A stretch of DNA of 64,000 nucleotides from Chiridota heheva (taxonomy: Eukaryota; Echinodermata; Holothuroidea; Apodida; Chiridotidae): positions 595,852 to 659,851 of the forward strand of contig JAIGNY010001718.1 in the NCBI GenBank assembly GCA_020152595.1, in the 5' to 3' direction. The position numbers and the translations under genes were made by a program. Shown here piece after piece: positions 1-64,000 of this stretch (positions are counted from its first letter, which is position 1; every line of letters starts with the position of its first letter). Under the pieces are notes generated by a model. The model made no database searches, was not told the origin of the DNA, and saw only the letters and a program-made list of their open reading frames with translations.

Positions 1-661
1 TTTTAGGCATGTAGAGGGGTGCATCTGTTATTGTAATAGTTCGTCTGAATGATCTATTTCTCCTCTATCCGTAGAGATTTTAAAAATTCCAATACAATAT
101 TTGGGCGTTTTTATGATTTTTGATCAAAAAGGTCCAAAATGGCCTGAAAATCATAATTTCTGGCATATTTTCTCCAAAAACACAAACATTGACCAAGTAC
201 AAGTAAAAATCGTGTAGCAACCAACAATTCAAACTATCTTTATACTTTACCTGAAGAAAAAAAATAGAAAAAATATTCACATATGACATTAGTCTTTCAA
301 AAAAAAAAAAATGCCTTTTTTGTAACGATTTTACTCAAAAATTTCAACCTAACCCCCAACAAAATAACCATATTATGAAAGATCTATTCAATCTGGTTTG
401 AATGAACTTATTTGCAGCTCTATAGGATTTTGGAAAGGTACTCAAAAAAAAATTTGGAAAATGGATCGTAACTGTCACGGTCACCGTGACGCTGGGAGAG
501 TAAGGGTTAGGACCTCATCAAACAAACAAACAAACTTATGAACAGTCTTAGCAACTCTATAATTGAGAATAAAAAGAATGAAATCTCACTTACATGTAGG
601 CCTACTTAAAATTCTCCATCTTGCTTGAAGAGCAAACTAAACTGCCCTTTTCAAATAACAA
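1..661. other. No gene recognised
   Basis: AT-rich sequence with homopolymer A runs and a short (CAAA)n stretch near 522-536. No coding similarity was recognised in any frame. The only structure I see is the palindrome at 474-490, listed separately. Confidence 0.5.
474..490. repeat. Perfect 17-bp palindrome
   Basis: GTCACGGT-C-ACCGTGAC is an 8-bp perfect inverted repeat around one central base, GC-rich against AT-rich surroundings. It could be a binding site or a transposon remnant; nothing nearby decides this. Confidence 0.5.
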
Positions 662-727
662 ACTCATTATGTAATATCACTCATTATGTAATATCACTCA
701 TTATCTAATATCACTCATTATGTAAGC
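662..727. repeat. 17-bp tandem repeat, ~4 copies
   Basis: Unit ACTCATTATGTAATATC starts at 662, 679, 696 and 713; the last copy is partial. It abuts a truncated LINE 3' tail that begins just downstream. Confidence 0.85.
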
Positions 728-965
728 CACCGTATCTAATCTTCCTTTCTCTCCCTTTCTACACCTTACCTTACACACCCCTTTCTTTTCACCTTAATTT
801 TTCTTCTAAATTCACTCTATTCCCCCCTCCCCCTTTTCTCCCTCTCAATCCTCCATCTCCTCTCTGCCTTAACTATATACACCTTAAAAAAAGATAACAC
901 CCTTTTGGCACATTTGACTCTGACTGTTGCGGTGCTGTTAAATATCAACAAACCAAACGAAACCA
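727..965 (+). mobile_element. 5'-truncated LINE 3' tail (RNase H LINE family)
   Basis: A pyrimidine-rich stretch (CTTCC/TCTCC runs) is followed by a core at 907-961 containing GGCACATTTGACTCT, a GTTGC-GGTGC segment and ATCAACAAACCAAAC. The same order, pyrimidine-rich 3' UTR then this core, ends the RNase H-bearing LINE at 38.1-39.4 kb. A third short copy lies at 46.47 kb. I therefore read this as a heavily 5'-truncated insertion of that family on the + strand. Confidence 0.7.
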
Positions 966-2281
966 TTTCCAATGGAAGCTCCTAATTGATTGTAATATCA
1001 TTATTCGTCACTCAGAGACTGGTCAGGGAGTAGGTCAATTATAATATGGATGACCAAACAAAAGGTGTTTTGCAAAATTATACAAAGATTGAATGGAGTA
1101 AATGTTACAATTATAAACTACAAGTAAAAGACTTGAAGTACATCCAGAAATTCAAGAAGCCATGGTCCATTGCACAGTAATAAATTGTGTGTAAGTGATG
1201 AACAAACAGATAGGAGTGACAACCAGTGAAATTAATAGTAAAAATATTAAAATTGCAATAATCTTGATCTATACTTCTCTCATATATTATATCATAGGCC
1301 GATATGGTCAGTATTAAATCATGGAATTAACTGAAAATAACAGAGGTACACATACTTAACAATGTAGGAGTAATTGCTTAGTTCCTGTATTTGCTTCTCT
1401 TGTCATATGGGTCAATAGGATTAATGGTCAGGGGGGTAAATATGATCATGCACATGTAATATGTAAAACTAAGAATACAAGGTAATACCAAGGAGCTATC
1501 ATTTTAGATAATGACAGTTACCTGCTATTGATTTCTTGTTCACGTTTGTTTGTGTTGATTGAGTGTAATTGTAAGTTTCCATTAGAATTTACAATGAACA
1601 AATCATACAGGTAAGCTTTGCTTCCAGCAGTATACATTAGTACAGACACTGCCTAAAAACTTGCGCAAATTTCAGACTTCATATTACGCATCATTCCACA
1701 AGATTAGATTTGCTTCAAAAGACATTTCATACTCCTTTGGAGATGCTGCTGCCCTTAATAAAAACTCTTTTGTATTGGCCCAGGTGGAAATCAAACACAT
1801 GGTTCATTGAACAGCTTGTATGGAGTTGACCAGATCACACTTGTGGTTTTAGAAAATAAAGAAAAAGATAACTTTTACTTTGACCATGGAGCTATTAACT
1901 TAGACTGACTCTGCTCTTTATGGGGTTGGTTGGTAGAAGTTTTCCTGGTTTTAAGCAAAGCCAAATGAACAGACTAGTCTAGTAGCTCGGGCAAGCTTGC
2001 AAAATTCATGTTGGTTTACATAATCAACGTAACAAAAACGTAATGTTAGCTTGTGCAAGCTAGTTTTGATGTACTTTTTAATATCAAAACTGTTTCTATA
2101 TGACGATGATTGAGCTCTTCTAGTCAGCAATATTTTTGATGAGCTTGTTAAAATTGAACGAGCTAGAGATGAGCTTGTTTAAATCAACTTTTAATCATCA
2201 AATATAAGTTTGTTTCAATAAAAACATAAAATCTAAGGAATTAAACAATCTTGAAGAGTTTTGGCACTTAAATAATTGTTC
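966..2281. other. No gene recognised
   Basis: AT-rich intergenic sequence. Near 1990-2060 there are AGCTTGC and GTTAGCTTGTGCAAGCTAG words like those in the foldback elements at 51 and 54 kb, but no complete element could be delimited. Confidence 0.45.
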
Positions 2282-3151
2282 TGACGGGTGTTACATTATA
2301 TGTGACGGGTGTTACATTATATGTGACGGGTGTTACGTTGTCTGAAATTTCTATTGATCAGTTTAAATTTTTGCCCTTCAAACAGTTAGAGTAATCTATT
2401 TTTGATGTATTTTTATCTCTACTACACAAAATAAGCATTTATGTAAGTAAAACAGTATGAAAATGCAAAGGATGTCTATACATATATTCTTTAGGAATGA
2501 TATCACTAAGGTAATGAACACCATGTGTTGGAAGGTGTCACACCACATACTATGATGTTTACATACTGCACTGTGCTGCACTTTCAATGATTTTTAATAC
2601 TTGAAACAAGGTTTAAATGCCATATATGCCTATTGTGATAAATAATGTTTTTCTTAATTTACATCCCTAAATTTAAGGATGTCGTTGACCTTCTTTGTAT
2701 TGCGCAATGCATTTTTTACTTTGTACGTAATACCTGTTACATAATTTGTGCCGGGTGTACGTGTTACACATTTTGTTTTGTATCAGAGGTTTGTAAATGT
2801 AGGTAATTCCATTGACAGAATAAAATTGATGTGAAGAAATCATTATGGCTAAGGTGCATTTGAAGTATAGTTTGTATACACCATCCCTGTAGAGAGTTAT
2901 ATTATACCAACTTTTCTTTTAACATGTGATGGGTGTTACAGTGGCAGTTCTCCAAACCATATGATTGGCACATCTAGGAACATTTTAAATACTTAACACA
3001 AGTTTTAAAGGCTAGAAATATAAATTAATATACTGAACTTTGTAAATCTCCTTCAGTTTTGGATGTTATTTACTTTCCATGAATTACATACGGATTTTGT
3101 GCAATGTATGTAACACCCGTCAGTCTGTCGCACTTTGTGATGGGTGTTACA
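2282..3151. repeat. Cluster of a 13-bp motif TGACGGGTGTTAC
   Basis: TGACGGGTGTTAC occurs three times in tandem with a 21-bp period (2282, 2303, 2324). It recurs as TGATGGGTGTTAC near 2927 and 3138, and inverted near 3109-3121. The last inverted pair forms a hairpin over 3109-3150 with 12 of 13 arm positions matching. Recurrent short motifs with a terminal inverted pair are typical of subterminal transposase-binding repeats in DNA transposons. No transposase coding is visible, so this is inference. Confidence 0.5.
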
Positions 3152-3861
3152 TGTTTATTTTCATGCTGTGTAGATACCGTTACTACAATTGATCAAAATA
3201 TCAGCTATACAGCGGATTTCAGAAAGTTCAATCCTGCTTGTCAAAAACCACAACCATTTCTGAGAAATTACCCCTGTCAGAACTTTCCGCTTTACTGATT
3301 CAATGAAAGGATCTATTGTTAACCAGCTTAATCATACAAGTGCAATGTATTTGCTTGCCATATTAGCTTAAGATAGTGTAAGAGAAAGCTTTACTGAGCA
3401 ACAATAGTTGGCTGTTTATTGGCATTTAGAGTTAGAGGATTTGTCTGGAGTGGGCATGCATGACTACCTAAATTGATACAGTTAAGTTGTAGAAATATTT
3501 TCAGCACAATGCATGTATCATGTGTATTCATTGGCTACTAATACATGTAGCTCAAGTCCAGTTGTAGACCTAAACTTTTAGCTTTCTTTTGGTGATTTCT
3601 AGGATATAGATTGCACGATGGTATAGCTTAGATGAAAAGGAGAGAATCGTATGAATCAGTGCATGTACTAGATGAGGTTAAGAAGTATTTCCAAAATATA
3701 TTCGTAAGTTACCTTAAATCTGCAGTAATGTGAAGGCGTTCGCGAAGGGTTTGTTGTGATACATGTATGTAGGCCTATAGTTCTAAACTTCCATTCTGCC
3801 GGATCAGAGTGGCTATCTTCCCCTGTAATTCCTCAACCTTATAGTTGGATTGCATCTTAAA
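3152..3861. other. No gene recognised
   Basis: AT-rich sequence with TACATGTA and TGTAGGCCTA words. No coding or RNA feature seen. Confidence 0.45.
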
Positions 3862-4100
3862 GTATACTATGGGGGTCTGTAATTATTGCATCATCAGGTA
3901 TACTATGGGGGTCTATAATGATTGCATCGTCAGGTATACTATGGGGTCCATAATGATTGCATCTTCAGGTATACTATGGGGTCCATAATGATTGCATCTT
4001 CAGGTATACTATGGGGGTCTATAATGATTGCATCTTTAGGTATACTATGGGGGGTCTATAATGATTGCATCTTAAAGTATACTATGGGGGTCTATAATGT
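3862..4100. repeat. 36-bp minisatellite, 7 copies
   Basis: The unit begins GTATACTATGGGGGTC and continues TATAATGATTGCATCTTCAG. Starts are at 3862, 3898, 3934, 3969, 4004, 4040 and 4077, so spacing is 35-37 bp. Length changes come from the G4-G6 run. A partial unit (TTGGATTGCATCTTAA) precedes the first copy. The open frame across it is an artefact of the repeat. Confidence 0.9.
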
Positions 4101-6017
4101 CTTCGTCAAGTTCTCAAAAGGAATCTTCTGTATCTGTGTATGAAATTTCCTAACTTTTTGCTAATGACATTTTACAGTGTAAGTCTGTCTGTAATTACTA
4201 TGTACACATTTACACAGGCAGTTCTGTGGGGTCTACCACTTGCAACGTCACATATTTAAATAAATTTGTGGACGACATAGAAAGTGGTTATTCTGAACTT
4301 TCACACTTTTTCAATTGTTCTTTTATAGAGGTTACTAAGTATTGAGTAAGTGTCAAACATCAGTTAAGAGCAAACTTGCTTTCACATGTCACCAGTCCTT
4401 TAAGTCTACTACTGCATAAATATTTATGTTATATGCATGCACCAGGAAAAGCAAGTACATACCTTAACCACTAAAACACATTCAATTAAAAAGTTAGTAC
4501 AATATGAAAAAATTGTATTGCAGTGTACTCTACAAAGGGCAGTGTTTATTTGCATAAATACTTGGAATTTTTTTGAAAGATTTACTTTGATCACGAAAAT
4601 TCACATATTAGCGGATACTAAAAGCAGCTAATCTGCTCCATCAAATTATTTTCAATTTTCATGCTTTATGTCCCTATTTCTGTGGAATTGACCACATCTG
4701 TCTGTATTCAGTATTTTCAAGTTTGTTTCTAATTGTACCATATACACAGTATGTTATACCAAGGAAGTATTGTCGCTTCCATGGTCATACTATATATACA
4801 TGTATATCTTGTCATGTACTGTATCTCCTGTATAAATTGCATACTTTCAATTAGGCCTAAAAAAATTGTTTGCTTGCCCTTTCTTGTGGAAAATTGTAAG
4901 GGAGGGGCGGGCAGAATTTTTTTTTCGTTTTTTTTTCTTCTCTAAATTTGGACCTTTGTCAAATTACCGTCTTCATCAACAAACACATGAAGAAGTTAAT
5001 AGCAATCGCTTGACACAAGAACGCCGCTTTTTCTGGTCTTTAAAGACTGTTATCACACTAATGACCGACATCTTTTCTCTTCGATGGCCTTCAATGTAAT
5101 ATGGTAACGCAAAAATGGTTGCCATGCCATTTTGTAGGGATTTGTATAGATTTTTATGAAGCGTAGAGATTTAGATAAAATTTAAGGCCTAAGGTATGTG
5201 TAACTGTGAGTCACTTGGATAGAAAATCAATGGAAGTTGTTTATATTTTTGTATCATCAATCTCCACAGTTAGCTTTATCAATCATGTTCTCCTTTCAAT
5301 GCTTTTCTTCAGGAAAAAATGCTGCAAAGCTTTTCTGTCTTCCTTTGTTTCACAAGGTTCACATCACCACACTGGATGTCTACCTTTTCCAACGACTGAC
5401 TTTGGAGGTTATTGACCTTCCTTAATAATCTTTGAGTGAAAAAAATTCACCTTTGAGAATACAAGAGATTTCCTAAAAGTACCTACATGTACATGTCCGT
5501 GCAGATTATTAGCAGTGGGGAAGTTTTTTTTTCAAAATTCAGATACTAACATACAAGACTTATTATTGTATTTGATAATCATGTAGATTAAGTAATGGTG
5601 CAATTTGCATTCATAAGGTACTAGCCCCAAGAGAATGAATGTAGTATACTCCTCTTCCATATGAGGGGAACTGTTTTCAATTCAAGACTAGAACAGCATC
5701 TCTTGAACTAACTGTGCTTTGTGTTTCATGTCGTGCTTGTATACAGTACATGTTGCATGTATAAACTTGCAGATATCAGCAAAAGAGTTGAAACTTGAAA
5801 TTGACTTTGCAGCCCTCACTTGATCATGAAGGGAGTTGTTGTAGCTCTTGGACTTATGGACATGGAATATATGGATAGAAAAAATACCAATATATATGTC
5901 AGTGTTGTCACTGTTACATAATTAATGAAGGAGTTGAATTCAAAATGAACTCCTACACGTCTTCATTTGTTACCCCAAAGCTGTCTGCTGTATATCCGTC
6001 CTTCCATTCATCATCCT
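4101..6017. other. No gene recognised
   Basis: AT-rich sequence; short open frames lack any recognisable family. The degraded 3' portion of the RTE-like LINE begins at about 6018. Confidence 0.4.
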
Positions 6018-7607
6018 CTTAGTTGACCTTCAGTCCAAGTTTTTCTGCAGTAGATGCTAATTCATCTGTCTTGGCCTAGATATCAACATGACAATGATAC
6101 GAAGGAAGACAGATGTTGTCAGCAAAGTCCAGGTCTTCAAGCAAAGTGGTCAATGTCCATCAGATGCCTCTTGTCAGATTGCACCACATTTGTCATAATC
6201 CAGTGGATGCAAAGGGAGAACAAATGTGGAGACAAAATACATCCTTGCTTGACCACAGTCTTGATATCAAAAGCTTTTGTAAGATTTCTGGCGTATACAA
6301 GATGTGATTAAAGCATGTGTTTGATGATGCTTACAAGTTTGGTGGGGATGCCATAATGTCTCAAGTATTTACCAAAGAGAATCAAGGTGGATGCTGTCAA
6401 ATTCACGGTGGATGCTGTCAAATCACGATGGATGCTGTCAAATCACGGTGGATGCTGTCAAATCACGGTGGATGCTGTCAAATCATGGTGGATGCTGTCA
6501 AATCACGGTGGATGCTGTCAAAAGCCACCTCAAGATCTATCAAATTTGTATTTACTGGTGTATTCGATTCCTTGTTCTGTTCCAGGATTTGCCTCAGGCT
6601 TAAGGTAAAAATGTGGTCCCCATGACTTTTCCTTGCAGATTCCTGCTTGTTCTGGTCTGAGTTTTGTGTCGATGGTAGCAGTCATACAATCAAGAAGAAT
6701 TTTACTGAAGATCTTGCTGGTCAGTGAGAGCAAAGATATTCTTCTTGAATTGTTGCAGTCTGCAGGATCCCCTTTGGTAGTTTGATGACTAGGCCAATTT
6801 TCCAATCTGTGGGTATGTCTTCAGTTTCCCAGATCTGTTTGAACATTTTGGTCAATAATCTGGGTGTCTTGCTCCTCTACTTTCAGCATTTCAGCGCTTA
6901 CTCCATCAATGCCAGGGGCTTTATTATTCTTCATGGCTCTAATAGTGGCTTTGATCTCATAATGTGAGTGGGTCAGTATTCACCTATAAATTGTGTACTG
7001 CCTCTGGAATATCAGCAGGCTCAAAAGGTTCCTGTCTGTTTAAAATGTTGTGGAAATGCTCTTTCCATCTGTCCACTTTTTCTGCTTTTTTAGTGATGAT
7101 GTTGCCATGCTTTTTTTGCACTGGTTGGTCACTGTTTTTGTAGCCCCCTCTTAGTGTTTTTGTGATGTATAAGGTCTTCAAGTCTTGCTGCCTTGCAGCT
7201 TCTTCTGCCTTGTGCTAGTCATTCAATAAAAGCCTCATCTGATTGCATCATTTTCTTGACCCTTTGTCTAAATCAGTATAAATTAATAGTTTGTAAACGT
7301 TCTTTTAGTCTCTATGAATTCAGTTTCTGTTTGGTTTCTTTCCTTTCATTCCATGTGGACTGCCTAATTCACTCTTTCTTCTTCCTCTTTAAGCCAAGGA
7401 CCCATTCTCCTGTATCACAGAATGCTTAGTGAAAGCTCGTAAGACTAAGGCTTTTTTGTTGATCCTCCAAAACCTTATAACGGTTCCGTAGTTCTAGCTG
7501 AAATGTCGTATTAGTTTCAGCATCTCTTAATCTTGAGGAGTCAATCTGTCTGGCCCTCTCGTGTCTCCTCTTTGTCTTCCAATGCTTGAGAGCTATACAT
7601 GAAACAA
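6018..7607 (-). pseudogene. RTE-like reverse transcriptase and linker, degraded
   Basis: Reading 5' to 3' on the - strand, a basic linker (KHWKTKRRHERARQIDSSRL, 7570-7510 region) is followed by LYITKTL, RWKEHFHNILNRQEP (7060-7000), CNNSRRISLLSLTSKIFSKI (6755-6690), RPEQAG (6650), and motif A I-D-L-E-V-A-F-D-S-I-H (6540-6510). Then come KTVVKQGCILSPHLFSL near 6240 and LEDLDFADN near 6130. These are the fingers and palm landmarks of a non-LTR RT. The second catalytic aspartate of the F-A-D-D box is changed to asparagine, and several frameshifts separate the pieces. A 20-bp tandem array sits exactly at motif A. No function is expected. Confidence 0.85.
6386..6526 (-). repeat. 20-bp tandem array at RT motif A
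   Basis: Unit GGTGGATGCTGTCAAATCAC (+ strand) starts at 6386, 6407, 6427, 6447, 6467, 6487 and 6507; the first copy is 21 bp. On the coding strand the unit encodes the F-D-S-I-H stretch of RT motif A. It was therefore amplified from LINE coding sequence. Because 20 is not a multiple of three, the frame is destroyed. Confidence 0.9.
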
Positions 7608-8362
7608 GTATGATACAGCATTCCACAAATCGCCTGTCCGGACACCCAGGGCAACCAAAAAACTTGTCCGGGCAAGCTCAATTTTAAAAGAGCTTGCCCG
7701 CCGGGCAACCATTTATTCTAGCCAAAACAGCCCTTAAGAAAATTAGAAATACGATATACAACATGTTACAAGGTCAGTACTTTACAAGAAATTCAAAAAA
7801 TAATCCTAAAAATAGTCATAATATGACTTACGACTGGGTTAATCCAGAACGGTTTGAGTAATCTTTTATCTCAAGAATGCACTAGTACTGCAATGCTCGT
7901 ACATACATACACATATATGACTACGGGAATTTCACTCCCTTGAGCTAAATGCCTGGCCTGATCACAGTACTGTGCCGTGTAAGTAGCGCTAATGTAACTA
8001 AACCTATAACTATGACAGAAACACAGTTCGGTAGGTGATTAATTTCATTCTGTCCAAGAGAAATGTAAATAAATATACGTAATTACAATTTCAAGGAATA
8101 TTTGATGTTCAGTAGAGACAGATATAACTGGTACATCATATTAGATTAACTAGTGCATGTACTGTCCCGTGTGTGGAAATTAGGAAGGAGCAAAATGTAA
8201 ACAATTCTTTTTTAAGAAGGCTAACATTAGTATATATACCAGAAATTCTGCTCGTATTTCTAGGCAAGTGGTTTGTTATGACCAGGCAACTATAAAAATA
8301 AAGCTGTTGCTGCCCAGCGGGCAAGTAGAATTCTGATCCATTTGTCGAATGCTGGTATGGTA
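7608..8362. mobile_element. hAT-like non-autonomous DNA transposon with 8-bp target duplication
   Basis: The element occupies 7616-8354 (739 bp). Its ends are inverted: CAGCATTCCACAAATCG on the left and the complement of CAGCATTCGACAAATGG on the right. Flanking copies are GTATGATA (7608-7615) and GTATGGTA (8355-8362), a 7/8 match. An 8-bp duplication and a CAG terminus are hallmarks of the hAT superfamily. Removing the element with one flank joins the LINE endonuclease reading frame as GSDHTILVSCIALKHWK, which proves the boundaries. Subterminal GGGCAAG/CTTGCCCG words recur near both ends. No transposase is encoded. Confidence 0.85.
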
Positions 8363-8395
8363 TGATCACTCCCAACATCCGCTCCCCTCCTTGCT

Positions 8396-8982
8396 TTAAA
8401 GGATATTTCCTTGGAATTTCATTTTTATGTATCTCATAAAGAAAAATTTAAGCAACAGATTGGTGAAAAAAACATGTTGATATCTTATTCCTTAAAGAAT
8501 TTTTTGAACTTTAAAGATTTTTTTTGCCCTCATAAAAATAACTTTTATACTGAGTCTTTTGTCATCATTATGATGTCATCATTGCGCTTCCTGTACTTAC
8601 CTTTATGTATTTCTTCGAAAACTAATTGCCAATTTTTCATAATATAAATATAAGTTACAAGAACAGATTCAAAAACATTATTGTATATTCCCTTCTATAC
8701 TATTCTTAATCATTTTTGAAGAAAAATGTTCCCAATCATTCAGAAAATAAAATTTTCAACGAAATACATAAAGAATAGTACAGAAGTGATGTGATGACAT
8801 CATAATGATGACTTAAGAATCAGACAAACAATCTCTTTTACACAGACAAGAACAACCATTTAAATTCAATAACTTCTTGTAGGAATAAGATTTTAACTTC
8901 TTTTTTTTCTTGACCAATCTGTTTCTTATATTGTCCTCTATCAAGTATATTAAAATGAAATTTCATGGGAATATTTCTTTAA
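8396..8982. mobile_element. TTAA-flanked long-inverted-repeat element (MITE/foldback)
   Basis: The element is 8400-8978 (579 bp), flanked by TTAA at 8396-8399 and 8979-8982. The two arms (about 8400-8650 and 8720-8978) are diverged inverted copies of each other over roughly 250 bp. Both share an AGG-ATATT-start, a GAAATTTCATTTT block, ACAGATTGGT, CTTATTCCT, GTCATCATTATGATGTCATC and TTTATGTATTTC in the same order. Collapsing the element to one TTAA restores the LINE frame as TLQDVKARRGADVGSDH. A TTAA target duplication is characteristic of piggyBac-type transposition, but the AGGAATATTCCC-like end is not a classic piggyBac end. No coding capacity is present. Confidence 0.85.
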
Positions 8983-9228
8983 CATCTTGTAGAGTGCTTT
9001 TCCATCTGTTGTTAATGATGATGTGATCAATTTGACCTTTGGTCTGTCCATCTGGTGATTTCCATGTCAACCTGTGGATATCTTTGTGTTGGAACAAGGT
9101 ACCACTTATTACGAGGTTGTTTTCTTGGCATACAGTAGTTCACAGAGACGTTGCCCATTTTGGTTGATGGAACCACAACCATTTCTTCCCATAATTCTTT
9201 CTTTCTCACTGTTGTCTCCTCCCACTCT

Positions 9229-10388
9229 TGCATTGGAATCGTTGATTATCAGTAGCATGCCATGTGATGGTGTTTCCTGAATGTTGTCTCCTCCCACTCT
9301 TGCATTGGAATCGTTGGTTTATATCAGCAGCATGCCATGTGATGGTATTTCCTGAATGTTGTCTCCTCCCACTCTTGCATTGGAATCGTTGATTATCAGC
9401 AGCATGCCATGTGATGGTGTTTCCTGAATGTTGTCTCCTCCCACTCTTGCATTGGAATCGTTGGTTATCAGCAGCATGCCATGTGATGGTATTTCCTGAA
9501 TGTTGTCTCCTCCCACTCTTGCATTGGAATCGTTGATTATCAGCAGCATGCCATGTGATGGTGTTTCCTGAATGTTGTCTCCTCCCACTCTTGCATTGGA
9601 ATCGTTGGTTATCAGCAGCATGCCATGTGATGGTATTTCCTGAATGTTGTCTCCTCCCACTCTTGCATTGGAATCGTTGATTATCAGCAGCATGCCATGT
9701 GATGGTGTTTCCTGAATGTTGTCTCCTCCCACTCTTGCATTGGAATCGTTGGTTATCAGCAGCATGCCATGTGATGGTATTTCCTGAATGTTGTCTCCTC
9801 CCACTCTTGCATTGGAATCGTTGATTATCAGCAGCATGCCATGTGATGGTGTTTCCTGAATGTTGTCATTGGAATTGTTGATTATCAGCAGCATGCCATG
9901 TGATGGTGTTTCCTGAATGTTGTCATTGGAATTGTTGATTATCAGCAGCATGCCATGTGATGGTGTTTCCTAAATGTTGTCATTGGAATCGTTGACTATC
10001 AGCAGCATGCCATGTGATGGTGTTTCCTGAATGTTGTCATTGGAATCGTTGATTATCAGCAGCATGCCATGTGATGGTGTTTCCTAAATGTTGTCATTGG
10101 AATCGTTGATTATGCATGCCATGTGATGGTGTTTCCTAAATGTTGTCATTGGAATCGTTGATTATCAGCAGCATGCCATGTGATGGTGTTTCCTAAATGT
10201 TGTCATTGGAATCGTTGATTATCAGCAGCATGCCATGTGATGGCGTTTCCTAAATGTTGTCATTGGAATCGTTGATTATCAGCAGCATGCCATGTGATGG
10301 TGTTTCCTGAATGTTGTCTCCGCCCACTCTTGCATTGGAATCGTTGATTATCAGCAGCATGCCATGTGATGGTGTTTCCTGAATGATC
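9229..10388 (-). repeat. 72/57-bp tandem array inside the LINE endonuclease, 18 copies
   Basis: Counting CATGCCATGTGATGG, copies lie at 9256, 9331, 9403, 9475, 9547, 9619, 9691, 9763, 9835, 9892, 9949, 10006, 10063, 10115, 10172, 10229, 10286 and 10358. Most spacings are 72 bp (24 codons) below 9835 and 57 bp (19 codons) above. The 57-bp form lacks 15 bp encoding five residues around A-R-V-G-G. On the coding strand each long unit encodes Q-E-T-P-S-H-G-M-L-L-I, then N-D-S-N-A-R-V-G-G-D-N, the EN metal-site loop. The 9319-9951 part stays open for 210 codons, but this is repeat plus LINE, not a gene. Confidence 0.93.
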
Positions 10389-10600
10389 TTCTGTAGCTGG
10401 TCATAGAAGATATCCTTTGCTTCATCTTCTGCATCTTCTATTGGTGCATAGCAGGTCAGAATTGTCAGTTTGGTGTATCTGCAGTAGAATCTCGCCGTTA
10501 ATAGTCTCTCTTCTATTGGTTTCCATTTGATCAGGGATTAATTTCCTTGGTGACAAGTAGTGCCACACTTACCCAATGATGATTGTCAGATCTTCCTGAG

Positions 10601-10699
10601 TGTACAGTAGTATGGTGTGTCCAGTGTTAAGTGTGTATAGTAGTATGGTGTGTCCAGTGTTAAGTGTGTACAGTAGTATGGTGTGTTCAGTATTAGGTT
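10601..10699 (-). repeat. 33-bp tandem repeat in LINE endonuclease N-terminus, 3 copies
   Basis: TGTACAGTAGTATGGTGTGT-type units start at 10601, 10634 and 10667. On the coding strand each encodes an 11-residue step containing L-N-T-G-H-T-I-L-L-Y-T, a segment that normally occurs once in RTE endonucleases. Amplification kept the reading frame. Confidence 0.85.
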
Positions 10700-11050
10700 G
10701 AGTTTTTCCTGCCCCAGTCATCCCTAGGATGTCAATGTTATAGTTGTCCACCTCCCTCAACCTTGGCCAGCTTGCCAGTTTGATACATTGTACATGCATT
10801 CCAGCAGCCAACCCTCAACTTCATTTTTGGCTTCAGGGAATCCACCTTTGGGCTGGCAGCTTCCTTGTGGGTTTGGCTGCCATCCGTGATCAAAGCAGAT
10901 AACTGGCATGCTTCATCCCTGTCACCATGGATTAGTTGTACATTGGTACCTTTGGTATAGGTTTCTGTAACAAAAGATGTTACAAGTGAGATGGGTTGTC
11001 AGCCCCATGCTCAACCCTCCTCCTTTCTCTGGGCTTGGGATTGGCAAGAA

Positions 11051-14000
11051 ACAAGTATCCAGGCAAAATTCATTATTGATTTTAGATTTTAAAAATTATC
11101 AAAAATGTATTTCCACTTCTAAAAAACTTTTAAGAACCAATTACTTTTCTGCACAAATCGATACAAAAGATTAACAATTAATGGGTTTGTATAAGAAAAT
11201 AGTTCTATATGATACGCATGTACAGACATCCCTTTATAAAAATTGTACATTTAAAGACCTGAACATTGAAATAGCAGGAAAATCTTCACAACTTTGCTAT
11301 TTTAATAGTTTTGATGGATATTCAAGCAATTTTGGTTGACTCAACCTGTTTTTCTGTTATGGCTCTGAGGTCACAGCAGGTCTAGTATTGCTGAGTACAT
11401 GCTGACAATCCACCATCTTTGATACACTAACTTGAAAGTTTTAAAATAATTACAAACGTTTGCAAATCAAACTAATAATTTGTGATATAATTTGATAAAT
11501 GTGAAATTTAATACTGCATAATAATTTTTTCGAAGTATGAATCAGAAAGAAATAAAAGCATTAAAAATATAATGGGATTTTATTTAAAGTCCCATTTACA
11601 ATATTTGTTGGGCACTACAATTATAGAAAAAGATGAACAAAATGTGTCAGAAGAAAGATTATTTCGGGCATGTGAGTTGTCAGGTTGTTTGCATTGTAAT
11701 TTAATTCGACAAACTGCGAATATCAAACTCCTGGATTGATGTATACTTGAATGCATCAAAACTTTATATTCATTAAATTCTTTGTGACTGCATAGAAGCT
11801 GATAGAACTAAAGGACTGTGCAGAAAGTGGATCAAATGTGAAATAATGGGGACACTATATCTGGAGTCTAATAGTATTCACAATTTTTGAAGAGTTCTTT
11901 TGACCTTCCATCTTAAGAATAATGAGAGATGAAGTGTTTATCCCAGCAGTTGTATCTGTCTCTCTTCTCTTGGCTCATTGCTCCTGGCTGCTCCGTCTTT
12001 TATCTGATTAAACAAATTTTTGCAAAATTTGCAGGTGAATTGGTTTTGATGAGTCTATCGTGAAAGGACATCAATAGACATCAAGTGGGATTGACATTAA
12101 CAGTCAGTTGTGTGCCTCACTTCATTGACGGACAAAGACAAATGGACGAGGAGACAAGTGGCTAATGAAACAGGTATGGGTCACATGCTGCCTTTTTACA
12201 TTTTTTGGGACAATTCATTGATTTTCCTGTGCAACATTGGTCAGTGGTGAATGAAGCTTTGGGAAGTGGTTTTGCAATATTTCAGAGATATAAATTGCTC
12301 AAAAGGTGGGCTATTTTATCACGCACATATAAAAATATAAAAAAAGGGATCTTTCTGCAATTCATCACTTTGTGTGTATGTCAGAACAGCATCAATTCCT
12401 TACACCTTTTTTTTACTGAAATGAAAATATTCCTTAAATTCTTTATTTTGAACTGAAGTTCCATAGAGCACCTTTCCTAAAACTATTCTTTTTTTGCAAT
12501 TTTCATAATTAATCTAAGGAAAAATGTCATGTAGAATTATGTATTAGAGACTTAATTGTATATGTTTGAAGGTATTAATAGGCCCTGTGCTGCTACAGCA
12601 CATTTGATTTTTAATCAAAATCCACTTTCCTCCCCTTCTTTATACTTGAAGATGTCAGGGTTTCATTAATCAAAGTGCAATGTACTGTATTAAATAGACA
12701 TTGAACCCAAGGTTGCATAGAACATAACTCATAAAGCATTCTTACTCATCAGTATGCACAAACCATGATGGATAATACATTGATTTCTTCTATGCTTAGT
12801 TGTGATTGTGAATTTATGTACATTTTTTCATCACAATATGCAAGTACTGTAAACAGGGCCGTGTAAATAAGGAGAATAGAGGGATACAGCCATATTGTAG
12901 CTCTAATATCGTACCTTATTCAATATTGTTAATATTGTTCATTATCACCCTGAAATTTCCCAAGGACCGGGTGAGAAGAATTTTTATTGAGAATTTAGTG
13001 AATGCTTTAAGTTGGCTTAGGTGCAATTTATGATAACGCTTTTGTTGAGAGTTTGTAGTGGTCTCAATCCTTCTACACAGTTACTTGTACCACACCCCTG
13101 TTTCAAACTATGACAGAGTGCCAGAGCCCTCCTGTTATATATAAAAGTATGACAGCTAGGAAACAGTATTGCAACATACGTATATAGAACTTCAACCATA
13201 TGCTGATATGACTAATAACTACTGTAACTTCTCTTCCAATCAGTGTTTTTTTTTTCTAATTAGTGTCATCTCTCCAGATACTTTTGAATAAATTACAGCA
13301 GCCAGCACAAGCCAAGTATTTGATATCTTTCAAATCAATAATTAAAAACTGACATTGGAAAATATTTGATATTGCCTATCTGATTGAATGAGGCAGGCTT
13401 GGAGGTGGAAGACAAAGATGCATTAAAATGTCACACCTTCATATTTATGTCATGCATACGAATTAACTCAGCCATGAAGAACCACACTTGAGATCAAAAC
13501 CAGATTTACTCACAACGCATTTGTTTGTAAGACTTTGTAAAAAAGTCGAGTAATTAGAGCAAACTAATACTGCTTCTCACACCATGAATAGCAAAAGAAT
13601 CACATCTTTCTTTCATAAATGTGGAGCAACGATCTTTTGAGATGTTGTTTTGAAAGATTTAAACCTCAAATAGCTCTCTTTTCGACGTGGTCATAAATGT
13701 CATTCAAGTCTTGAAGAGTTCTGGAAGGCTTTGATCTCTGCGATAAGATGAGGAGAGATGACAACTTGCTCTGACTGTTTGATGTGGAGCGAAAACTCTT
13801 GGTGCAGATAATGCAAACTATTTGATATAAACACCAAACAGCATGCAACATGTTGTCCTGGATTAGACTCGTAACCAAAAAAGAAGGTCACTGTCAAGAA
13901 AATGTATGAATTAACTTCCATGTTTATTATGTAAATTTATGCAAAACTTAGGATCAGAAAAGTGAGTGATCATATGTTTGTGTTTTTCTATCATATTTTG

Positions 14001-16269
14001 AATATTCACAAAAGCTTTGATGTGATACTGTATGTGTACATATTTAATGAGAAATGTCTTGTGTACATAGGCTCATCATGACGAAGCAAGGTGTTTTATG
14101 TATTGAAAGTTTAATACGAAAGAAGGGTGGAAAACAATAAAGAATTAAGCATTATACTGTAGTAAAGAAGCAGAGGCAAAAGCCACACTGAGCAATCAAA
14201 AGATTTTCATTACATACAGTAGGTCTGGCCACTGCTCAGTGACACCTAGATTTTTTTTCTGAATCTTATTGACAGACCATAAAATTAAAAAGTAGAAAAC
14301 ACCTTTAGATTTTTGTAGATTTTTTTTTTTTTTTTTTTGATATCTTTTTCAGCTAGATGGGGGATAGGAATAGTCAGAATGTATTAATGTTCACATACTC
14401 ATTTTTTGTGTGGGGTGGAAGCTACACTGTAGTAGAGGTATTGTTAGGAGTATTCGAGTAATAACTGGGTCAGAATATATTGATGTTCAAAGACTTGAAC
14501 ACACAGGATTTACTGTACCTAGAGAAGTAGAGTATTCTAGCTGCCTTATCATGAATTATGAATTGCATAGAAAGCCTGATATTAACAATCTTTAAAAAAA
14601 TTGCCTGACCTTAGCCATGAGGGATTCGTCTGAGGTGAACAAACCACCTTTTTTATCAGAGAATGTGCCCTTCAAATGTAAAACATTACTTTTTTTAGAA
14701 TACAGTAGCAAAGTGCCCTGTCAGTGTCATATCAAAAATGAATTTCTTTTTCAAATAACTGGCTTTGAGCTTGAGGCTAATCTTTTGGCAATTTTGATCA
14801 TTTTTTTTTTTTCTTCTTAGATTTCAGTTATTTTAAAACCAATTTAGGTTGTGTTACCTCATTCTATGCATACAGTACACTGTATCATATGCCACATAAG
14901 ATACTATTGTTATTTCCCATGTCCTACAGTACTTTTGTAAGAATGAAAAGAATGTTACAATGTTGATGAGATTTTAAAAGCATGAATTCTGCAGGGAATG
15001 TTGTATTTGAAATTCCAAACTTCTTTCAACATCCTGCAGATAAACACAACTCACAAATTCCCATTAAAAAATGCAAGAAATACAAATTATATATTAATTC
15101 CCTTGATGAATGTACACTTACAATTGTGAAATAGCTATTTTAGTTATTTCATCATTTAAACTTGAGAACCTCTGAAAGAGGTAGAGCTTTCGTCATAATG
15201 AATATTTTTTAAGATAGTTTTTCATTCCCAAGTGAGATAGTGTATGTGCAAGATTGAAGATTCTGTAAGTTTTTAAATTGTGGTCATCAATATGCTGGCT
15301 TTTCAGGTTATAGGCAAACAGATCTAGGAAATGAATATGTGTAGATTTAATCTCATAAAAAATGCTTTGGATTCATAGAGTTATGGGAATAAAACTTATT
15401 GAAAAGTATTCTGATTCAGATAGGAACGAATAGTTGGGAGTTGAAAAACCATCAAAGATCAGTAACTTATTCCTTGCAATCACGAATTTGTTTTGTTGTA
15501 TTCACAAACATGGTAATTTGAGAAACCATAGGAACGAAACTGGGCTTAACTGAGAGAAATTGACCCCATTGCTTAAAGCATGCCTTAATCAGTGAAACTG
15601 GACCATTCTAAGGATCACAAGTCATTTTAAATTCAATTATTCAAAGTCCAGGAACATAATCTGTTAAAACAAACCTCATTACAGCTGATAATCTTCAACT
15701 TCAAGACCTTAAGGAATTATACCTGTTGCAAGACAAATAACTCATCCAGCTTGCCCAAACCTACCAAAATTAAAGCTGGGCAGGCATCTTTTTTACAGAG
15801 TCTGCCTGTTAAACAACTAAATTTTAGCAGAATTTGTTTAATTCTGTATATGAAATATTTTTAGGACTACACTACTTTCCTCCTGAAAACCTTGAATGCC
15901 AAAATGTTTTTATTTTACCTTCCTGGGACTCGGTGATGGCACATTATTATTCTTGAGTCTCTGGAGTATTCTAACCCACTATTTTTACATGTAATGACGG
16001 TACTGATATGAATGTTCAAATCAACAATCCAGCATCCAAAGAGACCTCGTTTTAAAATTCCCCTGAGTTAGCACAAAAAAAAACTCACTTTTCCGCTGAG
16101 AACCCCTTCACAGTAACTCCCTTAGATACACTAGGACTATAGTAATAATACATGAAACAAAAAAGAAAAGGATAAGTGTAAAAAACTTTTGTTTCTGTTA
16201 CAAAGAGCTTACCTTTACACCCTACTGCATCTGTGTACAATCACAGCATCAATTATTACCTCTGCAATA
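11051..16269. other. Long intergenic stretch, no coding gene recognised
   Basis: AT-rich sequence with T runs (for example about 14321-14338). No transposon protein or host exon with coding similarity was recognised. The only candidate transcribed piece is a possible non-coding exon at 12035-12173. Confidence 0.4.
12035..12173 (+). other. Possible non-coding exon (weak)
   Basis: A segment of higher complexity is bounded by TTTGCAAAATTTGCAG (acceptor-like, AG at 12033-12034) and CAG/GTATGGG (good donor match, GT at 12174-12175). It has no long reading frame. The sulfotransferase gene at 56 kb needs an upstream 5' exon, so a 5' UTR exon is one possibility, but the two are 44 kb apart and chance splice-site matches are common. 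Confidence 0.12.
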
Positions 16270-16451
16270 CAGACCTCCGTGGTGTAGTGGTTAGTGCTTT
16301 GTCCTCTCACTCGCACGTCCCGGGTTCGAATCCCGGTGGGTCTGCAACCAGTGAGTTCACAACTGGTTATCAAAGGCTGTGGCCATCTTGATATAATGTC
16401 CAGCATTGGGTGCTTTTGGGACGTTAAGCCTGGCTATGCTATGCTATGCTA
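16270..16451 (+). mobile_element. tRNA-Glu-derived SINE with (ATGCT)n tail
   Basis: The head contains a canonical A box (TGGTGTAGTGG), a Glu-like anticodon loop (CTCTCAC) and a perfect B box (GGTTCGAATCC) with its flanking T stem. The distance from the 5' end and the unpaired anticodon stem show that this is not a functional tRNA. The body has an AACCAGT...ACTGGTT hairpin (7-bp stem), then ATAATGTCCAGCATTGGG and TTTTGGGACGTTAAGCC, ending in a pentamer tail CTATGCTATGCTATGCT. A second copy lies inverted at 60.30-60.47 kb. Pol III internal promoters make this copy potentially transcribable. Confidence 0.88.
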
Positions 16452-16734
16452 CATGGTTGATTTAAACCTGCTGTAGAGATGTACAATGAACCCCCAAGTT
16501 TCTCTTGAAGTGCATTTTCTGATAAGATCAGATGGTTGCATGTTGCATTGTTTTGCAAAATATTATACAGAAGAGGCTGAAGGCATCAACCTTTTAGCAG
16601 GGAGCCTGTTTTTAATCAGATGGAGTGAGAAGTGATAACATCATAGCTTCCAGATAGATATTAGATTCCTGCTGCAACAGGACTGCCATTTAATGCAGTG
16701 GTGCAAAGGCATCTTCACAGACCCCTCAAGACAC

Positions 16735-16910
16735 ATTCAAGATTCAGCGTTGTTACGATGTCGAATCTTCAGGTCAAAAATTTGAGGTTTGGGTGAATCT
16801 TGACCTAAAATATATTTGGGTGGTGTGAATCTTGAACTTTTTTTTTTGTAAGTCGGGTGAATCTTTGCCTAAAAACTATTGCAGATGGGTGAATCCTTGT
16901 CGAAATTCTT
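16735..16910 (+). repeat. Diverged GGTGAATCTT-containing repeat
   Basis: GGGTGAATCTTGACCTAAAA, GTGTGAATCTTGAAC, GGGTGAATCTTTGCCTAAAA and GGGTGAATCC occur in succession. Inverted counterparts (TTTTTAGGCAAAGATTCACC and TTTTAGGTGAAGATTCACC) lie near 18064-18170 inside the inverted-repeat element there. Family unknown. Confidence 0.5.
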
Positions 16911-17098
16911 CAATCTAAACGACGGAACTGTGTCAAATTCAAATCATTAATGTTAAATCAGCATCGAAGTGAAAAATAATTATTGCTTAAGTTATACTAT
17001 TTCCAACAGATTTCATTCTATCATACAAGAAGATAACAGGGAATAACAGAACAGTACAGACTGATTAAACAGTAAAAGAATAACCAGAAATCTTTTTT

Positions 17099-17523
17099 AG
17101 CTCGACTACTTTGAATAGTCGAGCTATTCTATCACCCCCGGCATCGGCGTCCGGTTAAAGTTTTGGTTAAAGTGTTCATAACTTAAGTTATGAATGGTGT
17201 ACATTCATGTAACTTGGAATAGAGGTAGAGGACATGGGTACTGATCAAATGAGCATGATTGGAGGGTTGTGTGTGCATACTAATTAGCTTATTTGCATAA
17301 CAATGAAAATATTGGTCGGGTTAAAGTTTTGGTTAAAGTTTTTGGTTATAAAGTTTTCATAACTTTAGTTATGAATGGTGCACATTCATGTAACTTGGCG
17401 TAGGGGTACTGTTTAAGTAAGAATAATTAGGGGTTGTGTGGCATAGGGATACTTCTCAAGTGAGCATGATTAGAGGTTGTGTGTGAATACTAATAAGCTT
17501 ATTTGCATAACAATGAAAATATT
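17099..17523 (+). repeat. Palindrome-headed dispersed repeat with two tandem units
   Basis: It begins with a perfect 10-bp stem, AGCTCGACTA (17099-17108) and TAGTCGAGCT (17116-17125), with a 7-base loop. Two diverged units follow at about 17151-17314 and 17315-17523. Each has GGTTAAAGTTTTGGTTAAAG, then GTTATGAATGGTG, ACATTCATGTAACTTGG and CTTATTTGCATAACAATGAA. The AGCTCGACTATTC-type palindrome is, to my knowledge, a common dispersed sequence in marine invertebrate genomes; that recollection is not tested here. Confidence 0.65.
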
Positions 17524-17980
17524 TGTATCTATGATATCTCTTAATATAAATTCGGTGTGGGGATTTCGTTTACATAAATGATCATATATGTGAAGACTTG
17601 AGCATTGTCTACACTCAATGGTGAGGTGTAGTGTACATATTAATAATGTTATTTGTATACAATTTTCCCTCAACTTTTTCAGTTGGTAAATTATAATTCC
17701 CCTAAATAGATTCTTTTCAAGTACTTTCTTGGCATATCCTATAGTTTTAATCCCCAAAGTCACGGAAAAATATAAAAGAATACATAAAGACTGAGGATAT
17801 CAGGATGTGATGTCACAACTATATAGTAGTCAGATTTCAATCGTTTCTAAACAAATGAGACAAAACTTTTGACTTAAATATCTCCTTAATGGATTCATAT
17901 TTTGGAATGCTTCTTTCACCATTTTTTTGTTTCTTTCTTAGTCCTCTTTCATATAAGGTGAATTAACTTGACCACTGAAC

Positions 17981-18599
17981 TAATCCTTTAGGATGAATAG
18001 AGAGGGTAGTTAGGTAAGTAAATGACTGAAGATATTGCATTATTTACCTTTTTTAGAATTTTTTAGGCAAAGATTCACCTCTGCCAAAAAAAAAATTGGG
18101 TTAATAATTCACCATGACGTTCACTTCCGGCAATTCTTTTAGGTGAAGATTCACCATAAACAAACAAGAACTGTCGGAAGGACGGTATGCTTGACTATTC
18201 AAAGCTAGCATAGACAACGGGCTTGTTGATGGACATATATGCCGGTAATGGGGCTAGTAGGGAAAATTATTTCAAATTACATGAGCTTTTGAAGGATGCA
18301 CTTACTTTCCCCTTTCTTTAGATTTTCACATTTTACTGCAAGCTCCAAATTATCTTTGAGTTGTATCAGATATATTGGGTGAGGTTACTACCTCAGAAAA
18401 CATGAAAGAAATCTTTATAAATGAAACACCCTTTTTCATTATATCCATTGAGTCACAAAGAAAGGAAAGACCCATGACTTGCCGATCGCAATGAAATATT
18501 AAAATATTAAGAACGTATCCTTGCAGCATAATGCAATAATTGTTATTTCTTCAGTCATTTACTTACCTAACTACCCTCTCTATTCATCTTAAAGGATTG
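17981..18599. mobile_element. MITE-like element with ~60-bp terminal inverted repeats
   Basis: The left arm 17981-18044 and right arm 18529-18599 are near-perfect inverted copies. Both include AATCCTTTARGATGAATAGA, GAGGGTAGTTAGGTAAGTAA, ATGACTGAAGA and TGCAATA; the right arm has an ~8-bp insertion. The interior (~485 bp) has no coding sequence. I could not define a target duplication, so the superfamily is unknown. Confidence 0.8.
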
Positions 18600-20151
18600 G
18601 TTTCTGTACTGTATGTAGTACATACTGGTCCAATATCAGCGGCAGCTCAGTGAATTTGTTTCTGGAATAGTTTGGAAAGTAAAGTATTCTATGCATAAGG
18701 AGAGTTCCGAAGCTCCGCCCACTTAAAGAAGTAAGATAGCGATAGAGATAGTAAGTCTCAAAACTTTCCATTTCCATCAAGCAAAGACATAACTTAAAAG
18801 GATATAGCGTTACCAACCATATTGACATTAACGCAGCTACGTGAGCCAATCAGAATCATCTGTGTAGCTGGGTCACGTGGTAACATGCTGAAGACAACAA
18901 GATATTGCACAATTTCCCCAGGTACATCTGTTGCCTTCATACTTTGCCAGTTCACTAAATGTAAACTGTATATGGCTACACAAAATAGGTGGTTTTTAGG
19001 CAATTAAAGTTGATGGCTATTGGCCAAATATTGATGTATGTTTTGGATTTTAATGGAAATATTACTTGTTTGTGTGTGTGGAGGCATTTTTTAGTGGAGA
19101 AAAAACACAAGACAGTATTGTAAGTATGTTATGCGAAATAAAACAATTTATCAAAGCAAGATTTTCACTCCCCATGGCTTTATTAAGTGTGGCTAGTAAC
19201 ACGGTATATTATGATATTTTTACTCAGCACAATTCTTTTTTAAACTCACCATGGCAAGTGATTTTTCCAAGCCTTCCTCCCCCCCTCCCTTTCCAAAAAA
19301 AAAAAGTATGGAAATATCTTTCATTTGAGGAAATTTAACAACAGAAATGAAGATGCAACCTTAGTAAGAGATGTCTTTTTAATTATCTCATGAATGATGA
19401 AATATTTTTATTTATAAACGTTATTGCTGGAGGGGCCTGAAGTGTACTTCCTTGGATTCCATTGGAAAGTCCCAGGAGTTCTATGGATATTTCCCTCTCA
19501 AGGAAAGTAAACTGTTATCATAGCTTGAACTTGAAAATGAAAAATTGAGATCTGAACAGCCCGAAAAATTTTCGTAATCAGACGCTATTTATACGTGATT
19601 AATATGTGTGTGATGCATTGTTTATGATCAGCAGTCCCTCAAATGATATACTGTAGCAAACTGTTATGACATCACAAATCCCTTTCAACTTTTTTTTCTT
19701 CAGAGCAAGCATTAAATGATCAATTTCTAAGTCCTTTTCCATCATAAAAATGGACTTAGAACCAGGATTTCTTGACGGATTATTGATTATCGGGATATGA
19801 AAAACCTATATCAGGTTTAATCTCAATTTTTTTAAGAAGGCATGGCAGGACCACTTTAAATAAAATTGAAAGAGAAATAAGTAGTGTGTTCTTTTTTAAT
19901 TTTTGAAAAAAAAGAGGTCCTTCTTGATTGATTATTATGTCAATGACCTCCCTCAAAGCATTTGAATTCATAGATTGCAAGTTATAGAATTTTAAAATTG
20001 ATTTGATGAAATACAATCTTTGGTCACATCCTTATTCCTTAAAGATATTGATTTGTCTCTGTGTCTGATAAACAGAAAATTTAATTGGTGACCTCGCTAT
20101 CATATTTCTTAATGATTTTGCAGACTGCTATGCTCTTTGTATTGAACAGAA
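18600..20151. other. No gene recognised
   Basis: AT-rich sequence without recognised coding, repeat or RNA features. Confidence 0.45.
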
Positions 20152-20184
20152 GCACAAAAGTTTTTCCTTCACAAACTTTTGTGC
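20152..20184. repeat. Perfect 12-bp hairpin
   Basis: GCACAAAAGTTT (20152-20163) pairs perfectly with AAACTTTTGTGC (20173-20184) across a 9-base loop. It lies just before the start of a GGCGGGGCTT-family repeat copy at about 20195. It might be a transcript terminator-like fold or an element terminus; neither can be decided here. Confidence 0.7.
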
Positions 20185-20194
20185 ATTATACTTT

Positions 20195-20400
20195 TTGGTT
20201 CTAATGCGATAGCATCAGGAATCTATGCAGTCGTGATGGCGTATGTTTGTATGTATGTATGTGTGTATGTATGGGTGAACATGTTTAGACCCACCAAACG
20301 ATGACATTCGTATGTTTACACAAAGCGATGACACATACACAACCGATGACGACCTCCGATTTTTTTAAAGTTATAAAATGGCTTGTATTCAAAACTATTA
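20195..20400 (+). repeat. 5' fragment of the GGCGGGGCTT dispersed repeat family
   Basis: It starts TTTTGGTTCTAATGCGATAG, then CATCAGGAATCTATGCAG and GTGATGGCGTATGTTTGTATG. The same head occurs at 22.64 and 29.81 kb and, diverged, at 48.53 kb. Only the head is kept here; the internal units are missing. Confidence 0.65.
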
Positions 20401-21119
20401 TGATGTCAACACTACTCTAGTTCATTTTTTTCGCATTTCGGTACATGTCACCTGTTAGATAGGATAAGTTGAAAAAATGTGTGTTATTAGTTGTAACCTA
20501 TTTTGCTAATACTGCCATCCCATGTGTGTGTTGTAAATTTGTTAGGTAACCACTTGTGTGAATGATTGGTCACCAGATGTATAGGATTATGCCCATGTCA
20601 TCAGTTGTAGGATCATGTCCAGGAATTGCAGGATGCAGGAATTGTTAGTTGAATTTTCTGTCAAATTACGTTGCATGATCTTGGACAACAGCGAAATGTA
20701 GCCACACACTTCACTTGTATGAAGTGGTCGGTGAGTGACACATGGAGAAAAATTGTTGATCCCACAATATTCATATTTTTCCCGCGATAAGTTTTTGCCA
20801 GCTTAAGGCAGCGGGCACCGGAGATTAAACGCTGAATATAGAAAAAATATATTTTAGATTGATTAATATTTTGCAACTTTTTGTTTTAAACAATTAATTG
20901 TCCATCTTTTAATATATATGAAATCTGTAAATCTAAAATAATATAATATAATATAATATCTGTCATCACCAACAACACGGCTTGCGGCCTTACAATCTTC
21001 TCCAGTTTACTAGTTTAATCTTTTGTAAGCAGCCCAAATATACAGATAATACTGAAAGTCAACACACGTTGTGTTACTGACTGGTAGTAGAGCCTAACTA
21101 TAATATTGTCGACTTTGAA

Positions 21120-22500
21120 GTATTTCAGTTTTCAGTAAAACAAAATACACATTTTTGGTACACCTTGTTGCTCGGTGCATCAGCCTGGTCATTAAAGGTA
21201 AGTTTACGGTCAATGATAGTGCCTAGATATTTGTAATGGTCCACCTGTTCAACAACCTCATTATTAACCCTGATTGGTTCACAATCACAATCACATGACC
21301 ATTTCCTAAAATCAAACACCATCTCCTTGGTTTTTTTACAATTTAATTTCAGATAGTTTTGATTGCACTAAGTAACAAAATCACCAATTTCATCCTCATA
21401 CGGAGCAGTATTCTTATCATGAAGGTAATCGGTTATCACGGTATCGTCAGCACATTTGATAATTGAGCAAACATGTTTACTTCTGCAATCATTAGTGTAC
21501 AAGCAAAAGAGGATAGGAGACAGACAACAACCCTGGGGCGCACCTGTACTAATGGACCAAACATCAGAGCATAAGCCATTCATCTGAACAAACTGTGTTC
21601 TGTCTCTTAAATAATTTAAGATCCATAATAATAACCTACAATTGACACCCATACCTTACAGTTTGTTTATCAGCAAGTGCGGCTGAATGGAATTAAAAGC
21701 ACTTAATGAGTTGACAAATGTAGCCCGAACAAAAGTGTTTCTAAGTGTTCAAGAATCTTATGCAAAAACAGACTGCATCATCAACACTTCTTTTGTCTCT
21801 GTAGGCAAATTGCATGGGAACTAAAATAACACCATTCTCATTTAGCAAAAACCTGAGAATAAGTTTATCAAGACATTTCATTATGATCGAAGTAAGTGTC
21901 ACTGGACGATAGTTATTTAGGGTGGTAACTGTATTTGATTTTGGCACTGGAGAGATTGCGGATGTTTTCCAAATAACAGGCAATTGTATCCTGAAATATT
22001 TCAGTGAAAATTGGCACAATCTGAGCAGAACATAACTTAATTACTTTATTACTTATACAATCTGTCCTAATGGCTTTATGTACATTAATCCTGGAAAAAA
22101 GCATTTGAACGTCATCTTCTGATAGAATAACCCTGTTAATATCATTGCACATATCATTTATCATTGCACTGAGAGAAAGCTGTTCATCATTAAAATCAAT
22201 CATGTCAAATCTAGAGTAAAACTTATTGAGTTCATTAACAAAGTCCTTGGTAGCATTTCTATTTTTTGACTTTTTTAGTTTGTGACCAGTGATGTTAGAC
22301 ATAACTTTCCACGCTGCTCTACTATCGTTGCACTGAAATTTACTTTCATGTTTCTTTCCCGCAATTATATTTACAATGTTTAGTTTCCCCCTTAATTGCC
22401 CTTTGTTTGGCTTTTGTTGTTGCGTAATCTTTGTTATGGTAGGCCTCATGCTTCTGTTTAATCAACATTTTCAATTCAATTAATATCCATGGTTTGCTGT
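21120..22500 (-). pseudogene. Rex1-like LINE reverse transcriptase, degraded
   Basis: On the - strand, from 22500 down: KPWILIELK-like linker, NNYRPVTLTSIIMKCLDKLI (about 21925-21865), PMQFAYRDKRSVDDAVC (about 21820-21770), a motif A region reading F-V-N-S-L-S-A-F-N-S-I-Q-P-H near 21700, STGAPQGCCLSPILFCLYTND (about 21555-21490), CADDTVI (21455-21435), and YKYLGTIIDRKLTFNDQAD (21235-21175). This order and wording match the fish Rex1/Babar-type non-LTR RT. The motif A aspartate is replaced (V-N instead of V-D) and Y-A-D-D reads C-A-D-D. Frameshifts separate the pieces. An upstream endonuclease is not visible, so the copy is 5'-truncated as well as dead. Confidence 0.85.
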
Positions 22501-22634
22501 TCGAGAATACCCTTCATGTTGTATTGGGTACAGTAGACTCAACACATAAGTTAATTTTGAAAAGGATTTTTAAGCCTAAAATATAAATTTCAAATACTAA
22601 CAAACATTTTAAGCCTAATAACATAACTGATTTT

Positions 22635-24310
22635 TGGTTCCAATGCTATCAGCATCAGGGACCTATCCGGTCCACTTGTCTCGGGTGGGTGTGTATGTGT
22701 GTCAGCTTGTAAACATGATATCTCAAGAACGGTACATTGGATTCATGCCATATATGGTACACATATAGCCCATGATCCGAAGATGTTTCCTCTTGTTTTC
22801 GGTGATGATGTGATGCATATTAATGGAGTGGGCAGGGTTTAAAGTCTTGAAATGCTCATATTATAACAACTACTAGTTCGTTTCGTTTCATATGTGGTAT
22901 GTAATGTTTTAAGCTAGTGTCCACATGATCTCTTTAATATGCGCAGTGGGCGGGGCTGAATGTGATTTTGCTAAATATATCTCTAGAACGACGCATTGGA
23001 TTTATGTCATATACGGTACATAGGAGTAGGTGGGGCTCAATGAAAAATCTTCAAATGCTCATATTTTAACAACTGCATGTCTGTTTTGATTCATTCTTAG
23101 TATATTTATCTTGTAGCTAGTATATACATATTCATGGTATATTATCGTTGAATTTCGTTAATATGCATAGTGGTCAGGGCTTAATATGATTTTGCCGAAA
23201 AAAGCTTGTAAACACGGTTTCTTAAGAATGGTACGCTGGATTCATGTCATATTTGGTACACAGATGTGGCCTATTGTTTTTGATAGTGATACCATGCATA
23301 TTAATTCGTAGGCTGGACTTAATGTTTAAATGTTGAAATGTTGATATTTTTATAACCGCATGTGTCTGTTTTATTTCATATTTGGTGTAAATATGATGTT
23401 AGCTAGTGTGTACATGTTCATGATGTAAAACCATTGAATTTCATTTATATGCATAGTGGGCGGAGCTTAATATAATTTTGCTGAAAAGAACTTGTAAACA
23501 CGGTATCTCAAGAATGGTAAACTGGATTTATGTCATATTTGCTATGCAGATAATTTGTGGTCTGTATATGTGCCCTATTGTTTTGGTGGTGATATTATGC
23601 ATATTAATGAGTAGAAGGGGCTTAATGTAAAATCTTTAAATGTTCATATATTAAGAAGTGCATATCTGTTTTGTTTTATATATGGGATAATTATGTTAGC
23701 TGGTGTGTCCATGTTCATGATTTCAAAAACATTGAGTTGGCGGGGCTTAATATGATTTTGCTGAACAGAGCTTGTAAACATCGTATCTGAAGAATGGTCA
23801 ACTAAATTAATGTCATATTTGGTACATAGATAGCCCATGGTCTGTAGTTGTGCCTGATTGATTTTGATGGTGATATTTGCATATTAATAAGTGGGCGGGG
23901 CTTAAAGTGAAAATTTTGAAAAAAGTGATAAATGAGCAACTGTATGTCTGTTTTGTATCATATTGGGAATGATAATTTTGTTGGTTATTTTGTACGTGCT
24001 TATGTTATCAGCAGATGTCATTAATATGCATGGTGGGCGTGGCTTAATGTGAATGTCTTAAATGTAAAGTAACATCATACTGCATTTCATGAACGATAAA
24101 CAAGCAACCGTTTTTGCATCTCACTTGCTATGATGATGTTGTTACTTATTGTGCAAATGCTAATGTTGTCAACCTCTTTATTAATCTGCATGGTGAATAG
24201 ATATCATGGAACAAATATTTCATGATAGGCCTATGTAATGACATGACACTTAATAGAAATTTTGCACAAAAAAAGTATCGCAACCACAACACCTTTTGGT
24301 TCTGGTCAAA
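22635..24310 (+). repeat. GGCGGGGCTT family, longest copy with ~5 internal units
   Basis: The head GGTTCCAATGCTATCAGCAT, then CAGGGACC, is followed by about five diverged internal units of roughly 240-290 bp. Phase marks, ATCTCAAGAAC-GGTACATTGG-like, lie near 22722, 22981, 23220, 23507 and 23787. Each unit carries ATTCATGTCATATTTGGTAC, ATGCATATTAATGAG, a GC-rich GGGCGGGGCTTAA word, and ATTTTAACAACTGCATGTCT. The end near 24275-24305 reads CACAACACCTTTTGGTTCTG. No reading frame runs through it. Confidence 0.8.
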
Positions 24311-24439
24311 CCCTAATGTCGATTTTTAAGCCTAACTCTTAATTTTTCAACCTTCACGAGCATTCTTAAACCTAACACTGATATTTTTATCCCTGACACA
24401 GATTTTTAAAAACCGAGAAATTTTTAAACCTGACACAGA

Positions 24440-24960
24440 TTTTTAAGCCTAGAATTTAGGTTTCATCTGTCTCCTTCTAATGGTATTGAGTAGGGACCTG
24501 TCCATCCTAAAGCTATCAGGACATCATCATGTTTTTCTTTCTGTCCGAGATATTTTCAACATTCTCCTAAAGAACCACATTTCCATAGCTTCTAATCTTT
24601 TCTTGATGTCACTGGTAATTGTCCAGCATTCACAGCCATAGAGAAGAGTAGACCATACATATGCCTTCGAGACACGGACTTTCGTGTCCATTGCAATATT
24701 TCTATTCTTCAGAATTGGATTCATTTTTGTAAACATGTCTTTGGCAATTGCAATGCGTTTTCTAACTTCGTTAATGCACCGACTATCTGATGTTAGTGTG
24801 TAGCCCAAGTACTTAAACTGTTGCACTTCTTTAATTATTTCTCCTTGGCTTCGTATGCTATATAATGGGTTGATGGCTTTTTTTAAACCACCATACATTC
24901 TGTTTTCTTTACATTTAGAGACAGCCCTCTCTTTTCACTTGTGCTTTTGTTTACCTAGCT
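24440..24960 (-). pseudogene. RTE-like LINE RT C-terminal fragment
   Basis: A 123-codon open stretch at 24527-24898 (-) has FKYLGYTLTSDSRCINEVRK, RIAIAKDMFTKMNPILKNRN, YVWSTLLYGCECWTI and EAMEMWFFRRMLKIS. These are the thumb and C-terminal landmarks of RTE/BovB-type non-LTR RTs. Just upstream, in another frame, GLSLNVKKTECMVV is recognisable near 24930-24890. The palm is missing, so this is a fragment. It lies between two copies of the GGCGGGGCTT repeat family; a piece of that family (ATACACTGTATTCATGTTAT) resumes at about 25060. Confidence 0.85.
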
Positions 24961-25340
24961 GTAATAATTTGTCATCAGAAACTCGTGTGTACACACGGTG
25001 TATATGGGTGGGTGTATGTATGTGTGTGTGTGTATTTGTAATGCCCAGTTTAAGGACAATACACTGTATTCATGTTATAATGTGGTACACAGCTGTGTGT
25101 TCACACTCTTCACACTAGAGTTCAAAATTTTGGGGGATGGGGAGGGATTTTCCCTCTTGTGTAATTTTTTATTTTTTTTCTTCTAAAGAAAGGATCTTTT
25201 TGTGGAAAATAAACCTAAAAGGCCAAACATACCAAAAAAGGCCAAACATACCAAAATAAAGCCAACAATACCAACATTAGCTGGAAAAATGCATTGCCGT
25301 TTTTCGGCCAATTTCTTCTGTTGGAACCCCCCTCCCCCTT

Positions 25341-25486
25341 TTATTGTTTTTGAGTGGGAATTTAATCAAATGTGCGGGAATCCCTAAATTTTGCACCTTA
25401 ATGTGTCCCCCCTTTATTGTTTTTGAGTGGGAATTTAATAAAATGTGCGGGAATCCCTCAATCTTGCACCTTAATGTGAACACTGG
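25341..25486. repeat. 73-bp direct duplication
   Basis: TTATTGTTTTTGAGTGGGAA, then TTTAATMAAATGTGCGGGAA and TTGCACCTTAATGTG, occurs at 25341 and again at 25414 with a few changes. The open frames on both strands here come from the duplicate, not from a gene. Confidence 0.85.
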
Positions 25487-26045
25487 TACCCAGATGTTCC
25501 CTATTGTTATTGGTAGCGATGTCATCCATATTAATGGGTAGGCGGGACTTAATGATAAAATCTTCAATCCTCATATTTTAACAACCGCATGTCTGTTTTG
25601 TTTCATATTTAGTGTAATAATGGTGTTAGCTAGTGTCTACATGTTCATGGTACCAAAATGTTGAATTTCATTAATGTGCATAGTAGGCGAGGCTTAACAT
25701 GATTTTGTTGAAAAGAGCTTGTAAACACAATATCTCAAGAACGATACATGGAATTCAGTTCATATGTGGTACACAGATAGCCAATCTTTTAATGCTTATA
25801 TTTTAACAACTGCATGACTTATTTGTTTCAAATTTGGAATAATTATTTTGTTAGCTGGTGTGAACATGTTCTTGGGATAAAATTGTTGAATTTCATTAAT
25901 TGTAATTTCCATTCTTGTGGGAACTGAATTATTTGGTTGTCATTGTTATTTTAAGCCCATTGTGCAATAACATTTATTATACAATAGTTAAAACTTGAAA
26001 TCCATATTGCATGTCGTAACCTCAAGACCTTTGGTTTTCTGGCTT
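25487..26045 (+). repeat. GGCGGGGCTT family copy
   Basis: It contains CCATATTAATGGGTAGGCGG, AACAACCGCATGTCTGTTTT, TGTTAGCTAGTGTCTACATG, TTCATTAATGTGCATAGTAG and GCTTGTAAACACAATATCTC in the family order. It ends near 26045 with CCTCAAGACCTTTGGTTTTC. No head is present. Confidence 0.75.
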
Positions 26046-26315
26046 ATTTCCTGTATTAACACTGTATTCCTAGTGTATCTGAAGTATTTTTGTTCACGGA
26101 AGCATCTATGATTTTAGTAATCAAGACATTGGTTATGGATTTTTATCACAGAGGGGAACTGATAAAATGGTCGTACACTAGAAATACTTCCTAATCAATC
26201 AGAGTGATTTTGTTCCTTGAGCGTTTCATATGTCCACAGTTCCGTGCAAAGATGTTTGAATAAATATAACTCTTTTTAATTATCTATATTTTCAGAATAA
26301 TAGTAATAACATTTT

Positions 26316-26660
26316 ATCAAGCCCATCTTCCCTTCCCAAGTCCCCTTCCCAACCCCCCTTCCCAAGCCCATCTCCCCTTCCCAAGCCCATCTCCCCTTCC
26401 CAAGCCGATCTCCTCTTCCCAAGCCCATCTCCCCTTCCCAAGCCCGTCTCCCCTTTCCAAGCCCATCTCCCCTTCCCAAGCCCATCTCCCTTACCAAACC
26501 CTTCTCCCCTTCCCAAGCCCATCTCCATTTCCCGAGCCCATCTCCCCTTCCCAAGCCCATCTCCCTTTCCCACCCCATCTTCCCTTCCCAAGCCCATCTC
26601 CCTTCTCAAGCCCATCTCCCCTTCTCAAGCCCACCTCCTCTTCCCAAACCCATCCCATGA
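26316..26660. repeat. 19-bp polypyrimidine minisatellite, ~17 copies
   Basis: The unit is CCCATCTCCCCTTCCCAAG on the + strand. The complementary strand is open in all three frames because 19 is not a multiple of three and the unit has no stop, giving a 19-residue Gly/Arg/Trp periodic peptide. I reject that peptide as a gene. The strand is almost pure C/T over several hundred bases. Confidence 0.92.
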
Positions 26661-26875
26661 TCCCAGTTGATCTCATCTATTCCCCCCCTCCCCGATCCCA
26701 ATTCCCACCCAATCCTTCTAATGCACCTCAGTGATCCTCTACCCATGGGCAAGATATGCCTACCGAAAGTTGCGGAGTGGCAAAAGCTTAAAATCATGCA
26801 CAAAAAAATCACCAAATAAGAGATGCAAATTTGAAAAAAGTGAGGGGAGATGCTCCTCATGCACCCTTGTAATCC

Positions 26876-27528
26876 CTCCTATGTCCCTACCTTGTAATCC
26901 TTCCTATGTCCCCACCTTGTAATCCCTTATATGTCCCCACCTTGTAATCCCTTATATGTCCCCACCTTGTAATCCCTCCCCTGTCCCCACCTTGTAATCC
27001 CTCCTATGTCCCCACCTTGTAATTCTCCTATGTCCCCATCTTGTAATCCCTCCTATGTCCTACCTCCTTGTAATCCCCCTATGTCCCCACCTTGTAATCC
27101 CTCCTATGTTCCCACCTCCTTATAATCCCTCCTGTTCCCACCTCCTTGTAATCCCTCCTATGTCCCTGCCGTGTAATCCCATCTATGTCCCACCTCCTTG
27201 TAATCCCTCCTATGTCCCCACCTTTTAATCCATTTTATGTTCCCACCTTGTAATCCCTCCTATGTCTCCACCTTGTAACCCCTCCTATGTCCCCACCTTG
27301 TAATCCCTCCCATGTCCCCACCTTGTAATCACTCCTATGTTCCCACCTTGTAATCCCTCCTATGTCTCCACCTTGTAATCCTTCCTATGTCCCCACCTGC
27401 TTGTAATCCCTCTTATGTTCCCACCTTGTAATCCCTCCTATGTCTCCACCTTGTAATCCCTCCTATGTCCCCACCTCATTGTAATCCCTCCTATGTCCCC
27501 ACCTTGTAATCCCTCCTATATCTCCACC
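26876..27528. repeat. 25-bp minisatellite, ~26 copies
   Basis: The unit is CTTGTAATCCCTCCTATGTC followed by CCCAC. Variants include CTTATATG, TTTTAATCC and inserted CCTC before CTTG. It follows the 19-bp array after ~215 bp of unique sequence, so together they make about 1.2 kb of strongly C/T-biased + strand. Confidence 0.92.
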
Positions 27529-28237
27529 TATCCCCCATTAAAGGTCTAATAACATACAACAATTTCTATAGTTGTTAAAAGAATATCTTAAATCTGATAA
27601 ATCACTTTTAATTTTTTGGATCACGGTTTGATCAATTTTTTTAATAATGCCAAATATATGATGTATGGCTGGGGCTGATAGCTCACAGTCTTCATGTAAT
27701 TTGTAACATATCTTTCTAGACAATCTTAGTCGTTAAAAATGATGAGAAGGTATTCTTGCTAGAATGTGATGGGTATGGAAAAGACTCAAAAAAATTTTGG
27801 TCAGAATTTACTGCATCACTTTAAAGTATTATGATAGACATTTAAAAAATGTGTTTACAATAGAAAATACAGTACTAAAGGTCGCCCTGTAATAAATCAT
27901 AATTTTGTATAAAAAGGTGCAAATGGATGCTTGAGATTTTAAAATGCTGTTAAATTGAACATTTCAAATCTATTTGCACTAAATATTTTGCCACTCATGT
28001 TTTTCAATAGATTTAGCAATTTAGCTTAATGTTACCTTCACACACACCCCCATTATACTGTATCTTAAGAAATCAAAAACATGTTGCCTTCGAGTTTCAT
28101 GCTTTTTTCTCACAATTCAACGTTGTCTTTGAGCTGCATGCTTTCTCACAATTTAACTTATTCAAGAAGTGTTTTTGTCTTTTGCTTTCTTTCAAATTTT
28201 GCTCTTATTAAGTGAAGATTAAGCATGTGTTTAACCT
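27529..28237. other. No gene recognised
   Basis: AT-rich sequence between the 25-bp minisatellite and the (TA)n tract. Confidence 0.45.
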
Positions 28238-29804
<1,567 letters not shown>

Positions 29805-30590
29805 GGTTCCTATGCGATCAGCAAGAGGAACCTATGCAGGCATAATGGCGTGTGTGTGTTACATGTATGTATATGTATGTATGTGTGTGACGGTAGCTCG
29901 TAAACAAGATATCTCAAGAACCATATTCTGGATTTATGTCATATGTTGTAAACAGGTAGCACATGGTCCGTAGATGCATGTGCTCTATTGTTTTTGGTGT
30001 TGATGTCATGCATATTAATGAGTAGGCGGGGCTTAATGTTAAATCTTTAGATATTCATATTTTAACAACCGCATGTCTGTTTTGTTTCATATGTATTGTA
30101 ATTATGTTGTTAGCTTGTGTCTACATGTTCATGGTACAAATATGTTGAATTTCATTAATATTCATATTGGGCAGGGCTTAACATAATTTTGTTGAAAAGA
30201 GCTTGCAAGCACAGTATCTGAAGAATTATACATGGAGTTCAGTCCATATTTGGTACACAAATAGCTTATGGTCCACAGATGTTCCCTATTGTTTTTGGTG
30301 GCGATTTCATGCATATAAATGAGTAATGTTAAAATGCTTATATTTTAAGAAACACATGTCTGGTTTGTTTCATATTTGAAATAATTATGTTGTTAACTAG
30401 CAAGTGTATATACGTTAATAGTATAAAAATGGTTGAATTTAATTGATTGTGAAATTCCATTGTTGTGATAACTATAACTTATTTGGTTGTCATTGTAAGT
30501 TGAGCCTATTCACATTTGTTATTAAATAGTTTAAATTTAAATTCATATCACGGGTCATAATCTCAAAACGTTTGATTTTCTGGTTCAGAT
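29805..30590 (+). repeat. GGCGGGGCTT family copy with intact head and end
   Basis: The head is TTCTGGTTCCTATGCGATCA, then GCAAGAGGAACC; its GGTTCC/GGAACC ends are self-complementary. It continues ATATCTCAAGAACC, ATGCATATTAATGAGTAGGC, GGGGCTTAATG, AACAACCGCATGTCTGTTTT and a second half-unit near 30170-30420. It ends near 30585 (CTCAAAACGTTTGATTTTCT). Confidence 0.78.
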
Positions 30591-32565
30591 TTATTATGTT
30601 TGATACAGTCCATGTTGGATGAGCTTTCTACTGCTGAATAGATATCACTATTAGAGATGATGACAACACAAGCAAAATGATTCCATCAGAACATAGCTTT
30701 CATATTGATCAGTTCCCTGGTTTTGAAATCAATTTCAGGTTATGCTGTTTATTCCCTATTTAAGTGAATGAGAAAGTTTAGGCGGCTGCCTGAAAAGTAC
30801 TGGTGATTTATCAGAAATGATAAAAAGACTTTCTGGAGTGTTGACACTTAGTACTTTTGATGTTGACAATATCCATTTCTGAGTCAACAAGAGTAAAAGC
30901 ACATCACCTACATTGATAATGATAGTTTGTCTGGTTTCTATCAAAATAAGTGTCAAATTGTTAGCTTTTGGAGGGCTAATGTATAACAAGGATAAGTGCT
31001 CTCATGAATTTTGATGAAATTAGTCTTGATTAATTGTTTAGTAAAAGAAGATGTAGGTTAGGATTGAATCACCAAGCAACCTATTTATTTTAGTAGTGCT
31101 ATTTTTAAGTTGAACACACATTACCAGCACTGTTTGAAGTCACTTTTGCTTTACTTGGGGCACCACAGTTGTAAAAGCAATGAGGGGTACAAAATTTATT
31201 TGCTGGGAAAATCTAAAAATTTCTTAAACTAATTATTTATATATTTTTTGAAGGAGTGTCTGTTGGTGATTCCAGTTGTCTTACAGGAGCACTTTGTTTA
31301 TAAGTGAATGTGTTTTATTCTAGAGTTTTGCATGTTTTAATGTTGGTTTAAAGCTTTTTATGTTCATACATAGTATCATTGTAACCTACCAGGATAAGAT
31401 TCCTGAGTATTATTGCAACACGGCAATATTAAATGTTGTTAAAAGCTTTCTACATTCATACAGTATTATTGTAACCTGCCAGGATAAAAATGCTGAATAA
31501 TCTTGCAACACATCTCCAAGAGAAAAAAATGCATAAACTTTTGTGACTTGTGCACGCATCTTTAAAGAACCATTAATATGAGCAACAAAATTTTGAGCAT
31601 GTTTTTCTGCCGCTTATAAATTCGACTAAATTTTGTTAGCAATGCCAGCTGACTGCATTTTTAGTCTGAACAATCCATATTGCCCTAGGCCTAGAACTTA
31701 TATATTTCCTTTTACTGATGAATTTTTATTTTGTATCTTTTTTGCTGTTTACCTGTGTACATTTGCACAGAGAGAAGCTTCAGTTGCATTTTAATGTTGG
31801 TAAAATACACATCAGCTTCAGCGTAGACTTGTGTGACCAAATGTAAATTGCGTTTTTTGAGAGCAAGTAATTTTGATAGATTTGCTCCTTGTATCGGTGA
31901 AGAGTATAAACGTTTGATTCCAAGTTGCTGAAGACAGTATGTCTAGAAATGCCAGGTGTAAAGGATAAAAAGTTAGAGGCATTCGTTATTAGTCTTTATG
32001 TGTGGATATACAGGATATCTATTATTCTTTTCTCATATTTTTGTGGTTGGTGGAAAATTATTTCGGAATTGTAATTCAGCATTTGCTTTAGTGATATTTT
32101 GTGTGGATAATTTTCATTTGGGATTTACCATTTCTGTAAAAAATAAAATAGTTATTATGAATTTCATTGCTCTCTTTATATGTTACCGTGTATGTATTAA
32201 TTTGGGAGCTCAATTCTGTCAGTAATAGGTAGTAACCTCTGCACTCACTGCATTGTTGTAACTGTACATGTATCTCACGGTTTTCACTGTTTTGCTTACT
32301 GTATATCGTCACATCATTTCTGACTTTGAAGTGTGTTGAAACTTAAGTGTATTGAATATGGCAATTGTGTAATTTGTAATCTGAGCTACGAATCTTTAGT
32401 TTTGTTGGAGAACCATTATTTTTAATACACCTGGAGTAGGAAGGGAACAACTTTGATGAGCTTTAAAGATAAGTAAAGACTCAGTGAGAAGAGTCTGGAA
32501 AAGACATCTTTAACATTACTTGCCAAAGTAGAAATCTTAGATGGATCCTCCACCAAATACTTAAA
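30591..32565. other. No gene recognised; one local duplication
   Basis: A ~92-bp direct duplication is visible at 31352-31532: AAGCTTTTTATGTTCATACA and GTAACCTACCAGGATAAGAT recur diverged from 31444. Otherwise it is AT-rich intergenic sequence. Confidence 0.5.
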
Positions 32566-32635
32566 AGTACAGTACAGTACAGTACAGTACAGTACAGTAC
32601 AGTACAGTACAGTACAGTACAGTACTGATTCAGTT
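32566..32635. repeat. (AGTAC)14 pentanucleotide microsatellite
   Basis: Fourteen uninterrupted AGTAC units. Each contains the palindrome GTAC. The lack of interruptions suggests recent expansion. Confidence 0.97.
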
Positions 32636-34911
32636 TAGAAGATCAGTGTTTTAGCAGTACTCAGATACAAAGTGTAGGCTTTCCTAATGAATAATACTAT
32701 TCAGCCCAGTGGGTGTAGCTCCCCCTCCCTCTTTCCTCCCACACCATCAACTCTTTATATTATATTATAATGATTTGTATATCTTAAAAATTAATATCTG
32801 CCAAGGGTAGTGCTATACTTTTCAACCCTTTAACTTGGTTTTACTTCTGGATCATTTTGATATGTGTTACCCTCTTTAAACTTAGTATTACTTTTGTTGT
32901 TGCCCTTTGTTTTACTATATACCTCCCTCATTTTAAAGTTTATATGCCTGTTATCTTGAAACAACAACAAAAATGAGTGCTTTTGTCAGACGGGGAGATC
33001 CTGATTCAGGGCACCTTTATAATGCCTAAGATCATAGAATTCCAGTAGTCATTTGTTTTCAAAATTTTGAATCAAAATTGTGCAAAACAACTCTATACTG
33101 AAGTTATCATTAAATAATCTCAAATATGTATTACGAACAGCTGCTTTCAGAACCAGGGTTCGCGTTGACTACAAATTTGTCATATATTACGCTATGGCTG
33201 AAGTTTGTACGACACAGGTTGTACCTGCGTCATAAGATTTAGATATAGCATATGAAATTTTATGCCAGAGTTTTTTATTAACTTAAATGAAAATCATGAA
33301 CATCTTACCTCTCTGATGCGTTTGAAAGTTTTATTTCACACAAAAATGATTTTGAATTACTCATTAATAAAGGAAACTGACACAACTGCGAGACTAATGG
33401 CGAAATGATTCAACATGCCCGTACAAGTACTGTACATAAACACATATAGGCTAGTCCATAGGCCCAATACATGATGTACGTACACTGTACAGTTTACCTG
33501 TATGCGAAAGTTTTGATTTTGTTTTGAGTGCAGAATGTCAATTGTCAACGATATTATTAGCTAGGATTCTACTTTCCTCCTGTATTGTGTTGATAGTGTA
33601 TCTGTGAAGTGATCACAATCTGCATGTCAAGTTACTATACTGTAAAGAAGTAGGCATGTTGGAGATCTGAATAGTATTGCTAAAAAGTTCACTCATGAAA
33701 GTTTTGATACGATAAACAAGTATTTTTTATTTTATTTTAGATTGTTAACCCAAATTTCATGATTCAACAATCAACATTAAACAAGTATTGGGTATAAACT
33801 TTTTCTTACTTTTTTTTATGATAATGATAGTTTGATTTTTTAATGTTTTTGGTATTTTAAGCACAATTTTCATTCACTTTAGCGAGGCAGGCCTATACAA
33901 GTGTGTGTGTGTTAAGAATTCTTGCAAGTTTTGCTAGTGCGCAGTGCCCTGTACATTATGCAGTGCCCTGTACGTAACGGCAAATTTACAAAATACGCCG
34001 AAAATCAAGGGCTTGTTGTAACCAAATACGCCAGACAAAAAATTATTATGCAACTCTGTTTAGAAGTATATATTTCACTTGCAAGGATATGTTGTTAATC
34101 TCGTAATGTATATGAAAATTGAAAATACTGTGCCTGTTTCGTCATAACAGTAGTAAAGTCAAAGTTCTTTTGCTTAAAACTTTAAGTACAATATGATGAA
34201 CATACAAAAGGAAGTGAAAAGTGTTTGTTGTAGTTTTGAGAATAATACAAATATATAAATCATAATTTCACTTTGGCAAAGTGTCTTCATCCATGAAAAA
34301 ATATTGTAGAAAGGACTCATATTTGGAATCATAAAAGGTTTTATGCTAAGGTTGTCAAGGAATCCTATAAATACCACAAAACGGCAGCCTCCATTGAGTA
34401 TCTCTACTTAAAGAAGGAGGCTCATCTCAGTTCGTACATTGTTGGTCTTTGTTTAAAATTGAGGGATATAGAACTTTTACAATACTTTAAGTTCTGGAAT
34501 GCACAAGATCCCTGTCAGACTGTTTGTACATGTGTCTTATTAGTTCCCTGTGCATAGCATTACTATGCCCCCTTTGTCTCAATCCCACAACCCGAAAATA
34601 AAATTACACATGTTTCGTCCAGGTACTGTACAGGGGAGCAAGTTTACTGAAAAGTTGATTGCCATGTGTGTTTCAGTTTAAAGCATATAAAACCCCAGAG
34701 CTTTTACAAACCCTATATATATTGCACACCTTCAGACTGTGTGACATATCACACTGACAGTTACCCCCTCCCTTCCCCAAAAAAAAAAAAAAAAAGAAAT
34801 TTCCTTTATGTCCCATGGCTTTTTGTTTTGGAACTTCGCCCCTTGAAAACACAACATGCGATTTGGTTTCTATTTTAATGCATTTCATATCTTTAAAATG
34901 TGTATTTTTCA
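32636..34911. other. No gene recognised
   Basis: AT-rich sequence. A small direct repeat (GCAGTGCCCTGTACRT, near 33940-33975) is the only local structure noted. Confidence 0.45.
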
Positions 34912-34990
34912 GAGCTTCCGTGGCTTTGCCCCCTGGATCCCCACCGAGGCTTCGCCCCTAGACCCCAGCATGGGCCCTTAGGCAGGTCCT
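34912..34990 (+). repeat. GC-rich dispersed repeat (GAGCTTCCG family), copy 1
   Basis: GAGCTTCCGTGGCTTTGCCC, then CCTGGATCCCCACCGAGGCT, TCGCCCCTAGACCCC and GGGCCCTTAGGC. It matches 52319-52405 in the same orientation and in the same order of GCTTTGC/CCTGGA/CCCC words. It is markedly GC-rich in an AT-rich setting. Confidence 0.75.
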
Positions 34991-37900
34991 AATCCCTTTG
35001 CACTACGCGCAAAGCAATGTCGGCTTACAGTGACATACTATCGTTACCCCATTAAAATACCTCTTGTTGCTCATGGTTGGCCCTAGTACTCCCCGTAGTA
35101 CCGTTGGACTTAGTACCATCGGATTGATGCCAGCCATGTTAGTGTGGCTGTCATTTTAGTGATGGCTGGTCGTCCAAGGGTACTATAAAACCTATACCCA
35201 GCTGTACTTGTGTTAAACAAGAAAATCTCAGTTTTAAGATCTTTGTAAAAACGAAACCATTTTTTTTTTTTTTTTGCCTGCAATGCTTATTTCATGATAT
35301 TTGAAGCCCATCCATGTCATCAAAACTTGTTTTTATGATGATTTAAGTTACTTTTATCAAACTATTTATTGGGCTACTTTTCATAACGTAAAAATTGTTT
35401 GATGAGCTCTCCAAAATATGGTCAAAGTTCAAAACACTACTATCGGGGCTATGACATTTTAGCAGGGGTAATATGTTTTAGATTATTTAATTGAGGGGAA
35501 AAAATTAAGATAATACTTATTAAGTACAATTATATAATCTAAACATTTCTTGCTGTTTTTTTTATTTGTTTTGGCACACAGTTTTTATACTAAAACTATT
35601 CAATAAATTTATATGAACAAAAAACTGTCATCGATAAATGAACCTGCAATTTATTGGAACATGCTAAAACTTATTTGTGGGCGTTTGAATAGTTGATCAC
35701 AAACGTGCAGTGACTAAGAAAGATGGCTACCAAAACATTGCATCAGAGAACTTTATTCCGTCGTGGTGCTAAATAGGTAAAGATTTAGGAAAAGTCTATT
35801 ATATAGACTAATTGGTATAAGAATATCCAAAAAGTAAGTTATTTTTCAATCATCAATTTTCTACAGTGTGTGAATTTTAAAAACATAGGAAATGTACCTA
35901 ATTTATAACAACCCTCATACGGCAATCCCAATGTCAACCTGGACTGAGGGATGTGTATAATAACTAGGTTGGCCCCCCAAACAAAAATCCTGGCTATGCC
36001 AGTGAGTCAGTCACATGCGTAATGGACTGGAGAATGTCCATGGCAGATCCCTGAATTTGATCACTTTAATATACCCGTGGCTGTACGTATATCGTTTGTG
36101 ACACCTAAGTATTTGATTCAGACACAAACCCAAAGTCCAAAACTCATTTGTTTAGTGTTCATATTGATAAGACAGAAATGCTTTTAAATTAAGGGGACCC
36201 AAGGAAGGTTCATTATTCTGGTTTGTGGACTTTAAGCAATTTTCAGGATTTCTTTGTGTCTTGGTATTCTACATAGGTAGAATAAACTTCAATTGTTTTA
36301 GATATGTTGAACATTCCATTTTGAGGAAAAATATTGGCACAGAAAGTATTGACACATGCATAAATTTACATGGAGTAAAGGCAAATCCATTAAATTTATT
36401 ATCAGGTTCTAATTATTTAGAATATTAGATGGATGAGAGTTTGACATTAACTGGAGAACGTGCTTGTCAGTTAGACAAATTACACAGCTGAGCCATTGCA
36501 TAGAATGATGAGAAGAGGAAGAAACAGCAAAAGTTGCTAAAAAAAATCAGGATTTCTTTAAATGAACATGAAATTTAGTGAAACCATTTTATTTAAATTG
36601 TATACCTGTAGATAACCATCCAGGTGGATGGGGCAATCGAAGACAGATATTGTGAGATATTGTAACCAGGGTAATGTGTGTGTGTATGTGGGGGAGGGGG
36701 TGGGGGGTAGGTGGCACCTTTATGTTTTTGACAAAGTAGGGGGAAAGTGTTGTTTATAACTTATAGTATTTTTTTAATTCTGCTAGAAAGTGAGCACAGA
36801 TAGTAACCAGGGGGAGGATGAAATGAAAATGAAATTACGATGTGGAAATTAAAACATTGGTGATTGGTTCGGTATTACTGTTTGATACAATACCGTAAGT
36901 TTCTTCATACAGGAACCAAGGTGGAGGGTGTCAACTTGCTTGATAATCATTTTGTCATTCTCATATCACATATTTCCCATGAATATTAAGAGAAAATTCA
37001 TTTTCTTGTAAATGGTTCTGATCAGTTTAAGTGACTTTCTTCCCCAAAAGTTCAAACCTCGGTAGAATAACAAATTAACCAATCTTGAAAGGAAAGTATT
37101 GTTGTTTTGGCAATTTTCAGTCAATTTAAGGGTAAAGGAATATAGCATGCTTCAGAGTCCCTAAATATAACATTCATCTTAGTTCTATAATTAGTCATTT
37201 TTCATGATCAAGAATGATCACATTTGGCACATTTCTCATCGATTCAGCCGTCAGTTTTTCACATTGAGTTTGTTATTGTTAGTTTTAACACTGCATACAA
37301 AATATAGGTTCACTGACTGTGATCTCAGCATGTAGGCCTCATGACCAGTTCTCTCTGACACCTTTAGGTAATCCAACTTCTTAGAACTTAATGCCGCGTC
37401 TGGCAAGAATATGGTCAGACCATGCTGAGAGAGAAATAAACTTATTTGACTTCAGGAAATTATTATAATTTGCTGGCATAATTAAAACACATTTAATAGG
37501 GAAAACAATTTCTGGAAAAATGTTTTGCAACAAGACCACAGAATTTGTTGGGAGTGTCTGGGGAAATTGCAGAATTTTTGTATTTGTCATAAATCCTGTA
37601 TACAAATTTGATGCCTCCTAACAAATACAGATGCCACACCATATTTACAGTGTTGTTATTATCCCCTCACCAAGGAGGATTACTTTTCATCCGTCTGCCT
37701 GTCCATCCGTCTTCCCATCCGACCATATGGGATGTCACATGGGATGATGGGACAGCAAATTATTATTTTCCTTGTTTTCTATAACTAATAATTGATTTAA
37801 TCTGTAAAAGACAAACACAGAAAACAGATATTATTTAATCATTGTAATTTGCAATTACACTTTTAATTGTACATTCGTCTCTATGTCAAAAAAACATTTG

Positions 37901-38089
37901 CACATTCGTCACCTTCAAAATAGGGACGATTTGTGGGATGATTGGTGTATGGGGTGGTACATTTGGGTGTATGCATGGGGGCTTGGCAAATGGGGGAATG
38001 TTTTGTGAATGGTGAATGAATTTTACATACTACACACATCTGTCTTAACATAGAAATAAGAAGTGTTTCTATTTTGAGAAGTTATAAAC
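34991..38089. other. No gene recognised
   Basis: Mostly AT-rich sequence. A G-rich run (GTGGGGGAGGGGGTGGGGGG, about 36688-36708) could form a quadruplex. Near 37660-37740 a CCCCTCACCAAGGAGGATTA, then CCGTCTGCCTGTCCATCCGT, stretch resembles a widely dispersed CC-AAGGAGG / GTCTGTCTGTC repeat of marine invertebrates; that resemblance is from memory. Confidence 0.4.
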
Positions 38090-39365
38090 ATATCTCCTTT
38101 GCTCATTGTATCCTCATCGATCCAGGGAACCCTTGCTTCCTTCACCAACCTCTTCAACCTCAATCAATGCATCCCCCCACCTTTCAGGATCCGGATGCAC
38201 TCTCACTTCACCAAAGCCAATATCAACATTTTCTGATTGCCAGGCACATTATGCCTCCCACACCCACCTGGGTTATCAATCCCTCAAGATTTTCCTTGGC
38301 CTTTCATCCTACAAGAAAGCTTTCCACAACCCAGCCTTCTTTCACTCCAAATACTGCCAACTCAGTAGACATTTTCACGACTTCTCTTTCCCTTCACCAA
38401 CAGCGCCACACGGGAAGGCTCCTCTGCCCAGCCGCCGCCCCGCCTGTCCTAGCCTCACCCTCTCCTCAAGGTTGCCCAATGGAGCCTCAATCTACTCTGC
38501 TGAAGCAAAGGCCATCCTCCTGGCCTTAAACTTTGTTGAGTTTTCTTCCGTCCCAGCTTCATTATCTTCTCCCTACTCAAAATCCGTTCTCACTGGCATC
38601 CTCAACATGGTCTGGTCCAATCCACTTATCCTACAAATCCACAATAAACTTCACGCTCTTTCTTCTTCAGGAATTTTTTTATCTTTTTCTGGATTCCCAG
38701 CCACGTCAGCATTCCCGACAATAAAAGAGCCAACAGAGCCACCAACAATGCTCTGTCGAATCACATTTCTCCATTTCCTTTCCCACACTCAGACCTCCGC
38801 TTCTCCACTTCTAGTTACCTCAGTAAAACCTGGCAAGACTCCTGAAATCTTGAGGCCAATAACAAACTTCACACCATCAATCCCAATGTCGGGACCAACA
38901 TCCCCCTGCACAGTCGCAATTACAGGGAGGACAATGTTCTTATCTGCCTCGGCCACACACCTTTCTCCCCCACTCTCACCTAATTTCCAACTCCCCTGCT
39001 CCTCTCTGCCATACATGCAACACTGATCTCTCAATCAAGCATATTCTCGTAACCTGTCCCTTTAACCTGATCGCTAGATCACACCTTGAAATTTCTGATC
39101 TTTTCAAGAACAATTCTACCTCAAACTTCATCACCTTTCTCCACAACAGCAATTTATTCCACTTGATCTAAACCTCCCTATCCGTCCCTTCTCTGCCCCA
39201 CCTTCCTCATCTTCCTTTTAGTACCTTAACTTTTTCCTTATTCACCTCTCCTCCCTTTCCCCTATCCTCTCTGCCCCAACTCAAGCACCTTTTTAACACC
39301 CTCTTGGCACATTTGACTCTTGACTGTTGCAGTGCCGTTGAACATCAACAAACCAAAGCAAACCT
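38090..39365 (+). pseudogene. RNase H-bearing LINE, 3' part, frameshifted
   Basis: Pieces of a ribonuclease H domain occur in different + frames. D-I-F-T-T-S stands where the family has a T-D-G-S motif (about 38370). LPNGASIYSAEAKAILLALN follows at 38469-38528, then SNPLILQIHNKLHALSSSG (38617-38673), and finally WIPSHVSIPDNKRANRATNN at about 38690-38750. This is the TDGS / E-A-x-A-I-L-L-A-L / W-I-P-S-H-V pattern of LINEs with C-terminal RNase H (I/Ingi-like groups). The first catalytic Asp and the terminal A-D are changed (T and A-N). A cysteine- and leucine-rich tail, a pyrimidine-rich 3' UTR and the terminal GGCACATTTGACTC / ATCAACAAACCAAA core follow. The 306-codon Ser/Pro-rich open frame at 38106-39026 is a frame-mixed part of this, not a host gene. 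Confidence 0.8.
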
Positions 39366-39573
39366 ATAAACGTTATTTAAGCATAATCACCAATAATACC
39401 AATTAGGAAGTGAATTGATACCTTGTTTATTCAAAGGGGCTTATTTAAATATTGAAGTGCAAATTTCAAAAGACCAATGTTTGTACTTATAATTGAGGCA
39501 GTTGTTGATAGAGTTATTTCATATAATATTATTATCATTATTTCATAGAGTAAAATCCTTTCAGTAATAACCC

Positions 39574-40773
39574 TTAAAGGAATATTCCCATGGTTTTTTG
39601 TATAATTTTTTTTTTTAAAGTATTTGAAAGAGCCAACTTTTAGAGCCAATTTGGTACAAAAATTAGATTGATATCTTATTCCATTCAGGAGATGTGGATT
39701 TTTACAGATTTCCTAATTGCATTTTAAAGTTTTTATACAGATGATGAATACGTATTTTATGATGTCATAGAGACAATTCCATTGCAAATGTTTATGTATT
39801 TCTTTGAATGTTGATTGGTTGTTTCTGTATCATTAGAAACAATTTTCCAAAGTTATTGAAGTAGGATATATTTGGCAATGTGTATAAATACCTAACTTTC
39901 ATCGATTTATTTTTCTAGCAGGTTTTATTACTACTAATAATAATAATACATTTATATAGCACAAAAATCTGCAAGCATTTTAATGTACTTCACAATAAGA
40001 TAAAACTAAACAAAGGCAATACGAAAAAAGAACATTTTGAACTTAAGACTTAATTAAACAAACTAAGATTGTTAACTGAATGATTAGAGGCAGGCAGTTC
40101 ATTCCAAAGGGCTGGACCTGCATAATAAAAGCCACAGTTACCTCCTAATGTTTTACATTATTGAAGAGTTCTTTGTCTTCCGAGCAGCAAAGTAAGGCTC
40201 GTTTCGCCTCAGTGACTCGGTGGGCCGCCCTTCGGGACCTTGCTGCATATATTTTTGAGTTGCCCCTTACTTAGCACTTGGGACAAAAAGAAAAGGAGAT
40301 TTATTCGAGCATAATGAATACCTAGTGCTGTGAACGGGGCGAATGTGATCAGAAAGACTATATGTAGGGATTTAAAAACAAAAACAAGAAGTTTAGATTT
40401 AATATGAAATTCAACTGGAAGCCAGTTAAGGGAACTAAGAAGGACTGTGTGTTTTGATTTTTTGGGGGGCAAATTTTCTTCATATGTTCTTCCATTTTTA
40501 TATGTTTATCAAAAATACTAATAAAAAAGGACCAATTTTGATAGAATTGGTATTTTGATTTTAGATTTTAAAATACATCAACTTTGTGGGAGAATGTGTT
40601 GCTGTGATGTCATACTGTGCAATATTTATTTATTGGCTTTTTTTTGTGAACCTTAAACTTTGAATATCTCCTGGTAGGAATAACATATCAACATGATTTT
40701 TGTACTAAATTGTTTCTAAAATTGTTCTCTTTCTCATGAAAGGTCACGAAAAAACATGGGAATATTCCTTTAA
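39574..40773. mobile_element. TTAA-flanked long-inverted-repeat element, copy 2, split by a LINE
   Basis: Ends are TTAA/AGGAATATTCCCATG at 39574 and CATGGGAATATTCCT/TTAA at 40770-40773. The arms (39578-39830 and about 40550-40769) are inverted diverged copies sharing GGTACAAAAATTAGATTGAT / TAGTACAAAAATCATGTTGA, TTATTCC, and ATGATGTCATA / TATGACATCA. End sequence, arm motifs and TTAA flanks match the element at 8396-8982. Between the arms lies a CR1/L2-like LINE end (39925-40470), so that LINE either inserted into the element or was carried by it. Confidence 0.82.
39925..40470 (-). mobile_element. CR1/L2-like LINE 3' end
   Basis: On the - strand: LLSSLNWLPVEFHIKSKLLV (about 40440-40380), then in another frame YAGPALWNELPA (about 40125-40090), the 3'-most landmarks of CR1/L2-type LINE proteins. 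The 3' end reads TTTGTGCTATATAAATGTAT followed by (TAT)n. The same tail ends the copy at 52722-53790. Severely 5'-truncated. Confidence 0.82.
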
Positions 40774-41570
40774 AATGACCTCTTTCCAATTAGCCACCTT
40801 AGATGTGAATGGTGGTAACATTTATTGAGCTTGACCAGGAAAGGCTGACTTCCTGTGTCTCACTTGGATGTATAAACCTTCCTTGTACAGACTTGAAAGT
40901 ATTGTGTGTGTTGCATTAATCCTATGCAATGCATTATTTGCAAAAAGCTTTTAATACACAATACAACTTTTTATGAAACACTGCAAATGCCTGAAATTAT
41001 TGTCTGATCAGTTCTGTGTTTTGTTGAACGTTGCAATTTGTCCTTGTTGGAATTTGGAAGTGTGCAAGCTGTTTTGCTTAATGGAAGTCTCTCTTCAGTG
41101 TTTTTTACATTTCTTTGCATGCAGTTATAATGGCATCAAACCAACATGTACAGGACATTATATCAACCTTCTAGATATGAGTATTTGTTATAACTAATTT
41201 GGATTAAAGCTCTTACGTGGGCAACTGGATACATGTTTAGTGAGACTGTTTTTCATTAGGAACACATTTCAAAGTTAGAGGATTTGATTTTTGCTTTTAA
41301 GAAAGTGGTATTATATTTTGTAAATATTTGTTACATAGAAACTAAACAAAACATAGGGAGTGTCTAAACAAACGTTTTTATCCTTGGGATAATTTGAATT
41401 TGTATTTTTAATTTGCATTTTAAATTAGGATAGTGTTTTGGTAACGGGGGGGTGGGTCACTTTCCTCACCATGTTCTTCTTTCTTATCTTGTAATGTATT
41501 GTGCTCTTTAACACAATACAATGTTTGCTTAAAAGTGTATCTTTATGTTAATTTATTATTTAAATTTAAC
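40774..41570. other. No gene recognised
   Basis: AT-rich sequence between the TTAA element and the 50-bp satellite. Confidence 0.45.
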
Positions 41571-42762
41571 ACTAAGATACAGTAGCATGCAGTGACAGCA
41601 AGATATAGAACACTTCCTACACTAAGATATGGCAGCGTACAGTGACAGCAAGATGTAGAACACTTCTTACAATTAGATACAGTAGCATGCAGTGACAGCA
41701 AGATATAGAACACTTTCTACACTAAGATACGGTAGCATGCAGTGACAGCAAGATGTAGAACACTTCTTACAATTAGATACGGTAGCATGCAGTGGCAGCA
41801 AGATGTAGAACACTTTCTACACTAAGATACGGTAGCATGCAGTGACAGCAAGATGTAGAACACTTCTTACAATTAGATACGGGAGCATGCAGTGGCAGCA
41901 AGATGTAGAACACTTCCTACACGCAGATATGGTAGCATGCAGTGACAGCAAGATGTAGAAGACTTCCTACACTAAGATACGGTAGCATGCGGTGACAGCA
42001 AGCTGTAGAAGACTTCCTACACTAAGATACGGTAGCATGCAGTGACAGCAAGATGTAGAAGACTTCCTACACTAAGATACGGTAGCATGCAGTGGCAGCA
42101 AGCTGTAGAAGACTTCCTACACTAAGATACGGTAGCATGCAGTGACAGCAAGATGTAGAAGACTTCCTACACTAAGATATGGTAGCATGCAGTGACAGCA
42201 AGATGTAGAAGACTTCCTACACTAAGATATGGTAGCATGCAGTGACAGCAAGATGTAGAACACTTCCTACACTAAGATACGGTAGCATGCAGTGGCAGCA
42301 AGATGTAGAAGGCTTCCTACACTAAGATACGGTAGCATGCAGTGACAGCAAGATGTAGAAGGCTTCCTACACTAAGATACGGTAGCATGCAGTGACAGCA
42401 AGATGTAGAACACTTCCTACACTAAGATACGGTAGCATGCAGTGACAGCAAGATGTAGAAGACTTCCTACACTAAGATACGGTAGCATGCTGTGACAGCA
42501 AGATGTAGAACACTTCCTACACTAAGATACGGTAGCATGCAGCAAGATGTAGAAGACTTCCTACACTAAGATACGGTAGCATGCAGTGACAGCAAGATGT
42601 AGAACACTTCCTACACTAAGATACGGTAGCATGCAGTGACAGCAAGATGTAGAAGACTTCCTATACTAAAATATGGTAGCATGCAGTGACAGCAAGATGT
42701 AGAAGACTTCCTATACTAAAATATGGTAGCATGCAGTGACAGCAAGATGTAGAAGACTTCCT
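41571..42762. repeat. 50-bp satellite array, 24 copies
   Basis: The unit begins ACTAAGATACGGTAGCATGC and continues AGTGACAGCAAGATGTAGAA and CACTTCCTAC. GCATGC marks lie every 50 bp from 41585 to 42535 (one reads GCGTAC), then at 42579, 42629, 42679 and 42729. One unit lost 6 bp (spacing 44). At the left end (41571-41900) two unit types alternate (CCTACACTAAG versus CTTACAATTAG), giving a 100-bp higher-order period. To the right the units are homogeneous. Confidence 0.95.
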
Positions 42763-43365
42763 GGAACTTGAATAAGGTTCAACTTCATAGTTTAAAAGTG
42801 TACTTTTGATATTTTTATAATTAAACACTTAAAATTTTAATTAAGTTGATTCAGTTATTTTTTTCACATGAGCTAGGCCACTGGCCTTTGTCACAATGAA
42901 TATATACAGGTTGATAAACACAATTATGCAAAATAGAACAAAACCGGTTTTCAGTTTGGTTTGGATTCTGTATCTCATTCAGGTAGCACAGAACTAGTTA
43001 GGTACTACTCCGTCAGTCCAAAATGAGAACCCTTACTAAAATGCCTAATAAAAAAATTTTCAAGAGTCCCATTTCATTCGACAGGAAGCTTAGGAGTTGA
43101 ATATTTCAAGGATATATAATTAGGGATAGTTCTTGACTATGCATGGCCAAACTGGACAAAATCTTTTCTAAAAAAGTGTTATGGGGAATCAATGTACCAT
43201 GAGATCCATTTAAAACTTTGAGGCATTCGGTAAGGGTGCACAACACCTTTTCATCATTCAATAGACAGTACTTTTCAGAAAACATAAAAATATCTTGACA
43301 CTTTTATCATAGCTAATTTTAATGGTTTCAATAATGAGTTGTAGGATATTCTACATTTTCTGTCT

Positions 43366-43374
43366 ATAAATATA

Positions 43375-43450
<76 letters not shown>
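43366..43450. repeat. (TA)n microsatellite
   Basis: About 80 bp of TA dinucleotides with minor interruptions at both ends (TATAAATATATATTTA... and ...TATATTATATATG). Confidence 0.93.
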
Positions 43451-44439
43451 GTTGGGTTTGCCTACTGTATAGCATTAATCAATGTGCAAATGAAAAGAAA
43501 ATGAGATTCATCATCAACCTTGTCAAAATCACAAAATGAATGATAATCCATATGTTTCAGAGAACCTTTTATACTTGCAACAGAAGCTATGGTTCATCAC
43601 AGCTATATCTTTGAAATTTCATTTAGCACTTGCAGTCAGGCTTGCTCACAGTGGTACACTTATATTACATTTGATCAATTTGAACTTGACCCTTAAGATG
43701 ACTAAATGCTCTATCTTCAACTGAATCAAGTTGATTCCAGTTTGAAGCCCCAGGGCCATAGTAGAGTTGTGTATGTCACATGTAATTAAAATCATGGTGT
43801 ATCCTTGCATTTTTTTCTTCTGTAAAGGTGACATAAGTTAATTTGTTTTAATCTTTAACTTGGTCCTGGGATCACTTTTTTGAATAAGGATCTTCTGTAT
43901 GTGGATACTACTGTATGTTGATTATACTGTATGTAGGCACTTCAATTTAAAAACATGTTTACTACTGTAGGGAAGAAAGATGGTCTTAATGAATACAGAC
44001 AAAACACTATGAAATTGAAATTATGTGTCAATAACGAAGTGAAAGTATTGTTGCAGTCCATGTATGGTCAAGGTGAGGTAACCTTCAAATATGCCAAAAG
44101 CTCCAGAAATTGTAAATTGAACAGTTTCGTTTAAAATATTCATAAGATGTGAACTTTATTTTCTTATAAGGAATGTCATGAAAACGTACAAATTCTTTTG
44201 GATTACTTGTTTTTACTTTTAGGAAATGGCTGATCAAATTCTGCAATTTGTTATTACATAATTATCTGAAAATACTAATTATTCTCTTGAACGTTGGAAC
44301 ATCTCAACCTTGAAAAATATTTCTCCAAGTTTGATCAGCTGATTAAGTCATCTTTGTTTTATTTTTAGCTCAACCAATACAGTGTTGTGTTGAGGTTATA
44401 AAATTGTATAAGAATTTCACTTTTTGGCCTTTAAAATGT

Positions 44440-45480
44440 TTAAACATTTTTGTTTTGACACCTCTGGTCACCTTTACGGCGTCGAAGGCTGCGCTCATGT
44501 CTAAAAGCACCATTACAACAAAAAACTTTACCTTCGTCAAGAAATTGCATTATATCAGAGTGAATTTTCAATAAGGCAGTTTCAGTGGAATAATATTTCC
44601 TATATGCTGACTGAAAGTTAGGAAGGGGACAATGTGCATCACAGTGATTCAAGATTTGTATAAGAACAGCCTTTTAAACAAGTTTAGAAATAAACTGTAG
44701 ATTGCTATATTAGGTCTCAAATTACCTAAAGTCAGGGGTTCAGCTGGTTTCTTACCCAATGGGGCAATAAAAACGCTCTTCCACGAGCCAACAAATTCTT
44801 CTGTGGATAAACTTAGATTAACAAGTTTAGTAATTCCTGGTAATAAAGTAGGGAAAAACAATTTAACAAGCTTGGTAGGCAAAGGATCTAATTCACACAT
44901 GGCTGAAGAGCTTGATCGAATATAGGTAGAAATATCAGAACTGGAAATTTCCTGAAACTCTCTGAAGAGTTGATTACAGTATGAATTATTATGGTATGAT
45001 GTGAAGGTAACCTGGACAGAAACATTTTCTAAATCATTTCTGATCTTTAAGAATTTTGAAGATTAGAATTGCATTATTTCATTGGCGGTATTAGCTTTGT
45101 TCATGATTGATGAAGTTTGTTTACCAGGTTGATTAAGTAGAAATTTAACTACACCAAATAGCTTTTTTGGATTATTGTCACAATCCGATACAAGCTTATT
45201 GTAGTATGCATCAGCGGCCAAATTGCACTGCTGCAAGAAGTTGTCCCTTGCCTCAATGAATTTTGACCTGTTGATGTCAGTCTTGCCCCTTTGCCAGATC
45301 CGTTCATAGTGTCTTGTAAGAGACTTCAGCGACTTGAATCATTCTTGAACCAAGGAACAGTAGGCCTCACAGTTATGAGCTTGGTTTGAAGGGTGCATGC
45401 AGATCCAAAACAAAATGAAGACATGATTCATATTGTGAGACTAGCACATTCAGGTTGTCAGATGGTTCAGAAATAAGATG
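44440..45480 (-). mobile_element. CR1/L2-like LINE, RT N-terminal half, degraded
   Basis: On the - strand from about 45400: a long linker with TDINRSKFIEARDNFLQQC and NNPKKLFGVV (frameshifted), then CELDPLPTKLVKLFFPTLLP (about 44898-44840), GSWKSVFIAPLGKKPAEPLT (44790-44730) and FQSAYRKYYSTETALLKIHS (about 44610-44550). Last comes motif A VLLDMSAAFDAV in the next frame (about 44515-44480). These are classic CR1/L2 RT landmarks. The motif A aspartate is retained, but frameshifts separate the pieces and the palm stops after motif A. Confidence 0.85.
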
Positions 45481-48014
45481 GCATAAGGTCATCTTGAAAT
45501 TTAGCTACGTTAATTTCCTTGTTCTTTTGGAAAGAAATAGACTTTACTTCCAATGATGTGGAGGGTAATTCAAGATGGTTTATAAGATGGTTTAGCTTAC
45601 CCATAAAGTAACCCTTCATAAATTCTTGATCTCAATAGATATTGTTTCCAGGAATGATACTCATTCTTGTTCCAATTGCAAGTGCAACTTTGTATGAAAC
45701 TTTAATGGAAAATTAAATATCTATATGGACGGGTAGCTGTAGCTCAATTTGATTTGAGCTTCACTGGAAGAAAATATGCTACAAAACATGAAAATAGTGA
45801 CATTTTTATCCAAATCATTAAAAAAATTGACTAGTTTACACCATTTTTAATTTTTAGGCCTTGCTGTAATTAAACAATAGAAAATTTATAAAAAAATTGT
45901 GACATAACATCCAATCATAAAGCCTATCAAATCTTCTTATTTAAATTAAGTTGTTAACTAATTGATTTTAAATCTTCACCAACATTATTTGAATGCAGTT
46001 GAATATAGCAAAGAAGTTTTGAACTTGATCCCTATCATATATCCTAGCTCAATCCAAGTATAGCAGGAGAAGCTGGTCAGTTTGATGATTTTCAGTGAGT
46101 GAAAATTTAGGACAGAATTATAAAGAATTGCATTAAAAAGCTCTCAACTACAAACAATAATATCTTCTCAATAAAGACATTGCTCATTATTTCGAAAGAC
46201 CGGGGACTTGACATCATGCCATCTTTCTTTTTTATTGACAACAAATCACCACCACAGGCTTGACATTCAAAAACTACTGAAAGTTGAAAGGGTCAAACAT
46301 CTACTTTAGTGATACTCTGATTAAATAATCAATTCGCTCATATAATTTTGAAAAGAAAGTAACAATTTTTGAGGTATTTTTGCTGAGGTATTTCATGAAA
46401 GTGAAACATCAAGCTTTTAAATTGTACAATTCTGAATTGTCATAATTAAAGATGTGTTACTATACTGGCACATTTGACTCTGTTTGTCGCGGTGCCATCA
46501 ACAAACCAAACCTGTACAGTGTATGTCTAAATATCTCCCATGAATTTTGACTTGTATTAAAGGTACAGTACACAACATGGATAACAGACAGACCAAAACC
46601 TTCAAAATAGCCTATTTGATTCTCAAAATTTACCATTTTCAATTTTTTTAATTTCTGGCTTTAATATGCAATGTTGTATGCATGCATGTGATTTATGAAT
46701 AGCCAGAGATCTCTGTTTTCTTATGTTAAATTGTAAATCCATTGTGTGTTTTTTATCTTTAATCACAATCTTTAAAGGAAATATCACTGCTTCTGGAAAG
46801 AGCTATCAGATTTTGACTTTCGTTTGTAGAATGAAATTACAGAAAGCAGATAGAACTATAAAGAATGCTTAATAGAATGCTTAATAGAATGCTTTTAGCT
46901 GTCTGCCCATTATTACAGCATGCTCTTTGCATGTACGTTAGTTATTCAATTCCAGTTTTATCAGCCAAAGTAGAAAATCTAAATATGCCGTTTAAAAAAT
47001 TTTCTAATGATTGTTCTGAACAATATATTATGGTCTTTGAATTGATAATAAAACAAAAAATTATTCCAACTACCAAGAAAATCTATTCCTAGATTCCAAT
47101 TTTTTAAACGATGTTATTCGCAATTTGAGCATGATGTAACCTCAATGCTTTTAACATCAGATTTCTTTACATTACCCAGCTTTTTCTTAATTTACAGTTT
47201 ATTTGAATCCAAGTGTATTTTGTACACTGCATGATGACAACAAAATTATATGAAAAATGTGTGGAAATTTGCATATTCATATCCACTATATATTTACATA
47301 AATAATCATAGCCTATAAAAGAAGAGCAGGAAGTACACAAATCATGATGCAGATCTAAAATTAAGAAAGGTGATGTGGTTTAATGCCTTAAAGATCTGCA
47401 TACAAAAACAGGTATTTCTATCATGGCAAGTAAGTTTATAAGTTTCAACATGATTGTGGAATCTTTAATATGTTGGCATTTTGATGAATAATGACACTAA
47501 CAGTATCACCCATTCCAGATATCACAAAGTTGACATTTGCTATGTGAATGTGTGAAGCACAGAATTGCATGTGATATAGCATCAACCTTTTCTCTCTGTT
47601 TGCCTCCAAATTACAACTAAATTTAGCATTTGGAATGCTGAAGTACCTCTTAGTCTTTTCAATCAACGCTTTGAATTTGCAGGAGTACAAAATCGTTGCC
47701 TTTCATGATTTGAATACGAGATGCTGTTTTGGTTATCATCAGTAAATGTTTAGATTGGAAGGGCCAACATTGCATGCTTTGGCAGATAAGTAGCTAAACT
47801 CATTAAACATGTTTGCATGAAACCAATATCTGGGTAGCTTTATGTTGCTAGACATTCATGTATTTTGTTTTGTTTACAAATCCTAACAAATGAGAGCAGA
47901 GGATCTATTGTTGATGTGAAATGAAAATACCAAGACGTAGATATCAGAGCTTTTTTTTTATGTGTTTTTCCAGTGAGTTGTCATTGTAATCCTAAATTGG
48001 TTAATACTTCTATC
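45481..48014. other. No gene recognised
   Basis: AT-rich intergenic sequence. It contains only a short LINE tail copy at 46467-46512. Confidence 0.45.
46467..46512 (+). mobile_element. Minimal 3' tail copy of the RNase H LINE family
   Basis: GGCACATTTGACTCTGTTTG, then TCGCGGTGCC and ATCAACAAACCAAACC, matches the termini at 907-965 and 39306-39363, with a short deletion before ATCAAC. Only the terminal ~46 bp are present. Confidence 0.7.
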
Positions 48015-48125
48015 ATTTAAAGAAGGAATCTGGTCTCCCGAAAATTGCCTGACCTTCACCAATAAGTCCGATTGACCATTAACATCACTTCCCTGGCGGT
48101 AATTGATTGGCTTGTCAGTGCTTGT
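48015..48125 (+). repeat. Dispersed repeat (ATTGCCTGACC family), copy 1
   Basis: GGAATCTGGTCTCC, AAAATTGCCTGACCTTCACC, AATAAGTC, ATCACTTCCCTGGCGGTAAT and TGATTGGCTTGTCAGTG. The same order recurs at 60838-60950. ATTGCCTGACC also occurs at 14601. Family unknown. Confidence 0.6.
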
Positions 48126-48534
48126 GGATATACTTCAACAAAACAACTTCATTACTACTGTATCATGCAGTTATTGCTGAATAATTTCCACAAGTCCCCC
48201 AAGTTATTTCTCATAATTTCAGAAAACCTTGTAAAAGCACGACTGCCAATCTGTAAGACATAATAAGACGCATCACTTTTCTTCAAATTTCTCGAAAACT
48301 GCACGGTGATTTTTAAATGCGCACGGTGAAAAGATAATTCATTGCCGTTATTTCAAATCGTGAAGAAAAATTTGAACCTTTCGCAGTGATTGAGTTCCCA
48401 ACACTCGAAATAAGTCTGATTCTTATGTTATTCCTATACAAACTTTGAATTTGGATAAATACATTGTGGGATACTTCTGTAAAGGATCTCCAAATTGGGA
48501 GAACAAACTGTTCTCCCGATCGGGGGTACGAACC

Positions 48535-49255
48535 AGACTGTTTGCAGTCATGATGGCGTATGTGTGTAGGTATGTGTGTGATGCTGAGCTCATCAACATG
48601 ATATCTCAAGAACATTACAGTGAATTCATATAAAAAAACAGATAACACATGGTCCGTAAATATGGCCTTTTGTTTTTGGTGGTGATGTCGTGCATATTAA
48701 TGAGTAGGCGGGGCTTAATGTAAAAATCTTGAAATATTTATATTTTACAACTGCTTATATGTTTTCTGTTTTATTTGGTACAGTTTTGATGTCAGCTAGT
48801 GTGTACATGTTCGTGGTATAAAAAGCTTGGAATATCATTAATATGCATAGTGGACATAATGGGCGGGGCTTAATATGATTATGCTGAAAAGAGCTTGTAA
48901 ACATGATATCTCAATATTAGTACAGTGGATTTATATCACATTTGGTACACAAATAGCCCATGGCCCATAGATGTGTCCTATTGGTTTTGGTGGTGATATC
49001 ATGCATATTTATGAGTATAGGCAGGGCTTTATGTAAAAATCTTGGAATGCTCATATTTTAACAATGACACGTCTGAATTGTTTCATATTTGAAATAATTA
49101 TGTTGTTAGCAAGTGTATACAAGTTAATGAGATATGATTAGTTTAATTTAATTAATTGTAAAATTTCATTCTTGTAAGAACTGTATTTTAACATTTATTA
49201 TACAATAGTTCAAGTTAAAATTCTTATTCATTTTGGAACCTCAAAACCTTTGGTT
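48535..49255 (+). repeat. GGCGGGGCTT family copy
   Basis: It begins GCAGTCATGATGGCGTATGT, then ATATCTCAAGAAC, TGCATATTAATGAGTAGGCG, GGGCTTAATG, TTAATATGCATAGTGG, ATGGGCGGGGCTTAATATGA and GCTTGTAAACATGATATCTC. It ends near 49255 with ACCTCAAAACCTTTGGTTTT. It has two internal units. Confidence 0.78.
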
Positions 49256-50148
49256 TTTAGGTTCTATAAATAAAATGCAGAAATATTCATGTGGAGATAT
49301 TTGCATGTAAATAATTATATTGGAATTTATTTTTGCAATAATATAAGAGTCCTTGTGTTTATTTTTTCTGAGGTTCCAACAATTCATACTTCAAGTGTTG
49401 CTGCTTTAGTAATGTGACGTAACTGGATAAAGTGAATGTTATTGATATTAATAATGTTTTAATAATATCTTTCAATGAGAGGATAATATACACAGCTATA
49501 GATTAGTAAACCTATGAAGGCTTTGTTTGATGTAATTTTGTGAATTCAGTTAAGAGGATCAATTTTCAGCTATCAACGATTATAACCCAGTGGAAGTATA
49601 TTCTATTGTAAGCTTGTTATCTGTCAGTTTCTGTTATTATGACAGCACTATATCGTTGATTACCCTGCCTGTTACGTTATCACTATTATTGACAGTGATA
49701 AAAACGTGTTTATTGGTTGCTCAATGTCACTAACAATTTTCAGTTTTCATTTAAAACTCATAAACACAGTGAGAAAGCAGAGATAGTTGGCTTGTCATAA
49801 ACACTTGACACGTGTTCTTTTGTTTCTTTACCGTACTTATAGACAGGAAACAAGTTTCTGACAGTGAGATTTTTGATGTATTCCGGGCCTTGGTCCAAAG
49901 GGATTAGCAGAATTTGTATGTATGTTTAAGTATATAAAGGAAGTTGGGTTATTCGATGGATATCCTTAATGCTGTGGGAGCTCACGCTTCATGGACAAAT
50001 ACGTGTTTGTATAAAACTATTACTGAGGATGTACAACATGTGATAGAAGCAGTGGATATGTGTACAATGTTTTGATGACTGTTCTTGGTGAAAGTCATGG
50101 TGGGAAGGATTCATTTCAGGAGCTGTACTTGTAACAGATCTGCCCTGC
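49256..50148. other. No gene recognised
   Basis: AT-rich sequence without recognised coding or RNA features. Confidence 0.45.
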
Positions 50149-50664
50149 GTGCCTTGTAAGTATTGGTAGAGATTGTGCCTTATCGGTAGAGATTGTGCCT
50201 TGTAAGTATCGGTAGAGATTGTGCCTTGTAAATATCGGTAGAGTTTGTGCCTTGTAAGTATCAGTAGAGATTGTGCCTTGTAAGTATCGGTAGAGATTGT
50301 GCCTTGTAAGTATCGGTAGAGATCGTGCCTTGTAAATATCGGTACAGATTGTGCCTTGTAAGTATCGGTAGAGATTGTGCCTTGTAAGTATCGGTAGAGA
50401 TCGTGCCTTGTAAATATCGGTACAGATTGTGCCTTGTAAGTATCGGTAGAGATTGTGCCTTGTAAGTATCGGTAGAGATCGTGCCTTGTAAATATCGGTA
50501 GAGATCGTGCCTTGTAAGTATCGGTAGAGATCGTGCCTTGTAAGTATCGGTAGAGATCGTGCCTTGTAAGTATCGGTAGAGATTGTGCCTTGTAAGTATC
50601 GGTAGAGATTGTGCCTTGTAAGCATCGGTAGAGATCGTGCCTTGTAAGTATAGGTAGAGATCGT
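50149..50664. repeat. 26-bp minisatellite, ~20 copies
   Basis: The unit is GTGCCTTGTAAGTATCGGTA followed by GAGATY. One unit near 50177 lost 6 bp. The complementary strand has no stop in any phase, and 26 is not a multiple of three, so all three frames stay open (up to 231 codons) and read the same 26-residue peptide. This is a property of the repeat, not evidence of a protein. Confidence 0.95.
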
Positions 50665-51065
50665 TGTACAATAGGAGCTGCCATTTTTGCTCAGATTTTC
50701 ATTGAATACAATATACAGTATTTTGTTGCCATAAAGTGGTGGGTTTGGGGAGCAGGGTATTTTTTTTTTATATTTACGAATTGTGACTCATGGGAATTGG
50801 TTGGTAATGAGTGGCAGTATTGAAGACACGGAAAACAGACCCTCTGAATGCCCAGAACATACACGGAATTAAATGTTAAAAAGGTAAACGTGTCAAAAAT
50901 ATTAAAAGATTTTTGTAGTTGAGAATCTCACAAAGTGCCTTCATTATAAACAAACAACCATTTAGTTAGTTAAATTGTAGACCACCTGTCAAGAATTTGT
51001 TAAATCTGGTTTGCCAATTCCCGACTAATTTTGTACTACAATAATGTCCTGTGCAGGAGGGCATG

Positions 51066-51384
51066 TAAACAGAAATTTTAGCTTGCAGCATGCTTGCGAC
51101 AAGCTAACATTTTTAGCTTGTGCAAGCATGCTGCAAGCTCGCAGCAAGTGTGCTGCAAGCTCGCAGCAAGTGTGCTGCAAGCTAGTATTTTAAACTTGTT
51201 AGCTTGCGCAAGCCAGCAAAAAGTTTTGCTGGCTTGTGCAAGCTTGCAAATAGTTTTTGCTAGCTTATGCAAGCTAGTTTGTTCCAAATGCTATGCTGCA
51301 AGCGTGTAGCACTCTTGCACAAGCTAAAAATGTTAGCTTGTCGCAAGCATGCTACAAGCTAGCTGCAAGCTAATATTTCTGTAA
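51066..51384. mobile_element. Foldback element built of AGCTTGC palindromes, short form
   Basis: The ends are inverted: ACAGAAATTTTAGCTTGCAG at the left and the complement of ACAGAAATATTAGCTTGCAG at the right. Arms of about 70-85 bp share GCATGCTTGCGACAAGCTAA and CATTTTTAGCTTGTGCAA; the right arm has an ~11-bp insertion. The core is also palindromic, with CCAGCAAAA-AG-TTTTGCTGG and a 22-bp tandem TGCTGCAAGCTCGCAGCAAG-type repeat. There is no coding. I could not define a target duplication. Confidence 0.85.
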
Positions 51385-51828
51385 GGGTACAAATAGTAAA
51401 TGTAACCAATGCAAATTTGTTAGACTTAAGGCCTGCTATTGAATGGAAACGGAAATCCGCAAGGTTTGCTTTCAATAAGCACTTTGTTTGTTTTCAGCCA
51501 TTGGCTTACATGACAAAGTACTAATACTGAGAAAGATGCATGCTGTTTTGACCTTAAGGAGTATTTTTTTATTATTATTGTTGGTCGTACGTTTGTATGT
51601 AATTGCTATTGCGGGGTTAAAAGACTTGATTACTGGTCAGTACAGAGAGTGAAGCATAAATTATAGTAGTCAAAGCTTTCCTATATGGGAAACTTGATAC
51701 ATCATGCTTTGCTCAATTTCAGGCAGGACTAACCAGATCGCAAGGTCCACATGAACTATTCTTGACTGTACTTTACTTGCTGTCAATGGTGGTGTAGCCA
51801 GAGGATGAGGCCCCCTCCATGTTTTAAT

Positions 51829-51910
51829 CCATCGGTTGACATTGGTGCCATCAGTTGAGATTGGTACCATCGATTCAGATTGGTGCTATCGGTACATTTG
51901 CACCATCAGC
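51829..51910. repeat. 19-bp tandem repeat, ~4 copies
   Basis: CCATCGGTTGACATTGGTG, CCATCAGTTGAGATTGGTA and CCATCGATTCAGATTGGTG, followed by a 17-bp unit and a partial one. A similar CCATCGGATTGATGCC occurs near 35117. A short (GA)n run follows at 52102-52123. Confidence 0.7.
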
Positions 51911-52318
51911 TTCATTAATATGCGTGTGGTGCAGTAATCTTGGTGGAGACTAGTGCCAAGTGTCCAGTAATTATCTAATAAAATCTTATTTTGACAAGTA
52001 ATTGATCAAAACTTTCTCAGAAAAAGGGGTTCTTCGTTTAATATATTAAACATTTGTACGATTTTGTATTTAAATACATGAACTAATGAACTAAGACCCA
52101 CAGAGAGAGAGAGAGAGAGAGAGGGAGGGAGAGAAAGATCCTTTCTTTTAGACTACCCATATTTTTCAAAAAGTGACATTAAACCTATAACATGTAAGCA
52201 ATAAAACATGACTATATATTTTGTCCACATGTGTTTTCATGATTTTGTGTTTTGAATATTGTGTATTATATATAGCTCTCTTTGACATGAATTTTGACTT
52301 ATATAATATACTTTTTGT

Positions 52319-52405
52319 GAGAGCTTCCGGCGCCCCTGGACCCCTACCAGGGCTTTGCTCCTGGATCCCACCAGGGGGCTTTAAGCGGGCCTCTGGACCC
52401 CACGA
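52319..52405 (+). repeat. GC-rich dispersed repeat (GAGCTTCCG family), copy 2
   Basis: GAGCTTCCGGCGCCCCTGGA, CCCCTACCAGGGCTTTGCTC, CTGGATCCCACCAGGGGGCT and TTAAGCGGGCCTCTGGACCC. It matches 34912-34990 in the same orientation. Confidence 0.75.
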
Positions 52406-52721
52406 CAATAAGTTGAGGGAGTGACACCTTTGCTGTCACCTCGACTGCACCACTACAAGATCAAAGTTCCAAGTTGTTGTGATATAAGTGAATTTTGAGA
52501 AATAGTAGATGCAAGGTAGCCTGAGATCTGCATGTTATTCGATTGATTCAAGTTTGAACCACTGATGACCTCTGTTAGGGTCTTTAAATAGAAAAGATGT
52601 GATCTGAGAAATGGCTAAGTTTATCAGAATGTACATGTGTCAAAGTGACATGGATTGAAATATTGGGTATATTTGGGAATAGGAAGCAATGTTTTAATGA
52701 TTGCTTCAGGTTTACATTTAT

Positions 52722-52722
52722 G

Positions 52723-52758
<36 letters not shown>

Positions 52759-53790
52759 GTAATAATAAAAATACATAAATTTATATAGTGCTAATTTTGT
52801 AAAAACATTCAAAAGCGCTTTACATATAAGGAAATTAGATACGAAAACAAAAATAAGAATACAGAAATGACAACATAAATAGAAATACAATGGATCAAGC
52901 TGCACATTAGATTAATGTCTTTTTAAACAAAAAAGTTTTAAGCTTAGTTTTGAAGGAGGTCAGGGATATATTATCAATACATTTGAGTTCAGTTGGGAGT
53001 GAATTCCACAACCAAGGACCTTCATAAGCAAAGGCCCTTTCGCCAAGAGTTTTATGCTTAATACGCGGAACAAATAGGGACTTGAAACGAAAGTCATAGC
53101 GGGATGGTTTTTCAGCTACCATTTTACATAAATAATTTGGAGCAAGGCCTTTAATGCACTTGGAAACTTGTAAAATAATTTTATAATTAATTCTTTCTTT
53201 GAATGGTAAACCAGTGAAGGGACTTCAAAACAGCAGTAATGTGAGAAAATTTTGGTAGTCTGAAAATCAACCGAGCAGCACCATTAAGTATTCTTTTAAT
53301 TTTGTAAAGTTGATAATTAGGTAGTCCAACAAAAAGTGAATTACAATAATCAATGTGACTTATAACAAAAGCATTAATAAGGATTTTCATGGAATCTACA
53401 TTTAGATATTTGGCAATCTGACAAATGTTATAAAGACCATGATAAGCTTTGGAACAAACTTTTCCAATATGAATATTCATAGACATGTGATTGTCCAAAT
53501 AAACACCCAAATGTTTTACACTAACAAATGGTTTTATTTCAGCATCACCAACTTTGATGGATTGGACTCCAGCTTTAGCTAATTGCTGACGAGTGCCAAT
53601 TAGAAGAAATTCTGTCTTAGAGTCATTGATCATGAGATTATTCTTGATTATCCAAGACCTTATTTCAGCAATAAGAGATTGCATTGCCCCAACTGCCTCT
53701 TTCTCTGAGATAGAACTGGCAGTGAATGAGCAGTAAAGCTGAGTATCTTTAGCATAGCTATGGGCTTTACCCAATATATAAAAACAAATG
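52722..53790 (-). mobile_element. CR1/L2-like LINE, RT C-terminal half and 3' tail
   Basis: A 195-codon open stretch at 53187-53774 (-) begins SYAKDTQLYCSF, where the family has Y-A-D-D-T-Q-L-Y, so one catalytic aspartate is lysine. It continues WIIKNNLMINDSKTEFLLIG, VKHLGVYLDNHMSM, NAFVISHIDYCNSLFVGLPN and LQ/LHWFTIQ-like residues. A second stretch at 52907-53122 has ERAFAYEGPWLWNSLPTELK and SFKTKLKTFLFKK. The element ends at GCACTATATAAATTTATG and an (ATT)n tail at 52722-52768, shared with the copy at 39.9 kb. The upstream part is missing. Confidence 0.9.
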
Positions 53791-54008
53791 TATTTAAACA
53801 GTTAGGCCTGAAATTTTAAGAAAGTTGAAAAATGTTGATTTTTAAGAGATTTGTGTAATATTTTCCATGATTTTTAGATTATTCTTTAAATACATTTATT
53901 CTTCATGGTTATTTCAATAGTTGCAAAATTTTAAGCATTGTCATCCTATAGCAAAAGTATTCTTACAAAAAAATAGTGTTCACTTACTCAGTATGTGAAT
54001 TGTTTCCT

Positions 54009-55011
54009 TTACAGAAAAATCTTAGCTTGCGACAAAGTTAGTACTCTTGCCCAAGCTAGTACTCTTGCCCAAGCTAGTACTCTTGCCCAAGCTAGTACTC
54101 TTTTCCAAGCCAGAACTGCTAGCTTATAAGAAGCTTGCTGCAAGCTAATACTCTTGCCCAAACTAGTACTCTTGCCCAAGCTAGTACTCTTGCCCAAGTT
54201 AGTACTCTTGATCAAGCTAAAACTATTAGCTTTAACTACTCTTGCCCAAGCTAGTACTTTTCCCCAAGCTAGTACTCTTGTCCAAGCTAGAACTATTAGC
54301 TTATAAAAAAGCTTGCTGCAAGTTAATACTCTTGCCCAAGCTATAACTATTAGCTTATAAGAAGTTTGCTGCAAGCTAGTACTCATGCCCAAGTTAGAAC
54401 TATTAGCTTATAAGAAGCTTGCTGCAAGCTAGTGCTCTTGCCCAAGCTAGAACTATCAGCTTATAAGAAGCTTGCTGCAAGCTAGTACTCTTGCCCAAGC
54501 TAGTACTCTTGCCCAAGCTATAACTATTAGCTTATAAGAAGCTTGCTGCAAGCTAGTACTCTTGCCCAAGCTAGAACTATTAGCTTATAAGAAGCTTGCT
54601 GCAAGCTAGTAATCTTGCCCAAGCTAGAACTATTAGCTTATAAGAAGCTTACTGCAAGCTAGTAATCTTGCCCAAGCTAGAACTATTAGCTTATAAGAAG
54701 CTTACTGCAAGCCAGTACTCTTGCCCAAGCTAGAACTATTAGCTTAAAAAAAGCTTGCTGCAAGCTAGTAAGTACTCTTGCCCAAGATAGTACTCTTGGC
54801 TAGTACTCTTGCCCAAGCTAGTACTCTTGCCCAAGCTAGTACTCTTGCCCAAGCTAGTACTCTTGCCCAAGCTAGTACTCTTGCCCAAGCTAGTACTCTT
54901 GCCCAAGCTATAACTATTAGCTTATAAGAAGCTTACTGCAAGCTAGTACTCTTGCCCAAGCTAGAACTATTAGCTTATAAGAAGCTTGCTGCAAGCTAGT
55001 TTTTTCTGTAA
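54009..55011. mobile_element. Foldback element, expanded form with 18- and 35-bp alternating units
   Basis: The ends are TTACAGAAAAATCTTAGCTT and the complement of TTACAGAAAAAACTAGCTTG, the same terminus as the 51-kb element. Inside, an 18-bp unit (CTAGTACTCTTGCCCAAG) alternates with a 35-bp unit (CTAGAACTATTAGCTTATAA then GAAGCTTGCTGCAAG), giving a 53-bp higher-order period. The 18-bp unit also runs in homogeneous tracts near 54045-54105 and 54795-54905. Each 35-bp unit holds the palindrome AGCTTGC-T-GCAAGCT. No coding gene is present; the open frames are repeat artefacts. Confidence 0.85.
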
Positions 55012-55976
55012 GAGTTTTGTTAGATAATGTTTTAGTTTATACCAAAATTTGTGGTTTGTGGTTTTTTTTTTGTGATTGGTGTTCCTGTTATGTTTTCTCT
55101 CTGATAGCCCCATTTCCTTCCTTCGTTTCCGGACTTAAGATTCCCTGCCATATCTTGGTTTATGTACAATACATGCATGTGTGTATATAGTATTGCAAGT
55201 TTTCTTATTGGTTTATATGTTTGTGAAAAAGATAAAAAGTAAAGTGATTTGATACAGCATATTATTCACATTAAGGGTTGCTTGTTTAAATCTGTCTATA
55301 GACAAGACTAGTTCAAAAGGCATGATTGAGCTCTTATAAATGTCCCTTATTTTCCCTCTTGTTATGTATGCAAATGTTCTTTATACCTGGTTGATATGGT
55401 ATTTGACATTTCACTGACAGTGCTTAATTATTGTAAAGTAAAAAATGATACATTTTCATCCCGTTCTTAAGAAGAATTTTCAGGTGGCCCCCTTGTATGA
55501 AAACCATCACTTTTAGTTGCATGCTTTGTGTAACAAATTTGGACCCCAATTCACTTTTGCAAAAAGAAAGTCGAATAAGAAGTCTGTAATTAAGAATTAA
55601 AAACAAAACAATTAACATAATAATCTCTTTTACATTACAAAGCTATAAATAACATGCTCTTACTTTTCTACTGAATGCTATTTTAATCAGTAGGAAGGGT
55701 ATATCAAGAAAAATTGTGATAGTTATTAGAAAATATTGATACAACAACCCTCACTTATAGATAAAAATGTTGATACAACAACCCTCACTTATAGATAGGC
55801 ATGAGAAAAGCCATGCACCATGTTGTACAAACAAAAATTCATATTTGTTGGCTAAACCCATAAGTATATAAATGTGGTTCAAAAGTTGTTGTGAAAACTT
55901 CTTAGATTTAATTTTATTCAAAAATAAGAAAATATCTGTTTGATTTCGTCTAGAAAAGATTCTGTTAAACATGATT
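55012..55976. other. Intergenic or intronic sequence upstream of the sulfotransferase exon
   Basis: Probably intron of the sulfotransferase gene. A direct duplication of TTGATACAACAACCCTCACT (with TATAGATA) occurs at 55736 and 55771. No other feature was recognised. Confidence 0.45.
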
Positions 55977-55996
55977 TTTTTTGTCTATTTTTTCAG
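55977..55996 (+). other. Splice acceptor of the sulfotransferase coding exon
   Basis: A polypyrimidine tract TTTTTTGTCTATTTTTTCAG ends in AG at 55995-55996. Four bases later is CACC-ATG, a good initiation context. This implies an upstream non-coding exon and argues against the in-frame ATG at 55971, which lies inside the tract. Confidence 0.75.
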
Positions 55997-56000
55997 CACC

Positions 56001-57134
56001 ATGCAGACTCCTGGGATGTGCTATTGGCTGTTTAGTCGAAGGAAAGCGCTTTTGTTCCTCTGCCTACTAGCAATGTTTTTCATGCTGTTTAGTGCCCATG
56101 TAACATATTCTAGGAACATTCATAAAATCATATGTACAATGAAAAGTGCCAACAAGTATTACTTTGGAGACTACATTGCTCCCATAGCTGAGAGTGAGCA
56201 ACAACAAATTGTTACCGATGAAATCTATAATAATACTGGCCTTCGCGTGTCACAAGAGAATACCTCGCTGAAAAGACAAATATCATTCAGTAAACCTCTC
56301 GGTAAGCTAGATAAGAATATCTTTTCACACCCAAGGCGAATTCACAAGGCTGAAATGAAGGACTATAAGCGCCGATTACCACAGGCTCTTGTGATTGGAA
56401 TTCGTAAGTGTGGAACGAGAGCACTCCTTGAAATGCTTCGAATGCATCCTGATGTTGCCGTGGCAAATGCAGAACAGCATTACTTTGATGAATATTATTA
56501 CCGTGACCTTGATTGGTATCGCAAAAGGATGCCATACTCGTTATCGAGTCAGGTGACTATTGAAAAGACCCCCTCTTACTTTGTCATAGAAGAGGTTCCA
56601 TCGAGGGTTTACAAAATGAATCACAGTGTAAGGTTAATGGTGATTGTTAGGGACCCCGTCACAAGAACAATATCAGATTATGTGCAAATTAAAGAAACAA
56701 TGAGAAAAAATGGGAAGGCTTCACCTCCCTTTGAAGAACTTGTTCTAAAAGGCAATGAAATAGACTTAAATTATAAAGCAATCCAAGTAAGTATATACCA
56801 AAAACATCTTGAACGATGGCTCAAATATTTTCCTTTAGAACAAATGCATATAGTAGATGGCGACAAACTGATATCAGATCCATATCCAGAAATGAAGGAA
56901 GTTGAAACATTCATTGGTCTGGAAGATTATATTAGGTCAACAAACTTTGTGTATAACAGTACAAAAGGCTTCTATTGTATGAACAGCACAATTGTTACAA
57001 AATGTTTATCGGAGAACAAAGGTCGTGCCCATCCTGATATCAGTCCCATGATTGTAGAGAAGTTAAGAATGTTCTTCAAACCTTACAATGAATTGTTTTT
57101 TCAGCGAATAGGAAAGAGGTTTTCTTGGGATTAA
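56001..57134 (+). CDS. HS3ST5-like: Heparan sulfate glucosamine 3-O-sulfotransferase (HS3ST5-like), single coding exon
   Basis: This Golgi type II membrane enzyme transfers sulfate from PAPS to the 3-OH of glucosamine in heparan sulfate. The protein has 377 residues: a cytosolic R13-R-K15, a membrane anchor at about 16-34, a stem to about 122, then the sulfotransferase domain. The 5'-phosphosulfate loop is IGIRKCGTRALLEML (132-146), with K136 and R140. E158-Q-H160-Y-F-D163 has the same spacing from the loop as the family's E-x-H-F-F-D catalytic site. The 3'-phosphate site is R217 to S225 in RDPVTRTISDY. C326 and C335 match the conserved disulfide pair. The NHS, NNT, NTS and NST sites can be N-glycosylated. 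KRRLPQALVIG and KHLERWLKYFP recall HS3ST5. The loop has Cys137 where the vertebrate enzymes I recall have Gly. I chose the ATG at 56001 because it follows a splice acceptor in a CACC context. Confidence 0.93.
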   Translation: MQTPGMCYWLFSRRKALLFLCLLAMFFMLFSAHVTYSRNIHKIICTMKSANKYYFGDYIAPIAESEQQQIVTDEIYNNTGLRVSQENTSLKRQISFSKPLGKLDKNIFSHPRRIHKAEMKDYKRRLPQALVIGIRKCGTRALLEMLRMHPDVAVANAEQHYFDEYYYRDLDWYRKRMPYSLSSQVTIEKTPSYFVIEEVPSRVYKMNHSVRLMVIVRDPVTRTISDYVQIKETMRKNGKASPPFEELVLKGNEIDLNYKAIQVSIYQKHLERWLKYFPLEQMHIVDGDKLISDPYPEMKEVETFIGLEDYIRSTNFVYNSTKGFYCMNSTIVTKCLSENKGRAHPDISPMIVEKLRMFFKPYNELFFQRIGKRFSWD

Positions 57135-57152
57135 GGCGAGCGAAAGCTTGTG

Positions 57153-57305
57153 TTATCGGAAAACAAAGGTCGTGCCCATCCTGATGTCAGTCCCATGATT
57201 ATAGAGAAGTTAAGAACTTTCTTTAAACCTTACAATGAATTGTTTTTTCAGCGAAGTAGTAAAGAGGTTTTCTTGGGATTAAGGCAAACGAAAGCTTGTG
57301 TTATT
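57153..57305 (+). repeat. Tandem duplicate of the sulfotransferase 3' coding end
   Basis: Starting at TTATCGGA (57153), the sequence repeats the gene from 57006 onward: the region coding E-N-K-G-R-A-H-P-D through the stop and a few bases beyond (AAAGCTTGTGTTAT). The unit is about 147 bp. The copy has synonymous and conservative changes, plus a 1-base gain (CGAAGTAGTAAAGAG versus CGAATAGGAAAGAG). That gain shifts its frame, so it would end R-S-S-K-E-V-F-L-G-L-R rather than K-R-F-S-W-D. It lies in the presumed 3' UTR. Confidence 0.92.
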
Positions 57306-59631
57306 GTTCCTTAAGTGTGCTAATTTGTTTACTTGCTCAGTCAATCCAGCTGAAGGATCTCAAGAGGCTTTGGGAGGTGATATTTTTTGCAGCTTTAAAT
57401 TATAGATTAACTTCCTTCTTTGGACGAAATGAGGTCATGGCTGTCCCTAAAAGAGAATTGTTATAGGTTGAAGAAGGGAATTCATCACCTGCTGAAAATT
57501 CAAAATCAGTACTGAAATTTATAGTGTTTAATGGCCAAAAGGGGTATTTCACTTGCTGATGAGGGATTCTTTCATGATTAGTAGTGCTAGTCAATATTTA
57601 ATAGATACTGTTCATGTTGACCTCTGCCAACCATTCTGCCACAAGCATAAATGGGGCTGGCACTCAATGCTCAGTATCAAACTATCACTTTGTTGTATTA
57701 TAAGCGGGTCAGTTTAATTTGAGATGACCCTTGTTCTCTACATGGTTCAAAAACAGTAATCATTTGGTTAATGTGCCCAGTAACAGCTTTTTGAATGCAT
57801 CTTAATCTTAGATGGTAGCATCACTTGCAGAGATTAAGAGAATCTTCTATTTGATATATATGTGGTTCCTGTTTATGAATTCTTTGCATTGTGGTGAAGG
57901 AAATAAGGGCATTCCATGAAGTATAGTAAAATAAATGAGTCCCTGCCACCTGTATACCAAACACATTGAGTTCTATGCCCCTTCCCATGTCAGCTGTTAG
58001 CCTAAGGTCATTTCAGCAGGAAACTGAAAATATGTAGAATTATATTTTTAGGATTCAAATTGGAAAGAAACAAATTCAAGAATTATTGAATAATTATTAT
58101 TGATTTGGAATAACAGGAAGGATTTAGAATGATGCAGCATGAAGTCACATCTTGGTATACAAGTATTATGCATACAACATGATGCAAAAATCTGATAGAG
58201 ATCCCCCTTGTCTGTACATCATTTTCATGGGCCACAACCTCCCCCTCCCCCTGCTATGCGTACTGTGTGTAATCTATTGATGAATTATATGAAGAGCAAT
58301 TTACATATCTACCCTAAAGCTGCTTTTCTATGGAAATGTATATGTTAACCTTATTGTTGGTACACGATACCAGATTTCTTTTGCATTTTGACGTAGTAGA
58401 TGCTTAGGTGTTCTCATTCATTCCTCACTTATCCAAAAACATTGGTTATCTGAACCATCAAACCATTTACTGAAGCCCTAATTGAGGCCAAAATGAAGCT
58501 CTGTATGTAGAGGGCAATTAAAGCACACCAGAATGTAAACATCAAATATGTGTTAATAGTACTGCAATACATGTCCCTTATTTCTGTAGTTATTTCCTAA
58601 CAGATGGCTTAAATTCACATACCCAAACTTTTTAGTCATCTGACCCACCTCTGGTCCTGACTAGTTGGGATATTACTCAGGGATGACTGTATGAAATAGA
58701 GCTTTGTTAAATTGAAAATGATATCGCATGACCTTTATGGCACAAAATTTATCATTTTATGATTGAAAGTTAGTTCAAGGTCATATGCTTTATTAAAGTA
58801 TGTCCTATCGCTTTAAAAAGCAAGTACAATACTTGAAGGTGAGCTTTGTATTCAATTGAAATCAAGAAAGCATTGCAGAATACAATTGAATTTGCTACGT
58901 CCCATGCTTTGAATGGCAGCGGATGAACCTGCTAAACAAACTGTATGCTTTCTACAACCCACATCATGCCTGACAATATGCTGACATAGGCCAGGATGTC
59001 AACACACATCCTATCTGAGCTACATCTCACACTTACTAGGAGATGATAATGGCCAGATATCCCCAAGCCAGATAGCCAGATAGGGATATAAACGGCTTGA
59101 GGAAGGGCTCACAGCTGACTGATGACGATGATGTATTCAAATGTCGGTGTGTCTGTCTGTCTGCAATACCAATTAGTTACACAATGTGATGTTTTTTTTA
59201 AGAGACTGGTGAAATCGCTTACTTCTGAAGTCTTGATCAAAGTGGAATTTAAGTCAATTGAATCAATTGAAAAAGGGCCAAGTCCTTGGGTATATTTGAG
59301 GCAAGAAAAGTTACTAAATATATTTCTTTTTCACTTATTTTGAGGTTTTTCAGCTTTGCCAAATCAACACTTATTTTGATAAATTATGTTTTATAATTTT
59401 TTTTTTGAATAGCAAATTTGTTTTCAAAAGAATATTAATCTTAATTCTGTATAAGCAAATGGTGTATATAATCTTTTGATATTCTGTCATTAACTTGTTT
59501 GATAGTAATTGATTTCATTGTCACTCTTTAAATTTATGTAATTACAATAGCATCTATAAAAATGCATGGGATTCAAGTGAAGGTAATGAAAATGTGTTTA
59601 GCTTTATAATCATGAGAATTAATGATCCTTG
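57306..59631. other. Presumed sulfotransferase 3' UTR and downstream sequence
   Basis: No second gene was recognised. The first AATAAA after the stop that I noticed is at 57930-57935, giving a possible 3' UTR of about 0.8 kb. This is weak because AATAAA is common in AT-rich DNA. Confidence 0.35.
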
Positions 59632-59812
59632 AAGATTGCAAGTAAAAATATTGTACATTATTTTTAATTTAAACAAAAAAATAAAGCGAAAGCATCTATG
59701 TTATCTATCATTCTGATGATGAAGATTGCAAGTAAAAATATTGTACATTATTTTTGATTGAAAAAAGAAGAAGCCAAAGCATCTATTTTAGCTATCATTC
59801 TGATGATGATGA
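59632..59812. repeat. 90-bp direct duplication
   Basis: AAGATTGCAAGTAAAAATAT, then TGTACATTATTTTT, AAAGCATCTAT and TATCATTCTGATGATG, occurs at 59632 and again at 59722 with modest divergence. Confidence 0.85.
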
Positions 59813-60302
59813 GTCTAGGTACATAGGTCATGACAAAATCATCCTGTAATCTGCCAATGGGACAAGGTGGTCACAGGCTAAATTATTTAAATTAATCCTT
59901 AACTTATAATCAATCAAACGTTTTACCCTTAGTCAGAGCTAATGTAGACCAGTAGTTTAACAGTTAAATACGCAACTTTAATTATTTTCTGTAATGTTTA
60001 CACATATATGAAAATTTGAATTACTGGAATTTGCTACGAAAAAAGTAAAAGAGATAATATATAATTAGGAAGGTGAGCGTTTCCTTTTTGCCCAAAAGGA
60101 ACACTATGGAGTGTTGTCAGTGGCAGTGATTTCTTTTCAACATTTGGTGGGGCAGACGACCCACAACAATGGTGTAGCCAGCAGATAGGCTTTATATAAT
60201 GCTTCATTTTTTAGGGGACATAAGCATATTTGTTCCCCCCCCCCTCCTAACAAAATGATTGGGAGGGACATGTTCCCCCAGGATCACCACCTATATGAGT
60301 GT

Positions 60303-60473
60303 TAGCATAGCATAGCAAGGTTTATCGTCCCAAAAGCATCCAGTGCTGGACATTATATCAAGACGACCACGGCCTTTGATAACCAGTTGTGAACTCACTG
60401 GTTGCAGACCCACAGTGATACGAAGTGGGGATGAGAGGACAAAGCACTAACCACTACACCACAGAGATCTGTG
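60303..60473 (-). mobile_element. tRNA-Glu-derived SINE, second copy, inverted and degraded
   Basis: On the - strand: TCTGTGGTGTAGTGGTTAGT (A box kept), GCTTTGTCCTCTCA, a decayed B-box region, GTGGGTCTGCAACCAGTGAG, TTCACAACTGGTTATCAAAG, TTTTGGGACGATAAACC and a TGCTATGCTATGCT tail. It aligns end to end with 16270-16451 but lost GGTTCGAATCC, so it is unlikely to be transcribed by Pol III. Confidence 0.88.
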
Positions 60474-60837
60474 TTGTTGTATACATGTATTAGTTATCAA
60501 TGATTAGCTTAGTGGTCAGTCGTTGTCATCTTATGTAATAGAGAACACAATAGAAACAAAGATGTGAACTGAGATGGTACGGGGTTGTTTAAAATTGAGA
60601 AAATTTCCCACGAACTGGTCATTTTACACTAGTTTCAATTTTCAGGCATACATTTTAATTTGAGAAAATATGCCAATTTGGGATATCAAAAGATAAGCTT
60701 TACTTGATCTTGTAATGTAATTCACATTAGAACAGGCTCAGAGAAGAAATTGCAAACTTAAATTCTTTCGTATGAAACCTGCTCTTTGATTACTCTTTTT
60801 GAGTTAAGAGGAAGTCAGGTGATGTGATTTAAATTTT

Positions 60838-61188
60838 TAAAGAGGGAATCATGTTTTAAGACAATTGCCTGACCCATCACTAATAAATCTGATACATACT
60901 AGTAACGTCACTTTCACGATGGTAGTTGATTAGCTGGTCAGTGATAGTGCAAATATTTTGACCAATCAGAAGCGTTTGATTTAAGTGTATTTTTATCTTC
61001 ACTCCCATACAATATCTGACCTTTAACATTTTGCATTTCATTTTTGTGATTTCTTGAAAGATTCAGCTAATTCTTTTATGCATGGTCAGTTTGTAATTGC
61101 AATGGTAGTTGATTAGCTGGTCAGTGATAGTGCAAATATTTTGACCAATCAGCTACTTCTTTTATGCATGGTCAGTTTGTAATTGCAA
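60838..61188 (+). repeat. Dispersed repeat (ATTGCCTGACC family), copy 2, with internal duplication
   Basis: GAGGGAATCATG, ACAATTGCCTGACCCATCAC, AATAAATCTGATAC and GTAGTTGATTAGCTGGTCAG match 48015-48125. The block GATGGTAGTTGATTAGCTGG through TATTTTGACCAATCAG is repeated at about 61101-61152. TCTTTTATGCATGGTCAGTT with TGTAATTGCAA also occurs twice (near 61071 and 61159). The LINE remnant starts directly after it. Confidence 0.75.
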
Positions 61189-61189
61189 C

Positions 61190-61449
61190 AAATATACGTG
61201 AAGCTCTTCCCTATATCCATCCGTCTCGCACAACGAAGAGTTCAGTTTGATGGCCACTCACACCGCACCAAAGGAGAGCTACTATCTGATCTCCTCTTGT
61301 GGAAGCCCTTGCACAGCAAGAAACTGACGTACCCGCACATGATCTCAAGAGATACTGGAATCAAGGTAGAAGATCTCCTTGTGGCTATGACCGATCGTGA
61401 AGTCCGGAAACAAGTTGTGAAGAACATTTTGGCCACGGCTGCAAGATGA
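61190..61449 (+). pseudogene. RTE-like LINE C-terminal remnant
   Basis: An open stretch ending in TGA encodes PISIRLAQRRVQFDGHSHRT, KGELLSDLLLWKPLHSKKLT, YPHMISRDTGIKVEDLLVAM and TDREVRKQVV. This is the R-R-x-Q-F-x-G-H ... G-E-L-x-S-D-L-L-L-W-x-P ... R-D-T-G pattern found at the C-terminus of RTE-like RT proteins. The basic G-K-R-x-x-G-R-P segment expected after W-K-P-x-H is missing. It is more GC-rich than its surroundings. It is not a host gene; the ATG at 61183 has no significance. Confidence 0.82.
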
Positions 61450-64000
61450 TGACTGTAATTGCATAAAGATAGTGTTTGGGGAATAATAGCTTTGTAAAAT
61501 AATAGCTTTGTAAAATGCTTTTGAACAAGCGAGATATTTAATCGGAGTGGTTTGTTGGTTCTGATCATTTCCTCAGTTTTAAGGTCAACATCGATAAATT
61601 CTTTACTTACAGATCTGTTCATGATATGTTGTTTGATGGTGGTGCTAGTGTGGGCTTTTTATTAGGTTACTAGCTCTTCTCTGGCAGTGTTCTGGTTATT
61701 TATTCAATTGTTTTGAAGCCTCCTTTCACATTGTCTCAAAACAGCATCTGATTTTGAATGGAACTTTGCCATACTTGCAGCTCTGAAGATATAATGGCGT
61801 AACATGAAAGAAAAAGTTTGATAGAGAAAAATTAAAACTCCTGAACAGTATTGATTCTGAAACACATAAGGAGATGCTCAACCTTTGATCATCCATTAAA
61901 ATACTTCAGACTTCATTAAAGTATAAGGGCTGTTGCATTGGCATATGAATGTCTGTATGTAAAGCAATTAAGCAAAATTTCCCCATTGTATGGAAGATTG
62001 CTGTGCAATTTATGTAATTGCTATCCAACTTAAGTGTTGCATAATGCAGGATTTTAAGTTCAGTTTAAACCAGCAATAAAGACTGAACTCAGAGCAGATT
62101 GTTGGTGGTGGCAGCAGACATGTGTGTTGTACTGTACATGGGATTTGAGGCTCAAATTGGGCTTAACATTTGTAATGTTGACCACGTCCCAGTCAACATG
62201 TAGCAGAAATAGATGAAGGGAACATTCCATAACTGTGAAATAGATAAGCTTTGTATTAAGTCTGTTGTTCTCAGAATAAATTTGTTTACTAAGTCGGAAA
62301 GGGGAGGGGGGGGGGGGGGGAAGCAGACCACTGGTCTCCAGAAAGAAAGGAAAAGGGAATATTATGTTTAAAGATTTGGAAGGAAAGGGTGGAGAAAAAA
62401 AGGAAAGTCAAGTACACTTTTCCTCTTAACAGTACATACATTTGCGGTATACCTGCAGATATTTTATTTCAACACTTTCTGTGATCCCAGAAAGTAAGAT
62501 ATTTTTCACCCTTCATGTATCACTAGTGCTGTAAACTTCCCCACTACAGCAAGCCGTGTTGTCATGTTGCAGAATTTTATTATTATCATGTGCCCAAAAT
62601 TTCATATATTATGATGCTGTTTGAATTGGTCTTTTAATTAATTAAAGTCATTCTGGTTAACCACTGTTTTTGTATATACCAAATAGTTTTGATTATTGAA
62701 TTGTGTGTTAAATTATTTTTCATTTACACATCTGTTCAGAAGGAAATTGCAATGAAATACATATTTTAAGCAAGCAATGTGAGATTGCTTTCAGTCACCA
62801 AAAGTTACTGCACTTGTAACATCTCAAATGTGTTTGCAAGAAATGGCTTCTGTTTGTTTTTTATTCCAATTTTTCAGAAGGCTATGAAAAAAGCAGTATT
62901 AGAGAGCATTTGAGAAATACTCACAAATTTTGTGAGTTCAAAAGTATTAGTTACTTTTGGTGCTGCATGTGATTTTAAACAACTATAGATCAAATTCAAA
63001 ATCAGGGGGGAAAACAGCTAAAAAGTCATCAATTCTTTTGAAATGTAACAGCTTTTCATGCCAAATTATGCAAATTTGTGACATTGGAGAAGGCAGACCA
63101 CTCTATTTTCATTGTAGATCAATTGTTCTTCTAATCTGTGCTACAATGCTTCGGTGGAGAGGAGCTGATTATGACGAAGAAACTTTTGTAAACCTGCGTA
63201 GCTGGTCACTGTCAAGAAAGCACATCATGAGACTCGAGATTGGCATTTGTATTTGTTCTTTAAAATCATTTGTTCTGGTCAAGTGACCTGTCTTGTCTAA
63301 TGTCATTGTAGCTTGTTTCATGTTGTTAATTAGTGTTATCTTAATGTAAATTAATTAATTAATTAATTAATTGGAATTATAAAGAAAATTTCTTTGTTAA
63401 ATTATTAGAATTTGTTTAGCTTTTTATATATTAAAAAGATGTATTTAAGTAGTGTTGATGCAAATGTGCCAAGAGACCAAAGTTATAGATAGCATTACAG
63501 CATTGTTTGTTGCTTCATGAATTGTTGAAAAGACTTTCAGGTTATTTAGTGTGTGGTAAAAGGTGTGATGCTATGTATCAAAGATTATTTAGAGCAGATC
63601 CCATAGTGATATTATTTTGGTTATTAAAGAGTATGGATCAGCGAATTTGTATAATGCCTGAAAGTGTAATTATCATGCATCTTGCATAATTAGGATTAGG
63701 CTTTTTTATCGAACATTTGTGATGATGCCTGAACACAAGCATAAAACATGATGGCGTCAGGATTCTCACAGGAACTAGAGAGCTAACACTACAAGGTACC
63801 CAAAGTGATGATATCATTTAGTCACACTGATCACCTTTTTCGTTTCTCTTTCATCTACCAAGGAAAGCAAAGTACTGTTGTTTTAATCAACTTACATGTG
63901 TGTGTACAAATACTACACAAGTCTCAGGAATTTTTCCATTTCAATACATTTGATGTTCTACCCTATTTATGTTGAAAAGTTGGCATTGGAATGTCCAAAG
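61450..64000. other. No gene recognised; simple repeats
   Basis: It contains a G15 run at 62306-62320 (preceded by GGGGA; possible quadruplex or assembly weak point) and (AATT)n at about 63348-63373. An open frame at 62957-63286 has no family I recognise and begins at an internal ATG without context, so I do not call it. Confidence 0.4.

What the first reader, a model, noticed from the sequence alone, without database searches (positions are those of the whole stretch)
9229..10388. An 18-copy tandem array grown from the endonuclease metal-site loop of a LINE
The unit is exactly the part of the RTE-like endonuclease that includes the D-x-N-A-R-V-G motif. It joins the normal LINE sequence in frame on both sides (IFYDQLQKIIQETPSHG before, RIMGRNGCGSINQ after). 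The unit lengths 72 and 57 bp are multiples of three. Amplification of a catalytic loop within a transposon is unusual. It could be slippage in a dead copy, or it may have started while the frame still mattered.
Basis: partly seen in the sequence, partly recalled or inferred. Interest (0 to 1): 0.7.

Follow-up and report, generated by a model that had tools for sequence, protein, structure and literature searches.

The report
Minisatellite inside a dead LINE
A piece of a dead jumping gene has been copied 18 times in a row, most likely by ordinary DNA repeat expansion; a related copy of the same jumping gene grew its own repeats at the same spot, which is mildly curious, but the repeats do not look like a working protein.

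Summary
The array is real. On the minus strand, 9211-10384 (1174 bp) holds 18 head-to-tail units: nine of 72 bp, seven of 57, one of 52, one of 75. The unit encodes IQETPSHGMLLIINDSNARVGGDN, the D-x-N loop region of a LINE endonuclease; the LINE continues on both sides. That LINE copy is dead: a TTAA-flanked foldback insertion, a second ~740-bp insert, frameshifts and stops. The array is frame-broken too: in-frame stops in 6 of 18 units, a 5-bp deletion, length 3n+1. All 18 units carry an Asn codon where 57 of 65 scored relatives have Gly. A flank-only DNA search finds four copies of this subfamily: this one, two with a single loop, and one (C1171) with a different, separately born array (106 bp x3.2) over the same codons plus 29-bp and 46-bp arrays elsewhere in the endonuclease. 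Of 68 more distant copies examined, none has three or more loop units; one (L071) has a 26-bp duplication there. The array junction was found only at this locus. Best reading: a transposon-derived minisatellite born in a dead copy by slippage or unequal exchange, last amplified as a 144-bp dimer. A known kind; only the recurrence at one loop is unusual.

The parts
9211..10384 (-). 18-unit tandem array (9x72, 7x57, 1x52, 1x75 bp)
   Evidence: TRF; unit-by-unit split
10313..10384 (-). unit 1 (72 bp), edge unit next to the upstream LINE flank
9862..10312 (-). block of 57-bp units (units 2-9, one cut to 52 bp); 57 = 72 minus 15 bp; TAG stop in units 3, 4, 5, 6, 8
9283..9861 (-). units 10-17: four A/B dimers of 144 bp (the last with a 3-bp TAA insert in unit 17)
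9211..9282 (-). unit 18 (72 bp), edge unit next to the downstream LINE flank
10385..10560 (-). LINE endonuclease coding remnant upstream of the array; four genomic places by DNA
10600..10695 (-). second array in the same LINE copy: 33 bp x 2.9
10750..10989 (-). 5' part of the LINE endonuclease (MKLRVGCWNACTMYQTGKLA...)
   Evidence: aligned to L075 at 87%
8983..9210 (-). LINE endonuclease remnant downstream of the array
8400..8978 (.). foldback/MITE-like insertion with TTAA on both sides (8396-8399, 8979-8982); empty site in sibling L075
7616..8354 (.). second insertion in the LINE, absent from siblings L075 and L077 (approximate ends)
5947..7615 (-). rest of the LINE including reverse-transcriptase remnant, frame broken many times
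6380..6522 (-). third array in the same LINE copy: 20 bp x 7.1, from the RT-region codons DSIHRD; single in L075

Best explanation
It is a minisatellite born inside a dead or dying LINE copy. A 72-bp stretch of the endonuclease coding region was duplicated at a junction that shares two bases between its source ends (shown by the sequence), by replication slippage or error-prone break repair (inferred). The pair then misaligned repeatedly, by unequal exchange or slippage (inferred), into an array. One unit lost 15 bp and that 57-bp version spread as a block. Two neighbouring 72-bp units that had diverged at two sites were amplified together as a 144-bp dimer; the order of these steps is inferred from unit identities. 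No protein function is involved (inferred from the broken frame).
For: Unit structure, identical A and B units, and one private change in each of the two edge units. In-frame stops in 6 of 18 units, a 5-bp deletion, length 3n+1. Dead host LINE: foldback insertion with an empty site in sibling L075, a second insertion absent from L075 and L077, and 24 of 30 alignment gaps against L075 outside the arrays not multiples of three. Array junction pattern: 9 matches in the assembly, all inside this array. Siblings L077 and L078 have one loop. The window has 10 non-redundant arrays of period 15 or more and 4 or more copies in 64 kb, so array birth is common here.
Against: 72, 57 and 33 are multiples of three; within this copy 4 of 6 length events are (72, the 15-bp loss, 33, a 3-bp insert; against 20 and the 5-bp loss), one-sided P = 0.10. 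The 72-bp units are free of in-frame stops; only the 75-bp unit has one in the long-unit half. Two of four subfamily copies having arrays over the same codons is more than a uniform process would lead one to expect. No DNA folding signal explains the site: units fold no better than shuffles, z +0.8 to +2.1.
Confidence: 0.9

Rival explanations
1. The array began in a living LINE as an in-frame expansion of the endonuclease loop and later decayed.
For: Each flank is in frame with its neighbouring unit; unit lengths 72 and 57 are multiples of three. In-frame expansions exist in other LINE copies of this genome: 18 bp x4.5 in L028 and x2.6 in L036, 33 bp x7.1 in L007 and x2.1 in L043; the frame stays open through the repeats in L028, L036 and L043, though L043 has stops elsewhere and the L007 reading is shifted.
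Against: The junction is private to this locus, so no descendant was found that carries it. All 18 units have an Asn codon where 57 of 65 scored relatives have Gly. Stops and a frameshift lie inside the array. Of ten array events that I judged by hand to lie in LINE coding sequence (window 72, 33, 20; L075 106, 46, 29; L007/L043 33; L028/L036 18; L016 20; L071 26), 4 have a period that is a multiple of three, P = 0.44 against one third; adding the 39-bp repeat of L051 would make it 5 of 11.
Confidence: 0.06
2. This LINE carries a local hotspot: sequence in or near the loop provokes tandem duplication, so arrays arise repeatedly at the same codons.
For: Flank-only DNA search finds four subfamily copies, two of which have loop arrays with different unit ends (72 bp here, 106 bp in L075), so separate births. 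L071, a more distant copy, has a 26-bp duplication over part of the same loop. None of 68 more distant loci has three or more loop units.
Against: Setting aside the ascertained window copy, 1 of 3 siblings against 0 of 68 gives about P = 0.04; counting the L071 duplication, 1 of 3 against 1 of 68 gives about 0.08 (both by hand). L075 also has arrays elsewhere in the endonuclease, so the loop is not special. No folding signal. Both array-bearing copies are old and have had time to collect arrays.
Confidence: 0.15
3. The copy number is an assembly artefact.
For: Arrays are hard to assemble; no read data are available here.
Against: The A/B alternation, the 57-bp block with its own private changes, and distinct edge units form a structured array. 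A search with the neighbouring 1801 bp found no second full-length place, so no alternative haplotype contig was seen (40 of 946 candidates scored).
Confidence: 0.04

Closest known systems
Satellite DNAs derived from LINE open reading frames (Phodopus PROsat and seal Pvc20 from LINE-1 ORF2; chicken HinfI from CR1), as listed in PMC9659126 (passages seen)
   Same: Part of a LINE coding region became a tandem repeat unit.
   Different: Here it is one short array at one locus, still inside its parent LINE.
[quoted passage not shown] passages seen)
   Same: A duplication at a short repeat, then expansion and homogenisation.
   Different: The junction repeat here is only 2 bp, shorter than the 5-10 bp in that description.
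In-frame repeat expansions in LINE endonuclease coding of this genome (L028, L036, L007, L043)
   Same: Tandem units grown from endonuclease codons.
   Different: Periods 18 and 33, frame open through the repeats in L028, L036 and L043; the present array is frame-broken.

Membership tests
Transposon-derived minisatellite | head-to-tail units of tens of bp, locally arrayed | tested here: met
Transposon-derived minisatellite | unit homologous to part of a transposable element | tested here: met
   unit and flanks match LINE copies L075, L077, L078
Transposon-derived minisatellite | single-unit state in sibling copies | tested here: met
   L077 and L078 single loop; 67 of 68 more distant loci show no tandem duplication of the loop beyond micro-repeats of TRF score 39 or less, one (L071) has 26 bp x2.4. 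L075 has its own 106-bp array.
Transposon-derived minisatellite | length polymorphism between individuals | not testable with these tools
   one assembly only
In-frame coding repeat of a living LINE | open frame through the array | tested here: not met
   stops in 6 of 18 units, frameshift in unit 5
In-frame coding repeat of a living LINE | same array in more than one insertion | tested here: not met
   junction pattern matched only at this locus, 9 of 9 matches
LINE with endonuclease and reverse transcriptase | endonuclease family match | tested here: met
   on relative L033, not on the window copy: PF03372 E 9.2e-12 and PF14529 E 8.5e-9, both above their cut-offs; window pieces alone gave no endonuclease match
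LINE with endonuclease and reverse transcriptase | reverse transcriptase match | tested here: inconclusive
   one of four RT-region window pieces: RVT_1 E 7e-5, 23.1 bits, below the curated cut-off 29.6; the other three gave none
RTE/BovB clade | phylogenetic placement of the reverse transcriptase | not tested
   resemblance recalled only

The most novel reading that the evidence does not exclude
The endonuclease loop region of this LINE group is a recurrent birthplace of minisatellites: two of four close copies grew arrays separately over the same codons, and a distant copy has a short duplication there, which would imply a sequence-borne trigger of tandem duplication.
Probability: 0.15. Interest if true: 0.45.

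Novelty: new member of a known kind. Interest (0 to 1): 0.27.

Why it matters
It is a clear example of a minisatellite caught inside its parent transposon, with single-loop siblings in the same genome for comparison and one sibling with a separate array over the same stretch. That makes the birth steps of a tandem repeat (junction, first deletion, dimer takeover) readable. It says nothing about LINE enzymology.

Tried and rejected
Considered and rejected: coding array under selection (stops, frameshift, private junction); array as a mobile unit or scattered satellite (four places match the array, all LINE copies, with the tool's caution that it skips common words); hairpin-driven expansion (units fold no better than shuffles); frame preference among periods (P 0.10 for six length events in this copy, 0.44 for ten hand-chosen LINE arrays).

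Led nowhere: Rfam at gathering thresholds (0 matches); PDB sequence searches (one match at E 0.69 to an unrelated protein; none); viral contigs by protein and by DNA pattern. Pfam on the translated array gave several matches, three of them above their curated cut-offs (Glyco_transf_21, SVM_signal, LBP_C), each resting on 8-22 residues with no stretch passing on its own; I take them as repeat-driven and spurious. Paper searches aimed at LINE coding-region repeats: one search listed one paper (not opened), none, none, one off-topic; two searches gave listings, of which I looked at passages of two papers.

Limits: the downstream-flank DNA search (window 8983-9210) did not complete. A planned set of 20 further sibling loci and a random genomic control were not obtained, so the background rate comes from the window and the sibling loci only. 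The endonuclease span used for counting was set by hand and may reach outside coding sequence (L048).

Full report
What is there. The window is G000:C1708:595852-659851 of a 1.1-Gb assembly in 3744 contigs. On the minus strand, 10384 down to 9211 holds 18 units: 72 bp x9, 57 bp x7, 52 bp x1 and 75 bp x1. In LINE sense the order is one 72-bp unit, eight short units (one cut to 52 bp), then nine long units. The 57-bp form is the 72-bp form minus 15 bp (codons for ARVGG). Units 10-17 alternate types A and B, which differ at two sites; A units 10, 12, 14 and 16 are identical, B units 11, 13 and 15 are identical, and unit 17 is B with a 3-bp TAA insert. So a late growth step copied a 144-bp dimer. 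Each of the two edge units (1 and 18) carries one change seen in no other unit.

Origin. A unit reads IQETPSHGMLLIINDSNARVGGDN. The upstream flank ends ...IFYDQLQKI and the downstream flank begins SEKERIMGRNG. The two source ends of the duplication share two bases at the junction. The LINE runs from about 11070 to about 5950 by alignment to its siblings. It is interrupted by a foldback element at 8400-8978 flanked by TTAA (inverted repeat; fold z-score -8.8 against 20 shuffles; empty site in sibling L075) and by a ~740-bp insert at about 7616-8354 absent from L075 and L077. The RT part is in broken frames; one of four pieces matches RVT_1 below its cut-off. Endonuclease family membership is shown on relative L033 (PF03372, PF14529), not on the window copy itself. 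The RTE label and the assignment of the D-x-N residues to the catalytic site are recalled knowledge, not a result of these calls.

Frame. Each flank is in frame with its neighbouring unit, but units 3, 4, 5, 6 and 8 carry TAG, unit 17 a TAA insert, unit 5 lost 5 bp, and the array length is 1174 = 3n+1. All 18 units have the codon AAC (Asn) at a place where 57 of 65 scored relatives have Gly; at the following motif positions 56 of the 65 have D and 63 have N (68 loci, 65 with the motif covered). Units 8 and 9 also lost the D. The amplified loop was therefore already diverged.

Close relatives. The array as DNA query finds four places: itself and three LINE copies. The array-free upstream flank finds the same four (all 4 candidates scored; the tool warns that common words are skipped). 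L003/L077 (C3679) and L004/L078 (C748) have one loop. L002/L008/L075 (C1171; 85-87% identical outside arrays) has a 106-bp x3.2 array over the same codons, but its unit runs from DQL to ERIM, so it was born separately; it also has 29 bp x39 and 46 bp x5 arrays from other endonuclease codons. Of 30 alignment gaps between the window copy and L075 outside the arrays, 24 are not multiples of three (summed over five stretches). The array junction as a pattern has 9 matches, all in this array.

Distant relatives. A protein search scored 150 of 812 candidates. Leaving out the window copy, C1171 and C3679, 147 remain, of which I examined 68 as a set, plus C802 as L079 (one motif). None of the 68 has three or more loop units; one, L071, has a 26-bp x2.4 duplication over part of the loop; five others show only micro-repeats of TRF score 39 or less at its edge. 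In a hand-set endonuclease span, 3 of 68 have an array of period 15 or more and 4 or more copies (L007, L028, L048). L028 and L036 (18 bp) and L007 and L043 (33 bp) have expansions in multiples of three, with the frame open through the repeats in L028, L036 and L043.

Background. The window has 10 non-redundant arrays with period 15 or more and 4 or more copies in 64 kb, three of them in this LINE copy (one, at 10600, counts through its 17-bp reading); the 68 sibling loci have 12 in 219 kb. Tandem-array birth is thus common in this genome, including in the foldback family: L075 has a 22-bp x42 array beginning in a copy of it. The excess in the window copy and L075 is suggestive but small and ascertained: leaving out the window copy, 1 of 3 siblings against 0 of 68 gives about 0.04, or about 0.08 if the L071 duplication is counted (both by hand).

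Reading. Best: a minisatellite that arose in a dead LINE (0.9). Birth by slippage or unequal exchange is inferred from the junction and the unit pattern. Literature: passages of two reviews list satellites from LINE ORFs and the slippage model (PMC9659126; PMC6947457); other papers were seen only as search listings. Searches aimed at LINE coding-region repeats gave nothing on point in their listings, which does not show that such arrays are unreported.

Noticed in passing
window 8396-8982: TTAA-flanked foldback/MITE-like element inserted in the LINE; similar copies in L075, one leading into a 22-bp x42 array.
   Followed up: partly
window 11350-11880: Dispersed ~530-bp repeat: the search with window 11000-12800 lists 54 matches (40 of 946 candidates scored), many covering this stretch at about 72-85% identity.
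   Followed up: no
L007 and L043 (endonuclease span): 33-bp units encoding TWTAPNGNTRN, 7.1 and 2.1 copies in two LINE copies about 95% alike: length variation of a coding repeat between paralogous copies; whether the loci are a segmental duplication was not settled.
   Followed up: partly
L028 and L036 (endonuclease span): 18-bp units encoding GERNAN, 4.5 and 2.6 copies, frame open through the repeats.
   Followed up: partly
L071, about 171-231 bases after the endonuclease match start, LINE sense: 26-bp x2.4 duplication over part of the same loop in a distant LINE copy.
   Followed up: partly
L075 5726-7114: 46-bp x5 and 29-bp x39 arrays grown from endonuclease codons of the sibling LINE.
   Followed up: partly
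L076 863-5840: 51-bp x98.6 array, about 5 kb, downstream of the sibling LINE.
   Followed up: no
window 41569-42762, 26865-27529, 50149-50661, 54035-55000: Other large minisatellites (50 bp x24, 25 bp x26, 26 bp x20, and a compound array), showing how array-rich the region is.
   Followed up: no
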